Source of the DNA: Flavobacterium palustre
Lineage (GTDB): Bacteria; Bacteroidota; Bacteroidia; Flavobacteriales; Flavobacteriaceae
DNA length: 64,000 nt
NCBI RefSeq assembly: GCF_014639535.1
Contig: NZ_BMGA01000001.1
Location: forward strand, 62,001 to 126,000
Reading direction: 5' to 3'
In this document: positions 1 to 64,000 of the stretch, one piece after another
Layout of the letters: each line of letters opens with the position of its first letter
How positions within the stretch are numbered: position 1 is the first letter of the stretch
Program-made: the position numbers and the translations under genes
The notes under the pieces: generated by a model
What the model was told of the DNA's origin: nothing
What the model saw: the letters and a program-made list of their open reading frames with translations, nothing else
Databases searched by the model: none

Positions 1-122
1 AGTGGATTCTCAATTGGAGATATTGCGTGAGCCAATTTTAGGTCAGCATAAGTTTTCTTAGCCTGGCTAAGATTTTCTTGCAACTGTGCTGCAGAAAGAC
101 CTTTTATTTCTGATTGTTTCAT
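1..122 (-). CDS. rpmC: 50S ribosomal protein L29, 3' part cut by the window edge
   Basis: The reading frame starts at ATG 122-120 and runs off the left edge; about 40 codons are visible. The translation begins MKQSEIKGLSAAQLQENL and continues with a helical Lys/Ala-rich stretch, as expected for the L29 helical hairpin that sits at the exit of the peptide tunnel. It follows rplP after 13 bases, the normal L16-L29 order of the S10 operon. The protein is too short to appear as a long open frame, but identity by position and sequence is clear. Confidence 0.9.
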   Translation of the reverse strand, partial: MKQSEIKGLSAAQLQENLSQAKKTYADLKLAHAISPIENP

Positions 123-135
123 AATATAATATAGA

Positions 136-561
136 TTATGCTTCGAAATCTCTAGCAACAACGAATTTAGTTTTTACAGGAAGCTTTTGAGCTGCAAGAC
201 GTAACGCCTCTTTAGCAACTGACAAAGGAACTCCTCCTACTTCAAACATAATTCTTCCGGGTTTAACAACAGCTGCCCAATATTCAACGGCACCTTTACC
301 TTTACCCATACGTACCTCAAGAGGTTTCTTAGTAATTGGTTTGTCTGGAAATATTTTAATCCATAATTGTCCCTCTCTTTTCATGTAACGAGTTGCAGCG
401 ATACGCGCAGCCTCGATTTGACGTGAAGTAAGAAACATACCATCTTCATGAACAGATTTAATACCAAACATTCCGTTTGAAAGTTCGTGCCCTCTATTAG
501 AGTTCCCTTTCATTCTACCTTTTTGTACCTTACGGTATTTTGTTCTTTTAGGCTGTAACAT
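136..561 (-). CDS. rplP: 50S ribosomal protein L16
   Basis: A 141-residue protein of normal L16 length. It starts [19 protein letters not shown], the conserved L16 N-terminus, and carries the [14 protein letters not shown] and [18 protein letters not shown] segments that contact the A-site tRNA region of 23S rRNA. It lies 18 bases after rpsC and 13 before rpmC in the S10 operon and is surely cotranscribed with them. Nothing is unusual in length or sequence. Confidence 0.98.
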
Positions 562-579
562 TTTTCTTTAATTTAAAAA

Positions 580-1329
580 TTACTTTCTTTTACGAGCGTC
601 TGGTTTTCCACCTTTTGAAAAGTTAGATTTTCCACGAGGAGCATCTCCACCTTTTCCACTAGCTTGTTTTTTGTCCATTCCAGCTAAAGGAGAAAGCTCT
701 CTCTTTCCGTAAACCTCACCTTTCATGATCCACACTTTGATACCCATTCTACCATAAGTAGTATGCGCCTCAGCAAGTGCATAATCAATATCAGCTCTGA
801 AAGTTGACAAAGGAATTCTTCCCTCTTTGAAACCTTCCGAACGCGCCATCTCAGCACCATTCAAACGACCAGAAATTAAAACTTTGATACCTTCAGCGTT
901 CATACGCATAGAAGCAGCAATAGCCATTTTAATTGCACGTCTGTAAGAAATACGGCTTTCGATTTGACGAGCGATGCTTGTTGCAACTAAATAAGCATCT
1001 AACTCAGGTCTTTTAATTTCAAAGATGTTGATTTGAACCTCTTTGTCAGTAACTTTCTTAAGTTCCTCTTTCAACTTGTCTACCTCTTGACCGCCTTTAC
1101 CAATAATGATACCTGGACGAGCCGTAGTGATAGTAACGGTTACAAGCTTCAAAGTTCTCTCGATAATTACTTTAGATACACTAGCTTTTGATAAACGAGC
1201 ATGTACATACTTTCTGATTTTGTGATCTTCAGCTAATTTATCGCCGTAATCATTTCCACCATACCAGTTTGAGTCCCATCCTCTGATGATACCAAGTCTA
1301 TTTCCAATTGGATTTGTCTTTTGTCCCAT
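580..1329 (-). CDS. rpsC: 30S ribosomal protein S3
   Basis: A 249-residue protein. The N-terminus [20 protein letters not shown], the KH domain with the GxxG-type loop [12 protein letters not shown], and the C-terminal S3 domain ([21 protein letters not shown]) are all present. S3 forms part of the mRNA entry channel of the 30S subunit. The last 30 or so residues are a basic Gly/Lys-rich tail, a lineage extension compared with the 233-residue E. coli protein. It is 6 bases from rplV and 18 from rplP within the S10 operon. Confidence 0.98.
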
Positions 1330-1335
1330 CTTGTA

Positions 1336-1746
1336 TTAATTTGCTTGTGTGTTATTAATAGCTCCTAACACGATTGTTACGTGATTAGAACGTTTTCTAA
1401 TTCTGTGTGCACGACCTTGCGGAGCTGGACGAAGTCTTTTTAACATCATTCCACCATCTACTCTGATCTCTTTAACAAATAATCCAGCTTCTTCTAAATT
1501 ACCTTCACTATTTTTTTGCTCCCAGTTGTTGATTGCAGATAATAATAGTTTTTCTAATTTCCTTGAAGCTTCTTTAGAACTGAATCTTAAAATGTTAAGT
1601 GCTCTTTCTACCTTCTGACCTCTTACCAAGTCCGCTACTAAGCGCATTTTTCTAGGTGAAGTAGGGCAGTTATTCAATTTCGCGAAAGCAATAGACTTAT
1701 TAGCCTCTTTTCTCGCATCTGCTGTTTCTCTTTTACGAACTCCCAT
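1336..1746 (-). CDS. rplV: 50S ribosomal protein L22
   Basis: A 136-residue L22 with the family core: the [18 protein letters not shown] segment and the beta-hairpin [22 protein letters not shown], whose tip reaches into the peptide exit tunnel. The N-terminus has a short charged extension before the core, so it is longer than the 110-residue E. coli protein. It is placed between rpsS and rpsC with gaps of 6 bases each, the canonical S10 operon order. Confidence 0.97.
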
Positions 1747-1752
1747 TGCTTC

Positions 1753-2031
1753 TTATTTTTTACCTTTATTTTTTGCTCCAGCATGACCTCTAAAAGATCT
1801 AGTTGGTGAAAATTCTCCTAATTTGTGTCCTACCATGTTTTCAGTAACGTAAACCGGTACAAATTGACGACCGTTATGAACTGCGATAGTTTGTCCAACA
1901 AAGTCAGGAGTAATCATAGAAGCTCTAGACCAAGTCTTAACCACTCCTTTATTTCCACCTGCAATGTTCTCTTCAACTTTCTTTTCTAATTTATAATGAA
2001 CGAAAGGTCCTTTTTTTAATGAACGTGCCAT
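1753..2031 (-). CDS. rpsS: 30S ribosomal protein S19
   Basis: A 92-residue S19, the standard length. It starts [19 protein letters not shown] and contains the conserved [21 protein letters not shown] and [17 protein letters not shown] segments. S19 binds 16S rRNA in the head of the 30S subunit as a complex with S13. It lies 6 bases from both rplB and rplV and has no separate promoter that I can see. Confidence 0.98.
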
Positions 2032-2037
2032 ATCTTA

Positions 2038-2862
2038 TTATTTCTTTCTACGTTCTACGATATACTTACTACTCGGGTTTTTCGGAGAACGAGTTCTATA
2101 ACCTTTAGCTGGTACTCCGTTTCTTGAACGTGGATGACCTCCAGAAGAACGTCCTTCACCACCTCCCATTGGGTGATCAACAGGGTTCATCGCTACTGGT
2201 CTTGTTCTTGGTCTTCTACCTAACCATCTTGTTCTACCTGCTTTACCAGATACCACTAATTGATGATCAGAGTTAGAAACTGCTCCAATTGTAGCCGAAC
2301 AAGTTAACAAGATCAATCTTGTTTCTCCAGAAGGCATTTTAATTGTAGCATATTTTCCATCTCTTGCCATTAATTGAGCAAATGTTCCAGCTGAACGAGC
2401 AATTACAGCTCCTTGACCTGGACGTAATTCAATACAAGAGATTACAGTTCCCAAAGGAATTTTACTCAATGGTAAAGTATTACCAATTTCTGGTTGAGCA
2501 TCAGCACCAGAAACTAATTTCTGACCAACTTTCAATCCATTTTGAGCAATAATATAAGTTTTCTCTCCATCAGCATAAGCTAATAAAGCAATAAAAGCAG
2601 TTCTGTTTGGATCATACTCGATTGATTTCACTGTAGCTGGAATTCCATCTTTAGTTCTTTTGAAATCAATGATACGATATCTTTGCTTGTGACCACCACC
2701 CGTGTAACGCATGGTCATCTTTCCTTGACTATTTCTACCTCCAGAGTTTTTTATCGGCGCTATCAAAGAGCGTTCCGGCTTATCAGTTGTAATGGCGTCA
2801 TAACCATTCACAACTCTAAATCGCTGACCTGCGGTAATAGGTTTTAATTTTCTTACTGACAT
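2038..2862 (-). CDS. rplB: 50S ribosomal protein L2
   Basis: A 274-residue L2 of normal length. It carries the OB-fold and SH3-like RNA-binding domains and, near the C-terminus, the conserved segment [19 protein letters not shown] with the histidine close to the peptidyl-transferase centre. L2 is needed for subunit joining. It is 9 bases downstream of rplW and 6 upstream of rpsS. The antisense frame at 2364-2552 is only a shadow of this gene. Confidence 0.98.
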
Positions 2863-2871
2863 TGTTATATC

Positions 2872-3162
2872 TTAGATATTGTTGTAAAAATCAATTGTTT
2901 CTCCTTCTTGTACTTGAACAATTGCTTTTTTGATTGCATTTGTCTTTCCACTGATTAAACCACTTTTAGTGTATTTAGTAGTTCTGTCCGGTCTTACATT
3001 TATTGTATTAACACTAACAACAGTCACTCCATAAGCAGCCTCAACAGCTTTCTTAATTTCAACTTTGTTAGCTTTTTTGTTAACCACAAATCCAAAACGG
3101 TTTAAAACTTCACTTTCTTTGGTTACTTTTTCCGTTACTATAGGCTTAATTATGATACTCAT
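2872..3162 (-). CDS. rplW: 50S ribosomal protein L23
   Basis: A 96-residue protein beginning MSIIIKPIVTEKVTKESE, the typical L23 start, followed by NRFGFVVNKKANKVEIKKAVE and VNTINVRPD. L23 lies at the tunnel exit and docks trigger factor and the signal recognition particle. It is 6 bases after rplD and 9 before rplB. Length and order are normal for the S10 operon. Confidence 0.97.
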   Translation of the reverse strand: MSIIIKPIVTEKVTKESEVLNRFGFVVNKKANKVEIKKAVEAAYGVTVVSVNTINVRPDRTTKYTKSGLISGKTNAIKKAIVQVQEGETIDFYNNI

Positions 3163-3168
3163 CTCCTA

Positions 3169-3798
3169 TTATTTACTTAAATTTTCTTCAATTACTTCCA
3201 AAGAACTCTCCAAAAGCACTAAATTATTAGCATTTAAAATATCATAAGTACTTAGTTCTGAACTACTTACAACGTTAGACGCTTTTAAATTACGTGACGA
3301 CAAATATACATTTTTATTGGTATTACCCAACACAAATAGAGATTTTTTATTTTCTAACTCTAAAGCTTTCAAAACGTTAATGAAATTTTTAGTGTTTGGA
3401 ACTTCAAAATTAAAGTCTTCAAGAACGATAATATTTGACTCTTTAGCTTTTATAGAGAACGCTGATTTTCTAGCCAAACGCTTCAAGCTTTTATTCAATT
3501 TGAATGAATAACTTCTTGGTCTTGGTCCAAAAATAGTTCCTCCACCTTTAAAAACAGGTGATTTAGCAGATCCTGCACGAGCAGTACCTGTTCCTTTTTG
3601 TTTTTTAATCTTACGAGTAGATCCCGCAACTTCAGCTCTTTCTTTAGCCTTGTGCGTCCCTTGTCTTTGATTAGCAAGATATTGCTTAACATCAAGGTAC
3701 ACTGCGTGATTATTCGGTTCAATTGCGAATACTGAATCAGAAAGTTGAACTTTTCTTCCAGTATCTTTTCCGTTGAAATCTAATACTTTTACTTCCAT
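3169..3798 (-). CDS. rplD: 50S ribosomal protein L4
   Basis: A 209-residue L4. The long tunnel loop is recognisable in the middle ([21 protein letters not shown] followed by PRPRSY), and the C-terminal globular part follows. The ATG shares its first base with the rplC stop codon (TAATG), so the two genes are probably translationally coupled. In enterobacteria L4 represses its own operon through the S10 leader; whether it does so here is unknown, but the inverted repeats between rpsJ and rplC are a candidate target. Confidence 0.97.
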
Positions 3799-4415
3799 TA
3801 CTTCTGAATGATTACATAAGAGTTGTTATGACCAGGAACACATCCTTTAATAACAAGTAGGTTCTTATCAGCCACTACTTTTAAAACTCTAAGGTTTTGA
3901 ACTTTTACATTTTCTCCTCCCATTCTTCCAGCCATACGCATTCCTTTGAATACTCTAGATGGATAAGAAGAAGCTCCTACAGAACCTGGCGCTCTTAAAC
4001 GGTTATGCTGACCATGAGTTGCCTGACCAACACCACCAAAACCGTGACGTTTAACAACACCTTGAAAACCTTTACCTTTAGACACACCTTGTACATCTAC
4101 AAACTCTCCTTCAGCAAAAATAGAAACATCAATAAGATCTCCTAATTTTTGTTCAGTTGCAAAATCTTTGAATTCAACGACTTTTTTCTTAGCAACAGTT
4201 CCAGCTTTTTTAAAGTGACCTAAAGCCGCTTTTGTGGAATGTTTCTCGTTTTTGTCATCGAAACCAAGTTGCAACGCTTCATACCCGTCAACCTCGTTGG
4301 TTCTGACTTGGGTAACAACACATGGACCTGCCTCAATAACAGTACAAGGAATATTCTTCCCGTTCTCATCAAAAAGACTAGTCATGCCGATTTTTCTACC
4401 AATTAACCCAGACAT
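3798..4415 (-). CDS. rplC: 50S ribosomal protein L3
   Basis: A 205-residue L3 starting [20 protein letters not shown]. It carries the conserved loop [23 protein letters not shown], which reaches towards the peptidyl-transferase centre. L3 is one of the first proteins to assemble on 23S rRNA. It is separated from rpsJ by 156 bases, by far the largest gap in the S10 part of the operon, and that gap has its own promoter and inverted repeats. It therefore heads a second transcription unit as well as being read through from rpsL. Confidence 0.97.
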
Positions 4416-4441
4416 AAATATTAATTATTAATTATTAAATA

Positions 4442-4480
4442 TAAAAACAGAACACAATCGTTTAAGTGAAGCTGTTTTTA
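4442..4480 (-). promoter_or_regulatory. Possible leader hairpin in the rplC mRNA
   Basis: Perfect 9-bp inverted repeat, TAAAAACAG at 4442-4450 and CTGTTTTTA at 4472-4480, in the untranslated leader between the predicted start of the internal transcript and rplC. Its 21-base loop contains one arm (4458-4470) of the longer 13-bp repeat described separately. The placement suggests an RNA structure that affects L3/L4 expression. That is inference; no ligand is known. Confidence 0.45.
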
Positions 4481-4542
4481 AAAAGTGGTGCAAAAGTATA
4501 ACTTATTTACACACAATCCAAAAAAACTTTTCACTTAAACGA
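4458..4542. repeat. 13-bp inverted repeat flanking the internal S10 promoter
   Basis: The arms are TCGTTTAAGTGAA at 4458-4470 and its exact reverse complement at 4530-4542, 59 bases apart, with the promoter (4491-4522) between them. On the mRNA, the arm nearer rpsJ also overlaps a short local hairpin, CACTT-n5-AAGTG at 4532-4546, followed within a few bases by a T-run, which looks like a weak terminator. A transcript read through from rpsL could form either structure. A transcript from the internal promoter has only the second arm. Confidence 0.55.
4491..4522 (-). promoter_or_regulatory. Internal S10-operon promoter upstream of rplC
   Basis: On the minus strand a TTTG (-33 element, plus positions 4519-4522) is followed after 20 bases by TACTTTTG (-7 element, plus 4491-4498). 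This fits the Bacteroidota sigma consensus TTTG / TAnnTTTG. It would start transcription about 70 bases before the rplC ATG. Confidence 0.65.
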
Positions 4543-4571
4543 AGTGCTCTAATTTACTCTTGAAAAAAAAC

Positions 4572-4877
4572 TTAAACTTTGATTTCTACTTCAACTCCAC
4601 TAGGTAATTCTAATTTCATTAAAGCATCGATAGTTTTAGATGAAGATGAATAAATATCAATTAATCTCTTATATGACATTACTTCAAATTGCTCTCTAGC
4701 TTTTTTGTTTACGTGCGGAGAACGCAATACTGTAAACAATTTTTTGTGAGTTGGCAAAGGAATTGGCCCTGTTACCACTGCTCCGGTAGTCTTAACCGTT
4801 TTTACAATCTTTTCAGCAGACTTATCTACCAACATGTGATCGTAAGATTTTAATTTTATTCTGATTTTTTGACTCAT
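4572..4877 (-). CDS. rpsJ: 30S ribosomal protein S10
   Basis: A 101-residue S10 beginning [20 protein letters not shown], with the [22 protein letters not shown] segment that enters the 30S head. It follows fusA after 11 bases; tuf, which sits here in enterobacteria, is absent, as is usual in Bacteroidota. In other bacteria S10 also partners NusB in antitermination. After its stop codon comes the unusual regulatory gap that precedes rplC. Confidence 0.97.
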
Positions 4878-4888
4878 TTTCTTAAAGA

Positions 4889-7045
4889 TTAAGCGTTTCC
4901 TTTTGCTTTTTTGATTACTGCCTCTGAAATATTAGAAGGCGTTTCTGCATAGTGAGAGAATTCCATTGTAGAAGTAGCTCTACCAGAAGACAATGTTCTC
5001 AATGTAGTTACATATCCAAACATTTCTGATAAAGGCACATCAGCCTTAATAGTTTTCGCACCATTTCTATCACCCATGTCATTAACCTGACCTCTACGAC
5101 GGTTAATATCACCTACGATATCTCCCATGTTTTCTTCAGGTGTAATAACTTCCATTTTCATGATTGGCTCAAGAATAACAGCTCCAGCAGCTTTAGCAAC
5201 TTCTCTATAACCCATTCTTGCAGCTAATTCAAAAGAAAGAGCATCAGAATCCACCGGGTGGAAAGATCCGTCTAACAAAGTCACTTTTAAACTATCAACT
5301 TGGTACCCAGCTAAAGGACCTGTTTTCATAGCTTCTCTGAAACCTTTTTCAACAGCAGGAATATATTCTTTAGGAACGTTACCTCCTTTTACTTCATTAA
5401 CAAACTGTAATCCAACTGGAACTTTACCATCAACTTCATCAGCAGGCTCAACTCTAAATACGATATCACCGAATTTACCACGACCTCCAGATTGTTTCTT
5501 GTAAACCTCTCTGTGTTGAGCAGATTTTGTAAACGCTTCTTTGTACTCCACCTGAGGCTCACCTTGATTTACCTCAACTTTGAATTCACGTTTCATACGA
5601 TCTACCAAGATATCCAAGTGAAGCTCACCCATACCTGAGATAATTGTTTGCCCTGAAGCCTCATCAGTTCTAACAGTAAACGTTGGATCTTCCTCAGCCA
5701 ATTTAGCCAAAGCCATACCCATTTTATCTACATCAGCCTTAGTTTTAGGCTCAATAGCAATACCAATTACCGGCGCAGGGAATTTCATAGACTCAAGAAT
5801 GATTGGGTGTTTTTCATCACACAATGTATCTCCAGTTTTGATATCTTTAAATCCAACAGCAGCCCCAATATCTCCAGCCTCAATATATTCGATTGGATTT
5901 TGTTTATTAGCGTGCATTTGGTAGATACGAGAAATACGCTCTTTGTTTCCAGAACGAGTGTTCAAAACATAAGAACCCGCATCTAAACGTCCTGAATAAG
6001 CACGGAAGAAAGCCAAACGACCTACGAATGGGTCAGTAGCAATTTTAAATGCCAAAGCAGCGAACGGCTCTTTAACATCTGGCTTACGCAAGATTTGAGT
6101 TTGATCTTCTTCTAATAATTCAGCATCATCCGGATGAATACCCTTGATACCTTCTTTATCCATTGGAGACGGCAAGTATTTACATACCGCATCTAACATG
6201 AATTGAACTCCTTTGTTTTTAAAAGAAGAACCAGCAATCATAGGAATGATAGCCATATCCATAGTAGCAGCTCTCAATGCATTGTTGATTTCCTCCTCAG
6301 TGATTGAGTTTTCATCTTCCATGTATTTATCCAAAAGATTCTCATCATAAGTAGCAATCTCTTCGATAAGAATAGAACGATAGTGTTTTACATCATCCAC
6401 CATATCAGCAGGGATATCAACAATATCAAAAGTAGCCCCTTGAGTTGCATCATGCCATACAATAGCTTGATTTTTCACTAAGTCAACTACCCCTTTGAAA
6501 TCATTTTCTTCACCAATTGGTAAAGTAATAGCAACAGCATTTGATTTCAACATATCTTTAACTTGTTGACAAACTGCCAAGAAGTTAGAACCTTGACGGT
6601 CCATTTTGTTTACGAATCCCATACGAGGAACTCTATACTGATCAGCAAGCCTCCAGTTAGTTTCTGATTGTGGCTCAACACCATCAACAGCAGAAAACAA
6701 GAAAACCAATCCATCCAATACACGTAAAGAACGGTTTACCTCTACAGTAAAGTCAACGTGTCCAGGAGTATCAATAATATTAAAGTGATATGGTAATGAT
6801 TCTGGCAATAATTTACCTTGCTCAGTTGGAAAATTCCACTCACAAGTTGTAGCAGCTGAAGTAATAGTAATACCTCTTTCTTGCTCTTGTGCCATCCAGT
6901 CCATTGTTGCAGCACCATCGTGTACCTCACCAATTTTATGTGATTTACCAGTATAAAAAAGAATACGCTCAGTAGTTGTTGTCTTACCAGCATCAATATG
7001 AGCAGCAATTCCTATATTTCTTGTATATTTTAAGTCTCTAGCCAT
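4889..7045 (-). CDS. fusA: Translation elongation factor G
   Basis: A 718-residue EF-G. GTPase motifs: P-loop AHIDAGKT (residues 15-22), switch II DTPGH (92-96) and NKMD (146-149). The later domains follow in the usual order, including [17 protein letters not shown] of domain III and the GYREV and GRATSTMEF segments of domains V and IV. It catalyses translocation and, with RRF, ribosome recycling. It lies 10 bases after rpsG and 11 before rpsJ, the str operon order. The length is slightly above the 700-residue average owing to small insertions in the G domain. Confidence 0.98.
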
Positions 7046-7055
7046 TTCTTACGAA

Positions 7056-7532
7056 TTAAAATCTAAAGTGAGAGAAAGCTTTATTAGCCTCTGCCATTTT
7101 GTGAGTATCCATTCTTTTCTTAACAGCAGCTCCTTCTTCTTTAGCCGCAGCTAAACACTCAGAAGCCAACCTTTGAGCCATTGACTTTTCATTTCTTCTT
7201 CTAGCATAAAGTATCAACCACTTCATTGCCATAGAAATTTTTCTGTCTGGACGAATTTGCATTGGAATTTGAAATGTAGCTCCACCTACTCTACGACTAC
7301 GTACTTCTACGTGAGGCATAACGTTAGTTAAAGCATCTTTCCAAATTTCTAACGAAGTTTTCTCGTCATTTTGCTTTTTAGTCTCAATGATATCAATAGC
7401 ATCATAAAAAACTTTAAAAGCCGTAGATTTTTTACCATCCCACATTAAGTTGTTCACAAAACGCGTTACCAGTTGGTCATTAAACCTTGGATCTGGTAAA
7501 AGTGGTCTCTTTTTTGCCGCTCTTTTTCTCAT
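7056..7532 (-). CDS. rpsG: 30S ribosomal protein S7
   Basis: A 158-residue S7 with [19 protein letters not shown] at the N-terminus and the conserved [19 protein letters not shown] beta-hairpin region. It nucleates assembly of the 30S head and contacts the E-site tRNA. It is separated from rpsL by 115 bases that hold a repeat tract, an oddity inside an otherwise tight operon. Confidence 0.98.
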
Positions 7533-7552
7533 GTCTTTTTTTTAATAAAAAG

Positions 7553-7640
7553 TTATGGGTTATCCGTTAAATGTTAGTGTTAGAGATTTTAACTCATGTC
7601 TCAATCCTAACCCTCAACTCCTAACCTCGAACTCTTAACG
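7553..7640. repeat. Intergenic word repeat, family A, between rpsL and rpsG
   Basis: The gap between S12 and S7 holds a tract of near-repeated words of 7 to 11 bases built on CTCAAYYCTAAC and its reverse (for example CTCAATCCTAAC, CTCAACTCCTAAC, CTCGAACTCTTAAC). The same words recur at 45621-45647 and 56884-56945. It encodes nothing and is transcribed as part of the str operon mRNA. Confidence 0.5.
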
Positions 7641-7647
7641 TTTTAAA

Positions 7648-8031
7648 TTACTTTTTTGCTTCTTTTGGGCGTTTAGCACCATACTTAGATCTTCTTTGCG
7701 TTCTTCCAGCAACACCTGATGTATCAAGCGCACCACGAACGATGTGGTATCTAACTCCTGGTAAATCTTTTACCCTTCCACCCCTAACTAATACTATCGA
7801 GTGCTCTTGTAGATTGTGACCTTCACCAGGGATGTAAGCATTCACTTCATTACCATTTGTCAAACGTACACGCGCTACTTTACGCATCGCTGAGTTTGGT
7901 TTTTTTGGTGTAGTAGTGTAAACACGCGTACAAACTCCTCTTCGTTGAGGGCAAGAATCTAAAGCAACCGATTTACTCTTCTTAGTTATCTGAGTTCTTC
8001 CTGTTCTTACTAATTGTTGAATTGTTGGCAT
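7648..8031 (-). CDS. rpsL: 30S ribosomal protein S12
   Basis: A 127-residue S12, first gene of the str operon. It begins [20 protein letters not shown] and contains TPKKPNSA (residues 41-48) and GGRVKDLPG, with K88 and D89. The lysines at the decoding-site positions where streptomycin-resistance changes usually occur (43/44 and 88) are unchanged, so the allele looks sensitive. A good promoter lies about 55 bases upstream. Confidence 0.98.
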
Positions 8032-8065
8032 AATTAATACTAAAAATTATTATGTAAATATAAAT

Positions 8066-8080
8066 CCCGCTTTTTACGGG
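8066..8080 (-). promoter_or_regulatory. Small hairpin at the 5' end of the str operon mRNA
   Basis: CCCG (8066-8069) and CGGG (8077-8080) form a short stem with a 7-base A/T-rich loop, placed just after the predicted transcription start of the rpsL operon. It may protect the mRNA 5' end. It is short and could be incidental. Confidence 0.3.
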
Positions 8081-8084
8081 GTTG

Positions 8085-8115
8085 CAAATGTATAAATTAT
8101 TTTTTACTCTACAAA
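8085..8115 (-). promoter_or_regulatory. Promoter of the rpsL (str/S10) operon
   Basis: On the minus strand TTTG (plus 8112-8115) is followed after exactly 19 bases by TACATTTG (plus 8085-8092), a full match to the Bacteroidota TTTG / TAnnTTTG promoter. It lies 54 bases before the rpsL start codon and is the strongest promoter match in the window. Confidence 0.75.
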
Positions 8116-8283
8116 TGTTAATTCATTAATTTTCAACAAGATTATCATCACTATCTTTTCTAACGAACAAATCCCCCATTAAAACCACAATAAATTCCCA
8201 GTTCAAGTCAAAAAGAAGCAGAAATATTAGGTTAATTAACAATAATTTAAGATTTTTGCTAATAAGAACCCAAATTATCAAAA

Positions 8284-11200
8284 ATGAAACCAAAACTCAA
8301 AGTAATATTATTGCTTTTAACAGCAATAATAACACAGCTTTCTTATTCACAGGAAAGACTCGTAACTGGAACTGTTTCAGACAACTCAGGAATGCCACTA
8401 CCCGGAGTTAGCATCTTAGTAAAAGGAACACAAACCAGCACTCAGTCTGATTTTGATGGTAAATTCAACATTAAAGTTGCACCTACACAAACTTTAATTT
8501 TTAGCTACATTGGTATGAAAACCCAAGAAATACCAGCTAATTCAACAACAATTTCAGTAAAACTTTTAGACGATTCCATTGAACTGGAGGGAGTAGTTAT
8601 TACTGCTTTTGGGATAAAAAGAAATCCTAAAGACCTCGGTTACTCTGTAAGTTCCATAAAAACAGAAGAAATCACAGAAAACTCCGAACCTGATTTAATA
8701 CGTTCCCTATCAGGAAAAGTAGCCGGTGTTAACGTAAATATTTCCAGCGGAGTTGCCGGTGCAGCCAATCAAATTACAATAAGAGGGACTAATACTTTTA
8801 CAGGAAACACCCAACCACTTATTGTTGTTGACGGAGTAACCTACAACAACACCTCCGTTACCACATCCAATCAATCTACCGGAGGTGGAGCATACGAATC
8901 GGCATTATCAACTTTAGACCCAAACGATATTGCTTCTATAAACGTTCTTAAAAGTGCCGCTGCATCAGCATTATATGGTTCAAGAGCAGTAAACGGTGTT
9001 ATCGTTATCACAACGAAGTCAGGTTCTGCCAAATCAGCTAAAACAAATAAATCCACCGTAACTTTTGGTTCAGGTATTTATTTCGAAAATATTGCCAATC
9101 TTCCCGATTATCAAAACAAATACGGAGCAGGCGCTAATTTTAAATACAGCGAAGGATCAAACGGATCTTGGGGACCTGCTTTTGGAAAAGCCGGAGTCCT
9201 TTACAATTTAAATGATGACGGAACCATTCCTACCTGGGCAACTGTATTAGCTGTATCCCCTGAATTAGGGCCAACTGTTCCTTACAAAGCAAAACCAAAC
9301 AATGTAAAAGATTTGTTCCGAACAGGACTTGTTGCTGACAACACTTTAGGCTTTAACTACACCGGCCAAGACGGTAGTTTTAACACCACAATTTCTAACC
9401 TGAACCAAAACGGATACATACCTTACAATACCTACGACAGAACTTCAATTTCTATTGGTGGTAATTTCAACCTTTCGGATAAATTTACCATTGGAGGCAA
9501 CATGAGTTTTTCGGACACCAAACAAATCGGAGGATTCTTTGGAGACGACTCTTTTATTGACGAAGCAGTAGCTCCTTCATTTGCCAGAACTCTGTTTATA
9601 GCCAGAAACTGGGACTTAAACCTGCCTTATGAAAACCCAGAAACAGGAGAATCAGTTACGCCAAACGGTCGCCAATTTGACCACCCTCTATGGTCCTGGA
9701 AACACGATAAAATCATTACCAACACTAACAGAACAGTTGCAGGTGTTAATATGAATTACAAATTCAACGAACACATTTCGGCTTCGTATCGTATGGGTTT
9801 CAACAAATACGATTTAAACCGTCAGGAAATTAGAGACATAGGATCATTGGCTTACGGCGGAATTGGAGTATTAAAAACGGAGAATTTCAATAACGAAGAC
9901 ATTGAATCTACCTTATTAATCAATTTTAACTACCAATTATCAAAAAACATTGGCCTGACAGCCATACTGGGAAATAACATTCTGCAAACAAAAACAAGCA
10001 GGACAAGTTATTTAGGAAAAGAATTTATTGTGCCTGATATATTTAATATGAGAAACACTAAAAACATTTCCAGCCTTTATGATGAAGGCGATACAAAAAG
10101 AAATGCCGGGATATTTGCCGACCTTACTTTCTCTTACAAAGATTTCTTCTTCATAAACGCAACAGGACGTAATGATTTCTCTTCTACACTTCCTGTTAAC
10201 AACAACTCTTATTTTTATCCATCTGTAAGTGGCTCACTTATTGTAACCGATGCTTTAAAAATAGACAGCAAAGTCCTAACATTTGCTAAACTTCGCGGGG
10301 GCTATGCCAAAGTAGGTAATGATGCCGCAGCCGAATTTTTAAATTCAACTTTATTAATCGGAGACGCATACAATGGGAATCCCGTAATTGGCAACAACAC
10401 TTTTTTGTCTGATCAACAAATAAAACCTGAGTTCACTCAGGAATATGAAATAGGTGCTGATTTAGAATTCTACAACAGACGCATTGCACTGGATTTTAGT
10501 TTGTACAAAAAAAGAACCACAGACTTAATTACCGAAGTTAGTGTTCCTGTTTCCAGTGGTTTTCTATCTTACAACACCAATGTAGGTGAAATGCAAAATA
10601 AAGGTATAGAAGTAGGATTAACCCTTGTACCCATTAAAACAGAAGATTTCAAATGGACACTTTATTCTACTTTTACCAAAAACGAAAATAAAGTAACCAA
10701 AATTTCAGATGGTCTGGACAGAAGCCCAATAGACATTGACCAGGTAGGCTACATTATCCAGGGAGAAGCTTTTGGCACCTTTTACGGAACCAAATTTGCC
10801 AGAGATAACGAAGGAAATTATTTAATTGATCCTTCAAGCGGAGGTATTCTGGCAGCTACCGAAACAGGGATCATTGGCGATCCAAATGCTGATTTCAAAA
10901 TGAGTTTCATCAATACTTTTAAATATAAAAATTTAAGCTTAAGAACTCAATTTGACTGGAAACAAGGAGGCGATATTCATTCTTCAACTATAGAAAGTCT
11001 GTTAGGAAGAGGGGTAACAAGAGATACCGAAGACAGAGAACATACTTATATAATACCTGGTTATTTAGGAAATACGGATGGTACGCCTATATTAGACAGT
11101 AACGATCAAAAAATTCCTAATACGACTCAAATCACAATGAATGATTTGTATTTTTCTCCAGGAACAAACGGAAATACATTTGCAATCAACAGTGTTGATG

Positions 11201-11472
11201 AAGCTAATGTTTATGACGGAACTGTATTTAGATTAAGAGAAATCAGCCTAACCTACGATTTCCCTTCACAATTATTAAAAAAATCATTTTTAGACAAAGC
11301 AAGCTTAAGCATATTAGGCAGTAATCTTTGGTATTTTGCTCCAAACGTACCAAAATACACCAATTTTGATCCTGAAGTAACTAGTTTTGGCTCAAACAGA
11401 CTGCAAGGAGTTGAAGTCACATCAGCACCTACAGCAAAAAGACTAGGACTAAAATTAAACTTAACCTTCTAA
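8284..11472 (+). CDS. SusC/RagA-type TonB-dependent outer-membrane receptor
   Basis: A 1062-residue outer-membrane protein. In order: signal peptide (about 1-22, ending SYSQ); a carboxypeptidase-regulatory-like beta domain (about 25-95, GTVSDNSGMPLPGVSILVKGT); a TonB-box-like strand EGVVITAFG (102-110); a plug domain with IRGT, VVDG and the SusC signature ALYGSRAVNGVIVITTK (about 115-245); then a large beta-barrel ending in LKLNLTF with the usual terminal aromatic residue. It imports a nutrient through the outer membrane with TonB energy, using the SusD-like lipoprotein of the next gene as lid. No glycoside hydrolase or regulator is adjacent, so the substrate cannot be deduced; peptides are as likely as glycans. 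It diverges from the rpsL operon across a 252-base gap in which I see no good promoter for this direction. Confidence 0.95.
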   Translation: MKPKLKVILLLLTAIITQLSYSQERLVTGTVSDNSGMPLPGVSILVKGTQTSTQSDFDGKFNIKVAPTQTLIFSYIGMKTQEIPANSTTISVKLLDDSIELEGVVITAFGIKRNPKDLGYSVSSIKTEEITENSEPDLIRSLSGKVAGVNVNISSGVAGAANQITIRGTNTFTGNTQPLIVVDGVTYNNTSVTTSNQSTGGGAYESALSTLDPNDIASINVLKSAAASALYGSRAVNGVIVITTKSGSAKSAKTNKSTVTFGSGIYFENIANLPDYQNKYGAGANFKYSEGSNGSWGPAFGKAGVLYNLNDDGTIPTWATVLAVSPELGPTVPYKAKPNNVKDLFRTGLVADNTLGFNYTGQDGSFNTTISNLNQNGYIPYNTYDRTSISIGGNFNLSDKFTIGGNMSFSDTKQIGGFFGDDSFIDEAVAPSFARTLFIARNWDLNLPYENPETGESVTPNGRQFDHPLWSWKHDKIITNTNRTVAGVNMNYKFNEHISASYRMGFNKYDLNRQEIRDIGSLAYGGIGVLKTENFNNEDIESTLLINFNYQLSKNIGLTAILGNNILQTKTSRTSYLGKEFIVPDIFNMRNTKNISSLYDEGDTKRNAGIFADLTFSYKDFFFINATGRNDFSSTLPVNNNSYFYPSVSGSLIVTDALKIDSKVLTFAKLRGGYAKVGNDAAAEFLNSTLLIGDAYNGNPVIGNNTFLSDQQIKPEFTQEYEIGADLEFYNRRIALDFSLYKKRTTDLITEVSVPVSSGFLSYNTNVGEMQNKGIEVGLTLVPIKTEDFKWTLYSTFTKNENKVTKISDGLDRSPIDIDQVGYIIQGEAFGTFYGTKFARDNEGNYLIDPSSGGILAATETGIIGDPNADFKMSFINTFKYKNLSLRTQFDWKQGGDIHSSTIESLLGRGVTRDTEDREHTYIIPGYLGNTDGTPILDSNDQKIPNTTQITMNDLYFSPGTNGNTFAINSVDEANVYDGTVFRLREISLTYDFPSQLLKKSFLDKASLSILGSNLWYFAPNVPKYTNFDPEVTSFGSNRLQGVEVTSAPTAKRLGLKLNLTF

Positions 11473-11482
11473 AAAGAACATC

Positions 11483-13186
11483 ATGAAACTACTAATAAAA
11501 TCAAAACAAAATACCTCAAAAATTGTGGTATTATTGAGTTCGATACTCTTTTTAAGTTGTAATGACTACATGGATGTTAACACCGACAAAGACAACCCAA
11601 CAACTGCTCCATTGAGTTTCTTACTTACAGGCACACAGGTAGATCTAAATAATAACACTAACTTTTTAGACAACTCCGGCAGCGTCTTGCAAGTTTACAC
11701 ACACCAAATGACAGCAAGGGAAGAACAAGATCAATATGGAGCCAAAGTAAACAATGTTGGTCTTCAAAATGACTGGCAAAATCTTTACTTAACACTTACA
11801 AACATAGAAACCCTTATTGCTCAGGCTCAGGAATCGGAAGATTTGATTTATGTAGGAATTGCGCAAATGCAAAAGGTCTATTTGATGTCGGTTGCTGTAG
11901 ATCTATGGGGAGATGTTCCTTATTCAGAAGCCAATAAACTTAAAAACGGTATTATAGCTCCTAAATTTGATAATCAAAAGGAAATTTATAATTCCTTATT
12001 TGAATTAATTGAAACCGCTAAAACAAATCTAAAAAGTGAACTCGGTGCAAAACCCAAAGCTGATGATTTATTCTATGGCGGAGATACCGAAAAATGGATT
12101 CGATTTGCTAATACCTTCAAATTAAAGCTCTACAATCAAACCCGCTTAACAGCCGACTTTGACCAAGAAGGATTTGACGCTTTAATTGCCGAAAACAACT
12201 TTTTCAAGTCTATTGATGATGATTTCGAATTCAAACACACTAAAAACATCTCACCAACAGATGAAAGAAATAAATTATTTTTAGAATCATATAATAGCAC
12301 TCAATTTGGTACATACATGAGTCCATGGTTCTATGAAATACTTATGGGAATGAATCCGAACATACACAATGACAATCCGGATCCACGAATTAAATATTAT
12401 TTCTACAACCAACTTGAAGCCGGAGAATACCCGGAACTGGCTGACACAGATACCGGCGACCCAAAAGCCGATTATTGGGATGCTACTACCGGATTTTTCA
12501 GCATCCGTTTTGGTAGTCAGGGTCCCTGGAGAGACTTTAGCACTGAAAATTCAAACACCTACCCGGGTATTTTTCCATGCGGAGGAAGATATGATGATGG
12601 AGAAGGAGAAACTATGGACGCTACAAAAGCAGGCGGTGTAGCACCTCACAGAATACTAACCTATGACGAGTTTTTATACATTCAGTCCGAATTAATTCAA
12701 GAAGGAAAACTCACAGGAAATGCCGCTGCAAAACTACAAGAAGCAATGGAAGCTAGTTTTGCTAAAGTGGACCAGGTAGTCGTAGTAGCTAATAGCGAGA
12801 CCAAACAAACAGGAATACCTGTACTTGTTGGCTCTAATGAAGTGGAGACTTTTATTAACAAAATCATTACCGAATTCAACGGTGGTAACGATGATAAAAA
12901 ATTGGAAATCATCATGACTCAAAAATGGGTTGCTACTTTTGGAGACCCAATGGATCAATATACTGATTATAGAAGAACTGGCTTCCCAATATTTGCAAAT
13001 CCTAATTCAACTACGCCAGAATATCAATTAGACAATGGCGATGAATATCCGTTAGTTGATTCCGAAACTGTTCTCAACACCGCATACCCACTTTCATTAT
13101 TCTGGCCGCAAAGCGAACTAAATGTAAATAAAAATGCTCCGGCACAAAAAATACCTGGAACATATAAAATCTTTTGGGATAATTAA
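11483..13186 (+). CDS. SusD-like nutrient-binding outer-membrane lipoprotein (SusD_2/RagB type)
   Basis: A 567-residue lipoprotein. The signal peptide ends in the lipobox LFLSC with the lipidated Cys at position 26, followed by NDYMDVNTDKDNPT, the typical start of the SusD_2-type proteins that partner SusC. The first part is helical with TPR-like character (IETLIAQAQES, YVGIAQMQKVYLMSVAVDLWGDVPYSEA); a mixed region follows and ends with the FWPQSELNVN segment. It should sit on the cell surface as the lid of the SusC barrel encoded 10 bases upstream. The substrate is unknown. Confidence 0.93.
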   Translation: MKLLIKSKQNTSKIVVLLSSILFLSCNDYMDVNTDKDNPTTAPLSFLLTGTQVDLNNNTNFLDNSGSVLQVYTHQMTAREEQDQYGAKVNNVGLQNDWQNLYLTLTNIETLIAQAQESEDLIYVGIAQMQKVYLMSVAVDLWGDVPYSEANKLKNGIIAPKFDNQKEIYNSLFELIETAKTNLKSELGAKPKADDLFYGGDTEKWIRFANTFKLKLYNQTRLTADFDQEGFDALIAENNFFKSIDDDFEFKHTKNISPTDERNKLFLESYNSTQFGTYMSPWFYEILMGMNPNIHNDNPDPRIKYYFYNQLEAGEYPELADTDTGDPKADYWDATTGFFSIRFGSQGPWRDFSTENSNTYPGIFPCGGRYDDGEGETMDATKAGGVAPHRILTYDEFLYIQSELIQEGKLTGNAAAKLQEAMEASFAKVDQVVVVANSETKQTGIPVLVGSNEVETFINKIITEFNGGNDDKKLEIIMTQKWVATFGDPMDQYTDYRRTGFPIFANPNSTTPEYQLDNGDEYPLVDSETVLNTAYPLSLFWPQSELNVNKNAPAQKIPGTYKIFWDN

Positions 13187-13201
13187 TAAAAATCAGAAGT
13201 C

Positions 13202-14095
13202 ATGAAAAAGATACAACATATAATCACAATACTATGCTTATTATTTTTACTCCCATGTTGTGAAAACGACGGAGGAGATTCCAAAATAAGTACACAAAAA
13301 GGCGCACTACCTAATATTCAAAAACTGACCGACAGCGATAGTTTTATTGACTTAGTTGCTGTTCAAAACAATCAGGAAATCAATTTAGGTTTTTCAGTTG
13401 ATTTAGCCATTGGCAAAATTTCTTCAATGAACATCATCGGTCTGTACATTAAATCTGACGGAACAATAATTAAAGCAACACTGGCTGAAAACATTACTAC
13501 ATTTCCCGTAACATTTAATCTTAACCGTAATGACTTGTATGATGCTTTTGAAAACCTGAACACCTCAGAAGATTTTGCTACAGGTGACCAATTAATTATT
13601 TCAGCCGACATAACTCTAAAAGACGGAACAGTTTTAAAAATAATGAATGACGATGGAACTAATAATTTCAGTTCAAACATTGCAACTTCTAATTTGTACA
13701 AAGTCTTTCAAACTTACAATGTTTCCTGCCCGTCTGATCTTGGAGGTACTTATTCTGTTTTGACTTCTGGAGAATCCACAGACAGTGGTGTTGTTACAAA
13801 CAATCCTGTTACAAATCATCCATACACAGTCACTATTACAGATAATGGAGGAGGTAACTACACAATATCAGATAGTTTTGGCGGACTTTATATTTATTGG
13901 TATGATATTTACGGATTAACATTTGATGTAGAAAGTGATTTTACCGATATATGTGGATCAATTTCCAGCGAATTTGAAGATCCGTTTGGCTCTATTGTAA
14001 ACTATACAGGAACAGTCAATCCTAATGGAACAATAAGCATACACTGGACCAATGATTTTGGAGATTTTGGAGATTCAATTTTAACTAAAATTTAG
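13202..14095 (+). CDS. Third lipoprotein of the SusCD unit, function unknown
   Basis: A 297-residue protein with a lipoprotein signal (LLPCC, Cys 19 or 20) followed by acidic ENDGGD, which fits surface-export signals of Bacteroidota lipoproteins. After the signal there seem to be two beta-rich domains: residues 35-165, and a C-terminal domain starting near CPSDLGGTYSVLTSG with repeated Gly/Asp/Thr-rich strands and aromatic patches (YIYWYDIYG). I do not recognise a named family with certainty. It lies 15 bases after the SusD gene and is followed by a strong terminator, so it belongs to the same operon and probably helps bind the same substrate, as SusE/SusF-type proteins do. Confidence 0.8.
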   Translation: MKKIQHIITILCLLFLLPCCENDGGDSKISTQKGALPNIQKLTDSDSFIDLVAVQNNQEINLGFSVDLAIGKISSMNIIGLYIKSDGTIIKATLAENITTFPVTFNLNRNDLYDAFENLNTSEDFATGDQLIISADITLKDGTVLKIMNDDGTNNFSSNIATSNLYKVFQTYNVSCPSDLGGTYSVLTSGESTDSGVVTNNPVTNHPYTVTITDNGGGNYTISDSFGGLYIYWYDIYGLTFDVESDFTDICGSISSEFEDPFGSIVNYTGTVNPNGTISIHWTNDFGDFGDSILTKI

Positions 14096-14105
14096 TTAAT
14101 TATAT

Positions 14106-14142
14106 AAAAAATAGGAGGAACAAATTGTTCCTCCTATTTTTT
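14106..14142 (+). terminator. Intrinsic terminator of the SusCD operon
   Basis: Perfect 18-bp inverted repeat with a single central base: 14106-14123 pairs with 14125-14142. The core is TAGGAGGAACAA against TTGTTCCTCCTA, bounded by A- and T-runs. It ends the SusC-SusD-lipoprotein transcript and lies directly against the rlmB promoter. Confidence 0.85.
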
Positions 14143-14143
14143 A

Positions 14144-14151
14144 TATATTTG
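14144..14151 (+). promoter_or_regulatory. -7 box of rlmB, four bases before the ATG
   Basis: TATATTTG matches TAnnTTTG exactly. Only CGCC separates it from the ATG at 14156, so transcription should begin at or next to the start codon, predicting a leaderless mRNA. A TTG at 14125-14127, inside the terminator stem, is 16 bases upstream and could serve as the -33 element. Confidence 0.55.
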
Positions 14152-14155
14152 CGCC

Positions 14156-14890
14156 ATGGAAAAAGAACATCAAATATTCGGAATTAGAGCCATTATTGAA
14201 GCAATTCAGGCTGGCACTACAATAGACAAAGTGTACATTCAAAAAGAAGCCTCAGGCGAATTGATGAAAGACTTAATGAAAGTCATGAAACGTGCAAATG
14301 TCAACTTCTCTTATGTTCCCGTTGAAAAACTAAACAAACTAACCCCTAACAATCATCAGGGCGCAGTAGCTTCTATCTCTCCTATTTCGTTTTTTGATTT
14401 AGAAACATTAATTGAAACCGTTATGGAAAATGGCAAAACGCCATTGTTTTTGGTTTTAGATCAAATCTCAGATGCCCGTAATTTTGGAGCTATTATCAGA
14501 ACTGCCGAATGTACCGGAGTAAACGGAATCATCATCCAAAAATCGGGTTCAGCACCTGTAAATGGCGACACTGTAAAGACTTCTGCCGGCGCAATTTTCA
14601 ACATTCCTATTTGTAAAGTTGAACATATTAAAGATGCTATTTTTCTTTTACAAGGAAGCGGGATTAAAACCGTTGCTGCTACTGAAAAAACAGAAGACAC
14701 TATCTATAATGTAAATCTAAACGAAGCCGTAGCTATTATTATGGGTTCTGAAGATCGAGGAGTAAATCCTTCAGTATTGAAAATTGTGGATGAGAAAGCT
14801 AAACTTCCTATGTTTGGAACAATCGGCTCTTTGAACGTTTCAGTTGCCTGTGGCGCTTTCTTATACGAAGCCGTAAGACAAAGAAGCTAA
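14156..14890 (+). CDS. rlmB: 23S rRNA 2'-O-ribose methyltransferase RlmB (SpoU family)
   Basis: A 244-residue SpoU/TrmH-family enzyme. The N-terminal substrate-binding domain starts EKEHQIFGIRAIIEAIQAG; the C-terminal trefoil-knot (SPOUT) domain shows motif 1 NFGAIIRTAECTGV, motif 2 IIMGSEDRGVNP and motif 3 SLNVSVACGAFLYEAVRQ. It uses S-adenosylmethionine to methylate the ribose of a guanosine in 23S rRNA (G2251 in E. coli). Alone on its strand between a terminator and a repeat tract, it has its own promoter and is predicted to be translated from a leaderless mRNA. Confidence 0.9.
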   Translation: MEKEHQIFGIRAIIEAIQAGTTIDKVYIQKEASGELMKDLMKVMKRANVNFSYVPVEKLNKLTPNNHQGAVASISPISFFDLETLIETVMENGKTPLFLVLDQISDARNFGAIIRTAECTGVNGIIIQKSGSAPVNGDTVKTSAGAIFNIPICKVEHIKDAIFLLQGSGIKTVAATEKTEDTIYNVNLNEAVAIIMGSEDRGVNPSVLKIVDEKAKLPMFGTIGSLNVSVACGAFLYEAVRQRS

Positions 14891-14970
14891 AGATTTTAGG
14901 TTGCAGATTCTAGATTAAGATTTTAAAAAAATCTGTAACAATCTGCTAAAATCCGTTTAATCTGCGTTCC
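14891..14970. repeat. Intergenic word repeat, family C
   Basis: A tract of words such as AGATTTTAG, GCAGATT, TAGATTAAGATT, AATCTG and CTAAAATC that folds back on itself: GATTTTAG (14892-14899) and GCAGATT (14903-14909) are matched by AATCTGC (14940-14946) and CTAAAATC (14946-14953). Related words occur at 15938-15971 and 17284-17332. No coding potential. Confidence 0.45.
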
Positions 14971-15016
14971 TTTTTTTGTATTGAAACAACAAACAGAAAA
15001 TCATAAAAAATAAAAT

Positions 15017-15054
15017 AAAAAACGAATCAAGACTCCTGTTCTGATTCGTTTTTT
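15017..15054. terminator. Bidirectional terminator overlapping the rhomboid stop codon
   Basis: AAAAAACGAATCA (15017-15029) pairs with TGATTCGTTTTTT (15042-15054) around a 12-base loop. It has a T-run on either strand, so it can end rlmB as well as the convergent rhomboid gene. The last codons and the TGA stop of the rhomboid gene are part of the hairpin. Confidence 0.75.
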
Positions 15055-15803
15055 TCTTTTGGCACAATTTCATAATTTACTTCCTGATTTGAACTATAAT
15101 AGTTCGAAAAACCATCCAATTCTTCATCAATATCTATTTTTGGTAGATTAACAAAATTTCCGTTTTCATCAAAACGCTGCATGAATTTATCTTCCGCCGG
15201 ATTATAATCGGGCATTTCCCAATCGTATTTGGGTACTTTTTTAAACTCAGGCGTTTGATATAAAACTGCCAAAACAAAACCAGTAATCAATCCAGCCAAA
15301 TGCCCTTCCCAGGAAACAGTATTATCTACCTCAGGAAAAACATACCAGATCATTCCGCCATACATCATAATCACAGCAAGAGAAAGAGCAACCAAGCGAT
15401 AATATCTGGTCATAATACCTTTAAAGAAAATAAACGCAAACAAAACATAAATCAATCCGCTGGCTCCAATATGATAACTTTCCCTCCCCATCATCCAGGT
15501 TAAAATCCCTGAAAAAAGAATTCCATAAACAATAACTTTAAAAGACAATTTCGAATAAAAAAACTGCAAAGCGGCCAACAAAACCAAAAGTGGAATAGAA
15601 TTATTATACAAATGATTCAAATCGGAATGAATAAACGGACTGAAAATTACGCCCTGTAATCCTGAAAAAGTGCGGGGATAGATTCCGTTTTCAACAAAGT
15701 CAAAATCGAAACGGATTTCGAGCCAATACACAAACCACAGGAACAACACAAAAAAAAGTGGCAGTCCAATAACTGCGTTTGTAAATTTGAAATTCTTATC
15801 CAT
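15027..15803 (-). CDS. Rhomboid-family intramembrane serine protease
   Basis: I choose ATG 15803 (MDKNFKFTNAVIG; 258 residues) rather than the upstream TTG at 15827. Six hydrophobic segments are visible. The catalytic serine lies in HIGASGLIYVL (GxSG) and the catalytic histidine in WEGHLAGLITG, as in active rhomboids. The C-terminal 70 residues form a hydrophilic acidic tail. Rhomboids cut membrane proteins within or beside the transmembrane segment; the substrate here is unknown. Its 3' end lies inside a bidirectional terminator shared with rlmB. Confidence 0.9.
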   Translation of the reverse strand: MDKNFKFTNAVIGLPLFFVLFLWFVYWLEIRFDFDFVENGIYPRTFSGLQGVIFSPFIHSDLNHLYNNSIPLLVLLAALQFFYSKLSFKVIVYGILFSGILTWMMGRESYHIGASGLIYVLFAFIFFKGIMTRYYRLVALSLAVIMMYGGMIWYVFPEVDNTVSWEGHLAGLITGFVLAVLYQTPEFKKVPKYDWEMPDYNPAEDKFMQRFDENGNFVNLPKIDIDEELDGFSNYYSSNQEVNYEIVPKEKNESEQES

Positions 15804-15920
15804 TTTGATTTCTTTAAAACAATTCAATCAATTTTGTAACCAAATACAATATAATGCTATTTTGTCATAACTCATTAATTGTTAATTCAGGTATTTGTTT
15901 ATTTGAAAGTAGAAATGTCA

Positions 15921-15928
15921 TAAATTTG
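15921..15928 (+). promoter_or_regulatory. Candidate -7 box of rarA
   Basis: TAAATTTG, an exact TAnnTTTG match, lies 45 bases before the rarA TTG start. TTTG sequences at 15894-15897 (23-base spacing) and 15902-15905 (15-base spacing) are possible -33 elements, neither ideal. Confidence 0.45.
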
Positions 15929-15937
15929 TAATCCCTC

Positions 15938-15971
15938 AAATCTTCACTCTAAAATCTAAAATCTAAAATCA
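15938..15971. repeat. Intergenic word repeat, family C, before rarA
   Basis: CTCTAAAATCTAAAATCTAA: the 7-base word AAATCTA is repeated in tandem directly before the rarA start. The words are shared with the tracts at 14891 and 17284. It forms the rarA leader. Confidence 0.45.
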
Positions 15972-15973
15972 CC

Positions 15974-17251
15974 TTGGAAGCACCACTGGCAGAACGCATA
16001 CGACCTCAAAAATTAGACGAATACATCAGCCAATTGCATTTGGTTGGACCCAATGGTTCTTTGACACAACAAATAGCCAAAGGAATTATTCCGTCCTTAA
16101 TTTTCTGGGGACCACCGGGAACAGGAAAAACCACCTTGGCTCAAATTATTGCGCAGGAATCACAGCGTCCCTTTTTTATCTTAAGCGCCATCAATTCGGG
16201 TGTAAAAGACATTCGGGACGTGATTGAAAAAGCCAAGCAAAGTGGAGGACTTTTTACCGCTAAAAATCCCATTTTATTTATTGATGAGATTCATCGTTTT
16301 AGCAAATCGCAACAGGATTCCCTGCTAGCCGCGGTCGAAAAAGGCTGGATTACGCTTGTGGGTGCTACAACCGAAAACCCAAGTTTTGAAGTAATTCCCG
16401 CCTTGCTTTCACGTTGTCAGGTGTATATTTTAAATGCGTTTACCAAAGCCGATTTAGAATCCCTTTTGGAACGCGCAATGAAAACGGATACTTATTTAAA
16501 GACGAAAAATATCCAATTAAAAGAAACCGAAGCTTTACTAAGACTTTCCGGCGGCGATGGACGCAAATTATTGAATATCTTCGAATTGGTCGTAAACGCT
16601 TCCGCTGAAGACGAAATAATTATTACTAATGATCGTGTTTTTGCATTGGTACAACAAAACACGGTTTTATATGACAAAAGCGGCGAACAGCATTATGACA
16701 TTATTTCGGCTTTTATCAAATCCATTCGCGGCAGCGACCCAAATGGAGCCGTGTATTGGCTTGCCCGAATGATTGAAGGTGGTGAAGATGTGAAATTTAT
16801 TGCCCGAAGATTATTGATTTCTGCCAGTGAAGATATCGGAAACGCCAATCCTACCGCTTTAATTATGGCCAATAATACGTTTCAGGCGGTAACTACTATT
16901 GGTTATCCCGAAAGCCGTATTTTACTGAGTCAATGCGCTATTTATTTGGCAACTTCTCCTAAAAGCAATGCTTCCTACGTGGCAATTAATACAGCGCAAC
17001 AAATTGTAAAACAAACCGGAGATTTATCGGTTCCAATACATTTGCGAAATGCGCCAACCAAATTAATGAAAGAACTAGGATACGGCGAAGATTATAAATA
17101 TTCACATGATTATACTAATAATTTTGCTGAACAGGAATATTTACCAGAGGAAATTAAAAACACTCCCATCTATGTTCCTGGAAATAATTCCAGAGAAAAT
17201 TCGACGAGGGAATTTCTAAAAAACCGATGGAAAGACAAATATGGTTATTGA
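15974..17251 (+). CDS. rarA: Replication-associated recombination protein RarA (MgsA), AAA+ ATPase
   Basis: A 425-residue clamp-loader-like ATPase. Walker A is GPPGTGKT (46-53) and Walker B LFIDEIHR (101-108); sensor motif [10 protein letters not shown] and the C-terminal tetramerisation region ([18 protein letters not shown]) follow. RarA acts at stalled replication forks. The start is TTG at 15974: an in-frame TAA at 15950-15952 and the absence of any ATG leave no other choice, and the protein then begins [12 protein letters not shown] as in the family. It stands alone between repeat tracts. Confidence 0.93.
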
Positions 17252-17278
17252 AGAAGTTGAAAGCAGGGAGTTAGAAGT

Positions 17279-17292
17279 AAAAAAAAAAAAAA
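17279..17292. repeat. Homopolymeric A run
   Basis: Fourteen consecutive A residues downstream of rarA. It may vary in length between strains or reflect sequencing uncertainty. No coding sequence is affected. Confidence 0.5.
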
Positions 17293-17332
17293 TCAGATTC
17301 CAGGCTAGATGATTAACATCCTTAATCTGAAA
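17284..17332. repeat. Intergenic word repeat, family C, after rarA
   Basis: AATCAGATTCCAGGCTAGAT followed by CCTTAATCTGAAATCTGAAA: the words AATCTGAAATCTG and their reverse complement CAGATT recur, as in the tracts at 14891 and 15938, and can fold into an imperfect hairpin. Confidence 0.4.
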
Positions 17333-17345
17333 TCTGAAATTTATG

Positions 17346-17359
17346 CCGATAGTTATCGG
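17346..17359. repeat. Palindrome CCGATA-GT-TATCGG
   Basis: A 6-bp perfect palindrome with a 2-base centre, at the 3' side of the convergent rarA and secreted-protein genes. Similar CCGATAGCTATCGG palindromes are, as I recall, common in flavobacterial intergenic DNA. It may help end transcription but has no T-run. Confidence 0.45.
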
Positions 17360-17373
17360 GACTGAAATGAGAA

Positions 17374-18141
17374 CTAAAACTTAACGTTTATTTTTTCTGA
17401 AACCAATTGATCATTTTGATAGTATTCAAAAAACCACTGGTTTTCTTTTTTAATCAAAACCCCTTGCTGATTTCCTTTTTGTGCTAAAAACGAATTAGCA
17501 TCGGAAGTTTTATACAATTTAATCACAACACTTGGCTTACTGTCAATTAACTGATAATTTCCTCCGGCAAGTGGTTGTGCAAAAAGCAATTCGTTGGGAT
17601 CAATAACAACAGCCGGTACTGACTGCGGTGCTGTTTCCACTTTTTCAGCTTTTTCAGCTTTTTCAGTCTTCTCAACTTTTTCCAGTTTCTCCTTTTTCTC
17701 TTCTACAACAACATTTGCTCCGCCATTGTATTGATATTCCAATTCATAAACTGACGCAAAAGCTTTGTTTAGAGCATCTGTATATGCCAATTGAAACTCT
17801 TTTTCTCTACTCGTACCTACTTCTGATTGATAAACAATTTTACCATAACAATCTTTAAAAGTAACGTATAATTTTGTTGTCAAAAAACCACTCTCTTTTA
17901 CAATATCATAACTCAAAACGGCACATCGGTTGATTTCATTTGGAACAACCTGATTTGAATAATAGACATCAAAACCAATTTTATTCAAATTAAACTTAGA
18001 CAAAGTTGCAATTCGATATTGGTTTTCTGATTTTAAGAATTCATATTTCAAAGGTACAATTACGGTTTTATAATCGTTTAAGGATTGTGCAAATCCAAAA
18101 CTGGAAGCAAGTAATAAAAGTAATAGCAATTGTTTTTTCAT
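17374..18141 (-). CDS. Secreted protein of unknown function with an EK-repeat linker
   Basis: A 255-residue protein with a clear signal peptide (MKKQLLLLLLLASSFGFAQ) and no lipobox. Residues 20-130 form a compact domain (LNDYKTVIVPLKYEFLKSE through EVGTSREKEFQLAYTDALNK) with two spaced Cys residues, RCAVLS and KDCYGK. A low-complexity linker of (A/T/V/L)EK triplets follows, then a small beta-rich C-terminal domain (about 190-255). I do not recognise a named family. It is probably periplasmic or attached to the outer membrane; the linker may span between two sites. Confidence 0.8.
   Translation of the reverse strand: MKKQLLLLLLLASSFGFAQSLNDYKTVIVPLKYEFLKSENQYRIATLSKFNLNKIGFDVYYSNQVVPNEINRCAVLSYDIVKESGFLTTKLYVTFKDCYGKIVYQSEVGTSREKEFQLAYTDALNKAFASVYELEYQYNGGANVVVEEKKEKLEKVEKTEKAEKAEKVETAPQSVPAVVIDPNELLFAQPLAGGNYQLIDSKPSVVIKLYKTSDANSFLAQKGNQQGVLIKKENQWFFEYYQNDQLVSEKINVKF
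17641..17700 (-). repeat. 9-bp coding tandem repeat (xEK units)
   Basis: Inside the secreted-protein gene, the unit TTTTTCAGC (GCTGAAAAA on the coding strand, Ala-Glu-Lys) is repeated from 17641 in two exact and about four degenerate copies. The unit is a multiple of three, so copy-number change would alter only linker length. Confidence 0.65.
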
Positions 18142-18219
18142 ATTCGGTATTTTTTTGTTAGTTTATAGTAATTAGATTGTATCTCGTTCGATTAGTTGCT
18201 TCAAAAATCAAATAAGCAG

Positions 18220-18909
18220 TTATAAATAATTCTTAAGTTCTAATAAATGGTTAACTTGTTTAATATCATGAGGCACAGCTTGTTTTGTTTCGTTAAAATA
18301 AATAGCATCGATTCCGGCTTCTAACGCTCCTAAAACATCCGCTTCGATGGAATCGCCAATCATGATACTGCTTTCTTTTTTGGCTTTCGCCAAATCCAAA
18401 GCATACTCAAAAATAATAGGATTTGGTTTTTTAACTCCTGCCATCTCCGAATTGGTAACCGTAGCAAAATACGGTTTTAAATTCGCATTATTTATTTTTT
18501 TAGTCTGTACATGTGCAAAACCATTGGTAATAACATGTAATCTGTATTTCTTATTCAAATATTCCAAAATCTCAAAAGTCCCGTCAAACAGATGATTATT
18601 TTCGGTCAGTAAATCAATATACTCCTGCGAAATAAGATCAATTTCGGCATCTGAAATTTCGTAACCAATCGCATCAAACGATAATTTTAACCGATCATAA
18701 CGCAATTGCTGATGTGTAATTTTATCATATTGATACAATTTCCAACAAGCCTGATTGATCGGAATATAATTTTCGATAAATATATCAATTGCAACAGCGG
18801 GATGATTTCGGGTAAAAATATTCTCGAAGGTTATTTTCGAATTTTTGTCAAAATCCCAAAGCGTATGATCTAAATCAAAAAACACATCTTTTACAGTATC
18901 AATTCTCAT
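18220..18909 (-). CDS. HAD-family 5'-nucleotidase, YjjG type
   Basis: A 229-residue haloacid-dehalogenase-fold hydrolase. The nucleophile motif is FFDLDHTLWDF (D12 and D14), motif II is VITNGF, the motif III lysine lies in GVKKPNPIIF, and motif IV is MIGDSIEADVLGA. The DHTLWD variant and length match the YjjG group, which dephosphorylates pyrimidine nucleotides, including non-canonical ones. It ends a two-gene minus-strand unit with radC, 8 bases upstream. Confidence 0.87.
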   Translation of the reverse strand: MRIDTVKDVFFDLDHTLWDFDKNSKITFENIFTRNHPAVAIDIFIENYIPINQACWKLYQYDKITHQQLRYDRLKLSFDAIGYEISDAEIDLISQEYIDLLTENNHLFDGTFEILEYLNKKYRLHVITNGFAHVQTKKINNANLKPYFATVTNSEMAGVKKPNPIIFEYALDLAKAKKESSIMIGDSIEADVLGALEAGIDAIYFNETKQAVPHDIKQVNHLLELKNYL

Positions 18910-18917
18910 TTTTGCTT

Positions 18918-19610
18918 TTAAAATATTCCTTCATCTACAAAACTATAATATTTTGTCTCAGTCACAATCAAATGGTCCAAAACTTTAACATCCAGACTAT
19001 CGCCAGCCAACCTTAATTTCTTAGTAATTTGCTTATCTGCATCACTTGGTGTTAAAGCTCCCGAAGGATGATTGTGACACAAAATTAAAGCTGTTGCCCC
19101 TTTCTCCAATGCCATTTTAAAAACCAAACGGACATCGACCAAAGTCCCTGTAATTCCGCCTATACTGATTTGTGTTTTCGAAATTACTTTATTAGAATTA
19201 TTCAGATATAAAATCCAAAATTCCTCATGAGGCAATTCGCCAATAATGGGCTGCATGATTTCGAAAACTATTTTACTCGAAGTTATTTTAGTTAATTCAA
19301 CCGCTTCCTCTGCTCTTCTTCTTCTCCCCAATTCCATCGCTGCAATTATCGAAATAGCCTTTGCTTCGCCAATGCCTTTAAAATTCATCAACTGAGCCAT
19401 CGACAACTTTCCTAAAGCATTCAAATTAGCATTAACACTGGCAAGTATTCTCTTGCTTAAATCCACCGCCGATTCATTCCTGCTTCCGGAACCAATCAAA
19501 ATAGCAATTAACTCCGCATCGCTCAAAGCAGCTTTACCTTTGAGCATCAATTTTTCTCTTGGCTTATCGTCTTCAGACCAATTGGTAATAGGGAAATGAT
19601 TATTTTCCAT
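18918..19610 (-). CDS. radC: RadC-family JAB1/MPN domain protein
   Basis: A 230-residue RadC protein. The N-terminal helix-hairpin-helix region (LMNFKGIGEAKAISIIAAME) is followed by the JAB/MPN+ metal site CHNHPSGALTPSDAD, with the full H-x-H-x(7+)-S-x-x-D ligand set. The old DNA-repair assignment is doubtful; the fold suggests a metal-dependent peptidase or deubiquitinase-like activity. It starts at ATG 19610 and runs into the yjjG-type gene. Confidence 0.9.
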   Translation of the reverse strand: MENNHFPITNWSEDDKPREKLMLKGKAALSDAELIAILIGSGSRNESAVDLSKRILASVNANLNALGKLSMAQLMNFKGIGEAKAISIIAAMELGRRRRAEEAVELTKITSSKIVFEIMQPIIGELPHEEFWILYLNNSNKVISKTQISIGGITGTLVDVRLVFKMALEKGATALILCHNHPSGALTPSDADKQITKKLRLAGDSLDVKVLDHLIVTETKYYSFVDEGIF

Positions 19611-19686
19611 AGCAAAAGATTTAGTTTACAGCAACTCACATATAGTAAATATAGTACTAAATCTTTTAACCACAAACATGAGCTTC

Positions 19687-21042
19687 TTACTCAATCAAAC
19701 CTTTTACTTCATCAAAATTCAATCCGCCATAATTACCTGAACTCATCAACAATAAAGCAGAATTATCTAAATTCAAATTGAACAGATACTCTTTGAATTC
19801 AGCCGGATTAGTGTAAATAATCAAATCTTCACGATTGAATGCTTTTGCAATTTGCTCATAAGTCACCTCTTCCAATTGTTTAATTTTTACCGCATCAGGA
19901 GAATAAAAAACCACAGCGGTATCGGCATAAGCCAAAGCACCTTCGTATTCTTTTAAAAACTCGGCGTTCAAACTGCTGTAAGTATGCAATTCTAAACAAG
20001 CAACCACAGTTCTGTCAGGATATTGTTCTTTCACTGCTTTTGTGGTTGCAGCTACTTTAGATGGTGAATGAGCAAAATCTTTATAAGCTACTTTGTTTTT
20101 ACTTTCGGCAATTTTTTCCAATCGTTTTGACGCACCTTTGAAACTGGCAATTGCCTCATAAAATTCAGCTTCATCAACACCCATGTTTTGGCAAATCCAT
20201 TTGGCTCCCGCCAAATTATTCAGATTATGCGCTCCAAAAACTTCTATTGGCATATCACCTTCAGGAGTTTCTAATAAGGTTGTTCCGTTTTCTACTTTAT
20301 AATTTGGTGTATGATAAGCTATTTTTCGAATTGGATTTGTTGCTGCTTCAGCCACTCGTTTCACTTCGGAATCGTTTTCATTGTAAACTAAAATTCCGCC
20401 ATTGGTAATTTTCTCAATAAAAATTTCAAACTGCTCTACATAATTCTCATACGTTGGAAACACATTGATATGATCCCAGGCAATTCCTGAAATTAATGCG
20501 ATATTGGGTTGGTACAAATGAAATTTAGGTCGTCTGTCAATTGGCGAAGACAAATACTCATCACCTTCCAAAACCATAAAATCATTTTCTTCGGTAAGAT
20601 GTACCATCGTATCAAAGCCTTCTAATTGCGCACCCACCATATAATCCACTTCAATATCATGGTAATGCATCACGTGCAAAATCATAGACGTTATGGTTGT
20701 TTTTCCGTGAGAACCACCAATAACTACGCGGGTTTTATTTTTAGATTGTTCGTATAAAAACTCTGGATAGGAATAGATTTTCAAGCCTAATTCCTGGGCT
20801 TTCAACAATTCCGGATTATCCGCCTTAGCGTGCATTCCTAAAATTACTGCATCAATATCGGCGGTTATTTTTTCAGGAAACCAACCCAATTCGGCCGGTA
20901 AAATACCTTTTTTCTCTAAACGTGATTTTGAAGGTTCAAAGATTGCATCATCACTTCCTGTAACCTGATATCCTTTATTGTGTAGCGCTAAAGCCAGATT
21001 GTGCATGGCACTTCCGCCAATAGCTATAAAATGTGTTTTCAT
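19687..21042 (-). CDS. mpl: Mpl-type muropeptide ligase (UDP-MurNAc:tripeptide ligase)
   Basis: A 451-residue Mur ligase. The N-terminal nucleotide-binding domain (FIAIGGSAMHNLALALHNKG), P-loop GSHGKTTITSM, central ATPase domain and C-terminal domain (SPSKVAATTKAVKEQYPDRT) follow the MurC/Mpl pattern. IGGSAMHNLA in place of the MurC IGGIGMS motif points to Mpl, which reattaches recycled L-Ala-D-Glu-mDAP tripeptide to UDP-MurNAc. The true MurC is in the dcw cluster of this window, which supports the recycling role. Confidence 0.85.
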   Translation of the reverse strand: MKTHFIAIGGSAMHNLALALHNKGYQVTGSDDAIFEPSKSRLEKKGILPAELGWFPEKITADIDAVILGMHAKADNPELLKAQELGLKIYSYPEFLYEQSKNKTRVVIGGSHGKTTITSMILHVMHYHDIEVDYMVGAQLEGFDTMVHLTEENDFMVLEGDEYLSSPIDRRPKFHLYQPNIALISGIAWDHINVFPTYENYVEQFEIFIEKITNGGILVYNENDSEVKRVAEAATNPIRKIAYHTPNYKVENGTTLLETPEGDMPIEVFGAHNLNNLAGAKWICQNMGVDEAEFYEAIASFKGASKRLEKIAESKNKVAYKDFAHSPSKVAATTKAVKEQYPDRTVVACLELHTYSSLNAEFLKEYEGALAYADTAVVFYSPDAVKIKQLEEVTYEQIAKAFNREDLIIYTNPAEFKEYLFNLNLDNSALLLMSSGNYGGLNFDEVKGLIE

Positions 21043-21074
21043 ATTAGTTATCGCTTATGCGTAAATTAATTTCC

Positions 21075-21773
21075 TTAATTGTCGTTTTTCTTTTTAAATT
21101 CTTCTAAAACCGCTTGCGCTTTATCGGGTGATTTCATTTTATTGGCATACAAATTTGCCAATTTTTGATAGGTTTTCTTCGAATTTCCCACAGCAATTGC
21201 TTTTTTATAATGCTGTTCTGCTTTTGCATATCTTTTAAAATATTCTTCAATATGACCTCGGGACAAATAACCGTCAACAGCTGAAATTTGCAATAATTCG
21301 TTTGAATATTGAATTGCTTTTTTTTCACTTCCGCCCAAAATTCCCGGCAACTGAAGATAAAGTTCTATCAAAGCCCATCTGGCTTCGATGTGTTTGGGAT
21401 TTAATTCTATAGCTTTTTCAAAATTTGTCCGCACTTCATCAATCATACCCAAAGCTTTGAATTTATTCACTTGCAGAGCTTTCATCCCTAAAACACCACC
21501 GTATTTAAAATAAAAATTAGCTTCAGAAGGCTTGGCTTTTTTAAGTTTTCCATAATACACTAAAGCTTCATCCCAGTCTTTACTGTGTCCGGCAATATCT
21601 CCTAAATATTCGATGATTTTTATATTGGATGGATTTTTTTTCAGAAGAGATTCGAATATAGGCTTAGCCTGTTCTAATTTACCTTCTTCAAATAATTGCT
21701 GCGCTTTCTCAAAATTCATCTGAGAAAAAACCAACATTGGGAACAAAAAAAATAGCAGCAGAATGTGTTTCAT
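21075..21773 (-). CDS. Secreted tetratricopeptide-repeat protein
   Basis: A 232-residue protein with signal peptide MKHILLLFFLFPMLVFSQ and about five TPR-like helix pairs (FEEGKLEQAKPIFESLLKKN, DWDEALVYYGKLKKAKPSE, KAIELNPKHIEARWALIELY, YAKAEQHYKKAIAVGNSKK). It probably acts as a periplasmic protein-interaction scaffold; no specific partner is evident. It is transcribed away from the glycosyltransferase gene. Its -7 box lies four bases before the ATG, predicting a leaderless mRNA. Confidence 0.85.
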   Translation of the reverse strand: MKHILLLFFLFPMLVFSQMNFEKAQQLFEEGKLEQAKPIFESLLKKNPSNIKIIEYLGDIAGHSKDWDEALVYYGKLKKAKPSEANFYFKYGGVLGMKALQVNKFKALGMIDEVRTNFEKAIELNPKHIEARWALIELYLQLPGILGGSEKKAIQYSNELLQISAVDGYLSRGHIEEYFKRYAKAEQHYKKAIAVGNSKKTYQKLANLYANKMKSPDKAQAVLEEFKKKNDN

Positions 21774-21777
21774 TTTC

Positions 21778-21785
21778 CAAAAATA
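21778..21785 (-). promoter_or_regulatory. -7 box of the TPR gene, four bases before the ATG
   Basis: On the minus strand TATTTTTG matches TAnnTTTG and is followed by GAAA and then ATG (21773). The spacing is identical to that before rlmB and before the UbiA-like gene. No clear -33 TTG is seen at the usual distance. Confidence 0.45.
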
Positions 21786-21914
21786 AGGAAATTAAAAAGG
21801 ATTTTAAAAATTTTATCTCTTATAAAAACCATAAATAGTAACCTAATAGCAATCTTTAAAAAACCTTATCCTAACATCAAACAAATACTTTCGTAGTATG
21901 AAAATTTTGGAAAT

Positions 21915-22907
21915 ATGAAAATATTCTACGCCATTCAGGCAACAGGAAACGGACACATCAGCAGAGCGACTCAATTGTATCCTTATCTGCAAAAATTTGG
22001 TGAAGTCGATTTCTTTTTAAGTGGCAACAACGCCAGTTTAGACATTAAATTACCTATAAAATATAAAAGCAAAGGTTGTAGCCTGCATTACAGCAAATGT
22101 GGCGGTTTGAATTATTGGGATATTGTTAAAAACATCAAACCACGCCAAATCTACAAAGATGCCGACATGTTGCCGTTAAAAAAATATGATGTTATTATCA
22201 ACGATTTTGACTCCATCACTTCGCTGGCCTGTAAGATGCAAAAAGTACATTCGGTGCAATTAGGACATCAGGCGAGTTTTATTTCAACCAATACTCCAAG
22301 ACCTGAAAAAAAGAGCGTAATGGGCGAAATGATTTTGAAACATTATGCACCTTCTCCTAAAAACATTGGTTTGCATTTTGAAAAATACGACTCTTTTATT
22401 CTCCCTCCCATCATCAAAGATGAAATTGTTCAGGCTGAACCTTCCAATTTAAAACACATTACGGTTTACCTGCCTTCTTTCGATAAAGATTGTCTCGAAA
22501 AAGCTTTTAACAAAGTGAAAGACGTACAATTTCATTGGTTTTTACAGGGAATAGAATTCAAACACACCATAGGCAACATCACCTATTTTCCTGTAAACCA
22601 AAAAAAATTCAACGAAAGCCTGATTTGCTGTGAAGGCATTATCACCGGTGGCGGTTTTGAAACTCCGGCCGAAGCTTTATATCTGAAAAAGAAAATCCTA
22701 AGTATCCCTATTCGCAGTCATTACGAACAGGAATGCAATGCTGCTGCCTTGAAAAAAATGGGCGTTCCTGTGGTTTATGAAGTCGGACAAAATTTTGATT
22801 CCGTTATTGAAAACTGGTTAAACGCTACTGTGGTTTACCCGAAAATGATTGCTAATAACATCCCTGAGACTTTACAATATTTATTTGACACGTATCGACA
22901 ACAATAG
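21915..22907 (+). CDS. GT-B-fold glycosyltransferase family protein (MurG/MGT-like)
   Basis: A 330-residue protein. The N-terminus IFYAIQATGNGHISRATQL has the Gly-rich GNGH turn typical of MurG-like and UGT-like GT-B enzymes. The C-terminal half has the donor-binding segment GIITGGGFETPAEALYLKKK followed by SIPIRSHYEQECNAAAL. Acceptor and sugar donor are unknown. There is no signal peptide, so it acts in the cytoplasm or on the inner face of the membrane. A 6-codon frame (21898-21918) ends in a TGA overlapping its ATG. Confidence 0.82.
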   Translation: MKIFYAIQATGNGHISRATQLYPYLQKFGEVDFFLSGNNASLDIKLPIKYKSKGCSLHYSKCGGLNYWDIVKNIKPRQIYKDADMLPLKKYDVIINDFDSITSLACKMQKVHSVQLGHQASFISTNTPRPEKKSVMGEMILKHYAPSPKNIGLHFEKYDSFILPPIIKDEIVQAEPSNLKHITVYLPSFDKDCLEKAFNKVKDVQFHWFLQGIEFKHTIGNITYFPVNQKKFNESLICCEGIITGGGFETPAEALYLKKKILSIPIRSHYEQECNAAALKKMGVPVVYEVGQNFDSVIENWLNATVVYPKMIANNIPETLQYLFDTYRQQ

Positions 22908-23028
22908 AAAATACATTTTTAACCAAAAATAAACTTACAAAACCAACTATTTATTCAAATTAAAAATCTATTTTTAACACTCTTTTTGCTTCAAATAGCA
23001 AATCACACAAAGTTAAAAATAGTCATTT

Positions 23029-26000
23029 ATGAAAAAGCTTTTCTTACTTCTGGTATTTATTTCAGCATCCGTTTTTGCGCAAAACTTCCAAAAAAACTGG
23101 AATAAAGTTATAACCTATGAAAAAGAAGGAAAAATAAAATCGGCTGGTAAACTAGTCGATGAAATATACAAAAAAGCAGTTAGTCAAAAAAATGAACCTC
23201 AAATTATAAAATGTTTTTTCTATCAATCAAAATACCTGCAAGTACTTGATGAAAATGCACAAACCAAAATCATCAACAATATTAAAACGGATATTAACCT
23301 AGTCTCAATTCCTTCAAAAGCGATTTTGAATTTAGTCTATACCAAATGTCTGAATGATTATTTTAACAGAAACAATCACACTATTCGAAACCGAACAAAT
23401 ACCTTAAGCATAAATGAGCAATTTATGACTTGGACGGAAAACGATTTTACTACTGAAATTAATTCAGCCTTAAATCAGACATTAACTAACCAAAACATCT
23501 TAAAAAACACTCCCTTAATAAATTACGAAGCTGTTTTTGATTATTTCAATGAAAAAAAATTCAAAACTGAAAATTTATTTGAGTATTTATTACAAGAAAA
23601 CATTAGTTTTTGCACTTCAAAAATAGAGCGATGGAGCATTAAAAAAGAGGATTTCATTGCTTTACAAAATGATTTATGGGGAAATTCAGAAGCTTTTACA
23701 AAAATCAATTTCGATTTTGTTACTGACAAAAATCTACAAAAAACGTTACTATTATTACAAAAAAAGGAGCTAAACAATTCTTCTTTAGAAAACCAACTGG
23801 AGCGCATTTTATTTTGTAAAAACTATTTAACGGAGAATAATGAGACTCTCTTAAAGACTTTAAATCGTTTACAAAAACAAAGCAAAGACAGTCTTATAAT
23901 ACAAAAAATTCAACTAGAAAAAGCGGCAATTTTAAGCAGTTTAGCATCAAAAGAAACGCATCCTGATTACAATACACAAGCAATAACAATATTAGACAGT
24001 ATCATTGGTGTAAATAATTTTTCTAATTCTTACAAACTCGCCATTCAAAAAAAACAAGTTATTGATTCAAAATCTCTGAATATTCAAATGCTTAAACAAA
24101 GCTATTCTGACGAAAACACCAGAGCTCTAATTAGTTACAAAAACATAAATCAAGTCAACATTTCATTTTACAAAATCAATCAAAACCAATTAGAATTATT
24201 TAGAAAACAACAATTTATAAAAGACAGCGTAGTTGATATAATTATCCAAAAGCAAAACCCTGTAGCAACTAAAAACTATAGTCTTTTAAACAAAAAAGAT
24301 TATTTTGGATACACTACTGAAGTTGTTTTACCCCAACTCAAAACAGGCAGTTATTTAGTTTATTTTGAAAGTGATTCGGATATAAAAGATAAAAAAGCAT
24401 TCGCTTACGAAACCATTACTGTTTCTAATATTGCTGTTTTAGCTACTCAAAAAGATACTATCCGCTATTTCCAAGTCTCAGATCGAAAAACTGGAAAACC
24501 ATTGGAAAAAGTAAATATTAAGCTGGAAAATACAACAATACAAACTGATGCAAATGGTACAGCATCTTATTCCAAAGAGAAAAACCGAAACAATTATGAA
24601 ACAATTTTATTTATTAAAGAACAGGATAGCCTTTCAGTTTCGAATTATTATGTAGCTTACAATAATGAATACAATCCGACAATTCAAGAAAAAGATAAAG
24701 GAAGAGTTGAGTTCTATTTAGACCGTGCAATTTATCGTCCTGGACAAACGGTCTATTACAAAGGAATTGCTTTTCAGAAAAAAGACAATGTAAACTCAAT
24801 TGTGGCAAAAACTTCTTTTAAAATTATAGTAAAAGATGTCAACCACAATACTTTTAAAGAATTTGAAATTACCACGAATGAATTTGGTTCTTTTTCAGGA
24901 GAATTTGTATTGCCAAAAACGGGTTTAACGGGTAATTTCAGAATAGAAGCTTATGAACCTGATGACTATGAAAAAGATATAGTTTACAATAAAGATATTG
25001 ACGAACATCCGTTTTGGGATCAGATAACTTTTCAAAATTCTCAAATTAGTTTTAAAGTCGAAGAATACAAACGTCCAAAATTTGAAGTTCGTTTTGACCC
25101 TGTAACCCAATCTTATCAGGTCAATCAAGATGTAACTGTTAATGGTATTGCTAAAGCCTTTGCAGGAAGTTCCATCAGTGATGCTACCGTTAAATATGAA
25201 GTCAGCATTTATACGTATGAATTTACGAATAGAGGTTATCATCTAAGAAACGGAAAGTCTAAAAATATTACAATTGCAGAAACCAGGACAGATGCTTCCG
25301 GGAAATTCAAAATTGATTTTAAAGCGGAACCGGTTGAAAACTTCAAAAAAGAAAACTTACCTATTTTCGAATATCACATTAAAGCCTCAGTAACCGATAT
25401 TAATGGCGAAACACATTCTGCAAATTCGACTGTAAAAGTAGGTTATCATGATTTGATTCTGGGCACAACTATTCCTCAACAAATAGAAACCAAAAATAAA
25501 AACGAAATTATTCCTTCAAGTACTAATCTCAACGGTAATTTTTTAGCAACCAAAGGCGAAATTAAAATTTATTTTATTAGACCTTTAATCGATAAATTCA
25601 AACCAAGAATTTGGGAAAAACCTGAAATTGACGGAATTTCTAATGAAGAATTTGAACGATTATTTCCTTACGAAAACAATATAAAAACAGTTGCCGACAG
25701 CCTGACGCAAACATTAGTTTTTTCTAAAAAAATAGATACGCAAACAGATAAAAATCTACTGCTTGATTTTATTTCAAATTATAAATCCGGAGATTATAAG
25801 GTAGTTTTTTCGGCAAAAGATGCTTTCGACAACAACATTACAACTCAATCTAATTTCCGCTTAATACAAAGTAATGACAAATACAATTTAAGCAAATTAT
25901 TTACAGCAACACAAATTAATGCAAATCCAAAAAAAGATGGTTTTGTTCTTATAAAACTACTTTCGGTTATCCCGGAACTTTATATCAATGCCACAGGAAA

Positions 26001-29000
26001 TTATAAACAAAAAACATTTTTTGAAGATACTTTTCATTTGCAAAATAACGAAACTCTTATCAAAATTCCTTTGCTGAAAGAATTTGAAAATGCAATCCAA
26101 ATAAGCTTCCAAAGTATTTTTGAAAACAATCCTTTTAGAGATGGAATCGAAATCTTTTTGGAAAAAGAGAAAGAAGGTAAACTGGAATTTACTGTTGAAA
26201 ATTTTAGAAACAAAATACAACCAGGAAACAATGAGAACTGGTCGTTTCAGCTGAAAGCTAATGATACTAAACAAGAATCCGAAGTTTTAGCTTCAATGTA
26301 CGACAGTTCTTTAGATCAATTCACAAAAATAAATTGGAATGGTTTAGCATTTCATGAATATAATTACAATTATGGCAATTACAAATCGGCACTAGGTTTC
26401 GACAAGTTATATAGTACTATTGGAAATTTAAACAAACCTTCATACCTACCAACAATAACTAGTGAGAATACCCAATTAATTTGGTTTGGGTTTAATTTCA
26501 ATAATTCAAATCCATATCACCAACAATATGAATACCTAAAACAACTGAATAAAAAAACAAAAAAGCCAGCCAATGCTACAATGATTTCGGGAGTAGTCAC
26601 AGATCAATATGGAGCTCCATTTGCAGGGGCAATTATTGCAATAAAAGGAACTCAAAGAACCATAACATCTAATCATAGTGGTTACTTTGAAATTGAAGCT
26701 GCTCCAAACGAAATAATAGTTTTCTCCACTATAGGTTATAAAACTCAGGAAATTCTTGTTGGAAATAAAAAAATCATACAAATAAGTTTAGGCGAAGTAG
26801 ACGATGTACTCAATGAAGTTATTGTAGTAGGTTATGGAACACAAAGGAAACAAAATTTAACCGGTGCAGTAACTACAATACAAGGAGATCCTGATGCTAT
26901 TATAAGTGTAGCTCCAGCAGGTTCCGGACCAAGAAACAATAAAAATAAAAAAAACGGAGTAGTACTGGAAGAAGTTGACGATGCGGTTTATAGTACTGCT
27001 GGAATAGATCTTCAATTAGAACAAGCTTTACAAGGAAAAGTAGCTGGTTTACAAATTAGAGGTAGTTCTTCTATTTTAGGCAACAATAACGCGTTATATG
27101 TAATTGATGGAGAAATTGCCTCAGAAGAAATCTTTAAAACGCTAAATCCTGCTGATGTTGTTTCTATGGATGTTTTAAAAGATTCCAAAGCCACTGCTCT
27201 TTACGGAAGCAAAGGCGAAAATGGTGTCATCATTATCACAACAAAAAAATCTTTGGAAGCCTTAACACAAGTAACAGCAAGAAAAAATCTCTCAGAAACG
27301 GCTTTCTTCTATCCTCATCTAAAAACAGACTCAAAAGGAAAAATCTCTTTCAATTTTACCTCACCTGAAGCCTTAACTTCTTGGAAACTGCGTTTATTGG
27401 CACATAACAAAAATGCCGTTTCGACTTATTTAGAAAAAAGCGTCATAACTCAAAAAGAACTTATGCTTTTACCTAATTTCCCTCGTTTTCTTAGAGAAAA
27501 AGATACAATTGTTATTAGTGCCAAAATTGCTAATATGAGCAATCAATCCAAAACAGGAATTGCTCAATTACAGTTTTTTGATGCCACGACTATGCAGCCT
27601 ATCGACAATAAAATGCTTAACGTAAAAAATATTCGAAATTTTAATATTACAGCTTTCGGAAATACAACAGCGACATGGAAAATTACTATTCCCGAAGGAT
27701 TACAAGGCGTGCAATATCAAATTGTAGCAAAAGCTGGAAATTATTCAGATGGCGAGGAAAACATACTTCCCGTTTTAACTAATAATATGCTCGTTACTGA
27801 AAGTATTCCTGTTTGGGTGCGAGAAAATTCTAAGAAACAATACACATTTGAAAATCTAAAAAATAATAATTCTACCACATTACGCAATCATCAGTTTACA
27901 CTAGAATACACTTCAAACCCTACCTGGCTAGCCATTCAATCCTTACCGTATTTAATGGAATACGAGCATGAATGTGCCGAACAGACTTTTGCTCGCTTTT
28001 ATGCCAATGCCTTAGCTGGCGAAATTATCAATAGTAATCCAAAAATTGCTACTATTTTTGAATCATGGAAAGCAAAAGACAAATATAAATTAGAAGAAAA
28101 CGAAGAATTAAAATCGATTATTCTTGCCGAAACACCTTGGTTAAATGATACTAAAAGTGAAGCCGAAAAGAAGCAAAAACTGGCTCTGTTATTTGATCTA
28201 GAAAAAATGAAAAACTCGCAAGAAGCTACTTTTGAAAAGTTGAAACAAAAGCAAAGTGCTTCAGGAGGATTTGCCTGGTTTGATGGCGACAGAGAAAACG
28301 AATACATTAGCCGTCATATTCTGGCAGGTTTAGGGCATTTATCAAAACTAATCCGTAATAAAGAAACGGATACAAAAGTTGCTGAAATTTCTAAAAAAGG
28401 AATTCCGTTTTTAGATGATAAATTCTTAAAATACCATAAAGCCAGAACTAAAAATCTAAAGTCAACTGACAAACTAATTTGGATTAATCCAAATACCGAT
28501 TTACATTATTTGTACACACGTAGTTTCTATTTAAAAAATTACCCCCTTTCGGATACTTTGAAAAAAGTAAGCAAATTATATCTTGAAATCGCTAAAAAAG
28601 ATTGGCTAAACTATTCGCTTTACGAAAAAGGAATGGCAGCTTTAGCATTACATCGTTTTGGAGAAACTGCTTCAGCTAAGAAAATTGTCGAAAGTTTAAA
28701 AGAAACAGCTTCAAACAATGAAGACTGGGGAATGCATTGGATTGCAAACAAATCAGGCTGGTATTGGTATCAGGCTCCTATTGAAATCCAAGCCTTACTT
28801 ATAGAAGCTTTCGCAGAAATTACAAACGACAACAAATCTGTTGATGCAATGAAAGTTTGGTTATTAAAAAACAAACAAACTAAAAACTGGCCAACAACTA
28901 AGGCAACTACCGAAGCTGTATATGCTTTACTAATGCAAGGTACAGACTGGTTAAGTGTAAAAGACAATACTATTTTCAAAATTGGAAATGAAAAAATATT

Positions 29001-29610
29001 GACCAAAAAATTAGCTGAGAACGAAAAAGAAGCCGAAACGGGTTATTTAAAACTCAATTGGAAAGCTGATGAAATAAAAAAAGAAATGGCAACGATAACG
29101 ATTCAAAATAAATCAAAAGTTCCCGGATACGGTGGAGTATATTGGCAATATTTTGAAGATTTGGATAAAATAAAAACCGATAATTCAAATGCACTTTCTG
29201 TATCAAAAGAATTATATCTGAAGAAAAACAATGACAAGGGAGAAGAATTACAAAAAATCACGAATGGAAATCGGCTAAAAATTGGAGATTTGGTTACAGT
29301 AAGATTAATTATAACTGCCAAAGAAAACATGGAATTTGTTCACTTAAAAGACCTACGAGCTTCCTGTTTTGAACCTGTCGATGTGTTATCTTCTTACGAT
29401 TATAAAAATGGTATTGCCTTTTATAAAAGTTCAAAAGATGCCGCTACCCATTTCTTTTTTGGCAACATCAACAAAGGCACTTATGTCATAGAATATGATA
29501 TAAGAGTGAACAACAGTGGAGATTTCTCAAATGGGATAACGACTATACAAAGTATGTATGCTCCCGAATTTTCAAGTCATACTAAAGGAATCAGAGTTCA
29601 GGTGAAATAA
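23029..29610 (+). CDS. Alpha-2-macroglobulin family protein with inserted SusC-type CarboxypepD_reg and TonB-plug module
   Basis: A 2193-residue exported protein. In order: signal peptide (1-18, ending VFAQ, no lipobox); a helical N-terminal region to about 330; macroglobulin-like beta domains with the MG2 motif DRAIYRPGQTVYYKG (from 565). Next comes an insertion at 1185-1407 made of a carboxypeptidase-regulatory domain (ISGVVTDQYGAPFAGAIIAIKG), a TonB-box-like strand NEVIVVGYGT (1262-1271) and a compact SusC plug with ALYGSKGENGVIIITTKK. The A2M core follows (ETAFFYPHLKTDSKG, from about 1423), then the thioester domain with an intact CAEQ (1649-1652), and a C-terminal beta domain. Bacterial macroglobulins trap proteases in the cell envelope after cleavage of a bait region; the insertion sits where the bait region would be expected. 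There is no beta-barrel. The frame is continuous, so this is not a frameshift or assembly join of two genes. Confidence 0.93.
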   Translation: MKKLFLLLVFISASVFAQNFQKNWNKVITYEKEGKIKSAGKLVDEIYKKAVSQKNEPQIIKCFFYQSKYLQVLDENAQTKIINNIKTDINLVSIPSKAILNLVYTKCLNDYFNRNNHTIRNRTNTLSINEQFMTWTENDFTTEINSALNQTLTNQNILKNTPLINYEAVFDYFNEKKFKTENLFEYLLQENISFCTSKIERWSIKKEDFIALQNDLWGNSEAFTKINFDFVTDKNLQKTLLLLQKKELNNSSLENQLERILFCKNYLTENNETLLKTLNRLQKQSKDSLIIQKIQLEKAAILSSLASKETHPDYNTQAITILDSIIGVNNFSNSYKLAIQKKQVIDSKSLNIQMLKQSYSDENTRALISYKNINQVNISFYKINQNQLELFRKQQFIKDSVVDIIIQKQNPVATKNYSLLNKKDYFGYTTEVVLPQLKTGSYLVYFESDSDIKDKKAFAYETITVSNIAVLATQKDTIRYFQVSDRKTGKPLEKVNIKLENTTIQTDANGTASYSKEKNRNNYETILFIKEQDSLSVSNYYVAYNNEYNPTIQEKDKGRVEFYLDRAIYRPGQTVYYKGIAFQKKDNVNSIVAKTSFKIIVKDVNHNTFKEFEITTNEFGSFSGEFVLPKTGLTGNFRIEAYEPDDYEKDIVYNKDIDEHPFWDQITFQNSQISFKVEEYKRPKFEVRFDPVTQSYQVNQDVTVNGIAKAFAGSSISDATVKYEVSIYTYEFTNRGYHLRNGKSKNITIAETRTDASGKFKIDFKAEPVENFKKENLPIFEYHIKASVTDINGETHSANSTVKVGYHDLILGTTIPQQIETKNKNEIIPSSTNLNGNFLATKGEIKIYFIRPLIDKFKPRIWEKPEIDGISNEEFERLFPYENNIKTVADSLTQTLVFSKKIDTQTDKNLLLDFISNYKSGDYKVVFSAKDAFDNNITTQSNFRLIQSNDKYNLSKLFTATQINANPKKDGFVLIKLLSVIPELYINATGNYKQKTFFEDTFHLQNNETLIKIPLLKEFENAIQISFQSIFENNPFRDGIEIFLEKEKEGKLEFTVENFRNKIQPGNNENWSFQLKANDTKQESEVLASMYDSSLDQFTKINWNGLAFHEYNYNYGNYKSALGFDKLYSTIGNLNKPSYLPTITSENTQLIWFGFNFNNSNPYHQQYEYLKQLNKKTKKPANATMISGVVTDQYGAPFAGAIIAIKGTQRTITSNHSGYFEIEAAPNEIIVFSTIGYKTQEILVGNKKIIQISLGEVDDVLNEVIVVGYGTQRKQNLTGAVTTIQGDPDAIISVAPAGSGPRNNKNKKNGVVLEEVDDAVYSTAGIDLQLEQALQGKVAGLQIRGSSSILGNNNALYVIDGEIASEEIFKTLNPADVVSMDVLKDSKATALYGSKGENGVIIITTKKSLEALTQVTARKNLSETAFFYPHLKTDSKGKISFNFTSPEALTSWKLRLLAHNKNAVSTYLEKSVITQKELMLLPNFPRFLREKDTIVISAKIANMSNQSKTGIAQLQFFDATTMQPIDNKMLNVKNIRNFNITAFGNTTATWKITIPEGLQGVQYQIVAKAGNYSDGEENILPVLTNNMLVTESIPVWVRENSKKQYTFENLKNNNSTTLRNHQFTLEYTSNPTWLAIQSLPYLMEYEHECAEQTFARFYANALAGEIINSNPKIATIFESWKAKDKYKLEENEELKSIILAETPWLNDTKSEAEKKQKLALLFDLEKMKNSQEATFEKLKQKQSASGGFAWFDGDRENEYISRHILAGLGHLSKLIRNKETDTKVAEISKKGIPFLDDKFLKYHKARTKNLKSTDKLIWINPNTDLHYLYTRSFYLKNYPLSDTLKKVSKLYLEIAKKDWLNYSLYEKGMAALALHRFGETASAKKIVESLKETASNNEDWGMHWIANKSGWYWYQAPIEIQALLIEAFAEITNDNKSVDAMKVWLLKNKQTKNWPTTKATTEAVYALLMQGTDWLSVKDNTIFKIGNEKILTKKLAENEKEAETGYLKLNWKADEIKKEMATITIQNKSKVPGYGGVYWQYFEDLDKIKTDNSNALSVSKELYLKKNNDKGEELQKITNGNRLKIGDLVTVRLIITAKENMEFVHLKDLRASCFEPVDVLSSYDYKNGIAFYKSSKDAATHFFFGNINKGTYVIEYDIRVNNSGDFSNGITTIQSMYAPEFSSHTKGIRVQVK

Positions 29611-29628
29611 AAATATCAATATACAAAA

Positions 29629-29661
29629 AACCCTTTCAGAATTTTGAACTCTGAAAGGGTT
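29629..29661 (-). terminator. Terminator between the macroglobulin and obg
   Basis: AACCCTTTCAGA (29629-29640) pairs with TCTGAAAGGGTT (29650-29661), a 12-bp stem with a 9-base loop. On the minus strand it runs into a T-run, so it mainly ends the obg transcript. It can also slow the convergent macroglobulin transcript. Confidence 0.75.
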
Positions 29662-29679
29662 ATACATTTAAAAAAAATC

Positions 29680-30681
29680 TTACTCATTCAACATTTTCCA
29701 AAGTTTATCCTTCAATTCTGTCAAACCTTGTTGAGCAACAGAAGAAATAAACAGATAAGGAATATCTTTAAAAGACACATCTAATTCCGCTTTTAACTCT
29801 GCTCTTAATTCGTCGTCCAACATATCGCATTTAGAAATTACTAAAAGACGTTCTTTATCGAGCATTTCAGGATTGTATTTGGTCAATTCGTTTACCAAAA
29901 TGTCATATTCAGCTTTGATGTCCGGCGTATCCACAGGAACTAAAAACAACAGGGTCGAATTTCTTTCAATATGACGCAGGAAATAATGTCCTAAACCTTT
30001 CCCCTCGGCTGCTCCTTCAATAATTCCCGGAATATCGGCAATTACAAACGATTGAAAATCCCTGTAAGCAACAATTCCCAGATTAGGTTTTAAAGTCGTA
30101 AACGGATAATCGGCAATTTTTGGCTTAGCAGAAGTCAAAACTGAAAGCAAAGTCGATTTTCCGGCATTTGGAAAACCTACTAAACCAACATCAGCCAACA
30201 CTTTCAACTCCAGAATCACATCCATCTCTAATCCAGGTAATCCTGGCTGAGCATAGCGCGGCGTTTGATTTGTTGAACTTCTAAAATGCCAGTTTCCTAA
30301 ACCTCCTTTTCCTCCTTTACAAAGAATTTTCTTTTCTCCATGTTCAGTCACTTCAAACAAGACCTCACCTGTTTCCTTATCTTTCACTACCGTTCCTAAC
30401 GGCACTTCGATAATCTTATCTTCACCATCAGCTCCGGTACTTCTGTCTCCACCTCCGTCTCCACCGTGACCGGCTTTAATATGTCGGGCAAATTTCAGGT
30501 GAAACAAAGTCCAAAGTCCTTTATTCCCCACTAGAATAACGTGTCCTCCACGACCTCCATCGCCTCCGTCAGGTCCACCTTTTTCAATAAATTTCTCTCT
30601 GTGTAAATGCGTAGAACCCTTTCCTCCTTTTCCGGAAGAAACATATATTTTTACGTAATCTACAAAGTTACCTTCTGTCAT
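29680..30681 (-). CDS. obgE: Obg-family GTPase (CgtA)
   Basis: A 333-residue Obg GTPase. The glycine-rich Obg fold (about 1-160, [19 protein letters not shown]) is followed by the G domain with P-loop GFPNAGKST (169-177), switch region DYPFTT, DIPG and SKCD. The C-terminal OCT domain of some Obg proteins is missing, as is usual in Bacteroidota. It binds the 50S subunit and controls ribosome assembly and the stringent response. It is the last gene of the hpt-adk side and is followed by a strong terminator. Confidence 0.95.
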
Positions 30682-30685
30682 TTTC

Positions 30686-30699
30686 TTTTTTTTTTTTTT
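30686..30699. repeat. Homopolymeric T run before obg
   Basis: Fourteen consecutive T residues (poly-A on the obg strand) begin 5 bases upstream of the obg start codon. Purine-rich leaders are common in Bacteroidota, where A-rich sequence can replace Shine-Dalgarno pairing, so length change could affect obg translation. Confidence 0.45.
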
Positions 30700-30771
30700 C
30701 AGTGGTCAGTGGTCAGTTTTTAGTAATCAGTGATCAGTGATTACTGAATACTATAAACAGAATACTGAACA
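30700..30771. repeat. Intergenic word repeat, family B
   Basis: Repeated CAGTGGTCAGTGGTCAGTTT, then AGTAATCA and TGATTACT as perfect 8-bp arms of a hairpin, then ACTGAATACT and ACTGAACACT words. The word TCAGTTTTTAGTA is shared exactly with the tract at 35668-35735. It lies between the CNNM/CBS gene and obg. Confidence 0.55.
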
Positions 30772-32046
30772 CTATTTCTTAATTGCTTTCACCATCACTT
30801 TATCAATCTTCACCCCATCCATATCAACAACTTCCAACTCAAATTTATGCCACACCAACTTTTCCCCTTGTTTAGGAATATGTGACAATTCGGTCATAAT
30901 TAATCCGCTAACAGTGGTCACTTCATAATCACTCAACAATTCGTCCAACTCAAAATAAGTCAGAAAATCATGTAGTGAATAATGTCCGTCAACCAGCCAC
31001 GATCCATCTTCTCTTTGTATCAGTTGAAAATCTTCTTTATAAAAATCGGATGCGTCTCCTACCAGAGCTTCCAAAATATCATTCAGCGTAATTATTCCCT
31101 GAAAAATTCCGTATTCATCAGCTACAACTGCGTAATGAATACCTGTTTTTTTAAAGTTCTCCAATGCATTATAAGCAGTGGTGTATTCCATTAAAAAAGG
31201 AGCTTCATGCAATATTTCCGGCAAATTGAAATCGTCTTTATCAATAGTTGCAAAAATATTTTTAAGACTTACCACTCCAACAATTTCATCATAATTATCC
31301 TTGTAAACCGGATAAAAAGAATGCAATTCTTTCAGCATAAATTCTTTCACCTGACTTTTATCAGATTCTAATGGTAACATCACCACCGATTTTCTATGGG
31401 TCATTAAAGAATTTATTTTTCGGTCTCCAATGTGAAAAACGCGTTCCACAATATCCTGCTCGATTTCCTGAACTTCACCAACCTCAGTTCCTTCTTTGAT
31501 AATGGCTTTGATTTCTTCTTCCGTTACTTTCCCATCCGCTGTTGGTCTTATCTGAAGAATATTTAATAAAAATTCTGTCGAATGCGTCAACAACCAAATA
31601 AATGGTGCTGTAACAATAGAAACTATTTTCATCGGCATGGCAACTGCCTTGGCAATCGATTCTGGGTAATTCAAGCCAATTCTTTTGGGCAATAATTCTC
31701 CTAAAACTAAGGAGAAAAAAGTTAAAACAACAACAACAATCCCAACTGCAATAGTAGGTGCCTGCGGTTTTAATAATTCAAATGTAGCAACAAAAGTTTC
31801 TACATCCTCAGTAATTTTATCTCCACTATAAATACCCGTTAAGATACCTATAAGCGTAATTCCAATTTGAACCGTTGATAAAAATTTATTTGGCGAATTG
31901 GCCAAATCCAGTGCTATTTGCGCACTATTATTTCCTTTTTTAGCAGAACTTTCCAACCTTGATTTTCTTGCCGAAATCAGTGCAATTTCAGACATCGAAA
32001 AAAGTCCGTTAAGTAGAATCAAAAAAAGAATTATAAATAGCTCCAT
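30772..32046 (-). CDS. CNNM/CBS/CorC-HlyC membrane protein (hemolysin family)
   Basis: A 424-residue protein. An N-terminal CNNM (DUF21) domain with about four membrane segments (MELFIILFLILLNGLFSMSE; VGIVVVVLTFFSLVLGELLPKRIGLNYPE) is followed by two CBS domains (about 210-330, with NSLMTHRKSVVMLPLESD and YAVVADEYGIFQGIITLND) and a C-terminal CorC_HlyC domain. The family is linked to magnesium or other divalent-cation export; the name hemolysin is historical. It lies between adk and obg, with a word-repeat tract on the obg side. Confidence 0.9.
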   Translation of the reverse strand: MELFIILFLILLNGLFSMSEIALISARKSRLESSAKKGNNSAQIALDLANSPNKFLSTVQIGITLIGILTGIYSGDKITEDVETFVATFELLKPQAPTIAVGIVVVVLTFFSLVLGELLPKRIGLNYPESIAKAVAMPMKIVSIVTAPFIWLLTHSTEFLLNILQIRPTADGKVTEEEIKAIIKEGTEVGEVQEIEQDIVERVFHIGDRKINSLMTHRKSVVMLPLESDKSQVKEFMLKELHSFYPVYKDNYDEIVGVVSLKNIFATIDKDDFNLPEILHEAPFLMEYTTAYNALENFKKTGIHYAVVADEYGIFQGIITLNDILEALVGDASDFYKEDFQLIQREDGSWLVDGHYSLHDFLTYFELDELLSDYEVTTVSGLIMTELSHIPKQGEKLVWHKFELEVVDMDGVKIDKVMVKAIKK

Positions 32047-32110
32047 GTTTTTTTGTTAGTTGTTTATGATGTGTTGCCTGTAAAAACTACAAACCATAAA
32101 CTATAAACTT

Positions 32111-32683
32111 TTACAAATTATCAATTACATTACTTAAACGCTCCGTAATTTCGGCAATAGAACCAATACCATTTACTGCATAAAATTTATCCTGACCTTT
32201 ATAAAAATCGATAAGCGGAGCCGTTTTTTCATTGTATTCCTGGTATCTGTTACGAATTTTCTCTTCGTCCTGATCATCAGCTCTTCCGGAAGTTTTTCCT
32301 CTTTCTAACAATCTTGCTACCAAAATTTCATCATCAGCTTCCAAAGCAACAGTAGCCGTGATAATTTCATTTTTAGTCGCTAAAAAAGCATCTAAAGCCT
32401 GAGCCTGAGCAATTGTTCTTGGAAAACCATCGAATAAAAAACCTGCTGAATCCGGATTAGCTTCTACCTCACTTTGCAACATTTTAATGGTTACTTCATC
32501 AGGAACAAGCTCACCATTGTTAATATAGGTTTGCGCCAGTTTTCCTAATTCTGTTTCATTTTTGATATTAAATCTAAAAATATCACCTGTTGAAAGATGA
32601 GTCAAGTTGTATTTTTCTTTTAAAAACTCTGCCTGAGTTCCTTTTCCAGCTCCTGGTTTCCCAAATAAAACAATGTTAGTCAT
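32111..32683 (-). CDS. adk: Adenylate kinase
   Basis: A 190-residue short-form adenylate kinase (ATP + AMP = 2 ADP). P-loop GKPGAGKGT is at 8-16; the AMP-binding stretch LSTGDIFR and the FLFDGFPRTIAQAQ motif follow. The LID is the short version (ERGKTSGRADDQDE) with no zinc cysteines. It is 28 bases after hpt and clearly in the same operon; both serve purine salvage and balance. Confidence 0.96.
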   Translation of the reverse strand: MTNIVLFGKPGAGKGTQAEFLKEKYNLTHLSTGDIFRFNIKNETELGKLAQTYINNGELVPDEVTIKMLQSEVEANPDSAGFLFDGFPRTIAQAQALDAFLATKNEIITATVALEADDEILVARLLERGKTSGRADDQDEEKIRNRYQEYNEKTAPLIDFYKGQDKFYAVNGIGSIAEITERLSNVIDNL

Positions 32684-32711
32684 AAACTTTTTAAATTTTT
32701 ATTTAATGATT

Positions 32712-33242
32712 TTAATCTTTTAACTGATATACTTCCGGTAAATTTCGTCCTAAACCATCATAGTCCAAACCAAAACCTACTATAAATTTATTCGGAATCT
32801 GAATTCCTACATAATCAATTTTCACTTCTTTTTTATAGGCTTCTGGCTTAAAAAAAAGAGTCGCTATTTTAAAATGTTTCGGATTTTGTTTCTTAAACAA
32901 AGCTTTCAATTCAACAATAGTATGTCCGGTATCAATAATATCTTCGATTACTATTACCGAACGTCCTGTTAAATCCTGATTCAAACCGATTAATTCTTTC
33001 ACTTCATTGGTTGAAGACATCCCTTCATAAGAAGCCATTTTCACAAAACTTACTTCACAAGGTTTTTTATAACTTTTTACAAAATCAGAAACCACCATAA
33101 AGGAACCGTTCAAAACACCTATAAAAACCAGAACTTCATCAACAAAATCATCTTCAATCTGAGCCACCATTTTCTTTATGGCAAAGTCAATTTCTTCGGC
33201 AGAAATAAACGGAACAAATTCTTTATCGTGAAGCTGAATCAT
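32712..33242 (-). CDS. hpt: Hypoxanthine phosphoribosyltransferase
   Basis: A 176-residue purine phosphoribosyltransferase. The PRPP-binding motif VIVIEDIIDTGHTI, the SGR-type segment (LTGRS), and the flexible loop with PNKFIVGFGLDYDGLGRNLP near the end mark the Hpt type. It converts hypoxanthine or guanine plus PRPP to IMP or GMP. It is first in the unit hpt-adk and has a good promoter directly upstream. Confidence 0.93.
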   Translation of the reverse strand: MIQLHDKEFVPFISAEEIDFAIKKMVAQIEDDFVDEVLVFIGVLNGSFMVVSDFVKSYKKPCEVSFVKMASYEGMSSTNEVKELIGLNQDLTGRSVIVIEDIIDTGHTIVELKALFKKQNPKHFKIATLFFKPEAYKKEVKIDYVGIQIPNKFIVGFGLDYDGLGRNLPEVYQLKD

Positions 33243-33265
33243 TATTTTTATTTTGAAATAATGGG

Positions 33266-33298
33266 CAAAGATACTGAATTGGAATTTGAGTTCAGCAA
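33266..33298 (-). promoter_or_regulatory. Promoter of hpt-adk
   Basis: On the minus strand TTG (plus 33296-33298) is followed after 22 bases by TATCTTTG (plus 33266-33273), an exact TAnnTTTG match 23 bases before the hpt ATG. It diverges from the helical-repeat gene. Confidence 0.6.
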
Positions 33299-33341
33299 TT
33301 GATTTCTAATTTGTACTTTTAAGGCTCATACTTCAAAAACC

Positions 33342-33890
33342 ATGAGTGAATTAAGCACAATCATTACGCAAACAACCGGGTATAAAAACAGCCGACAGAC
33401 CGCCGCCAATTTTATCATAGCACGTCCTGAACTCATGGATGATTTAATGTCAATTTGTTTCGAAATTCAAAATCCCGACCATTACAAAGCCTGCTGGATA
33501 ATAGAATTAATTTTCTATGAAAAACCAAACTGGTTTCAAAAGCACCTGAATTTAATTTGTTCCAAAAGCAAAATACTCACTAACGAAAGTGCCATCAGAC
33601 CACTGTCAAAAATTATCTTTTTACTCATCGAAGCGCATTATAAAATTGCTAAAAATGAAATCCATTTTTCCGAAGAACAGCGTCAGGAACTCATCGAAAT
33701 TAATTTTGACTGGCTAATTACCGATACTAAAGTAGCTTCAAAAGTCTATGCTATGCGCAGTTTACAACTTTTAGGAAAAGAATACGATTGGATTCATCCC
33801 GAATTAGAAACCATTTTAACTAAAGATTTCAGCGCACATACTGCGGCTTACAAAGCAGTTTCTAAGGATATTTTGAAGAAAATAAAATAG
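33342..33890 (+). CDS. Alpha-helical (HEAT-like) protein of unknown function upstream of purK
   Basis: A 182-residue soluble protein, almost entirely helical by eye, with repeated helix pairs that resemble HEAT-type units (NPDHYKACWIIELIFYEKP; VASKVYAMRSLQLLGKEYDW; AHTAAYKAVSKDILKK). Such proteins next to purK are, as I recall, often named adenylosuccinate lyase in databases, but the lyase signature and most of the length are missing, so I do not accept that. It may be a scaffold or an adaptor. It lies 56 bases before purK, which has its own promoter. Confidence 0.72.
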   Translation: MSELSTIITQTTGYKNSRQTAANFIIARPELMDDLMSICFEIQNPDHYKACWIIELIFYEKPNWFQKHLNLICSKSKILTNESAIRPLSKIIFLLIEAHYKIAKNEIHFSEEQRQELIEINFDWLITDTKVASKVYAMRSLQLLGKEYDWIHPELETILTKDFSAHTAAYKAVSKDILKKIK

Positions 33891-33916
33891 CATTTTCCTA
33901 TTCAATCATTTAAAAG

Positions 33917-33924
33917 TATCTTTG
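33917..33924 (+). promoter_or_regulatory. -7 box of purK
   Basis: TATCTTTG, an exact TAnnTTTG match, ends 22 bases before the purK ATG. No clear TTG is seen at -33. It would let purK-purE be transcribed apart from the upstream gene. Confidence 0.5.
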
Positions 33925-33946
33925 CTGCCAATAAACTTTCGACACA

Positions 33947-35104
33947 ATGAATTATTTTTCTTCTGATTTTAAATTAGGAATTCTGGGAGGCGGACAATTA
34001 GGTAAAATGCTCTTATTTGACACCAGAAAATTTGACATACAAACCTACGTTTTGGATTCGAGCGATGAGGCTCCAAGCCGAATAGCCTGCAACCAATTTT
34101 TCAAAGGTGACTTAATGGATTTTGATACCGTTTATGAATTTGGAAAAAAGGTTGATGTTTTGACTTTCGAAATTGAATTGGTGAATTTAGAAGCCTTAGA
34201 AAAGTTGGAAGAAGAAGGTTTAAAAGTATATCCTTCGCCAAAAACACTGAGAAAGATTCAAAATAAAGGAACACAAAAAGATTTCTACACCGAACATTCC
34301 ATCCCAACAGCGGCTTACAAACGTTTTGATGATTTAAAAAGTCTGGTTGTTTCCTTTTTAGATTCTAAGTTAAAATTGCCATTTGTATGGAAATGCACTG
34401 AATTTGGTTATGACGGAAATGGAGTGAAAATTATCCGTCAGGCTTCCGATTTAGAAAACCTGCCAAATGTAGAATGTATTGCCGAAGAAATGATTCCGTT
34501 TAAAAATGAATTAGCGGTTATCGTTTGTCGTAACCCTTCAGGCGAAATTAAAACTTATCCTGTGGTCGAAATGGAGTTTCATCCCGAAGCTAATCAGGTG
34601 GAATATGTAATTTGTCCTGCCCGAATAGACGAAAAAGTGGCTGAAAAAGCCAGAGCAATCGCCTTGAACGTTTCTCAAAACTTCAACCACGTAGGACTTT
34701 TGGCCGTTGAAATGTTCCAAACACATGACGACCAAATTATTGTTAACGAGGTGGCTCCCCGCCCGCACAATTCAGGTCATTATTCTATCGAAGCCAGTTA
34801 TACTTCGCAATTTGAAAATCATTTGCGCGCCATCTTGGATTTACCTCTTGGAAATACCGATAGCAAAGTCGCCGGAATTATGGTAAACCTTGTAGGCGAA
34901 GAAGGTTACGCAGGAAATGTAGTGTACAAAAACATCGAGAAAATATTAGGCTGGTACGGTGTTACACCACACATTTACGGTAAAAAAGAAACACGCCCTT
35001 TCAGAAAAATGGGACACGTAACAATTGTCAATGAAAACATGACCGAAGCAAGAAAAATTGCTGAGGATGTAAAAAATACAATTAGAGTAATTAGTGAGAA
35101 ATAA
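33947..35104 (+). CDS. purK: 5-(carboxyamino)imidazole ribonucleotide synthase
   Basis: A 385-residue ATP-grasp enzyme. The N-terminal domain starts FKLGILGGGQLGKMLLF; the ATP-grasp core has PFVWKCTEFGYDGNGVKI and ends with NEVAPRPHNSGHYSIEAS, the signature of PurK. It carboxylates AIR at N5 with bicarbonate and ATP in purine synthesis. The next gene, purE, converts the product, so the pair forms a functional operon. Confidence 0.95.
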   Translation: MNYFSSDFKLGILGGGQLGKMLLFDTRKFDIQTYVLDSSDEAPSRIACNQFFKGDLMDFDTVYEFGKKVDVLTFEIELVNLEALEKLEEEGLKVYPSPKTLRKIQNKGTQKDFYTEHSIPTAAYKRFDDLKSLVVSFLDSKLKLPFVWKCTEFGYDGNGVKIIRQASDLENLPNVECIAEEMIPFKNELAVIVCRNPSGEIKTYPVVEMEFHPEANQVEYVICPARIDEKVAEKARAIALNVSQNFNHVGLLAVEMFQTHDDQIIVNEVAPRPHNSGHYSIEASYTSQFENHLRAILDLPLGNTDSKVAGIMVNLVGEEGYAGNVVYKNIEKILGWYGVTPHIYGKKETRPFRKMGHVTIVNENMTEARKIAEDVKNTIRVISEK

Positions 35105-35106
35105 TC

Positions 35107-35157
35107 AGACACGAATTTCACAAATTATCACAGATTAAATTCGTGAAATCTGTATCA
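35107..35157. repeat. Intergenic word repeat, family E, between purK and purE
   Basis: CACGAATTT (35110-35118) and AAATTCGTG (35137-35145) are perfect 9-bp inverted arms, with CAGATT (35131-35136) and AAATCTG (35146-35152) interleaved. A related hairpin lies at 43962-44022. The tract contains a spurious GTG upstream of the real purE start. Confidence 0.45.
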
Positions 35158-35172
35158 AATAAACATAAAAAC

Positions 35173-35655
35173 ATGAGCAAAGTAGCCGTAATTATGGGAA
35201 GTATCTCTGACATGCCAGTTATGCAGGATGCCATCAACATATTAAAAGAATTTGGAATCGAAACAGAAGTTGATATTGTTTCGGCTCACCGTACACCTGA
35301 AAAACTATTCGATTTTAGCAATAACGCACACAAAAGAGGGATTTCAGTAATTATTGCCGGAGCTGGTGGAGCAGCACACTTACCGGGAATGGTTGCTTCA
35401 ATGTCACCGCTTCCAGTTATTGGAGTTCCTGTAAAATCAAGCAATTCCATCGATGGTTGGGATTCGGTTTTATCAATTTTACAAATGCCGGGTGGTGTTC
35501 CTGTTGCAACAGTCGCTTTGAATGGAGCTAAAAATGCCGGAATCTTAGCCGCACAAATTATCGGAAGTGCTAATACAGAAGTATTAAACAAAATTGTAGC
35601 TTACAAAGAAAGCCTTAAAGAAGCGGTTATCAAAGCTTCTGAAAGTTTGAAATAA
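35173..35655 (+). CDS. purE: N5-carboxyaminoimidazole ribonucleotide mutase
   Basis: A 160-residue class I PurE. The start is ATG 35173 (MSKVAVIMGSISDMPVM), not the GTG at 35143, which lies in a repeat hairpin. Motifs: GSISDMPVM near the N-terminus, VSAHRTPEK, and AGAGGAAHLPGMVAS, with the catalytic His and Ser. It moves the carboxylate of N5-CAIR to C4 to give CAIR, the step after PurK. Confidence 0.95.
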   Translation: MSKVAVIMGSISDMPVMQDAINILKEFGIETEVDIVSAHRTPEKLFDFSNNAHKRGISVIIAGAGGAAHLPGMVASMSPLPVIGVPVKSSNSIDGWDSVLSILQMPGGVPVATVALNGAKNAGILAAQIIGSANTEVLNKIVAYKESLKEAVIKASESLK

Positions 35656-35667
35656 ATAAAAAAATGT

Positions 35668-35735
35668 ATTCAGTGTTCAGTTTTTAGTATTCAGTTCTAT
35701 TTGGTCTGAACGCTAAAAGCTGAACACTTATCAAT
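35668..35735. repeat. Intergenic word repeat, family B, between purE and the M3 peptidase
   Basis: AGTGTTCAGTTTTTAG (35672-35687) pairs with CTAAAAGCTGAACACT (35713-35728) with one mismatch. The pairing continues inwards with TTCAG against CTGAA, making a long imperfect hairpin. It shares TCAGTTTTTAGTA with the tract at 30700. Confidence 0.6.
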
Positions 35736-35750
35736 TTAAAAACTACCTAC

Positions 35751-37778
35751 ATGAGTATTTTAACCAAATATTTCGATACTAAACACAATACAGCACCTTT
35801 TTCGCAAATAAAAAACGAAGATTACCTGCCTGCTTTTCAGGAAGGAATTGCTTTGGCAAAAGCCGAAATTGATGCCATAGTAAACAATCCTGAAGCGCCA
35901 ACATTTGAAAACACCATCGAAGCGATGGATTATTCGGGAGCTATTTTGGACAGAATTTCGAGTATTTTCTTCAATTTGAATTCAGCTGAAACTAATGATG
36001 AAATGCAAAAAATAGCTCAGGAAGTTTCACCTTTGCTATCTGAATTCGGAAATGACATTACACTAAACGCCGATTTGTTTGCAAGAGTAAAAGCCGTTTA
36101 CGAGCAAAAAGACAGCTTAAATTTAAACACTGAACAAACCACTCTTTTAGACAAAAAATACAAAAGTTTTTCCAGAAACGGAGCTAATTTAGCCGAAGAT
36201 AAAAAAGCGGAATTACGCGAAATCGACAAAGAACTTTCTAAATTGAGTTTACAATTTGGCGAAAATGTTTTGGCTGAAACCAATGCTTTTCAATTGCATA
36301 TTACAGACGAAAAAGACTTATCGGGTTTACCGGAAGGTGCTATAGAAGCTGCTCGTTCTTTGGCTAAGCACGAGGAAAAAGAAGGCTGGATTTTCACCTT
36401 AGATCATCCAAGTTACCTGCCTTTTATGACCTATGCCGATAATCGCGAATTGCGTAAAAAAATGGCAATTGCTTTTGGTTCCAAAGGTTTTCAAGATAAC
36501 GAATACAACAACGAAGAAATTGTTTTAAAAATTGTAAAACTGCGTCAGCAAAGAGCCAATTTATTAGGTTATAAAACTCATGCGCATTTTGTTTTAGAAG
36601 AACGCATGGCTGAAAGCCCGGAAAAAGTGATGGCTTTTGAAAATGATTTATTGGCGAAAGCCAAGCCTGCTGCCGAAAAAGAATTTGCCCAACTAACTGC
36701 TTTCGCAAAAGAATTGGACGGAATTGAACAGTTGGAAAAATGGGACGGCGCTTATTATTCTGAAAAATTAAAACAACAGCTTTTTAATTTAGACGACGAA
36801 AAATTAAAACCTTATTTTCAATTGGGAAAAGTTCTTAACGGAGCTTTTGACATTGCCGGAAAATTATACGGACTGACTTTTACCGAAGTATTTGACATCG
36901 ACAAATACCACGACGAAGTAATGACTTATGAGGTAACCGATGAAAGCAACAATCTGGTTTCTATTTTCTACGCTGATTTTTTCCCAAGAAAAGGAAAACG
37001 CAACGGTGCCTGGATGACTTCGTTTAAATCGCAATCTATAAAAAATGGCGTAAACGAAAGACCGCATATTTCTAACGTTTGTAACTTTACAAAACCAACA
37101 GAAACCAAACCATCGTTACTAACTTTTAATGAAGTTACGACTTTGTTTCACGAATTTGGTCACGGTTTACACGGAATGCTTGCCAACACAACGTATCCAA
37201 GTTTATCGGGAACTTCAGTATTCTGGGACTTTGTAGAATTACCAAGCCAGGTAATGGAAAACTGGTGTTATGAGCCGGAAGCTTTGGCCTTATTTGCCAC
37301 GCATTATCAAACCGGAGAAGTGATTCCACAGGAATATGTAGAAAAAATCAAAGAAAGCGCAAGTTTCCAAGAAGGACTGGCTACGTTACGCCAGCTGAGT
37401 TTTGGATTACTAGATATGGCATGGCACGGACAGGATCCAACTAATATTACCAACTTAAAAGCTTTCGAAACGGAACAATTTAAGAGTACGCAACTATATC
37501 CGGATGTAGCCGAAAATGCTATGAGTACGGCTTTTTCACATATCTTTCAAGGTGGTTATTCATCAGGATATTACAGCTACAAATGGGCGGAAGTTCTGGA
37601 TGCCGATGCTTTTGAATATTTCAAAGAAAACGGTATTTTCAACAAAGAAATCGCTGACAAATTCAAAGAAAACGTACTTTCAAAAGGAGGTACTGAAGCC
37701 CCTATGATTTTATACAAACGCTTTAGAGGTCAGGAACCAAAACCGGAAGCTTTATTAAAAAGAGCAGGATTGATTTAG
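35751..37778 (+). CDS. M3-family metallopeptidase (oligopeptidase A / Dcp type)
   Basis: A 675-residue thimet-type zinc peptidase. The zinc site is HEFGH (467-471) in TLFHEFGHGLHGML, with the third ligand E496 in FVELPSQVMENW. The long helical N-terminal part and the C-terminal SYKWAEVLDADAFEYF motif are typical. There is no signal peptide, so it is probably cytoplasmic and degrades short peptides, including signal-peptide remnants. Oligopeptidase A and dipeptidyl carboxypeptidase cannot be told apart from sequence by eye. Confidence 0.92.
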   Translation: MSILTKYFDTKHNTAPFSQIKNEDYLPAFQEGIALAKAEIDAIVNNPEAPTFENTIEAMDYSGAILDRISSIFFNLNSAETNDEMQKIAQEVSPLLSEFGNDITLNADLFARVKAVYEQKDSLNLNTEQTTLLDKKYKSFSRNGANLAEDKKAELREIDKELSKLSLQFGENVLAETNAFQLHITDEKDLSGLPEGAIEAARSLAKHEEKEGWIFTLDHPSYLPFMTYADNRELRKKMAIAFGSKGFQDNEYNNEEIVLKIVKLRQQRANLLGYKTHAHFVLEERMAESPEKVMAFENDLLAKAKPAAEKEFAQLTAFAKELDGIEQLEKWDGAYYSEKLKQQLFNLDDEKLKPYFQLGKVLNGAFDIAGKLYGLTFTEVFDIDKYHDEVMTYEVTDESNNLVSIFYADFFPRKGKRNGAWMTSFKSQSIKNGVNERPHISNVCNFTKPTETKPSLLTFNEVTTLFHEFGHGLHGMLANTTYPSLSGTSVFWDFVELPSQVMENWCYEPEALALFATHYQTGEVIPQEYVEKIKESASFQEGLATLRQLSFGLLDMAWHGQDPTNITNLKAFETEQFKSTQLYPDVAENAMSTAFSHIFQGGYSSGYYSYKWAEVLDADAFEYFKENGIFNKEIADKFKENVLSKGGTEAPMILYKRFRGQEPKPEALLKRAGLI

Positions 37779-37789
37779 ATTTTAGATAT

Positions 37790-37819
37790 AAACCGAAGTA
37801 GAAATGCTTCGGTTTTTTT
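37790..37819. terminator. Terminator between the M3 peptidase and the RES gene
   Basis: AAACCGAAG (37790-37798) and CTTCGGTTT (37807-37815) form a 9-bp stem with an 8-base loop, followed by TTTT on the plus strand. On the minus strand it is followed by an A/T-rich run. It serves both convergent genes. Confidence 0.75.
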
Positions 37820-37824
37820 ACGAA

Positions 37825-38709
37825 CTAAAATTCAATTCTTTCTGTATTTTCAAGTCTGATTGGCGGAGTCATCCATTCAATATCAAATAAATCTGCTGGA
37901 TATATTTTCTCTCCTTTAACCCAACCATTTCTCAATAACTTAAGTTTTAAAAAATCATTCCCTTTTTCAATAATTTGAATTGTTTGAATTGTTGAAATTT
38001 TAAAAAAACAATGTACCCACCATGGTTTAAGAGCAAAACAATAACTTTCTTGATTTCTAACAATACTAGGATACAACAATCCATCCGTTTTAAAAATATC
38101 TTTCTTAATATTTGTCCCATCAGTCATAAAAATATGAGATATCGCGACACTTAACTTATATTTATATATATCATTCTCATCAACATTCTGATGAAATAAT
38201 TCATCTAAAAAACTTTCAATTTCATTTTGACCCTCATCCAATACATATCCACCAAATAAATTTTGAAGACTGGAAATCTTCATCAAATAATTTTTACCAA
38301 TTGGATTAATTCTAAATTGTGGCACTTCTTCAATATAGAAGCTTTTAAAATTAACAACTGTAATATAATCTCCTACTTTTGGCTTAACCTCAAGTACTGC
38401 AGTTACAAAATCACTTGAGCAATAAAAAATACTTTCTCCATCAGCATTACATCTTCCCATTTTCACATTCGATGAAGGTGGATTCCAAAATTCGGTTTCA
38501 TTAGTAAACTTATGTAAAACTCCGTTTTTATCAAAATTCCCTTCTAAATGATTATGTACTCTTGCTCTGTAAAAACCATTAAATGTAAAATTTGTAAAAA
38601 TTTCTGTCTTATATCTCTTGTCTAACATTACTTGACTAATTTCTTCTTTCAAAATCGCCAAATCTTTATACCTGCTACCTTCTATTAATTTTTGAAAATC
38701 CATTTTCAT
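37825..38709 (-). CDS. RES-domain protein (probable NAD+-degrading fold), no visible antitoxin
   Basis: A 294-residue protein. After a helical N-terminus (1-40) comes a RES-like domain: R48 in GFYRARVHN, GRCNADGESIFYCSSDFVTA, with Y96 and, 11 residues on, E107 in AVLEVKP, and Y213-P-S215 in DGLLYPSIVRNQE. Arg, Tyr, Glu and Ser at these places match the active-site plan of RES toxins such as MbcT, which break down NAD+. The assignment is by eye and the domain is long (a 100-residue stretch separates Glu and Ser). Usual RES partners are Xre-type antitoxins, and none is encoded here; the upstream neighbour is a membrane protein. It may belong to a stand-alone RES group or be a defence-type protein. 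Confidence 0.7.
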   Translation of the reverse strand: MKMDFQKLIEGSRYKDLAILKEEISQVMLDKRYKTEIFTNFTFNGFYRARVHNHLEGNFDKNGVLHKFTNETEFWNPPSSNVKMGRCNADGESIFYCSSDFVTAVLEVKPKVGDYITVVNFKSFYIEEVPQFRINPIGKNYLMKISSLQNLFGGYVLDEGQNEIESFLDELFHQNVDENDIYKYKLSVAISHIFMTDGTNIKKDIFKTDGLLYPSIVRNQESYCFALKPWWVHCFFKISTIQTIQIIEKGNDFLKLKLLRNGWVKGEKIYPADLFDIEWMTPPIRLENTERIEF

Positions 38710-38766
38710 TACAAATTATCACTTCTTCAACACTCAAAAAATCTATTAACTAACATTTAATTGTTT

Positions 38767-39579
38767 TCACAGAAAAACAACCATCAGCCACCAAAAAACA
38801 GGAATACTTTCTACCCAAAAAGAAGTGTAATATTTAGAACGGTTAGTATTCGAAAAAATTAAAAAAAGTGACAGCGTTACAACCAGAACCAAATTAACTA
38901 CCAACTGCTTTTGGATAAAATTAGTTTTAAAAAATTCTAAAAAATAAAAAGGGAACAGCAATAATAAACCTAAGATTTTTGTCCGCTTCACCCCTATTTG
39001 TTGAGGCACAGTTTGTAAATGCGGATCATCATTAGCCAAATCGATAATTTCGAAAATAAGAATCAATACAAAAATCAGTATAAAACGCTGTACGCATTTG
39101 AGATAAAAATCGACACCTAAATCAACATGAGCATTGATTAACGGTAAAACCAATGTTACTCCAACCCAACATAAGGAAACAATATAAATCTTAACACCTG
39201 CCCAGTTACGGGCATTTTTCCGATTTGGAAAAAAAGGCAATGTATAAAGCATTGTCAAAGCCAGCACTCCAACAGATACCAATTGTGTTATCGGTTGCAA
39301 TTGAAAGAAACAATAAGCAACACCTACAAACGAAAACAAACTCAACACTGCAATCATTTTCAATTCATTGCGCATCATTCTTTTTTTGGCTCTGGCCAAA
39401 GCATCGTATTTGACAAAATTATATCCAACAATAGTTCCGAAAAAAGAAAAAAACGCTATGGATTTATCATACGGAATTTCGAACATAAATTGCGTCATCC
39501 GTACCAAAGCATAAACCGAAAATGCTACATGAATACTGGATTTAAGATAAAAATCAAAAAGGGCTTGAATACGAATCAT
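38767..39579 (-). CDS. UbiA-superfamily prenyltransferase-like membrane protein
   Basis: A 270-residue integral membrane protein with 7 to 9 hydrophobic segments. The second Asp-rich UbiA motif is recognisable as FEIIDLANDDPHLQTVPQQIG. At the place of the first motif there is only GYNFVKYDALARAKKR, lacking the second Asp of NDxxD, so metal-diphosphate binding may be altered. UbiA enzymes attach prenyl chains to aromatic rings. The product is unknown. A -7 box lies four bases before the ATG. The RES gene follows after 57 bases on the same strand. Confidence 0.7.
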   Translation of the reverse strand: MIRIQALFDFYLKSSIHVAFSVYALVRMTQFMFEIPYDKSIAFFSFFGTIVGYNFVKYDALARAKKRMMRNELKMIAVLSLFSFVGVAYCFFQLQPITQLVSVGVLALTMLYTLPFFPNRKNARNWAGVKIYIVSLCWVGVTLVLPLINAHVDLGVDFYLKCVQRFILIFVLILIFEIIDLANDDPHLQTVPQQIGVKRTKILGLLLLFPFYFLEFFKTNFIQKQLVVNLVLVVTLSLFLIFSNTNRSKYYTSFWVESIPVFWWLMVVFL

Positions 39580-39583
39580 CTAA

Positions 39584-39591
39584 CAAAATTA
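39584..39591 (-). promoter_or_regulatory. -7 box of the UbiA-like gene, four bases before the ATG
   Basis: On the minus strand TAATTTTG matches TAnnTTTG and is followed by TTAG and then ATG (39579). This is the third gene in the window with this exact four-base spacing, predicting a leaderless transcript. Confidence 0.45.
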
Positions 39592-39675
39592 ATCATTTGC
39601 AAAGAATATTTATAAATTCCTTTTGAGCAAACAAAATCAATCCTAAAAAACAATGATTTAAAGCGGAATTATGTT

Positions 39676-39683
39676 TATTTTTG
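39676..39683 (+). promoter_or_regulatory. -7 box of gcvP
   Basis: TATTTTTG followed by CGCC, an exact TAnnTTTG match 33 bases before the gcvP ATG. The same TTTGCGCC string follows the rlmB box. The leader is far too short for a glycine riboswitch. Confidence 0.5.
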
Positions 39684-39716
39684 CGCCACGAAAAATAGAA
39701 CCTTTTTTATAGCTAC

Positions 39717-42566
39717 ATGAAAACAGACGCTTTTGCTTTAAGACACATAGGTCCGGAGGAATCAGACTTACAACACATGTTGAAAACAATCGGAGTTGAC
39801 TCAATAGAACAACTTATTTATGAGACACTTCCGGATGATATCCGTCTAAAAGCTCCCCTAAATTTAGATCCTGAAATGACGGAATATGAATATTTAAAAC
39901 ATATTACGCTTTTAGGAAGTAAAAATAAAATGTTCAAAACCTACATTGGTTTAGGTTATAATCAGGCTATTATTCCTTCGGTTATCTTAAGAAATGTATT
40001 TGAGAACCCGGGATGGTACACAGCTTACACACCTTATCAGGCTGAAATTGCCCAAGGTCGTCTGGAAGCCATTTTGAATTTCCAAACTACGGTTATCGAA
40101 TTAACCGGAATGGAAATTGCAAATGCTTCACTTCTTGACGAAAGTACTGCAGCAGCTGAGGCTATGGCTTTATTGTTGGATGTAAGAACAAGAGAACAAA
40201 AAAAAGCCAATGTTTGTAAATTCTTTGTGTCTGAAGAAATTCTTCCGCAAACTTTATCCGTTTTACAAACCCGTTCTACACCAATTGGAGTAGAATTAGT
40301 AGTAGGAAACCACGAAGATTTCGATTTCTCTTCTGAATTTTTCGGAGCTATTTTACAATACCCTGGGAAATTTGGTCAGGTAAACGATTATACTGATTTT
40401 ATTGCTAAAGCAGCTGAAAACAACATCAAAGTAGCTGTTGCCGCTGATATTTTAAGTTTGGCAAAATTAACTCCTCCGGGAGAAATGGGTGCTGCGGTAG
40501 TTCTTGGAACAACACAACGTTTCGGAATTCCGTTAGGTTATGGAGGTCCTCACGCTGCTTATTTTGCTACCAAAGAAGAATACAAACGTTCTATGCCGGG
40601 AAGAATCATCGGGGTAACGGTTGACACCAATGGAAACCGTGCTTTGCGTATGGCTTTACAAACACGTGAGCAACACATTAAACGTGATAAAGCGACTTCT
40701 AATATTTGTACCGCACAGGTTTTATTATCGGTAATGGCAAGTATGTATGCCGTTTATCACGGTCCAAGAGGATTAAAATATATTGCTAATAAAGTTCATG
40801 CTTCGGCGGTAACTTTGGCAAATACCTTAGCAAAATTAGGTTTCGAACAAACCAATACTGCTTTCTTTGACACCATCGTTTTAAAAGCGGATGCTAAAAA
40901 AATACGAGAAATTGCCGAAGCAAATGAGGTGAATTTCTTTTATCCAAACGAAAATTCAGTTTCGATTTCGCTGAATGAAACCATCGGTTTTGCTGATTTA
41001 AACAAAGTGGTTTCTATTTTTGCTGCCGCAAAAGAATTAGCAACAATTACAATTACTGAATTATCTGAAAACATTCATTTCCCTGAAAGTTTAATCAGAA
41101 CTTCTACATTTTTACAACATGAGGTCTTCAACAAATACCATTCAGAGACTGCTTTGATGCGTTATATCAAAATGTTGGAGCGTAAAGATTTGGCATTAAA
41201 TCACTCGATGATTTCGCTAGGTTCTTGTACAATGAAACTAAATGCTGCAGCTGAAATGTTGCCATTGAGTTCTCCAAGCTGGAATAGTATCCACCCTTTT
41301 GCACCATTAGATCAGGCAAAAGGATACCAAAAAATGCTGGCTAAACTGGAAGAATACTTAAACGAAATTACCGGTTTTGCTGCTACAACCTTACAACCAA
41401 ACTCTGGTGCGCAAGGAGAATATGCAGGATTAATGGTTATCCAGGCGTATCATGAATCTCGTGGCGATCACCACAGAAATATCGCTTTAATTCCAGCTTC
41501 GGCTCACGGAACAAATCCGGCATCAGCTGCAATGGCTGGAATGAAAGTAGTAGTTACCAAAACATTGGAAAACGGAAATATTGACGTTGAGGATTTACGC
41601 GAAAAAGCCATTTTACACAAAGACAATTTATCTTGTGTAATGATTACGTATCCTTCAACTCACGGTGTTTACGAAAGTGCTATTAAAGAAATCACTCAAA
41701 TCATTCACGATAACGGCGGTCAGGTTTATATGGATGGTGCTAATATGAATGCTCAGGTAGGATTGACAAATCCTGCAACTATTGGAGCTGACGTTTGTCA
41801 CCTGAACTTACATAAGACTTTCGCTATTCCTCACGGAGGTGGTGGACCTGGAGTTGGACCTATTTGCGTAGCGCCACAATTGGCTCCGTTCTTACCTACG
41901 AATCCTGTGGTTCCTACCGGAGGAGAAAATGCGATTACCGCTATTTCAGCTGCTCCTTGGGGTTCTGCCTTAGTATGTTTGATTTCTTATGGCTACATCA
42001 AAATGCTTGGTGCCGAAGGATTAAAATCAGCTACGGAACACGCTATTTTGAATGCCAATTATATCAAAGAAAAATTAAGCGGTCATTACGAAACTTTATA
42101 TTCAGGAGAAATGGGTCGTGCGGCTCACGAAATGATTTTAGAATGCCGCCCTTTCAAACAAAAAGGAATTGAAGTTACGGATATCGCTAAACGTTTAATG
42201 GATTATGGTTTCCACGCACCTACGGTTTCGTTCCCGGTGGCAGGAACTCTAATGATTGAGCCTACTGAAAGTGAAAACTTAGAAGAATTAGACCGTTTTT
42301 GTGATGCTATGATCTCGATTAGAAAAGAAATCGAAGCAGCTTCTATCGAAGATTCAAACAACGTATTGAAAAATTCACCGCATACTTTAGCGATGTTGAC
42401 TACTGAAAATTGGGATTTCCCATACAGCAGAGAACAAGCTGCTTTCCCATTGGATTATATCGCCGAAAACAAATTCTGGCCTTCTGTTCGCAGAGCCGAT
42501 GATGCTTTTGGAGACAGAAATTTAGTTTGTTCTTGTGCGCCAATTGAGGCTTATATGGAAAGCTAA
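39717..42566 (+). CDS. gcvP: Glycine dehydrogenase (decarboxylating), P-protein
   Basis: A 949-residue fused P-protein with both halves of the gcvPA/gcvPB type in one chain. The N-terminus FALRHIGPEESDLQHMLKTI and ESTAAAEAMALL mark the first half. The PLP-binding lysine is K700 in LNLHKTFAIPHGGGGPG. It decarboxylates glycine and passes the aminomethyl group to lipoylated GcvH, as part of the glycine cleavage system for one-carbon units; gcvT and gcvH are not nearby. It is monocistronic, with its own promoter and terminator. Confidence 0.97.
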   Translation: MKTDAFALRHIGPEESDLQHMLKTIGVDSIEQLIYETLPDDIRLKAPLNLDPEMTEYEYLKHITLLGSKNKMFKTYIGLGYNQAIIPSVILRNVFENPGWYTAYTPYQAEIAQGRLEAILNFQTTVIELTGMEIANASLLDESTAAAEAMALLLDVRTREQKKANVCKFFVSEEILPQTLSVLQTRSTPIGVELVVGNHEDFDFSSEFFGAILQYPGKFGQVNDYTDFIAKAAENNIKVAVAADILSLAKLTPPGEMGAAVVLGTTQRFGIPLGYGGPHAAYFATKEEYKRSMPGRIIGVTVDTNGNRALRMALQTREQHIKRDKATSNICTAQVLLSVMASMYAVYHGPRGLKYIANKVHASAVTLANTLAKLGFEQTNTAFFDTIVLKADAKKIREIAEANEVNFFYPNENSVSISLNETIGFADLNKVVSIFAAAKELATITITELSENIHFPESLIRTSTFLQHEVFNKYHSETALMRYIKMLERKDLALNHSMISLGSCTMKLNAAAEMLPLSSPSWNSIHPFAPLDQAKGYQKMLAKLEEYLNEITGFAATTLQPNSGAQGEYAGLMVIQAYHESRGDHHRNIALIPASAHGTNPASAAMAGMKVVVTKTLENGNIDVEDLREKAILHKDNLSCVMITYPSTHGVYESAIKEITQIIHDNGGQVYMDGANMNAQVGLTNPATIGADVCHLNLHKTFAIPHGGGGPGVGPICVAPQLAPFLPTNPVVPTGGENAITAISAAPWGSALVCLISYGYIKMLGAEGLKSATEHAILNANYIKEKLSGHYETLYSGEMGRAAHEMILECRPFKQKGIEVTDIAKRLMDYGFHAPTVSFPVAGTLMIEPTESENLEELDRFCDAMISIRKEIEAASIEDSNNVLKNSPHTLAMLTTENWDFPYSREQAAFPLDYIAENKFWPSVRRADDAFGDRNLVCSCAPIEAYMES

Positions 42567-42584
42567 AAACAAAAATTATTATAT

Positions 42585-42620
42585 AAAATGCCTCGTTTAT
42601 TCTTACGGGGCATTTTTTTT
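42585..42620 (+). terminator. Terminator of gcvP
   Basis: AAAATGCCTCGT (42585-42596) pairs with ACGGGGCATTTT (42605-42616) with one G-T wobble around an 8-base loop, followed by a T-run to 42620. A classic intrinsic terminator. The rest of the gap to the next gene (42621-42810) holds only a candidate promoter. Confidence 0.85.
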
Positions 42621-42722
42621 AACAAACAAAAAATTACAGCACTAACTCATTTTTATTCAAACGAGAATATGAAATCACAAATTAAAAGCAGCAGATTTTA
42701 AAAATTCTTTGAAAAATATCTG

Positions 42723-42730
42723 TAATTTTG
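42723..42730 (+). promoter_or_regulatory. Candidate -7 box of the KAS III-like gene
   Basis: TAATTTTG matches TAnnTTTG, 80 bases before the ATG at 42811. No good -33 element is seen at the normal distance. An 80-base leader would be long for this window. Confidence 0.35.
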
Positions 42731-42810
42731 CCCAATATATAGCAGCAATATTTCGTTGATGTTTTTGAAATATTATTTCTTTGCTATCTTTTTTTAATAG
42801 AAACAATCTA

Positions 42811-43869
42811 ATGAAAATAAAAATTACCGGAACAGGAAGTTATATTCCCGAAAGAATCATTTCTGACAAATACTTCGAACTTCATCAATTTCTAAATGAA
42901 GATGGTACTCCAATTAAACAATCGAATGAAGTTATTATTAAAAAATTCAAAGCGATAACAGGAATCGAAGAAAGACGTTATGCCGAAAGTCATTACAACA
43001 CTTCTGACCTTGCTTTTTTAGCTTCACAAAAAGCGATTGAAAATGCAGGAATTGATGCTGAAACTATCGACTATATTATTTTTGCTCACAATTTTGGTGA
43101 TGTGAAATTTGGTTCAGTTCAATCAGATATGATTCCTAGTTTAGCCAGTCGTGTTAAAAACAAATTAGGAATTAAAAATCCTAAATGCGTAGCTTACGAT
43201 CTTATCTTTGGATGTCCGGGTTGGGTTGAAGGTGTATTGCAGGCCAATGCTTTTATCAAATCAGGAATGGCTAAACGCTGTTTGGTTATTGGTGCCGAAA
43301 CACTTTCGAGAGTTGTTGACGATCACGACCGTGATTCTATGATTTATTCTGACGGTGCCGGAGCTACTATCATAGAGGCTTCTGACGATGAAACCGGAAT
43401 GCTTTCGTACGAAACCGCCTCTTTTACTGAAGAAGAAGCAGGATTTTTATTCTACGGAAAATCATATCATCCGGGCTTAGACCAAAATACTAAATACATC
43501 AAAATGTATGGTAGAAAAATCTATGAGTTTGCTTTAAGCAATGTTCCGGCGGCTATGAAAAGCTGTTTAGACAAAAGCGGAATCGCTATAGATGATGTTA
43601 AAAAAATCCTGATTCATCAGGCCAATGAAAAAATGGACGAAGCTATTGTAGACCGTTTTTACAAATTGTATGACAAAGCCGCTCCTGTTAACATCATGCC
43701 GATGAGTATTCACGATTTAGGCAACAGTAGTGTGGCTACGGTTCCAACGCTTTTTGACCTTATCCTGAATAATCAAATTGAAGATCACGAAATCAACAAA
43801 GGAGACATTCTAATCTTTGCTTCTGTTGGAGCCGGAATGAATATCAATGCTTTTGTTTACAGATACTAA
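42811..43869 (+). CDS. Beta-ketoacyl-ACP synthase III-like enzyme (FabH superfamily)
   Basis: I use ATG 42811 (MKIKITGTGSYIPE; 352 residues) instead of the TTG at 42781. The thiolase-fold triad is present: Cys135 in FGCPGWVEGV, His269 in ILIHQANEKMDE and Asn305 in HDLGNSSVATVPT. It is longer than E. coli FabH (317) because of an insertion near the N-terminus (FLNEDGTPIKQSNE), so it belongs to a FabH-like side group and may start or extend a special acyl chain. It is followed by a methyltransferase, a glycosyltransferase and a lipid-type ABC transporter on the same strand, which hints at a lipid product. That is inference. Confidence 0.88.
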   Translation: MKIKITGTGSYIPERIISDKYFELHQFLNEDGTPIKQSNEVIIKKFKAITGIEERRYAESHYNTSDLAFLASQKAIENAGIDAETIDYIIFAHNFGDVKFGSVQSDMIPSLASRVKNKLGIKNPKCVAYDLIFGCPGWVEGVLQANAFIKSGMAKRCLVIGAETLSRVVDDHDRDSMIYSDGAGATIIEASDDETGMLSYETASFTEEEAGFLFYGKSYHPGLDQNTKYIKMYGRKIYEFALSNVPAAMKSCLDKSGIAIDDVKKILIHQANEKMDEAIVDRFYKLYDKAAPVNIMPMSIHDLGNSSVATVPTLFDLILNNQIEDHEINKGDILIFASVGAGMNINAFVYRY

Positions 43870-43890
43870 TTTTTAGAATCAAATTATAAT

Positions 43891-43931
43891 AAATCCGCAA
43901 CCTGAAATTATTCAAGTTGCGGATTTTTTTT
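43891..43931 (+). terminator. Terminator of the KAS III-like gene
   Basis: AATCCGCAAC (43892-43901) pairs with GTTGCGGATT (43916-43925). The stem extends inwards by TGAA/TTCA around a 4-base loop with one mismatch, followed by an 8-base T-run. It separates this gene from the downstream methyltransferase. Confidence 0.85.
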
Positions 43932-43961
43932 ATTAATTACAAATAGAAAGCATAAAATATT

Positions 43962-44022
43962 TAACCACAAATTCGCTAATTATTCTACCTCTTAAGTGTT
44001 TTATAATTTGCGAATTTGCGGT
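43962..44022. repeat. Intergenic hairpin, family E
   Basis: ACCACAAATTCGC (43964-43976) and GCGAATTTGCGGT (44010-44022) are inverted arms with one wobble position, separated by 33 bases. The words resemble those of the tract between purK and purE. No coding potential. Confidence 0.45.
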
Positions 44023-44046
44023 ATAAAAAACACTCAGAAAGCAATA

Positions 44047-44062
44047 TATCTTTGTACATTTG
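44047..44062 (+). promoter_or_regulatory. Two adjacent -7 boxes before the methyltransferase gene
   Basis: TATCTTTG (44047-44054) is followed directly by TACATTTG (44055-44062); both match TAnnTTTG. They would start transcripts about 80 bases before the gene. The -33 region has TTTG at 44007-44010 and 44015-44018, a little far away. Confidence 0.45.
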
Positions 44063-44122
44063 CACTCAGAATCCTGATAACAATGTGATTCTAATACAAA
44101 ACTTAACTTAGATATAGAACGA

Positions 44123-44148
44123 GAGATTGCTTCGTTCCTCGCAATGAC
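44123..44148. repeat. Dispersed repeat of the ATTGCGAGGAACGAAGCAAT type
   Basis: On the plus strand GAGATTGCTTCGTTCCTCGC followed by AATGAC; the reverse complement reads GTCATTGCGAGGAACGAAGC followed by AATCTC. ATTGC and GCAAT form inverted ends. From memory, near-identical strings occur in many copies in unrelated bacterial genomes and are often wrongly translated (the minus frame here reads VIARNEAIS). Its right end touches the start of the methyltransferase gene. Confidence 0.6.
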
Positions 44149-44149
44149 T

Positions 44150-44671
44150 ATGTACGAAAAAACATTTCCTAATAAAAGATTCAAACACACTTTAGAATTT
44201 TTAAAAAAACACGTTTCAACAACTGAAACTATTTTCGACTTAGGAGTTCCTAATCCGTTTTCTAAAATCATGGAAGAAAATGGCTATCAGGTAAAAAACA
44301 CTACCGGAGAAGATTTGGATAAAGACCAAACCGCTTTACAAACGGAATCTTACACTGTTTTTACCGCTTTCGAAATTTTCGAACATTTATTAAATCCTTA
44401 CACTGTTTTAGAAAATGTAAAATGCGACAAATTGCTAATTTCAATTCCGTTACGCCTTTGGTTTTCTCCGGCTTATCGCAGTAAAACCGATATGTGGGAC
44501 AGGCATTACCACGAATTTGAAGACTGGCAATTGGACTGGCTGTTAGAAAAAACAGGATGGAAAATAACTGCCAGAGAAAAATTCACGCATCCGGTAAAGA
44601 AATTTGGTTTCAGACCTTTGTTGCGTTATTTCACACCAAGATATTATATTGTTTACGCTGAAAAAGCATAA
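44150..44671 (+). CDS. Class I SAM-dependent methyltransferase-like protein, short
   Basis: A 173-residue protein from ATG 44150 (MYEKTFPNKRFKH). An ATG at 44144 adds two residues but lies inside a dispersed repeat, so I prefer the second. It shows a reduced methyltransferase fold: motif I-like TIFDLGVPNPFSKIMEENGY, an acidic strand end (NTTGEDLDKD), FTAFEIFEHLLNPYTVLEN in motif IV/post-II position, and a C-terminal HYHEFEDWQLDWLLEKTGW. The glycine-rich loop is weak (DLGVPNPF), so SAM binding needs proof. The neighbour downstream is a GT2 glycosyltransferase. Confidence 0.75.
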   Translation: MYEKTFPNKRFKHTLEFLKKHVSTTETIFDLGVPNPFSKIMEENGYQVKNTTGEDLDKDQTALQTESYTVFTAFEIFEHLLNPYTVLENVKCDKLLISIPLRLWFSPAYRSKTDMWDRHYHEFEDWQLDWLLEKTGWKITAREKFTHPVKKFGFRPLLRYFTPRYYIVYAEKA

Positions 44672-44673
44672 GC

Positions 44674-44750
44674 AAATCTCAAAAACAAAATTCCAAATTC
44701 CAACTTAACACGGATTTGGGATTTGCAATTTTGAAAAATTGGAATTTTAT
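44674..44750. repeat. Intergenic hairpin, family D
   Basis: AAAATTCCAA (44687-44696) and TTGGAATTTT (44739-44748) are perfect inverted arms. Between them are the words CCAAATTCCAA, GGATTTGGGATTTG and TTGAAAAATTGG. The same word set occurs at 48197-48262. A TTG in the right arm extends the GT2 frame artificially. Confidence 0.55.
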
Positions 44751-44759
44751 TCAAAAAAC

Positions 44760-45608
44760 ATGAACTACTACATAGTCATTCCTGCTCATAACGAAGAAGA
44801 ATTTATTTCTCTGACTTTAGAATCGCTGATTTCACAAACACTTTTACCTAAAAAAGTCGTTATTGTGAATGATAATTCTACTGACAGAACTGCCGAAATC
44901 GTTTTGGCTTACGCCAAAGACAACCCTTTTATAACATTGGTAGAAAAAAAATCAAGTGCGATTCATTTACCGGGAAGCAAAGTAATTCAGGCTTTTCAAA
45001 AAGGTTTTGAAACTCTGGACGAAGATTATGATGTTATTGTAAAACTCGATGCCGACCTTATTTTTCCAAATAACTATTTCGAAACAATAACTAAACATTT
45101 CAACTCTGATCCTACAATTGGGATGGTGGGTGGATTTTGTTATATCGAAAAAAACGGAGATTGGGTTTTAGAAAACCTAACCGACAAAGACCACATTCGC
45201 GGAGCCTTGAAAGCTTATCGAAAAGAAACTTTCAAACAAATTGGCGGCTTAAAAGCGCAAATGGGTTGGGATACTGTAGACGAATTACTTTGTAAATTTT
45301 ACAAATGGAAAGTAGTTACCGATGAATCTCTACAAGTAAAACATCTAAAACCTACAGGAGCCAATTACAACAAAACAGCCCGTTACAAACAAGGTGAAGC
45401 TTTTTACACCTTGGGTTACGGATTTTTGATTACTTCGATTGCTTCGGCTAAGTTGTGTTTTATGAAAAAGAAACCTTTGCTGTTTTTTGATTACATCCAG
45501 GGATTTCTAAAAGCCAAAGCAGAGAAAAAACCACTTATGGTTAACGCAGAACAGGCAAAATTTATTCGTCAGTATCGCTTAAAAAAGATGAAAGAAAAAC
45601 TTTTCTAA
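44760..45608 (+). CDS. Glycosyltransferase family 2 protein
   Basis: ATG 44760 (MNYYIVIPAHNEEEF; 282 residues) is chosen over the TTG at 44739, which is in a repeat. It has the GT-A fold: YYIVIPAHNEEEFI, VNDNSTDRTAEIV, the DxD metal site in KLDADLIFP, and GWDTVDELLCKFY as the catalytic-base region. The C-terminal part has one hydrophobic segment (TLGYGFLITSIASAKLCF), suggesting membrane association. Donor and acceptor are unknown. It lies between the methyltransferase and the MlaE-like permease. Confidence 0.87.
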   Translation: MNYYIVIPAHNEEEFISLTLESLISQTLLPKKVVIVNDNSTDRTAEIVLAYAKDNPFITLVEKKSSAIHLPGSKVIQAFQKGFETLDEDYDVIVKLDADLIFPNNYFETITKHFNSDPTIGMVGGFCYIEKNGDWVLENLTDKDHIRGALKAYRKETFKQIGGLKAQMGWDTVDELLCKFYKWKVVTDESLQVKHLKPTGANYNKTARYKQGEAFYTLGYGFLITSIASAKLCFMKKKPLLFFDYIQGFLKAKAEKKPLMVNAEQAKFIRQYRLKKMKEKLF

Positions 45609-45620
45609 GGAAAAACAGAC

Positions 45621-45660
45621 AACTCATAACCCACAACTCATAACTAATTTCGTAAATTAG
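45621..45660. repeat. Intergenic word repeat, family A, with a small palindrome
   Basis: AACTCATAACCCACAACTCA followed by TAACT (repeated AACTCATAAC words), then CTAATTT-CGT-AAATTAG (45644-45660), a perfect 7-bp inverted repeat. TAAATTAG within it resembles a -7 box with one mismatch and might be the promoter of the permease gene. Confidence 0.45.
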
Positions 45661-45677
45661 CCCATATTCAAAAAACT

Positions 45678-46427
45678 ATGATGCTCATTCGATATTTATC
45701 GCAAATAGGAAGATATTTTCTGATGCTTAAAGAGATTTTCAACAAACAAACCAAATGGTCTGTAATGCGTAATCTTATCTTTAAAGAAATAGACGATTTA
45801 ATCATTGGTTCACTCGGTATTGTTGCCTTCATTTCTTTCTTTGTGGGAGGTGTAGTTTCTATCCAAACTGCTTTAAACCTAACCAATCCGTTGATCCCAA
45901 AATACCTTATTGGATTTGCCACACGTCAATCGGTAATTCTGGAATTTGCACCTACATTTATTTCGGTAATTATGGCCGGAAAAATGGGCTCGTTTATCAC
46001 CTCAAGTATAGGCACGATGCGTGTTACGGAACAAATTGACGCACTGGAGGTAATGGGAGTAAATTCGTTAAATTATTTGGTTTTCCCTAAAATTATTGCT
46101 TTGCTATTGTATCCGTTTGTTATTGGAATCAGTATGTTTTTAGGAATTCTGGGAGGCTGGATTGCCGGTGTTTACGGAGGTTTTACCTCAAGTACCGATT
46201 TTATTTCAGGTGCACAAATGGAATTCATCCCGTTTCATATCACTTATGCTTTCATCAAAACCATCATCTTTGCGATGTTATTAGCCACAATTCCTTCTTT
46301 TCACGGTTATTACATGAAAGGCGGCGCATTAGAAGTAGGTAAAGCAAGTACCGTATCCTTCGTTTGGACATCAGTTTCCATCATTCTTTTTAATTATATA
46401 CTAACTCAGTTATTACTAGGGTCATGA
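45678..46427 (+). CDS. MlaE-type ABC transporter permease
   Basis: A 249-residue membrane protein with about five to six membrane segments. The MlaE signature region is present: FFVGGVVSIQTALNLTNPL, LEFAPTFISVIMAGKMGSFITSS, and VTEQIDALEVMGVNSLNYLVFPK. MlaE permeases move phospholipids across the inner membrane together with an MlaF ATPase and an MCE-domain (MlaD) protein. The ATPase follows with a 4-base overlap, but no MCE gene is adjacent. Confidence 0.92.
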   Translation: MMLIRYLSQIGRYFLMLKEIFNKQTKWSVMRNLIFKEIDDLIIGSLGIVAFISFFVGGVVSIQTALNLTNPLIPKYLIGFATRQSVILEFAPTFISVIMAGKMGSFITSSIGTMRVTEQIDALEVMGVNSLNYLVFPKIIALLLYPFVIGISMFLGILGGWIAGVYGGFTSSTDFISGAQMEFIPFHITYAFIKTIIFAMLLATIPSFHGYYMKGGALEVGKASTVSFVWTSVSIILFNYILTQLLLGS

Positions 46428-47185
46428 TAGAGGTAAAAAACATAGAGAAATCATTTGGCGACAGCAAGATCCTTAAAGGAGTGAGCACTGTTTTTGAAAC
46501 AGGAAAAACCAATCTTATTATTGGACAAAGTGGTTCCGGAAAAACAGTATTATTAAAAAGTTTACTTGGAATTCATCAACCCGAAGTAGGAACGATTTCC
46601 TTTGACGGTCGGATTTATTCGGATTTGGATGCTGATGAAAAAAGAGAATTGCGAACTGAAATCGGAATGGTTTTTCAGGGAAGTGCTCTATTCGACTCAA
46701 TGACTGTTGCCGAAAACGTGGCTTTCCCACTAAGAATGTTCACCAAAGACGATAAGGCAAAAATTGATGACAGAGTTGATTTTGTTTTAAAAAGAGTCAA
46801 TCTAATTGACGCACACAAAAAGTTACCTTCTGAAATTTCAGGTGGTATGCAAAAACGTGTTGCTATTGCCCGTGCCATCGTGAACAACCCGAAATATTTG
46901 TTTTGTGATGAACCTAATTCAGGATTAGACCCTAATACCTCTATTTTGATTGATAATCTTATCCAAGAAATCACTGAAGAATACAATATCACTACAGTAA
47001 TTAATACGCACGACATGAATTCGGTTATGGAAATAGGCGAAAAAATCCTGTTCTTAAAAAACGGTTTAAAAGCCTGGGAAGGAACCAAAGAAGAAATTTT
47101 CAGAACCGATAACGAAGCCGTTGTTGCATTTGTTTATTCCTCTAATTTGTTTAAAAAAGTACGTGAAGCACATTTGAAAGAATAA
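46424..47185 (+). CDS. MlaF-type ABC transporter ATP-binding protein
   Basis: A 253-residue ATPase. Walker A is GQSGSGKTVL, Q-loop GMVFQGSALFDSMT, signature SGGMQKRVAIARA and Walker B YLFCDEPNSGLDP, with H-loop NTHDM. The GMVFQ-SALFDSMTVAEN string is typical of the Mla/TGD group. Its ATG overlaps the permease stop (ATGA), so the two are translated together. Energises lipid transport. Confidence 0.93.
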   Translation: MIEVKNIEKSFGDSKILKGVSTVFETGKTNLIIGQSGSGKTVLLKSLLGIHQPEVGTISFDGRIYSDLDADEKRELRTEIGMVFQGSALFDSMTVAENVAFPLRMFTKDDKAKIDDRVDFVLKRVNLIDAHKKLPSEISGGMQKRVAIARAIVNNPKYLFCDEPNSGLDPNTSILIDNLIQEITEEYNITTVINTHDMNSVMEIGEKILFLKNGLKAWEGTKEEIFRTDNEAVVAFVYSSNLFKKVREAHLKE

Positions 47186-47223
47186 CCTTTTAAGACGACA
47201 CCAAAATCAATAGTCCAAAAACA

Positions 47224-48030
47224 CTATTTGAAATTTATCATAACACATACATTATGATATAATTCCGGATGTTGCTTTTTAAATTTTTCCGGAGTTTCGA
47301 AAAAATGTTCTAAAATCACTGCCAGAAACTCAAATTGATTTTGATAAGCGTACAGTCTAAAATAGCCTTTAGAACGCAATTGAGCATTTAATTCCTCATC
47401 ATTGTAATAGCGCGTTATCTTATTAAATTCATCATAGAAAACAGCGGCACTGGAATCATTACTTTTCATACAATGAAAGTGCAGAGCATGAGCAAATTCA
47501 TGCAAACCTAAATTAAGATTATCGTTTGCAGTCTGATGACCTAAAACATAGTCTTCCCAAGAAAAAACTACCGACTTCATCCGGGGATTGAATTCCCCTT
47601 TGTGATAAGCATCATTTGAAGACGAATAATAACTTGACGGATAAATAATTATTCTTGTAAACAACCCAATGAGGTATTTTCGTAATCCAAAAGTCAGCAT
47701 TACATAAGTTCCAGCTATGAGTATTTGCATCGCTTCGGTAATTGCTATATCCTTACCTACAAATTCATATTTCCTTATAAATTCTTTAACTCTATGCTCA
47801 AAATAACTTTTCTTTTTGGGAGTAAGTCGATTATAAAAAGGAAAATTATTTTTTAGAATTTCTTTTTGTTCGTCATTCAGCTTTTTAGAAAAAGGATAGA
47901 CATGCAAAAACAACGGTTTTTTGAAAGCTAAAACATAAATAGGTTCGACAATTCTAAACACAATCAAGAGAAGCGCTAATATCCCAAAAATAAGAACAAC
48001 CAGAAATTGAAACACCGTATTTAGCTCCAT
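47224..48030 (-). CDS. MtfA-type zinc-dependent peptidase
   Basis: The frame is open to 48144, but that extension runs into the tRNA-Arg gene. I choose ATG 48030 (MELNTVFQFLVVLIFG; 268 residues). One N-terminal membrane segment (about 7-25) anchors the protein. The zinc site HEFAH is at 177-181 in LHEFAHALHFH. The LTPKKKSYFEHRVKEFI segment matches the MtfA (M90) family, known in E. coli as a peptidase that binds the Mlc repressor. The membrane anchor is different from E. coli MtfA. The role here is unknown. Confidence 0.85.
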   Translation of the reverse strand: MELNTVFQFLVVLIFGILALLLIVFRIVEPIYVLAFKKPLFLHVYPFSKKLNDEQKEILKNNFPFYNRLTPKKKSYFEHRVKEFIRKYEFVGKDIAITEAMQILIAGTYVMLTFGLRKYLIGLFTRIIIYPSSYYSSSNDAYHKGEFNPRMKSVVFSWEDYVLGHQTANDNLNLGLHEFAHALHFHCMKSNDSSAAVFYDEFNKITRYYNDEELNAQLRSKGYFRLYAYQNQFEFLAVILEHFFETPEKFKKQHPELYHNVCVMINFK

Positions 48031-48117
48031 CAAATTGATTTTAAATTCAATACAATTTAAAATAAAAAGCTTCAAAAACAACCCATTTGACTTGATTATT
48101 TTTAAAGCTTTATAATG

Positions 48118-48191
48118 TGACCGCGGCAGGGTTCGAACCTGCAACCCTCAGAGCCGAAATCTGATATTCTATCCAGTTGAACTACGCAGCC
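48118..48191 (-). tRNA. tRNA-Arg, anticodon TCG
   Basis: A 74-base cloverleaf: acceptor GGCTGCG/CGCGGTC (two G-T pairs), D-stem GTTC/GAAT, anticodon stem TCAGA/TCTGA with loop TTTCGGC, five-base variable loop GGGTT, T-stem GCAGG/CCTGC with loop TTCGAAC, discriminator A. The anticodon TCG reads CGA arginine codons. The 3' CCA is not encoded, as expected in Bacteroidota. It lies 85 bases downstream of the yqeY-type gene and may be cut out of that transcript. Confidence 0.95.
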
Positions 48192-48196
48192 AAAAT

Positions 48197-48262
48197 ATAA
48201 AAAATTCCATTTTTAAAATTCCAAACTCCAAAACTTGTCATTGGATTTTGGAATTTCTTTTT
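48197..48262. repeat. Intergenic hairpin, family D, upstream of tRNA-Arg
   Basis: AAATTCCAAA (48216-48225) and TTTGGAATTT (48247-48256) are perfect 10-bp inverted arms. CTCCAAAAC and TTGGATTTTGG lie between them. The words are the same as in the tract at 44674. Confidence 0.55.
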
Positions 48263-48276
48263 TGAAATTTAAATTA

Positions 48277-48726
48277 TTATACCAATAATTTTTTTACAAT
48301 AGTAGAGATTGTTTTGCCTTCGGCAGTTCCTCCTAATTGCGCAGAAGCTATTCCCATTACTTTTCCCATAGATGCTATTCCTGAAGCACCTGTTTCGGCA
48401 ATGATTTTAGCAATTACAGCTTCTATTTCCGCTTCACTCAATTGAGCTGGTAAAAACTTCTCTATTACAGCCACCTGAGCTAATTCTGGCTCAGCTAAAT
48501 CAGGACGATTTTGTTCTGTAAAAATTCTGGCACTTTCTTTACGGGTTTTCACCAAACGTTGTAACAACTTAATTTCTTCTTCTTCCGAAATCTCTTCTTT
48601 AGAACCAGAAGCCGTTTGAGCTAAAAGTAATTCTGATTTAATGGCTCTTAATGATTCTAATGCTACTGTATCTTTAGCTTTCATGGCGGTTTTCATCTCG
48701 TCCATGATTTTTACTGATAAACTCAT
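48277..48726 (-). CDS. GatB/YqeY-domain protein
   Basis: A 149-residue protein with the YqeY plan: MDEMKTAMKAKDTVALESLR at the N-terminus, the helical middle (LLQRLVKTRKESARIF), and the C-terminal tail-domain repeat IAKIIAETGASGIASMGKVMG. The domain resembles the tRNA-binding C-terminus of GatB. The cellular role is not established. It is placed after ftsZ, beyond a terminator, and before tRNA-Arg, as is common in flavobacteria. Confidence 0.9.
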   Translation of the reverse strand: MSLSVKIMDEMKTAMKAKDTVALESLRAIKSELLLAQTASGSKEEISEEEEIKLLQRLVKTRKESARIFTEQNRPDLAEPELAQVAVIEKFLPAQLSEAEIEAVIAKIIAETGASGIASMGKVMGIASAQLGGTAEGKTISTIVKKLLV

Positions 48727-48747
48727 TTGTGTATATTTTATTAATTA

Positions 48748-48759
48748 GCCTTAAGGCTT
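48748..48759. repeat. 12-bp perfect palindrome AGCCTTAAGGCT
   Basis: A perfect palindrome 22 bases upstream of the yqeY-type start codon. It could be an operator for a dimeric regulator or a small mRNA hairpin. No T-run follows. It may be incidental. Confidence 0.35.
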
Positions 48760-48816
48760 TCTTTTGCTATTCAAAAAAAGTCAAGCTGAACTCAAATTTT
48801 GTGCGAAGTTAAAAAA

Positions 48817-48852
48817 AATAACCCGAAAACTAAATGTAATTTTCGGGTTATT
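48817..48852 (-). terminator. Terminator of ftsZ and the dcw cluster
   Basis: TTTTCGGGTTATT and its complement form a perfect 13-bp stem (48817-48829 with 48840-48852) and a 10-base loop, followed on the minus strand by a T-run. It lies 19 bases after the ftsZ stop and separates the dcw cluster from the yqeY-type gene. Confidence 0.85.
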
Positions 48853-48871
48853 ATCTATGAAATTAAGTTCG

Positions 48872-50854
48872 CTAATCTACATTATCATGTAAATAAGAAT
48901 TATTAGAACGCAACTGTAAATCGTTGTTACTATCAGTTCCAACAGAGATTCTTGAATTAGCATTATTCGTTTGACTGTTTGAAATATCGATACCTAATCT
49001 TTTGTAAGCAGGCTCTTTTTCGTACTCATCAATCTTAGAAACATTGTTGTGAAACTTATAATTGAATTCTTTTAATTTTTTTCTTCTTTCATCAGCTCTT
49101 AAACGTAAAGTTTCTTCGATTGTCATTTCAATAGGAGAAATATCTTCTGCTTTAGAAAAATCTTCCGGAGCTAATTCTACTTTTTTCATAGTAATATTTA
49201 ACTCTTCAGGAATAACTTCTTCAACTACTTTTGCCACCGGCTCAGAAGTCAGCTCATTCTCAGCTTCCATATATTCTTCCAAAGAATATTTGATAATTCC
49301 GTTATCAGACAATTCCGTTACAGGCACAAATTGAACTGCTTGGTTTACTTTGATTTCTTTAGTTTCATTTGTCAATTCAAACAACACTTTTTCTTCTTTT
49401 TCCTGAACTGGTTCTGATTTAAAAAGTGGCAAATCAAATGAAATAGATGTTTGTTCCTGTTTTTCGATTGCTTTTGGCTGTTCGAAAATTGGTTGTTTTA
49501 CTTCTTCAACTACTTTTGGAGCAGAAAATGTAAATTCTTCTTCTTTTATTGGAGAAACAATTTCGAAAGTAACATCTATATTTTTAATAAATTCAGATAT
49601 TGCCATCAATTCTTCGTTTCCCGGAACTGGAGCTACAGGAGTTTCAGCTACAACAGGAGCCGGCACTACAACAGGAGCTACAATTTTTTCTTCCTCTTCT
49701 TCATCGATTAATTCAAAAACCACTTTATCCGCTACAGCATTTACAGGTTTATCGATATTCAAATCAAAAGTAGCAACCGGATTATTCGTTAGATTATGAA
49801 CACTTTTTTGCTCATCCTCTAAAGTGTGTATGATTTTTTTAGGTTCTGTATTTACAATTCCGTTTTGTTGTTCAATATCAAATCCGGTAGCGATAATAGT
49901 CACTGCAACGGCATCTCCTAATGATTCGTCTTCACCAACTCCCATTATGATATTAGCGTTATAACCTGCTTCACTTTGAATGTGGTCATTAATTTCACCA
50001 ATTTCATCTAAGGTAATTTCGTTAGAACCAGAAACGATGAGCAACAATACGTTTTTGGCTCCTGTGATTTTGTTATCATTTAATAATGGAGAATCTAAAG
50101 CAGCGATAATTGCTTCTTTAGCTCTGTTTTCACCTGAAGCAACAGACGAACCCATAATAGCTGTTCCGCTGTTAGCTAATACCGTTTTAGCATCACGTAA
50201 ATCGATATTTTGCGTATAGTGATGCGTAATTACTTCAGCAATCCCTCTCGAGGCAGTTGCCAAAACTTCATCCGCTTTGGAGAATCCTGCTTTAAAACCA
50301 AGATTCCCATACACTTCTCTTAATTTATTGTTATTGATAACAATCAAAGAATCGACTTGCTTACGTAATTTTTCAATACCAATAAGGGCTTGTTCCTGAC
50401 GCACTTTTCCTTCAAAAGTAAAAGGCAAAGTCACAATACCTACCGTAAGGATTTCTCTTTCTTTAGCCAGTTGAGCAATTACTGGCGCAGCACCGGTTCC
50501 TGTACCTCCACCCATTCCGGCAGTGATAAAAACCATCTTAGTACCACGGTCTAACATCTTTTCGATATCAGCAATACTTTCTATAGCAGATTGCTGTCCT
50601 ACATCCGGATTAGCTCCGGCACCAAGACCTTCAGTTAGATTGACACCTAATTGAATTTTATTAGGAACACCACTATTTTGTAGTGCCTGCGAATCAGTAT
50701 TACAAACAATAAAATCAACTCCTTTGATTCCTTGCTTGAACATGTGGTTGATTGCGTTACTTCCGCCTCCACCTACACCTATTACTTTGATTACATTTGA
50801 TTGATTTTTTGGTAAATCAAATGAAATACTTCCAAATTCTGAGTTGCTCGTCAT
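48872..50854 (-). CDS. ftsZ: Cell division protein FtsZ with long C-terminal linker
   Basis: A 660-residue FtsZ, against 380-400 residues in most bacteria. The tubulin-like GTPase core (about 15-335) has [14 protein letters not shown], the signature GGGTGTG (115-121) and the T7-loop region. A linker of nearly 300 residues follows, with Pro/Val/Glu-rich segments ([18 protein letters not shown]) and blocks of Glu/Lys. The C-terminal end ([15 protein letters not shown], ending [10 protein letters not shown]) is conserved among flavobacteria and differs from the proteobacterial PAFLRKQ-type tip. It forms the Z ring. It is the last gene of the dcw operon, 52 bases after ftsA. Confidence 0.97.
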
Positions 50855-50906
50855 ATTATTTGGTATTTGATATTAATATATTTTTGTGCTTTATTCTTCT
50901 GTCTTA

Positions 50907-52292
50907 CTACTCTGCGTTATCTAAAAAATCTTTAATCTTGTCAACATATCTATCAAAGAAAGATCTCTTAATCTTTTCTCCTGTTGACTCTTCATTTTTA
51001 GAATAAACGGGGACTTGCGTTTGTACCTCTTCTACTTCTGGTTCGAATCGCTCTACCCTTTCCACAACCGGCTCACGATAAAAAACAGTTCTTTGCGGAA
51101 CCACTTCTTCTTTTCTAACGGCACTTTGCGTATTATTAGCAATACTGTTCATCACTAATCCTACAGCTGTTGCATATAATGGACTAGAGAACTCTTCGTC
51201 TGAATTACCCGCTAAATGCTCATTTGGATATCCAATTCTCGTATCCATTCCGGTAATGTACTCTACTAATTGTTTGATGTGTTTCAATTGAGCTCCACCT
51301 CCGGTAAGTACAATTCCTGCAATTAGCTTTTTTCTTGGATCTTCGTGTCCGTAAGCTTTAACTTCAGTGAAAACCTGCTCAATTATTTCTACTACACGGG
51401 CGTGAATAATTTTAGACAAGTTTTTTAACGAAATCTCTTTTGGCTCTCTTCCTCTTAATCCCGGAATAGAAACAATCTCGTTGTCTTTATTTTCTCCCGG
51501 CCAAGCCGAACCGAATTTTACTTTCAATAATTCAGCCTGTTTTTCTATAATAGAACAACCTTCTTTGATATCATCAGTAATAACATTTCCTCCAAAAGGA
51601 ATTACAGCCGTATGACGAATAATACCATCTTTAAAGATTGCCAAATCAGTTGTTCCTCCTCCAATATCAATTAAGGCAACTCCGGCTTCTTTTTCTTCCT
51701 GACTTAAAACCGCATCTGATGAAGCTAATGGCTCTAAAGTCAATCCTGACAATTCAATACCTGAACTCTGAATACAACGACCTACATTTCTTATAGAAGA
51801 TGCCTGACCTACCACCACATGGAAACTGGATTCTAATCGTCCTCCATACATTCCAATAGGTTCTTTAATTTCCGATTGTCCGTCGATTTTAAATTCCTGA
51901 GGTAAAACGTGAATAATTTCCTCCCCAGGCAACATAGCCAATTTATTAACCTGATCAATTAATAATTGAATATCGTTTCCTCCAATTACTTCTTCAGGAT
52001 TGCTTCTGCTGATATAATCAGTGTGTTGAATACTACGAATGTGTTGTCCTGCAATCCCTACAACAACATCTTTAATTTTGTAACCTGAATTTGTTTCCGC
52101 ATCATTTATTGCTTGCTGGATAGACTGAATGGTTTGTGTAATATTATTTACCACTCCTCTGGCCACACCTAGACTTTTGGATTTTCCAACTCCCAAAATT
52201 TCCAACTTACCATACTCATTTTTCTTGCCTATCATGGCAACGATTTTGGTTGTCCCTATATCTAGACCTACTGCAATATTCTCTTTTTCCAT
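50907..52292 (-). CDS. ftsA: Cell division protein FtsA
   Basis: A 461-residue actin-fold ATPase. Phosphate 1 motif: AVGLDIGTTKIVAMIGKK; the FtsA-specific 1C subdomain (VKDVVVGIAGQHIRSIQHTD) follows; phosphate 2: ALIDIGGGTTDLAIF; adenosine motif: GIVLTGGGAQLKHI. The C-terminal 80 residues are a charged linker that ends in a basic amphipathic stretch (EKIKRSFFDRYVDKIKDFLD), the usual membrane anchor. It tethers FtsZ to the membrane. It lies 6 bases after ftsQ. Confidence 0.97.
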   Translation of the reverse strand: MEKENIAVGLDIGTTKIVAMIGKKNEYGKLEILGVGKSKSLGVARGVVNNITQTIQSIQQAINDAETNSGYKIKDVVVGIAGQHIRSIQHTDYISRSNPEEVIGGNDIQLLIDQVNKLAMLPGEEIIHVLPQEFKIDGQSEIKEPIGMYGGRLESSFHVVVGQASSIRNVGRCIQSSGIELSGLTLEPLASSDAVLSQEEKEAGVALIDIGGGTTDLAIFKDGIIRHTAVIPFGGNVITDDIKEGCSIIEKQAELLKVKFGSAWPGENKDNEIVSIPGLRGREPKEISLKNLSKIIHARVVEIIEQVFTEVKAYGHEDPRKKLIAGIVLTGGGAQLKHIKQLVEYITGMDTRIGYPNEHLAGNSDEEFSSPLYATAVGLVMNSIANNTQSAVRKEEVVPQRTVFYREPVVERVERFEPEVEEVQTQVPVYSKNEESTGEKIKRSFFDRYVDKIKDFLDNAE

Positions 52293-52298
52293 TTTCTA

Positions 52299-53024
52299 TT
52301 ATTTAGTGCAAACTACTTGTTTTGTAAACCTAAGGTCAATCTTTTTATATTTATACAATGTACTATCTAAAACTGCTTTTTGAAAAAAGGCTTTGTAATT
52401 TTTAAATTTTGTCTCAAAATTCATCATACTGCCAAAATCAATCAGATAATCATAATTCCTATTGAACATTTTTAGGCTTTCATTCGGCATAATCTCAATT
52501 GCAATGATGTTTTTTCTCAAAAAATCATCTTCATAAATCACACGTAATAAACGAGTCCATTTTTCTTTATTACCTTTATTGATATCCCCTGAAACCAGCG
52601 GAACTCTGGCGGTAAAATTATCAGAAAGTGGCATCTTACCACCTTTATAATCAATATAAAAAGATTCCGAACCATTAATTACCCTGGCTACAGGAGTCTT
52701 TTGCTTAACAACCGCTTTAAGAACACCATTAATACTAACAAAAACATCTGATTCGTCAATCATCGCATTTGAATTCAGCTTTCCTTCCAGCTTATTCAAA
52801 TCTAATTTATCTTTTTCAATAGCTAATGGGTCGCCCATATTTTCTATTAACAATTTATTAACCGTTTCTTCCTTGACAAAAAGATTGTTTTCTCCTACAA
52901 AAACAACGTCGATTTTAGCTAATTTTCGCTTCTCATTTCGCTTAGAAGTAAACGAAAAAAGGAAAATTACTAATCCAAACATTAGGATTAACCTGATAGT
53001 TGTCCAATTAAATATTTTTTTCAT
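52299..53024 (-). CDS. ftsQ: Cell division protein FtsQ/DivIB
   Basis: A 241-residue bitopic protein. One membrane segment near the N-terminus (TIRLILMFGLVIFLFSF) is followed by a POTRA-like domain (DVVFVGENNLFVKEETVNKLL) and a beta domain (AVVKQKTPVARVINGSESFYIDYKGG). It links FtsL and partners in the divisome. The start overlaps the murC end by 17 bases. Sequence conservation is low in this family, so the call leans on position and topology. Confidence 0.9.
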   Translation of the reverse strand: MKKIFNWTTIRLILMFGLVIFLFSFTSKRNEKRKLAKIDVVFVGENNLFVKEETVNKLLIENMGDPLAIEKDKLDLNKLEGKLNSNAMIDESDVFVSINGVLKAVVKQKTPVARVINGSESFYIDYKGGKMPLSDNFTARVPLVSGDINKGNKEKWTRLLRVIYEDDFLRKNIIAIEIMPNESLKMFNRNYDYLIDFGSMMNFETKFKNYKAFFQKAVLDSTLYKYKKIDLRFTKQVVCTK

Positions 53025-54360
53025 TTAAAGCTGTTTTAATTGCTCCCACCATTTCGCCAATATCACCTGCTCCAATCGTAACCATAATTGAGGCATCACT
53101 TTTCAACATAGTTGCTATCAAATCTTCTTTTGAAACTAATTTTTTATTTTCATTATCTATTTTAGAAAACAACCACTCCGAAGTCACTCCTTCCATAGGC
53201 AACTCACGTGCCGGATAAATATCCATCAACAACACTTCATCAAATTGCGAGAGACTTTTTGCAAAATCATCGGCAAAATCTTTGGTTCTGCTAAAAAGAT
53301 GCGGCTGAAAAACAGCCATAACTTTTTTATTTGGATACAATTCTCTTACCGCCTGATGTACCGCATTTATCTCGGTAGGATGATGCGCATAATCATCAAT
53401 ATAAACCAAATTTTCAGTTCTTATTTGATAAGAAAAACGTCTTCTTATTCCTTTGAAAGAAGCTAAGGCTTTTGCAATGGCATCGGTTGGGGTGCCGAAA
53501 TTTACTGCCATTGCAAAAGCCATTAAAGCATTCATCAAATTGTGTCTTCCTGGTAATCCAAAACGAAAATCTGTTAAAACTCCATTAGGTGTTTTTACGT
53601 CAAAAACATAGTTTCCGTTTTCAATTCTTATATTAAAAGCATTGTAAACTGCTTCCTCATTTACTCCCACAGTTATTCCTGAAAGTGGCAAATCGGTAGT
53701 AACAAACAATTTTGACTGATCTTCTACTTTTGCTGCAAATTCTGTAAACGATTCTTTAATTGCTTCATCAGTTCCATAAATATCCAAATGATCAGCATCC
53801 ATAGAAGTTACGCAGGCAATATTAGGATGCAAATGCAAAAAAGAACGGTCAAATTCATCAGCTTCAACAACAGTCACGGTTTTTCCACTTCCTATTAAAT
53901 TCGAATCATAATTCTCAACAATCCCTCCTATAAAAGCCGTAACATCAGCTCCGCTTTCATGTAAAATATGCCCTAGAATACTAGAGGTTGTGGTTTTCCC
54001 ATGTGTTCCTGCCACTGCAAAACAAAAAGTATCTTTAGTAATAATTCCTAAAACTTCAGCTCGCTTTTTCACCTGATAATCACGCTCTAAAAAGTAATTC
54101 CATTCCGCATGCATTTTTGGAACAGCAGGCGTAATAATAACCAAGGTATTTTCGACAAAATAATCCTTAGGAATTAAATTAATATCGTCTTCAAAATGAA
54201 TATCAATTCCACTTTCGATTAACTCATTGGTTAAAATCGTTGGCGTTTTATCATAACCCGAAACTTGTTTCCCGATATATTTAAAATAACGCGCCAAAGC
54301 ACTCATACCAATACCACCGATACCGATAAAATAGACGTTCTGTATTTGATTTAGATTCAT
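53008..54360 (-). CDS. murC: UDP-N-acetylmuramate--L-alanine ligase
   Basis: I use ATG 54360 (MNLNQIQNVYFIGIGGIG; 450 residues). The longer frame to the TTG at 54402 would translate a hexamer repeat as IEIEIEIE and is unlikely. Motifs: GIGGIGMSALARYF, P-loop AGTHGKTTTSS, DDYAHHPTEI, and SRTKDFADDFA in the C-terminal domain. It adds L-Ala to UDP-MurNAc. It is the first ligase of peptidoglycan synthesis; an Mpl paralogue is at 19687-21042. Confidence 0.95.
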   Translation of the reverse strand: MNLNQIQNVYFIGIGGIGMSALARYFKYIGKQVSGYDKTPTILTNELIESGIDIHFEDDINLIPKDYFVENTLVIITPAVPKMHAEWNYFLERDYQVKKRAEVLGIITKDTFCFAVAGTHGKTTTSSILGHILHESGADVTAFIGGIVENYDSNLIGSGKTVTVVEADEFDRSFLHLHPNIACVTSMDADHLDIYGTDEAIKESFTEFAAKVEDQSKLFVTTDLPLSGITVGVNEEAVYNAFNIRIENGNYVFDVKTPNGVLTDFRFGLPGRHNLMNALMAFAMAVNFGTPTDAIAKALASFKGIRRRFSYQIRTENLVYIDDYAHHPTEINAVHQAVRELYPNKKVMAVFQPHLFSRTKDFADDFAKSLSQFDEVLLMDIYPARELPMEGVTSEWLFSKIDNENKKLVSKEDLIATMLKSDASIMVTIGAGDIGEMVGAIKTALNEKNI

Positions 54361-54396
54361 TTCAATTTCAATTTCAATTTCAATAACAATATCAAT
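54361..54396. repeat. Hexamer tandem repeat abutting the murC start codon
   Basis: Four exact TTCAAT units (54361-54384) and two degenerate ones (AACAAT, ATCAAT) follow; on the coding strand they read as ATTGAA units ending directly at the murC ATG. They occupy the ribosome-binding region. Unit length 6 keeps the frame of the possible TTG start. Confidence 0.75.
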
Positions 54397-54483
54397 ATTC
54401 AATAATTGACATTATGATTGGATTAATTATTCTAATTTTATTCTTCTGTTTTTGAAATTGTCATTAACAATTAATTGCTATTG

Positions 54484-55572
54484 CTATTTAATCAATTTCA
54501 CAATCTCATCCACAATTTGCTTCGTTGCTTCAGGAAGCGCCAATTCTTTTATGTTTTCACTCAATTGTTTTTGCTTTTCCGGATCTTTTAATAAAGCTTC
54601 GAAAACCAAACTGAATTCAGCATCTAATTGTGATTCTTTAAGCAAAATAGCTCCTTTTTTATCCACAATTGCTTTTGCATTTTTTGTCTGATGATCTTCA
54701 GCAACATTAGGTGATGGAATAAAAATTACAGGTTTACCCACAATACATAATTCTGATACCGAAGAAGCACCGGCACGCGAAATAATAACATCGGCTGCTG
54801 CGTAAACAAAATCCATCTTTTCAATAAAAGCTACCACCTGAACATTGTCTGAATTATATTTTTTATATTCTTCAAAATATAATTTTCCACATTGCCAGAT
54901 AATCTGAACATTCTGAGCCAATATATTTTCCAGTTCTTTCTCAATCAACTGATTGATTCTTCTGGCTCCTAAACTTCCACCAAGAACCAAAAGTATTTTT
55001 TTATTGGCATCCAATTTAAAATATGCAATTGCTTCTGCTCTTTTATTTTGGATATCAATCAAATCCTGACGCACCGGATTTCCGGTCAAAATCATTTTTC
55101 CTTTCGGGAAAAATCGCTCCAGATTTTCATAAGCCACACAAATAGCATTGGCTTTTTTACTCAATAATTTATTTGTAATTCCCGGAAAGGAATTTTGCTC
55201 CTGAATGAGCGTTGGAATACCCAACATATTGGCCATTTGCAATAATGGTCCGCTGGCAAAACCACCGGTACCGATAACAACATCAGGCTTAAATTCTTTA
55301 ATTATTTTTCTGGATTTCCATAAACTACTCACTAATTTGAGCGGGAACATCGCATTTTGCAATGTCAATTTTCGTTGCAGTCCGGCAATCCACAAACCTT
55401 TGATAGCATATCCTGCCTGTGGTACTTTCTGCATTTCCATCTTATCTTCGGCTCCTACAAATAGAAACTCCGCATCAGGAAATCTTGATTTTAATTCATT
55501 GGCAATGGCAATGGCAGGGTAAATATGCCCTCCTGTTCCTCCGCCGCTTAATATGAATTTATAGTGTTTCAT
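54484..55572 (-). CDS. murG: UDP-GlcNAc--lipid I N-acetylglucosaminyltransferase
   Basis: ATG 55572 ([20 protein letters not shown]; 362 residues) is preferred over the TTG three codons upstream. GT-B fold: [46 protein letters not shown], and the donor site [18 protein letters not shown]. It turns lipid I into lipid II on the inner face of the cytoplasmic membrane. It follows ftsW after 10 bases; 123 bases separate it from murC. Confidence 0.96.
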
Positions 55573-55582
55573 TGCTTCCAAT

Positions 55583-56875
55583 TTATTTATTCAAAACAGC
55601 ATTCATCGGATTAGACATTTTATCTTCTATCGAGTAAGCTTCATGCTGTTTTTGTTCTTCAGCAGCCAATTCAGCATCAATCAATCGTTGAAGTGCTTCT
55701 TCTCTTTTAGCCGCTTCTTTCTGTTCCTGCTCTATTTCTTCTTCTTTTTTGGTCACACCAATGATAATTCCCAAGGCAATACAAGTCATCCAGATGGATG
55801 TTCCTCCACTACTTATTAATGGCAGCGTTTGTCCTGTAACCGGTAATAATTCTACCGCAACCGCCATATTAATCATTGCCTGAAAAATCATTGGAAAACC
55901 AAGTCCTATGACCACTAATTTCCCAAAAAGTGTATTAGCTTTATGTGAAGCTACTACAAAACGAACAAGCAATAACAAATACAAACACAACACTCCTAGA
56001 CCGCCAAGCAGTCCATATTCTTCAACAATAATGGCATAAATAAAGTCGGAAGAAGATTGTGGCAGGAAGTTTTTCTGAACACTTTTTCCCGGACCTAATC
56101 CATAAATTTTCCCGGATGCAATGGCAATTTTGGCTTTTTCTATTTGATAATCGTCTTCATCTGGTTTATCAGTACTGAAATTTTCAATACGGCTTTCCCA
56201 GGTTCTAACCCTGCTGAAAAACTTGGCATCAGGAAATGCTTTTGAAATCAACACGAAAAAAGTCAGAAACACAATCCCCGAACCTACAATAAACCCGATG
56301 TATTTTACCGGATATTTTCCAATAAACACTAACATGATTACCATCGAAAAAATCAAAGCAGTAGTTGAAAAATTCGAAGGAAGAATTAACATGAGCGTAA
56401 TAAAAACAGGCAACCAAAGCTCTCTTAGCGAATCGACAAAATCGATAGGCTCCGTTCGGGTTTTAGACAAATAACGCGCTACGAACACAAATAAAACCAG
56501 AGCTGCAAAGGCCGAAGGCTGAAACGACAAACCTACAAACGGAATTTGGAGCCATCTACTGGCATTCGCCCCACCTATCACTGTTCCTTTTATCATTGCA
56601 ATTCCTAAAACTACCCAAACTACAGGCAATAACAATTTAGAAATAGATCGAAAATAATGATACGGAACATTGTGTACCGCATAAATAATCGCGAAACCAC
56701 AACAAATATGAATCAGATGTTTTAACAAATACCCTAACGTATTTCCTGTCCCATGACCCAAATAAGCCAGGTTACTACTGGCACTAAAAACAGGCATAAA
56801 GGAAAACAAGGCCAATAAGGCCACAAAAGACCAAATCCCTTTATCTCCTTTTAATCTGCTAATTAGTTCTTTCAT
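55583..56875 (-). CDS. ftsW: Cell division glycosyltransferase FtsW (SEDS family)
   Basis: A 430-residue polytopic protein with about ten membrane segments. SEDS features: [19 protein letters not shown] at the N-terminus, [20 protein letters not shown], the [20 protein letters not shown] loop and [17 protein letters not shown]. It polymerises septal glycan strands from lipid II together with FtsI. The C-terminal 50 residues are a charged cytoplasmic tail. In the dcw order it lies between murD and murG, as usual. Confidence 0.95.
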
Positions 56876-56883
56876 GTTTTTTT

Positions 56884-56945
56884 AAGTTATGGGTTTTGAG
56901 TTATAGATAACATATATATCTTCTAACTCCTGACTTCCTGCTTCT
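56884..56945. repeat. Intergenic word repeat, family A, between murD and ftsW
   Basis: AGTTATGGGTTTTGAGTTAT, then CTTCTAACTCCTGACTTCCT and GCTTCTAAC: the same word set as between rpsL and rpsG and at 45621. It lies within the otherwise tight dcw cluster. Confidence 0.45.
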
Positions 56946-56951
56946 AACTTT

Positions 56952-58283
56952 TTACAAATTATGCACTGCATCTTTAAATTGCCTTCCTCTGTCTTCATAG
57001 TTTTCAAACAAGTCAAAACTAGCGCAGGCAGGTGACAATAAAACTGTATCTCCTTTTTCTGAAATATGTTGCGCCATTCTTACGGCTTCGGTCATCGTGT
57101 TGACTTCAACCATAACATCAACCACATTTCCAAAAGCATCAATAATTTTTCTGTTATCCACCCCAAGACAAATAATGGCTTTTACTTTCTCACGAACCAA
57201 TGCCATCAATTCGTTATAATCATTTCCTTTATCAACACCTCCAACTATCCAAACTGTTGGTGTATTCATACTGTCTAAAGCAAAAAAAGTAGCATTTACA
57301 TTAGTTGCTTTCGAATCATTGATGTATTGTACATTTTGGATTTTCAATACTTTCTCAAGACGGTGTTCTACACCCTGAAAATTTGATAAACTTTCGCGAA
57401 TTGTTGCTTTTCTAATTTGCATCAATTTAGCTACAGAAGTTGCTGCCATTGCATTTTTAAAATTATGTTTTCCTTCCAAGGCAATTGCTGCTGTTTCCAT
57501 TTGAAATTCCTCTTGATTGATTATTGCTTCCATTGTGTTATTTTTTATAAAGGCTCCCTCACTAAATGTTTTTGTCAATGAGAAAGGAATTAATTTTGCT
57601 CTTGTTTTGTTCTTTTGTAACCATTCCGAAATCGCTTCGTCATCTGCATCATAAATGAGATAATCCTCTTCAGTCTGATTCATTGTTATTCTAAATTTCG
57701 AATCAATGTAATTCTCATATTTATAATCGTATCGGTCTAAATGATCGGGACTGATATTGGTTATAATCGCAATATGCGGCTTATAATTGATGATTCCGTC
57801 CAACTGAAAACTACTCAACTCTAACACATAACTATCGTATTTGTCTTCTGCCACTTGTTCAGCAAAACTCTTTCCGATATTTCCTGCCAGTCCTACATTC
57901 AATCCTGCTGATTTCAGCAAATGATAGGTTAACATCGTTGTCGTTGTCTTTCCGTTACTTCCTGTTATCCCTATCGTAATTGCTTTAGTAAAAGGAGCAG
58001 CAAATTCTATTTCAGAAATTACCGCAATTCCTTTCTCAACCAGTTTTTTCACGATGGCTGCTTTCTCAGGAATACCCGGGCTTTTCATCACCACATCGGC
58101 ATTTAGGATCAGGGATTCAGTATGCTTTTCATCCTCCCATTCGATGCCTTTATTTATAAGAACTTCTTTGTAATTTTCTTTTATTTTTCCAAAATCAGAT
58201 ACAAAAACATCATATCCTTTTTCTTTTCCCAGAATGGCTGTTCCTACTCCGCTTTCGCCTCCGCCTAATACTACTAATCTCAT
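56952..58283 (-). CDS. murD: UDP-N-acetylmuramoyl-L-alanine--D-glutamate ligase
   Basis: A 443-residue Mur ligase. The N-terminal domain starts MRLVVLGGGESGVGTAILG; P-loop GITGSNGKTTTTM; NISPDHLDRYDYKYENY; C-terminal YINDSKATNVNATFFALDS. It adds D-Glu to UDP-MurNAc-L-Ala. It lies one base after mraY. Confidence 0.96.
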   Translation of the reverse strand: MRLVVLGGGESGVGTAILGKEKGYDVFVSDFGKIKENYKEVLINKGIEWEDEKHTESLILNADVVMKSPGIPEKAAIVKKLVEKGIAVISEIEFAAPFTKAITIGITGSNGKTTTTMLTYHLLKSAGLNVGLAGNIGKSFAEQVAEDKYDSYVLELSSFQLDGIINYKPHIAIITNISPDHLDRYDYKYENYIDSKFRITMNQTEEDYLIYDADDEAISEWLQKNKTRAKLIPFSLTKTFSEGAFIKNNTMEAIINQEEFQMETAAIALEGKHNFKNAMAATSVAKLMQIRKATIRESLSNFQGVEHRLEKVLKIQNVQYINDSKATNVNATFFALDSMNTPTVWIVGGVDKGNDYNELMALVREKVKAIICLGVDNRKIIDAFGNVVDVMVEVNTMTEAVRMAQHISEKGDTVLLSPACASFDLFENYEDRGRQFKDAVHNL

Positions 58284-58284
58284 A

Positions 58285-59514
58285 TTATCTTAGTTTTAAG
58301 GTAACAATAGAAAGTATCGCCAGCATGATGGCCACAATCCAAAATCGGGTAACAATTTTACTTTCGTGATAACCTTTCTTTTGGTAATGATGATGTAATG
58401 GTGACATAAGGAAAATTCTTCGTCCTTCGCCAAAACGTTTCTTGGTGTATTTAAAGTAGCTCACCTGTAAAACCACCGAAAGATTTTCGACCAGAAAAAT
58501 TCCGCATAAAAGTGGAATCAATAGTTCTTTTCGAACCGCAATTGCCAATACTGCAATGATTCCTCCAATTGTTAAACTTCCTGTATCTCCCATAAAAACC
58601 GAGGCCGGATAAGAGTTGTACCATAAAAATCCAATAAGCGAACCAACAAAAGCGGCAATAAAAACCGTCATTTCCCCCGAATTAGGGATGTACATAATAT
58701 TGAGATAATTGGAAAATATAATATTCCCCGAAACGAAAGTAAAAATCGCTAAGGCTAATACCGAAATTGCCGAAGTTCCTGCCGCCAATCCGTCGATACC
58801 GTCGGTTAAGTTAGCACCGTTAGAAACCGCCGTGATGATAAAAATCACTACCGGAATAAAAACTAACCAAGCCCATTTCTCATAACCTTCACCTGTCCAT
58901 GCCAAAACTTCAGCATAATCAAATTCGTTATTCTTAAAAAACGGAATTGTAGTTGCCGTCGATTTTTCTTCAACCGGAGCTGGTGTTACAACCGTTTCTG
59001 TAGTTATTTTAAAAACATCTGTTTTTCCGGTATCAGTTCTAACCGTTACCTGCGGATTAAAATACAATACACTTCCCACAATCAATCCTAATCCAACCTG
59101 ACCAAAAACTTTAAAGATTCCTTTTAATCCTTGTTTGTCTTTTTTGAAAATTTTGATATAATCGTCCACAAAACCAATTGTTCCCATCCATAAAGTTGTC
59201 ACAATCAACAAAACAATATAGATATTATGCAATTTGGCAAACAACAAAACAGGAATTAAAGTTGCAAAAATGATAATCAATCCTCCCATGGTAGGAGTTC
59301 CAGCTTTCTCATTTTGACCTTGTAAACCCAGCTCCCTAATGGTCTCTCCTACTTGCTGTTTTTGTAAAAAGCGAATCACTCTTTTTCCATAAATTGTTGA
59401 CAACAATAACGAAAGGATAAAAGCTAATGCCGATCTAAATGTAATGTATTGAAAAACTCCTGTTCCGGAAATGTTCAATGTTTTGTTGAAATAATCAAAT
59501 AAATAATACAGCAT
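58285..59514 (-). CDS. mraY: Phospho-N-acetylmuramoyl-pentapeptide transferase
   Basis: A 409-residue integral membrane enzyme, longer than the usual 360. Motifs: [50 protein letters not shown], and [18 protein letters not shown] with the histidine cluster. About 50 extra residues lie between the fourth and fifth membrane segments ([18 protein letters not shown] to FAEV-type region), on the periplasmic side, including a Thr/Val/Pro-rich stretch. It makes lipid I. Confidence 0.96.
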
Positions 59515-59521
59515 AATTTCA

Positions 59522-60988
59522 CTATTTATGTAGTTCTTCTAAAATGGTTTTAACAATCTTCATATCATCAAATTCAGTGCGAACACCTTTGATTTCCTGA
59601 TATGTCTCATGTCCTTTTCCGGCAATTAAGATAATATCATTGGGCTGAGCCAATTGGCAGGCAATTTTGATAGCTTGTTTTCTATCAGTTACAGCAAAAA
59701 CTTTTTTATGATTTTGTGGTGGCACTCCGGCTTCCATTTCACCAATAATTACTTCCGGATCTTCATCTCGGGGATTATCCGATGTCAAAATGGTTTTATT
59801 ACTTAACTCGGCAGCAATTCCGGCCATAATTGGTCGTTTGGCTTTGTCTCTGTTTCCGCCACAACCAACAATAGTGATTAATTGTTCGTTCTTTGTACGT
59901 ACTTCATTGATAGTTTTCAATACATTTTCTAAGGCATCCGGAGTATGTGCATAATCAACTATGGCGGTAACATTCGAATCCGAAACTATGTATTGGAATC
60001 TTCCCGAAACACTTTCTAATTCTGACAATAAACGAAGTGTTTCCAGGTTATCCAAACCTAATTCGATAGCTGTTCCATAAATCGCTAACAAATTATAAGC
60101 ATTGAAAACACCAATTAGTTTTACCCAAACCTCATTGCCTTCAATTTTAAGCAACAAACCTGATAATAAATTTTCCAGAATTTGTGCTTTGTAATCGGCA
60201 TAGGATTTAAGTGCGTAAGTACGTTTTTTTGCTGATGTATTTTGCAGCATCACCGCTCCATTTTTGTCGTCGATATTAGAAATCGCAAAAGCTGTTTTGG
60301 GTAAGTTGTCAAAAAATGATTTTTTAACATCTCTGTATTCGGCAAAAGTTGGGTGATAATCTAAATGATCGTGAGACAAATTAGTAAATACACCACCTGC
60401 AAAATGCAAGGCTTCGGTACGTTTCTGGTGAATTCCATGCGAACTCACTTCCATAAAACAATATTCAACTCCTGCATGAATCATTTCATTCAAAAAATGA
60501 TTGATTGTAATCGAGTCGGGAGTAGTATGCGTAGCTTTATACTCCAGATCATCAACCAATATTTTCACAGTAGAAAGCAAACCCACTTTGAATCCTGCTT
60601 TTTTAAATAACTGATATAACAAAGAAGCAATGGTAGTTTTTCCGTTAGTACCGGTGATTCCCACTAATTTTAATTTTTCGGATGGATTTCCAAAATAATT
60701 AGCCGCCATAAAAGCCAATGCTTTGTTAGTATCATTCACCTGAACATAAGTAACCTCACTAACAAATTGCTCCGGAAAAGTATCGCAGATAATGGCTTTA
60801 GCACCTAAATCAATAGCTTTTTGAATATAATCATGTCCATCAGAAATAGACCCACGAATAGCAACAAACACATCATTAGCTTCTATTTTTCTGGAATCAA
60901 AATCCAATTTCCCAATAACAACATCTGTCGATCCGTGAACCGCTTCGATGGCTACTTTGTATAATATGTCTTTTAATAATTTACTCAT
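59522..60988 (-). CDS. murE: UDP-MurNAc-L-Ala-D-Glu--meso-DAP ligase
   Basis: A 488-residue Mur ligase. P-loop TGTNGKTT is at 112-119; [17 protein letters not shown], the [14 protein letters not shown] motif and DNPR (404-407, in [14 protein letters not shown]) follow. DNPR is the signature of meso-diaminopimelate addition, so the cell wall should be of the mDAP type. 43 bases after ftsI, 7 before mraY. Confidence 0.96.
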
Positions 60989-61031
60989 ATCTTTTATTTT
61001 TCCACTCTTTTCACAAAGAGCTTAGTTGAAG

Positions 61032-63035
61032 CTACAATAATTCTAAGGTTATAGTAGTATTTTTTACAATATTCTGCCCTGCCTGTAACGATTGTTTTTT
61101 TACCTTGCCCATTCCGTTAGTTCTCACTTTCATCCCTAAATTTTCCAACAAAGCAATAGCATCCATTCCCGGCATCCCTTTTACATCTGGTATTAACTGC
61201 TGGTTTTTTTGAAGTTTTGCATAATACTCATTGTAATTTTTCTCTTGTTTAGGAATCTTTCTGTCCAGTTTTTTGATTTCATTTGTCGAAGGCACTTCAG
61301 TAAAAATCTTTTGGGCTATTCGTTTAAAAACTGGTCCCGCAACTCCTGCTCCATAAAAATCCCCTTTTGCTGTACTTGGTTTATGAACCACTACAATACA
61401 GGAATATTTAGGATGATCAGCCGGAAAATAACCTACAAAAGAAGAAGCATAATGCATTGGAGTACCATCTCTTTTCCCATAGTTCACCTGTGCTGTTCCT
61501 GTCTTTCCAGCCATCGAAAAATCTTTCGAATATAATTTAGAAGCTGTTCCTTTTTGTACCACATTTTTCAAAACCGCTTTTAGCTTCAAAAGTGTTGCTT
61601 GCGAACAAACCTTTGGATTAATCACTTCCGGTTCTATTTTTTTGATGGTTTTATTCCATTCTTTAATTTCAGAAACAAATTGTGGCTTCACCATCACTCC
61701 ATTATTAGCCACAGCATTATAAAAAGCTAAGGTTTGCATTGGAGTTACAGAAACGCCGTAACCAAAAGCCATCCATGGTAATGAAATATTAGACCAGTTT
61801 TTATCCGTAGGCTGCGGAATAAATGGACGTCCTTCCCCTTTAAAATCCATATTCAACCTTTTGTTGAAACCGTAAGAATTAACACGATTCACAAACTTAG
61901 ACGGATTGTTTTTGTAATTATCATACACCGCCTGAACCAAAACCGTGTTTGACGATAATTCAAAACCTCTTCCTAAAGAAATTTTTCCGTAACCACCTTG
62001 GTGCGAATCTCTAACCGACTTACCAGAATATTTTATTATTCCTCCATGTGTATCATAAACCGTACTGGTATCGGCAACTTTATCTTCTAAAATAGTCATT
62101 AAATCAACCAATTTAAAAGTAGATCCTGGTTCGTGAGATTCGGCTACTGCGTAATTAGTAGTTTCATAATAGGTTCCATCACTAGCTCTTCCTAAATTAG
62201 AAATTGCTTTTACCTGACCTGTGTGGGTTTCCATTACCACCACACAACCATGATCGGCTTCGTAATCTTGTAATTGTTTCAATAAAGCATGATGTGCAAT
62301 ATCCTGAATATACACATCAATTGTCGAGATTACATCGTATCCATCCTGAGGATCCACCTCATTCAAATCTCTGATAGGTTTCCACTGTCCTTTAGCAATT
62401 TTTTGCTTTAAAATTTTACCATCCTTACCATTCAGATAATCTCTGTAAGCCCATTCGATTCCTTTTCCATCCGAATGTCCTGCGTCATATTTTCTTTCGT
62501 AACCAATGGTTCTTTCGGCAATTTTACCAATAGGATGCTCACGTACCGTTTTTTGTTCGATTATAATTCCGCCTTTGTAAGCACCTAATTCAAATAAAGG
62601 AAAGCTCTTTATTTTCATATAATCGGTATAGCTCAAATCTCTGGCAACCAAATAATAGCGATTATTATTGGCTCTGGCTTTTCTCAATTCGTTTTGATAA
62701 TATCCCGCTGGTTTTCCTAAAACAGTAGCTAACGAATCGGCAAGAGCATTAACATTTTTCTCGAAAGTTTCTCTCTTTGGTGCCAAAGCATCAAATCGGA
62801 TGATGTATTTTGGAATTGAAGTAGCCAATAAACTCCCGTCTGCCGAATAAATATTTCCTTTGTTAGCAGGAATAACAAAATTTCGAACCGTTCTTTCTTT
62901 AGCTAACTCTCTATAATACTCACCTTCAACCCACTGAATATTAGTCAGCTTAACCGCAATTGCTATTGCCATCAAAAAGATACCACAAGCAACTAAATAG
63001 ATACGGTACGATATGTATTTATCATCTACTGCCAT
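61032..63035 (-). CDS. ftsI: Septal penicillin-binding protein (FtsI/PBP3) with PASTA domain
   Basis: A 667-residue class B transpeptidase. One membrane segment (about 10-30), a pedestal domain, then the penicillin-binding domain: SxxK S305-T-F-K308, SxN S361-S-N363, KTG 510-512. The last 60 residues form a PASTA domain (LIPDVKGMPGMDAIALLENL), which proteobacterial FtsI lacks but Bacteroidota and Gram-positive homologues have. It cross-links septal peptidoglycan with FtsW. It overlaps ftsL by 10 bases. Confidence 0.95.
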   Translation of the reverse strand: MAVDDKYISYRIYLVACGIFLMAIAIAVKLTNIQWVEGEYYRELAKERTVRNFVIPANKGNIYSADGSLLATSIPKYIIRFDALAPKRETFEKNVNALADSLATVLGKPAGYYQNELRKARANNNRYYLVARDLSYTDYMKIKSFPLFELGAYKGGIIIEQKTVREHPIGKIAERTIGYERKYDAGHSDGKGIEWAYRDYLNGKDGKILKQKIAKGQWKPIRDLNEVDPQDGYDVISTIDVYIQDIAHHALLKQLQDYEADHGCVVVMETHTGQVKAISNLGRASDGTYYETTNYAVAESHEPGSTFKLVDLMTILEDKVADTSTVYDTHGGIIKYSGKSVRDSHQGGYGKISLGRGFELSSNTVLVQAVYDNYKNNPSKFVNRVNSYGFNKRLNMDFKGEGRPFIPQPTDKNWSNISLPWMAFGYGVSVTPMQTLAFYNAVANNGVMVKPQFVSEIKEWNKTIKKIEPEVINPKVCSQATLLKLKAVLKNVVQKGTASKLYSKDFSMAGKTGTAQVNYGKRDGTPMHYASSFVGYFPADHPKYSCIVVVHKPSTAKGDFYGAGVAGPVFKRIAQKIFTEVPSTNEIKKLDRKIPKQEKNYNEYYAKLQKNQQLIPDVKGMPGMDAIALLENLGMKVRTNGMGKVKKQSLQAGQNIVKNTTITLELL

Positions 63036-63373
63036 AATTTCTTAAGGAAACTTTTCTCTTCTTCTTTCTTCACTTTTATTTTCACTGGAGGTACAGTTGA
63101 CGGAAAAATTTGTTTTTCCACCATCTTTTCAGAAACGGTTGATTCCATTCGCAACTTCATTAATTCCGAACGTCTGTCAACAAATTCTGAGCGCAATTCT
63201 TTAACCTCTGAGGTTAATTCGGCTATTTTAAACACTTTTTGTTCGTATCGCTGTGTATTTGCAATCATAATTATTGCCAGAACAATCAAAAAAACAATAA
63301 AACGCCAATTTTTAATCGCATCTTCATCGATTAAAAACCTTGCTTTTAACAGATTGTAAATACTCGTTTTCAT
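63026..63373 (-). CDS. ftsL: FtsL-like cell division protein
   Basis: A 115-residue bitopic protein: cytoplasmic N-terminus, one membrane segment (WRFIVFLIVLAIIMIAN), then a coiled coil (KVFKIAELTSEVKELRSEFV) typical of FtsL. The family is poorly conserved, so the call depends on topology, size and position between rsmH and ftsI. It joins FtsQ and FtsB-type proteins in the divisome. Confidence 0.85.
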   Translation of the reverse strand: MKTSIYNLLKARFLIDEDAIKNWRFIVFLIVLAIIMIANTQRYEQKVFKIAELTSEVKELRSEFVDRRSELMKLRMESTVSEKMVEKQIFPSTVPPVKIKVKKEEEKSFLKKLWQ

Positions 63374-63380
63374 GGTTTAT

Positions 63381-64000
63381 CTAAATCTTTTCAGCAATTC
63401 TTAACTTAGCACTTCTTGCTCTGTTATTAACTTTAATCTCTTCGTTATCAGGAACAATTAATTTCCCGATAGTTTTGAACGGAACCGAAAAATTCCCAAA
63501 AAAGTCACGTTCAGGTTCTCCTTCAAACATGCCGTTTTTTATAAATCTTTTAACCAAACGATCTTCCAGAGAATGATACGAAATCACACTTAATCGTCCC
63601 CCGGGATTCAAAATCTCTAATGATTGTTCTAAAAATTCTTTTAAAACATCCATTTCCTGATTCACTTCAATTCGAATAGCCTGATAAATTTGTGCTAACA
63701 CTTTATTTCGAACTCTTTCCGGTAAATATTTCGCCAAAACCTCCTTCAATTCGTCGGTAGTTTTTATCGGTCTGTGTACTCTGGCTTCAATAATAGTTCT
63801 TGATAAAGCAGGTGCATTTTTCAACTCTCCGTAATCATAAAAAACCCTTCTCAAATTAGCATCGTCATACTCATTAACTACTTTATAAGCATTAAGATCG
63901 TTTTTCTGACTCATTCTCATGTCTAATCCAGCATCAAATCGGGTTGAAAAACCTCTTTCCGGCACATCAAATTGATGAGAAGAGACTCCTAAATCGCCTA
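63381..64000 (-). CDS. rsmH: 16S rRNA m4C1402 methyltransferase RsmH, 5' end beyond the window
   Basis: The frame runs off the right edge; about 206 codons are visible. At the edge it reads GDLGVSSHQFDVPERGFSTR, then FDAGLDMRM, the conserved RsmH region, so the true gene extends past 64000 and the in-frame GTG at 63965 is not its start. ALSRTIIEARVHRPIKTTDE, the GGRLSVISYHSLEDRLVKRF motif and the C-terminal NNRARSAKLRIAEK are typical. It methylates N4 of C1402 in 16S rRNA. It heads the visible part of the dcw cluster. Confidence 0.95.
   Translation of the reverse strand, partial: GDLGVSSHQFDVPERGFSTRFDAGLDMRMSQKNDLNAYKVVNEYDDANLRRVFYDYGELKNAPALSRTIIEARVHRPIKTTDELKEVLAKYLPERVRNKVLAQIYQAIRIEVNQEMDVLKEFLEQSLEILNPGGRLSVISYHSLEDRLVKRFIKNGMFEGEPERDFFGNFSVPFKTIGKLIVPDNEEIKVNNRARSAKLRIAEKI

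What the first reader, a model, noticed from the sequence alone, without database searches (positions are those of the whole stretch)
26581..27255. SusC-type receptor module built into an alpha-2-macroglobulin at the bait-region position
Seen: residues 1185-1407 of a 2193-residue macroglobulin read as the N-terminal half of a SusC receptor (carboxypeptidase-regulatory domain, TonB-box-like NEVIVVGYGT, plug with VIDGE and the signature GVIIITTKK). They are directly followed by the A2M core and, further on, an intact CAEQ thioester. No barrel follows. Known: bacterial macroglobulins carry a protease-cleaved bait region just before the A2M core. Inference: the module either replaces the bait or lets the trap dock with TonB or with a SusC/SusD complex, which would link protease defence to nutrient uptake. 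Similar fusions may exist in other Bacteroidota databases, but I know of no described function.
Basis: partly seen in the sequence, partly recalled or inferred. Interest (0 to 1): 0.85.

Follow-up and report, generated by a model that had tools for sequence, protein, structure and literature searches.

The report
Protease trap baited with transporter pieces
A bacterial protease trap carries, where it is thought to be cut to spring shut, the front end of the cell's own nutrient transporters including their TonB-binding tag; relatives often keep that tag where most of the surrounding sequence has changed, which suggests that the trap is tied to, or mimics, the TonB uptake machinery.

Summary
ORF 23029-29610 (2193 aa) is a thioester (CAEQ) alpha-2-macroglobulin whose residues 1184-1407 are the N-terminal part of a SusC: NTE domain, TonB box (LNEVIVVGYG), damaged plug, SusC signature, no barrel. 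It sits where module-less relatives have a hypervariable linker just before the A2M domain: the bait position. It is no one-strain accident. Of 219 deduplicated homologues from the window's order, 109 carry NTE and/or plug pieces, 136 a TonB box, 168 at least one. The box is kept in 61 of 143 linkers without NTE or plug (rest of the same held proteins: 2 of 143), often with two other plug motifs in an order unlike SusC. Other lineages apparently captured pieces on their own: a SusC fragment (27 of 32 residues as in an own-genome SusC) and plug pieces of a ~1250-aa transporter. Box and plug N-half model as disordered. Best reading: the bait is a TonB-box-bearing mimic of transporter N-termini that docks the trap at TonB and is cut there; a substrate decoy is the close rival. 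Neither binding nor cleavage was tested. The paper searches found no description.

The parts
23029..29610 (+). alpha-2-macroglobulin gene, 2193 aa; N-terminus MKKLFLLLVFISASVFAQN looks by eye like a plain Sec signal without a lipobox
24712..24966 (+). MG2 domain (residues 562-646)
   Evidence: Pfam PF01835
26323..27279 (+). whole segment between the conserved SLDQF and RxNLxETAFF anchors (residues 1099-1417): the bait segment
   Evidence: anchors conserved in relatives
26584..26826 (+). NTE: CarboxypepD_reg-like domain of SusC type (residues 1186-1266); its strands model with pLDDT about 77-87
   Evidence: Ig-like fold described for the Bt1763 NTE in PMC7782687 (passages)
26809..26838 (+). TonB box LNEVIVVGYG (residues 1261-1270)
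   Evidence: compared with the Bt1763 Ton box (PMC7782687, passages)
26803..27084 (+). stretch modelled with very low confidence (residues 1259-1352, block pLDDT 25-34), taken as disordered; holds the TonB box, plug N-half and a foreign-looking stretch (...GPRNNKNKKNGV...); proposed place of cleavage
   Evidence: AlphaFold model. Residues 1111-1153, before WFGF, are also below 50 and could be cut too
27094..27243 (+). C-terminal half of a plug (residues 1356-1405, ALYVIDGE...GVIIIT); element order strand-strand-helix-strand-helix-strand, block pLDDT 64-80
27154..27246 (+). SusC/RagA signature (residues 1376-1406)
   Evidence: NCBIfam TIGR04057 above cut-off
27298..27555 (+). A2M domain following the bait (residues 1424-1509)
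   Evidence: Pfam PF00207
27973..27984 (+). thioester motif CAEQ (residues 1649-1652)
29194..29568 (+). bMG10 domain (residues 2056-2180)
   Evidence: Pfam PF17973

Best explanation
The protein is a periplasmic macroglobulin trap whose bait has been built from the N-terminal parts of the cell's TonB-dependent transporters (TBDTs). Shown by sequence: the module is at the bait position; it is recurrent and very labile; pieces come, as far as the matches go, from at least two TBDT families; the TonB box is the element found most often. Inferred: the exposed box binds the C-terminal domain of TonB, so the trap sits at TonB under working transporters, a route by which some large foreign polypeptides such as colicins cross the outer membrane (recalled). 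A protease arriving there cuts the flexible stretch around the box, the ring closes and the thioester binds the protease. In relatives with shorter baits the box alone does the docking; where the module is whole, NTE and half-plug add docking specificity or simply space the bait.
For: Bait position. Recurrence: NTE+plug 60, NTE 27, plug 22 of 219 rows of the window's order; TonB box in 136 of 219. Box kept without NTE or plug: 61 of 143 linkers at 12 bits or more (22 of 69 when cores are thinned to 80% identity), against a rate of 0.002 in shuffles and 2 of 143 in the rest of the held proteins. In an alignment of 119 representatives (mean column identity 14%) the majority consensus after the WFGF.F anchor shows a lone Y, L.EVV....G and a lone V. 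In 22 linkers chosen by the box, +8 Tyr and +9 Gly, which were not in the search matrix, are the commonest letters (10 and 12 of 22). Nonsynonymous difference 0.27 in the box and 0.66-0.67 further out, synonymous 0.69-0.75 in all three (27 rows). Where cores are 90-98.5% identical, baits are 42% and boxes 78% identical (87 and 26 pairs). The box lies in a stretch modelled with very low confidence. Nine TonB_C matches in the genome. NTE (Pfam) plus a box (by eye) stand in an anti-sigma-like and a VWA protein for which no barrel family was found. One same-order family keeps the box in 10 of 16 rows although the thioester is gone in 16 of 16, which suits docking better than a covalent-trap decoy.
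Against: Only 2 of 23 plug-only baits have a box; 12 of the 32 rows listed are plug-only, with cores 78-86% identical to the window's. 82 of 143 linkers have no box at 12 bits, and at 8 bits the rest of the proteins matches as often as the linkers (74 and 70 of 143). Positions +8/+9 show little constraint by codons (pN/pS 0.87). TonB docking does not explain why LQGKVAG and IRG plug motifs are kept too. The box was found with a matrix, so conservation inside it is partly built in, and the rows are related. Linkers of other orders rarely have a SusC-type box (2 of 33). Very low pLDDT may reflect a poor alignment there and not disorder. Periplasmic location is inferred from the signal only. No binding or cleavage was measured.
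Confidence: 0.42

Rival explanations
1. Substrate decoy: the bait mimics transporter N-termini and plugs because a protease (foreign or the cell's own) attacks exactly these; cutting the copy in the trap captures it. It works like an integrated decoy domain in a plant immune receptor (recalled).
For: Not only the box but LQGKVAG and IRG motifs are kept in linkers (38 and 22 of 143 at 12 bits; shuffles 0.004 each; rest of the held proteins 4 and 0 of 143). Where the box (12 bits) and the other motif (10 bits) are both present, LQGKVAG precedes the box in 21 of 24 and IRG precedes it in 19 of 23, unlike SusC, so peptides and not a fold seem to matter. Lineages seem to use different TBDT families: a SusC fragment 27/32 identical to an own-genome SusC in L353, and a plug piece 58% identical over 48 aa to a 1262-aa Plug-bearing frame of the same genome in L340. 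Explains plug-only baits. Thioester kept in 106 of 110 NTE- and/or plug-bearing rows.
Against: No protease that attacks TBDT N-termini in the periplasm is known to me. Box kept in 10 of 16 rows of a family without thioester. Anti-sigma-like and VWA proteins with NTE + box have no trap. Some IRG matches overlap the box or the LQGKVAG match (listing), and the rows are related, so the order counts are not independent.
Confidence: 0.3
2. Convenience insert: the bait tolerates anything flexible, TBDT genes are a very common secreted multigene family, so their pieces drift in and out without specific function.
For: 53 Plug matches in the genome; the segment is very labile (53 class changes on the core tree; mean of 30 label shuffles 99.6).
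Against: In 119 baits Pfam finds, at E up to 0.01, NTE (44), Plug (38), what I take for sandwich-fold cross matches (CooC_C 12, TTR_TEN1-4 6, Big_1 2) and six families once each. Box retention and low nonsynonymous difference at saturated synonymous sites. Permuted but recurrent motifs.
Confidence: 0.17
3. Signal release: as complement C3/C5 carry the anaphylatoxin domain at about this place (recalled), two cuts could release a piece bearing NTE and TonB box that acts on TonB or on a sigma/anti-sigma system.
For: The model's best PDB neighbours include complement C3/C5 besides ECAM and A2ML1; NTE models as a separate unit beside a low-confidence stretch; an anti-sigma-like protein carries the same pieces.
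Against: No cleavage data; NTE is missing in 166 of 253 deduplicated rows.
Confidence: 0.06

Closest known systems
Bacterial alpha-2-macroglobulins (E. coli ECAM/YfhM, Salmonella A2M)
   Same: MG-domain chain, bait before the A2M domain, CxEQ thioester; fold search matches 5a42, 4ziq, 4u48 with E 1e-27 to 2e-29, though TM-scores are low (query-normalised 0.31-0.35)
   Different: [quoted passage not shown] no lipobox seen by eye in the window protein; no pbpC beside it (yfhM has pbpC next to it)
SusC/RagA TonB-dependent transporters
   Same: NTE, TonB box, plug C-half and SusC signature in the same order
   Different: No barrel, broken plug, embedded in the middle of another protein, no SusD beside it
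Complement C3/C4/C5
   Same: Same superfamily (fold neighbours); a domain sits near the bait position (recalled)
   Different: The domain is an anaphylatoxin, not a transporter piece; eukaryotic
TonB-box bacteriocins such as colicins (recalled)
   Same: TonB box in a flexible part of a protein that is not a transporter
   Different: Imported toxins, not resident periplasmic traps
Integrated decoys of plant NLR receptors (recalled)
   Same: A copy of the attacked protein built into the defence protein (only under the decoy reading)
   Different: Unrelated proteins; target protease unknown here

Membership tests
Bacterial alpha-2-macroglobulin | MG2, A2M and bMG10 domains | tested here: met
   Pfam above cut-offs; fold search. 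bMG3 only 18.2 of 34.9 bits
Bacterial alpha-2-macroglobulin | CxEQ thioester motif | tested here: met
   CAEQ
Bacterial alpha-2-macroglobulin | Bait segment before the A2M domain | tested here: met
   By position: hypervariable segment between conserved anchors, directly before PF00207. Direct alignment with ECAM is weak: hhalign probability 5.4%, E 0.0071, ending at ECAM 902, shortly before its bait residues 923-942; the rest of that correspondence is by eye
Bacterial alpha-2-macroglobulin | Protease cleavage and covalent capture | not testable with these tools
   needs protein
SusC/RagA transporter | NTE domain and SusC signature | tested here: met
SusC/RagA transporter | Plug domain | tested here: inconclusive
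   TIGR04056 positions 3-220 match, Pfam Plug does not; C-half models with pLDDT 64-80, N-half with 25-34
SusC/RagA transporter | Outer-membrane beta-barrel | tested here: not met
   A2M core follows directly; no barrel family matched
SusC/RagA transporter | Whole-protein score over the TIGR04056 cut-off | tested here: not met
   185.4 of 368.25 bits
TonB-docking protein | TonB box in a flexible, periplasmic segment | tested here: inconclusive
   box 20.3 bits; segment modelled with very low confidence, which suggests but does not prove flexibility; Sec-type signal by eye
TonB-docking protein | Binds the TonB C-terminal domain | not testable with these tools
   only single chains could be modelled

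The most novel reading that the evidence does not exclude
Bacteroidota use barrel-less pieces of TonB-dependent transporters (NTE, TonB box, half-plugs) as a portable periplasmic docking or decoy tag. In macroglobulin traps the tag is the bait itself, so the trap is wired to the TonB machinery; an anti-sigma-like and a VWA protein of the same genome carry the same kind of tag. This would be a class of TonB clients that are neither transporters nor bacteriocins, with protease defence tied to nutrient uptake.
Probability: 0.35. Interest if true: 0.9.

Novelty: new variant of a known kind. Interest (0 to 1): 0.8.

Why it matters
What bacterial macroglobulins guard against, and how a bait is matched to its proteases, is to my knowledge largely open. 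Here the bait has a recognisable origin and a recurrent motif with a known partner (TonB), so its role can be tested directly. If the box docks the trap at TonB, it links protease defence to the nutrient-uptake motor and adds a kind of TonB client; if it is a decoy, it implies an unknown protease that attacks TonB-dependent transporters. The 253 deduplicated homologues seen here (with and without NTE, plug, box, thioester) are ready-made comparisons.

Tried and rejected
Single-strain accident: rejected. Fresh capture from SusC in each lineage: not favoured inside the family, since modules match other A2M modules better than the 15 own-genome SusC used (NTE 87 of 87, plug 80 of 83); this test is biased, because there were many more A2M modules than SusC and the SusC come from one genome. 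Linkers as mere deletion remnants: not sufficient, since motif order is permuted and synonymous sites are saturated. Random domain supply: not favoured.

Baits of seven genomes compared with the 30 plugs fetched from them (smallest possible p 0.005): L353 and L340 reached p 0.005, L344 0.015, while L341, L349, L342 and L014 did not (p 0.13-0.36). For L340 and L344 the best plug was not from their own genome (own best 45 and 49). Only the top-scoring plugs had been fetched; L340 was followed up. ECAM by profile search of PDB sequences: nothing. Orthologues of the anti-sigma-like protein: 2 of 149 genomes, the own one included, too divergent to use. Tree statistics come from FastTree on about 265 columns and are rough.

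Rows dropped: 11 of 258 loci without the downstream anchor and 10 more without the upstream anchor; 10 of the 47 loci L288-L334 for lack of the downstream anchor and 11 rows in all for lack of the upstream one; 273 rows kept, 253 after thinning at 98.5% core identity. The 80 named loci are the best of 578 confirmed ones, so close relatives are over-represented. A few of the 219 'order' rows bear other group names in their record titles (L117, L143). L336-L354 were read by eye and are not in the counts. Many loci hold only part of the protein, so 'rest of the protein' means the rest that was held. The matrix was collected by a search expression and included one octamer that is probably not a box; searches used a hand-checked list and gave the same 61 of 143.

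Of the ten paper searches, searches were for background; the term 'susc' matched 'susceptible' (1,256 papers), so it says nothing; 'macroglobulin' alone may not match hyphenated forms, and spellings such as alpha2-macroglobulin are missed.

Full report
What is there. The ORF 23029-29610 encodes 2193 aa. Pfam finds MG2, A2M and bMG10, and a CarboxypepD_reg-like domain at 1186-1266; Pfam Plug is not found. NCBIfam places residues 1186-1422 on positions 3-220 of the SusC/RagA model and finds the SusC signature above its cut-off. Solved SusC chains match the same stretch (best 8aa4_A, E 3e-27). The genome holds one A2M match, 53 Plug matches, 63 NTE-type matches and 9 TonB_C matches. A DNA pattern for E-V-(V/I/M)-V-x-G-(Y/F) has 22 matches in the genome: 20 lie beside Plug matches, one is this A2M, one is an anti-sigma-like gene; the pattern read backwards has 3. 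The nearest named relatives are Flavobacterium.

Where the module sits. In relatives the segment between ..SLDxF / WFGF and RxNxxETAFF is a hypervariable linker or a module, directly before the A2M domain. The sequence link to ECAM is weak: hhalign aligns the part before the bait with ECAM up to residue 902 with probability 5.4% and E 0.0071. ECAM's bait holds residues Arg923-Leu942, which lack density in the cleaved structure (PMC4498604, passages read); Arg923 is the R of ..WQAFFGQKRYG in the translated yfhM, and matching WQAFFG with WFGF is by eye. The predicted model (residues 560-1700, 41 sequences, mean pLDDT 75.4, pTM 0.57) gives a confident NTE (77-87), a 94-residue stretch with the TonB box and plug N-half at 25-34, and a small alpha/beta plug C-half (64-80) running into the A2M core; residues 1111-1153, before WFGF, are low too. 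Its PDB neighbours are complement C3/C5, ECAM, A2ML1, CD109 and Salmonella A2M, with strong E-values but low TM-scores (0.31-0.39 by query length).

How common it is. Of 149 genomes of the class, 96 had a match to the junction query at E 0.001 (two A2M lineages counted together); of 397 of the family, 199 at E 1e-30. Of 139 classified rows from the family sample, 34 have NTE+plug, 21 NTE, 6 plug, 78 linker only; a TonB box of 12 bits or more is in 30, 19, 0 and 43 of these. Over 253 deduplicated rows: box in 51 of 60 NTE+plug, 24 of 27 NTE, 2 of 23 plug, 61 of 143 linker; thinned to 80% core identity, 32 of 37, 5 of 6, 0 of 7 and 22 of 69. Among 219 rows of the window's order, 136 have a box and 168 have some SusC-derived element; of 33 linkers from other orders, 2 have a box.

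Signs of selection. At 12 bits the linkers have 61 of 143 boxes, the rest of the held proteins 2 of 143, shuffles a rate of 0.002; at 10 bits 65 and 8; at 8 bits 70 and 74, so only strong matches discriminate. Around the box in 22 representatives the information content is highest at the box, with +8 Tyr (10 of 22) and +9 Gly (12 of 22) outside the matrix. Nonsynonymous difference is 0.27 in the box, 0.66-0.67 further out and 0.55 at +8/+9; synonymous difference is 0.63-0.75 throughout (27 rows). Choice by matrix inflates the contrast for the box. Pairs with cores 90-98.5% identical have baits 42% identical, boxes 78% (where both have one), and the 200 aa before the bait 79%. The majority consensus of 119 representative baits shows, after WFGF.F, a lone Y, L.EVV....G and a lone V.

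More than a remnant. Linkers also hold the plug motifs LQGKVAGVxI (38 of 143 at 12 bits) and IRGxxS (22 of 143), against 4 and 0 of 143 in the rest of the held proteins; at 8 bits the contrast is 45 against 21 and 44 against 53. In SusC the order is box, LQGKVAG, IRG. In linkers with a box (12 bits) and the other motif (10 bits), LQGKVAG precedes the box in 21 of 24 and IRG precedes it in 19 of 23. Box and LQGKVAG co-occur (20, 41, 10, 72; p 0.004). Rows are related, and some IRG matches overlap another motif.

Apparent independent recruitment. The bait of L353 (another family of the class) matches an own-genome SusC-type plug start in 27 of 32 residues (score 164; shuffled mean 39.2, maximum 52). 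A bait peptide of L340 matches a 1262-aa Plug-bearing frame in its own genome (58% over 48 aa, E 2.4e-12) and frames of 1235-1262 aa in 6 of 6 genomes searched, all of which also bear a Plug match; the one read has an NTE-like start and TonB-box and plug motifs by eye. Independence was not tested on a tree. In 119 baits Pfam (E up to 0.01) finds NTE (44), Plug (38), what I take for sandwich-fold cross matches (CooC_C 12, TTR_TEN1-4 6, Big_1 2) and six families once each; NCBIfam finds SusC in 57.

Other facts that bear on mechanism. The thioester Cys is kept in 27 of 27 NTE, 56 of 60 NTE+plug, 23 of 23 plug and 119 of 143 linker rows. In a same-order family (f2; unnamed, possibly Weeksellaceae by recall) it is gone in 16 of 16 while the box stays in 10 of 16. 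Of 177 long rows a simple script plain Sec signals and 2 lipobox, 18 undecided. In the own genome an ECF sigma factor is followed by an anti-sigma-like protein (so named from its place and a membrane-like stretch; Pfam names only the NTE) with NTE, box and degenerate plug, and a VWA/YfbK protein with NTE and box, boxes by eye. The relative of the anti-sigma-like protein in the same genus has lost NTE and box but keeps the plug C-half, the same mosaic as in the A2Ms.

Reading. TonB is the known partner of a TonB box in the periplasm; in SusC Bt1763 box mutants lose growth on the substrate as a SusD deletion does, and the box is flexible after the NTE (PMC7782687, passages read). I therefore rank docking at TonB first (0.42), a substrate decoy second (0.30), a convenience insert third (0.17), and release of a signal fragment last (0.06). 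Docking and decoy can both be true. Plug-only baits and the kept plug motifs are the main facts against docking alone; box retention without a thioester and in non-trap proteins is the main fact against decoy alone.

Literature. Ten searches of the held library were made. Those that joined macroglobulin with TonB, plug, TonB box, Bacteroidetes, bait region, thioester or periplasm returned no paper; 'bacterial alpha-2-macroglobulin' alone returned 4 titles, none about this (listing); one search is uninformative; two searches were for background (listings). Two papers were seen in passages, none in full. Subscription papers, preprints and some spellings are not covered, and database annotations of this architecture may well exist.

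Noticed in passing
L335:940-4602 (own genome C5:138939-142601): ECF sigma factor, then an anti-sigma-like protein with NTE + TonB box + degenerate plug, then a VWA/YfbK protein with NTE + TonB box; no barrel family found. A same-genus relative of the anti-sigma-like protein (L400) keeps only the plug C-half.
   Followed up: partly
L298, L318-L334 (family f2 of the same order): A2Ms that have lost the thioester motif (0 of 16 deduplicated rows) but often keep a TonB box in a short bait (10 of 16). L336 and L337, not in that count, also lack it.
   Followed up: partly
L068, L070, L072, L074, L077, L081, L308 (Flavobacterium or same genus): Plug-only baits share an unexplained lead-in like SETIKGDPDA, and some an EEDNxVYNTA-like motif; similar strings appear in the window's bait (TIQGDPDAI..EEVDDAVYSTAG).
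   Followed up: no
alignment A3: Two of 119 bait segments match the gliding protein model GldJ (best E 9.9e-11); which ones was not worked out.
   Followed up: no
L299-L306: A second, distant A2M lineage (about 20-29% identical to the query, mostly about 1800-2000 aa) in many Bacteroidia genomes; its bait was not examined.
   Followed up: no
window 8284-13186: SusC (NTE, plug, barrel) and SusD-like pair, a normal transporter in the same window.
   Followed up: partly
window 29629-29661: Terminator-like stem of 15 pairs between the A2M gene and the convergent obg gene (the number of such sites in the region, 2, is not above the shuffle mean of 3.0).
   Followed up: no
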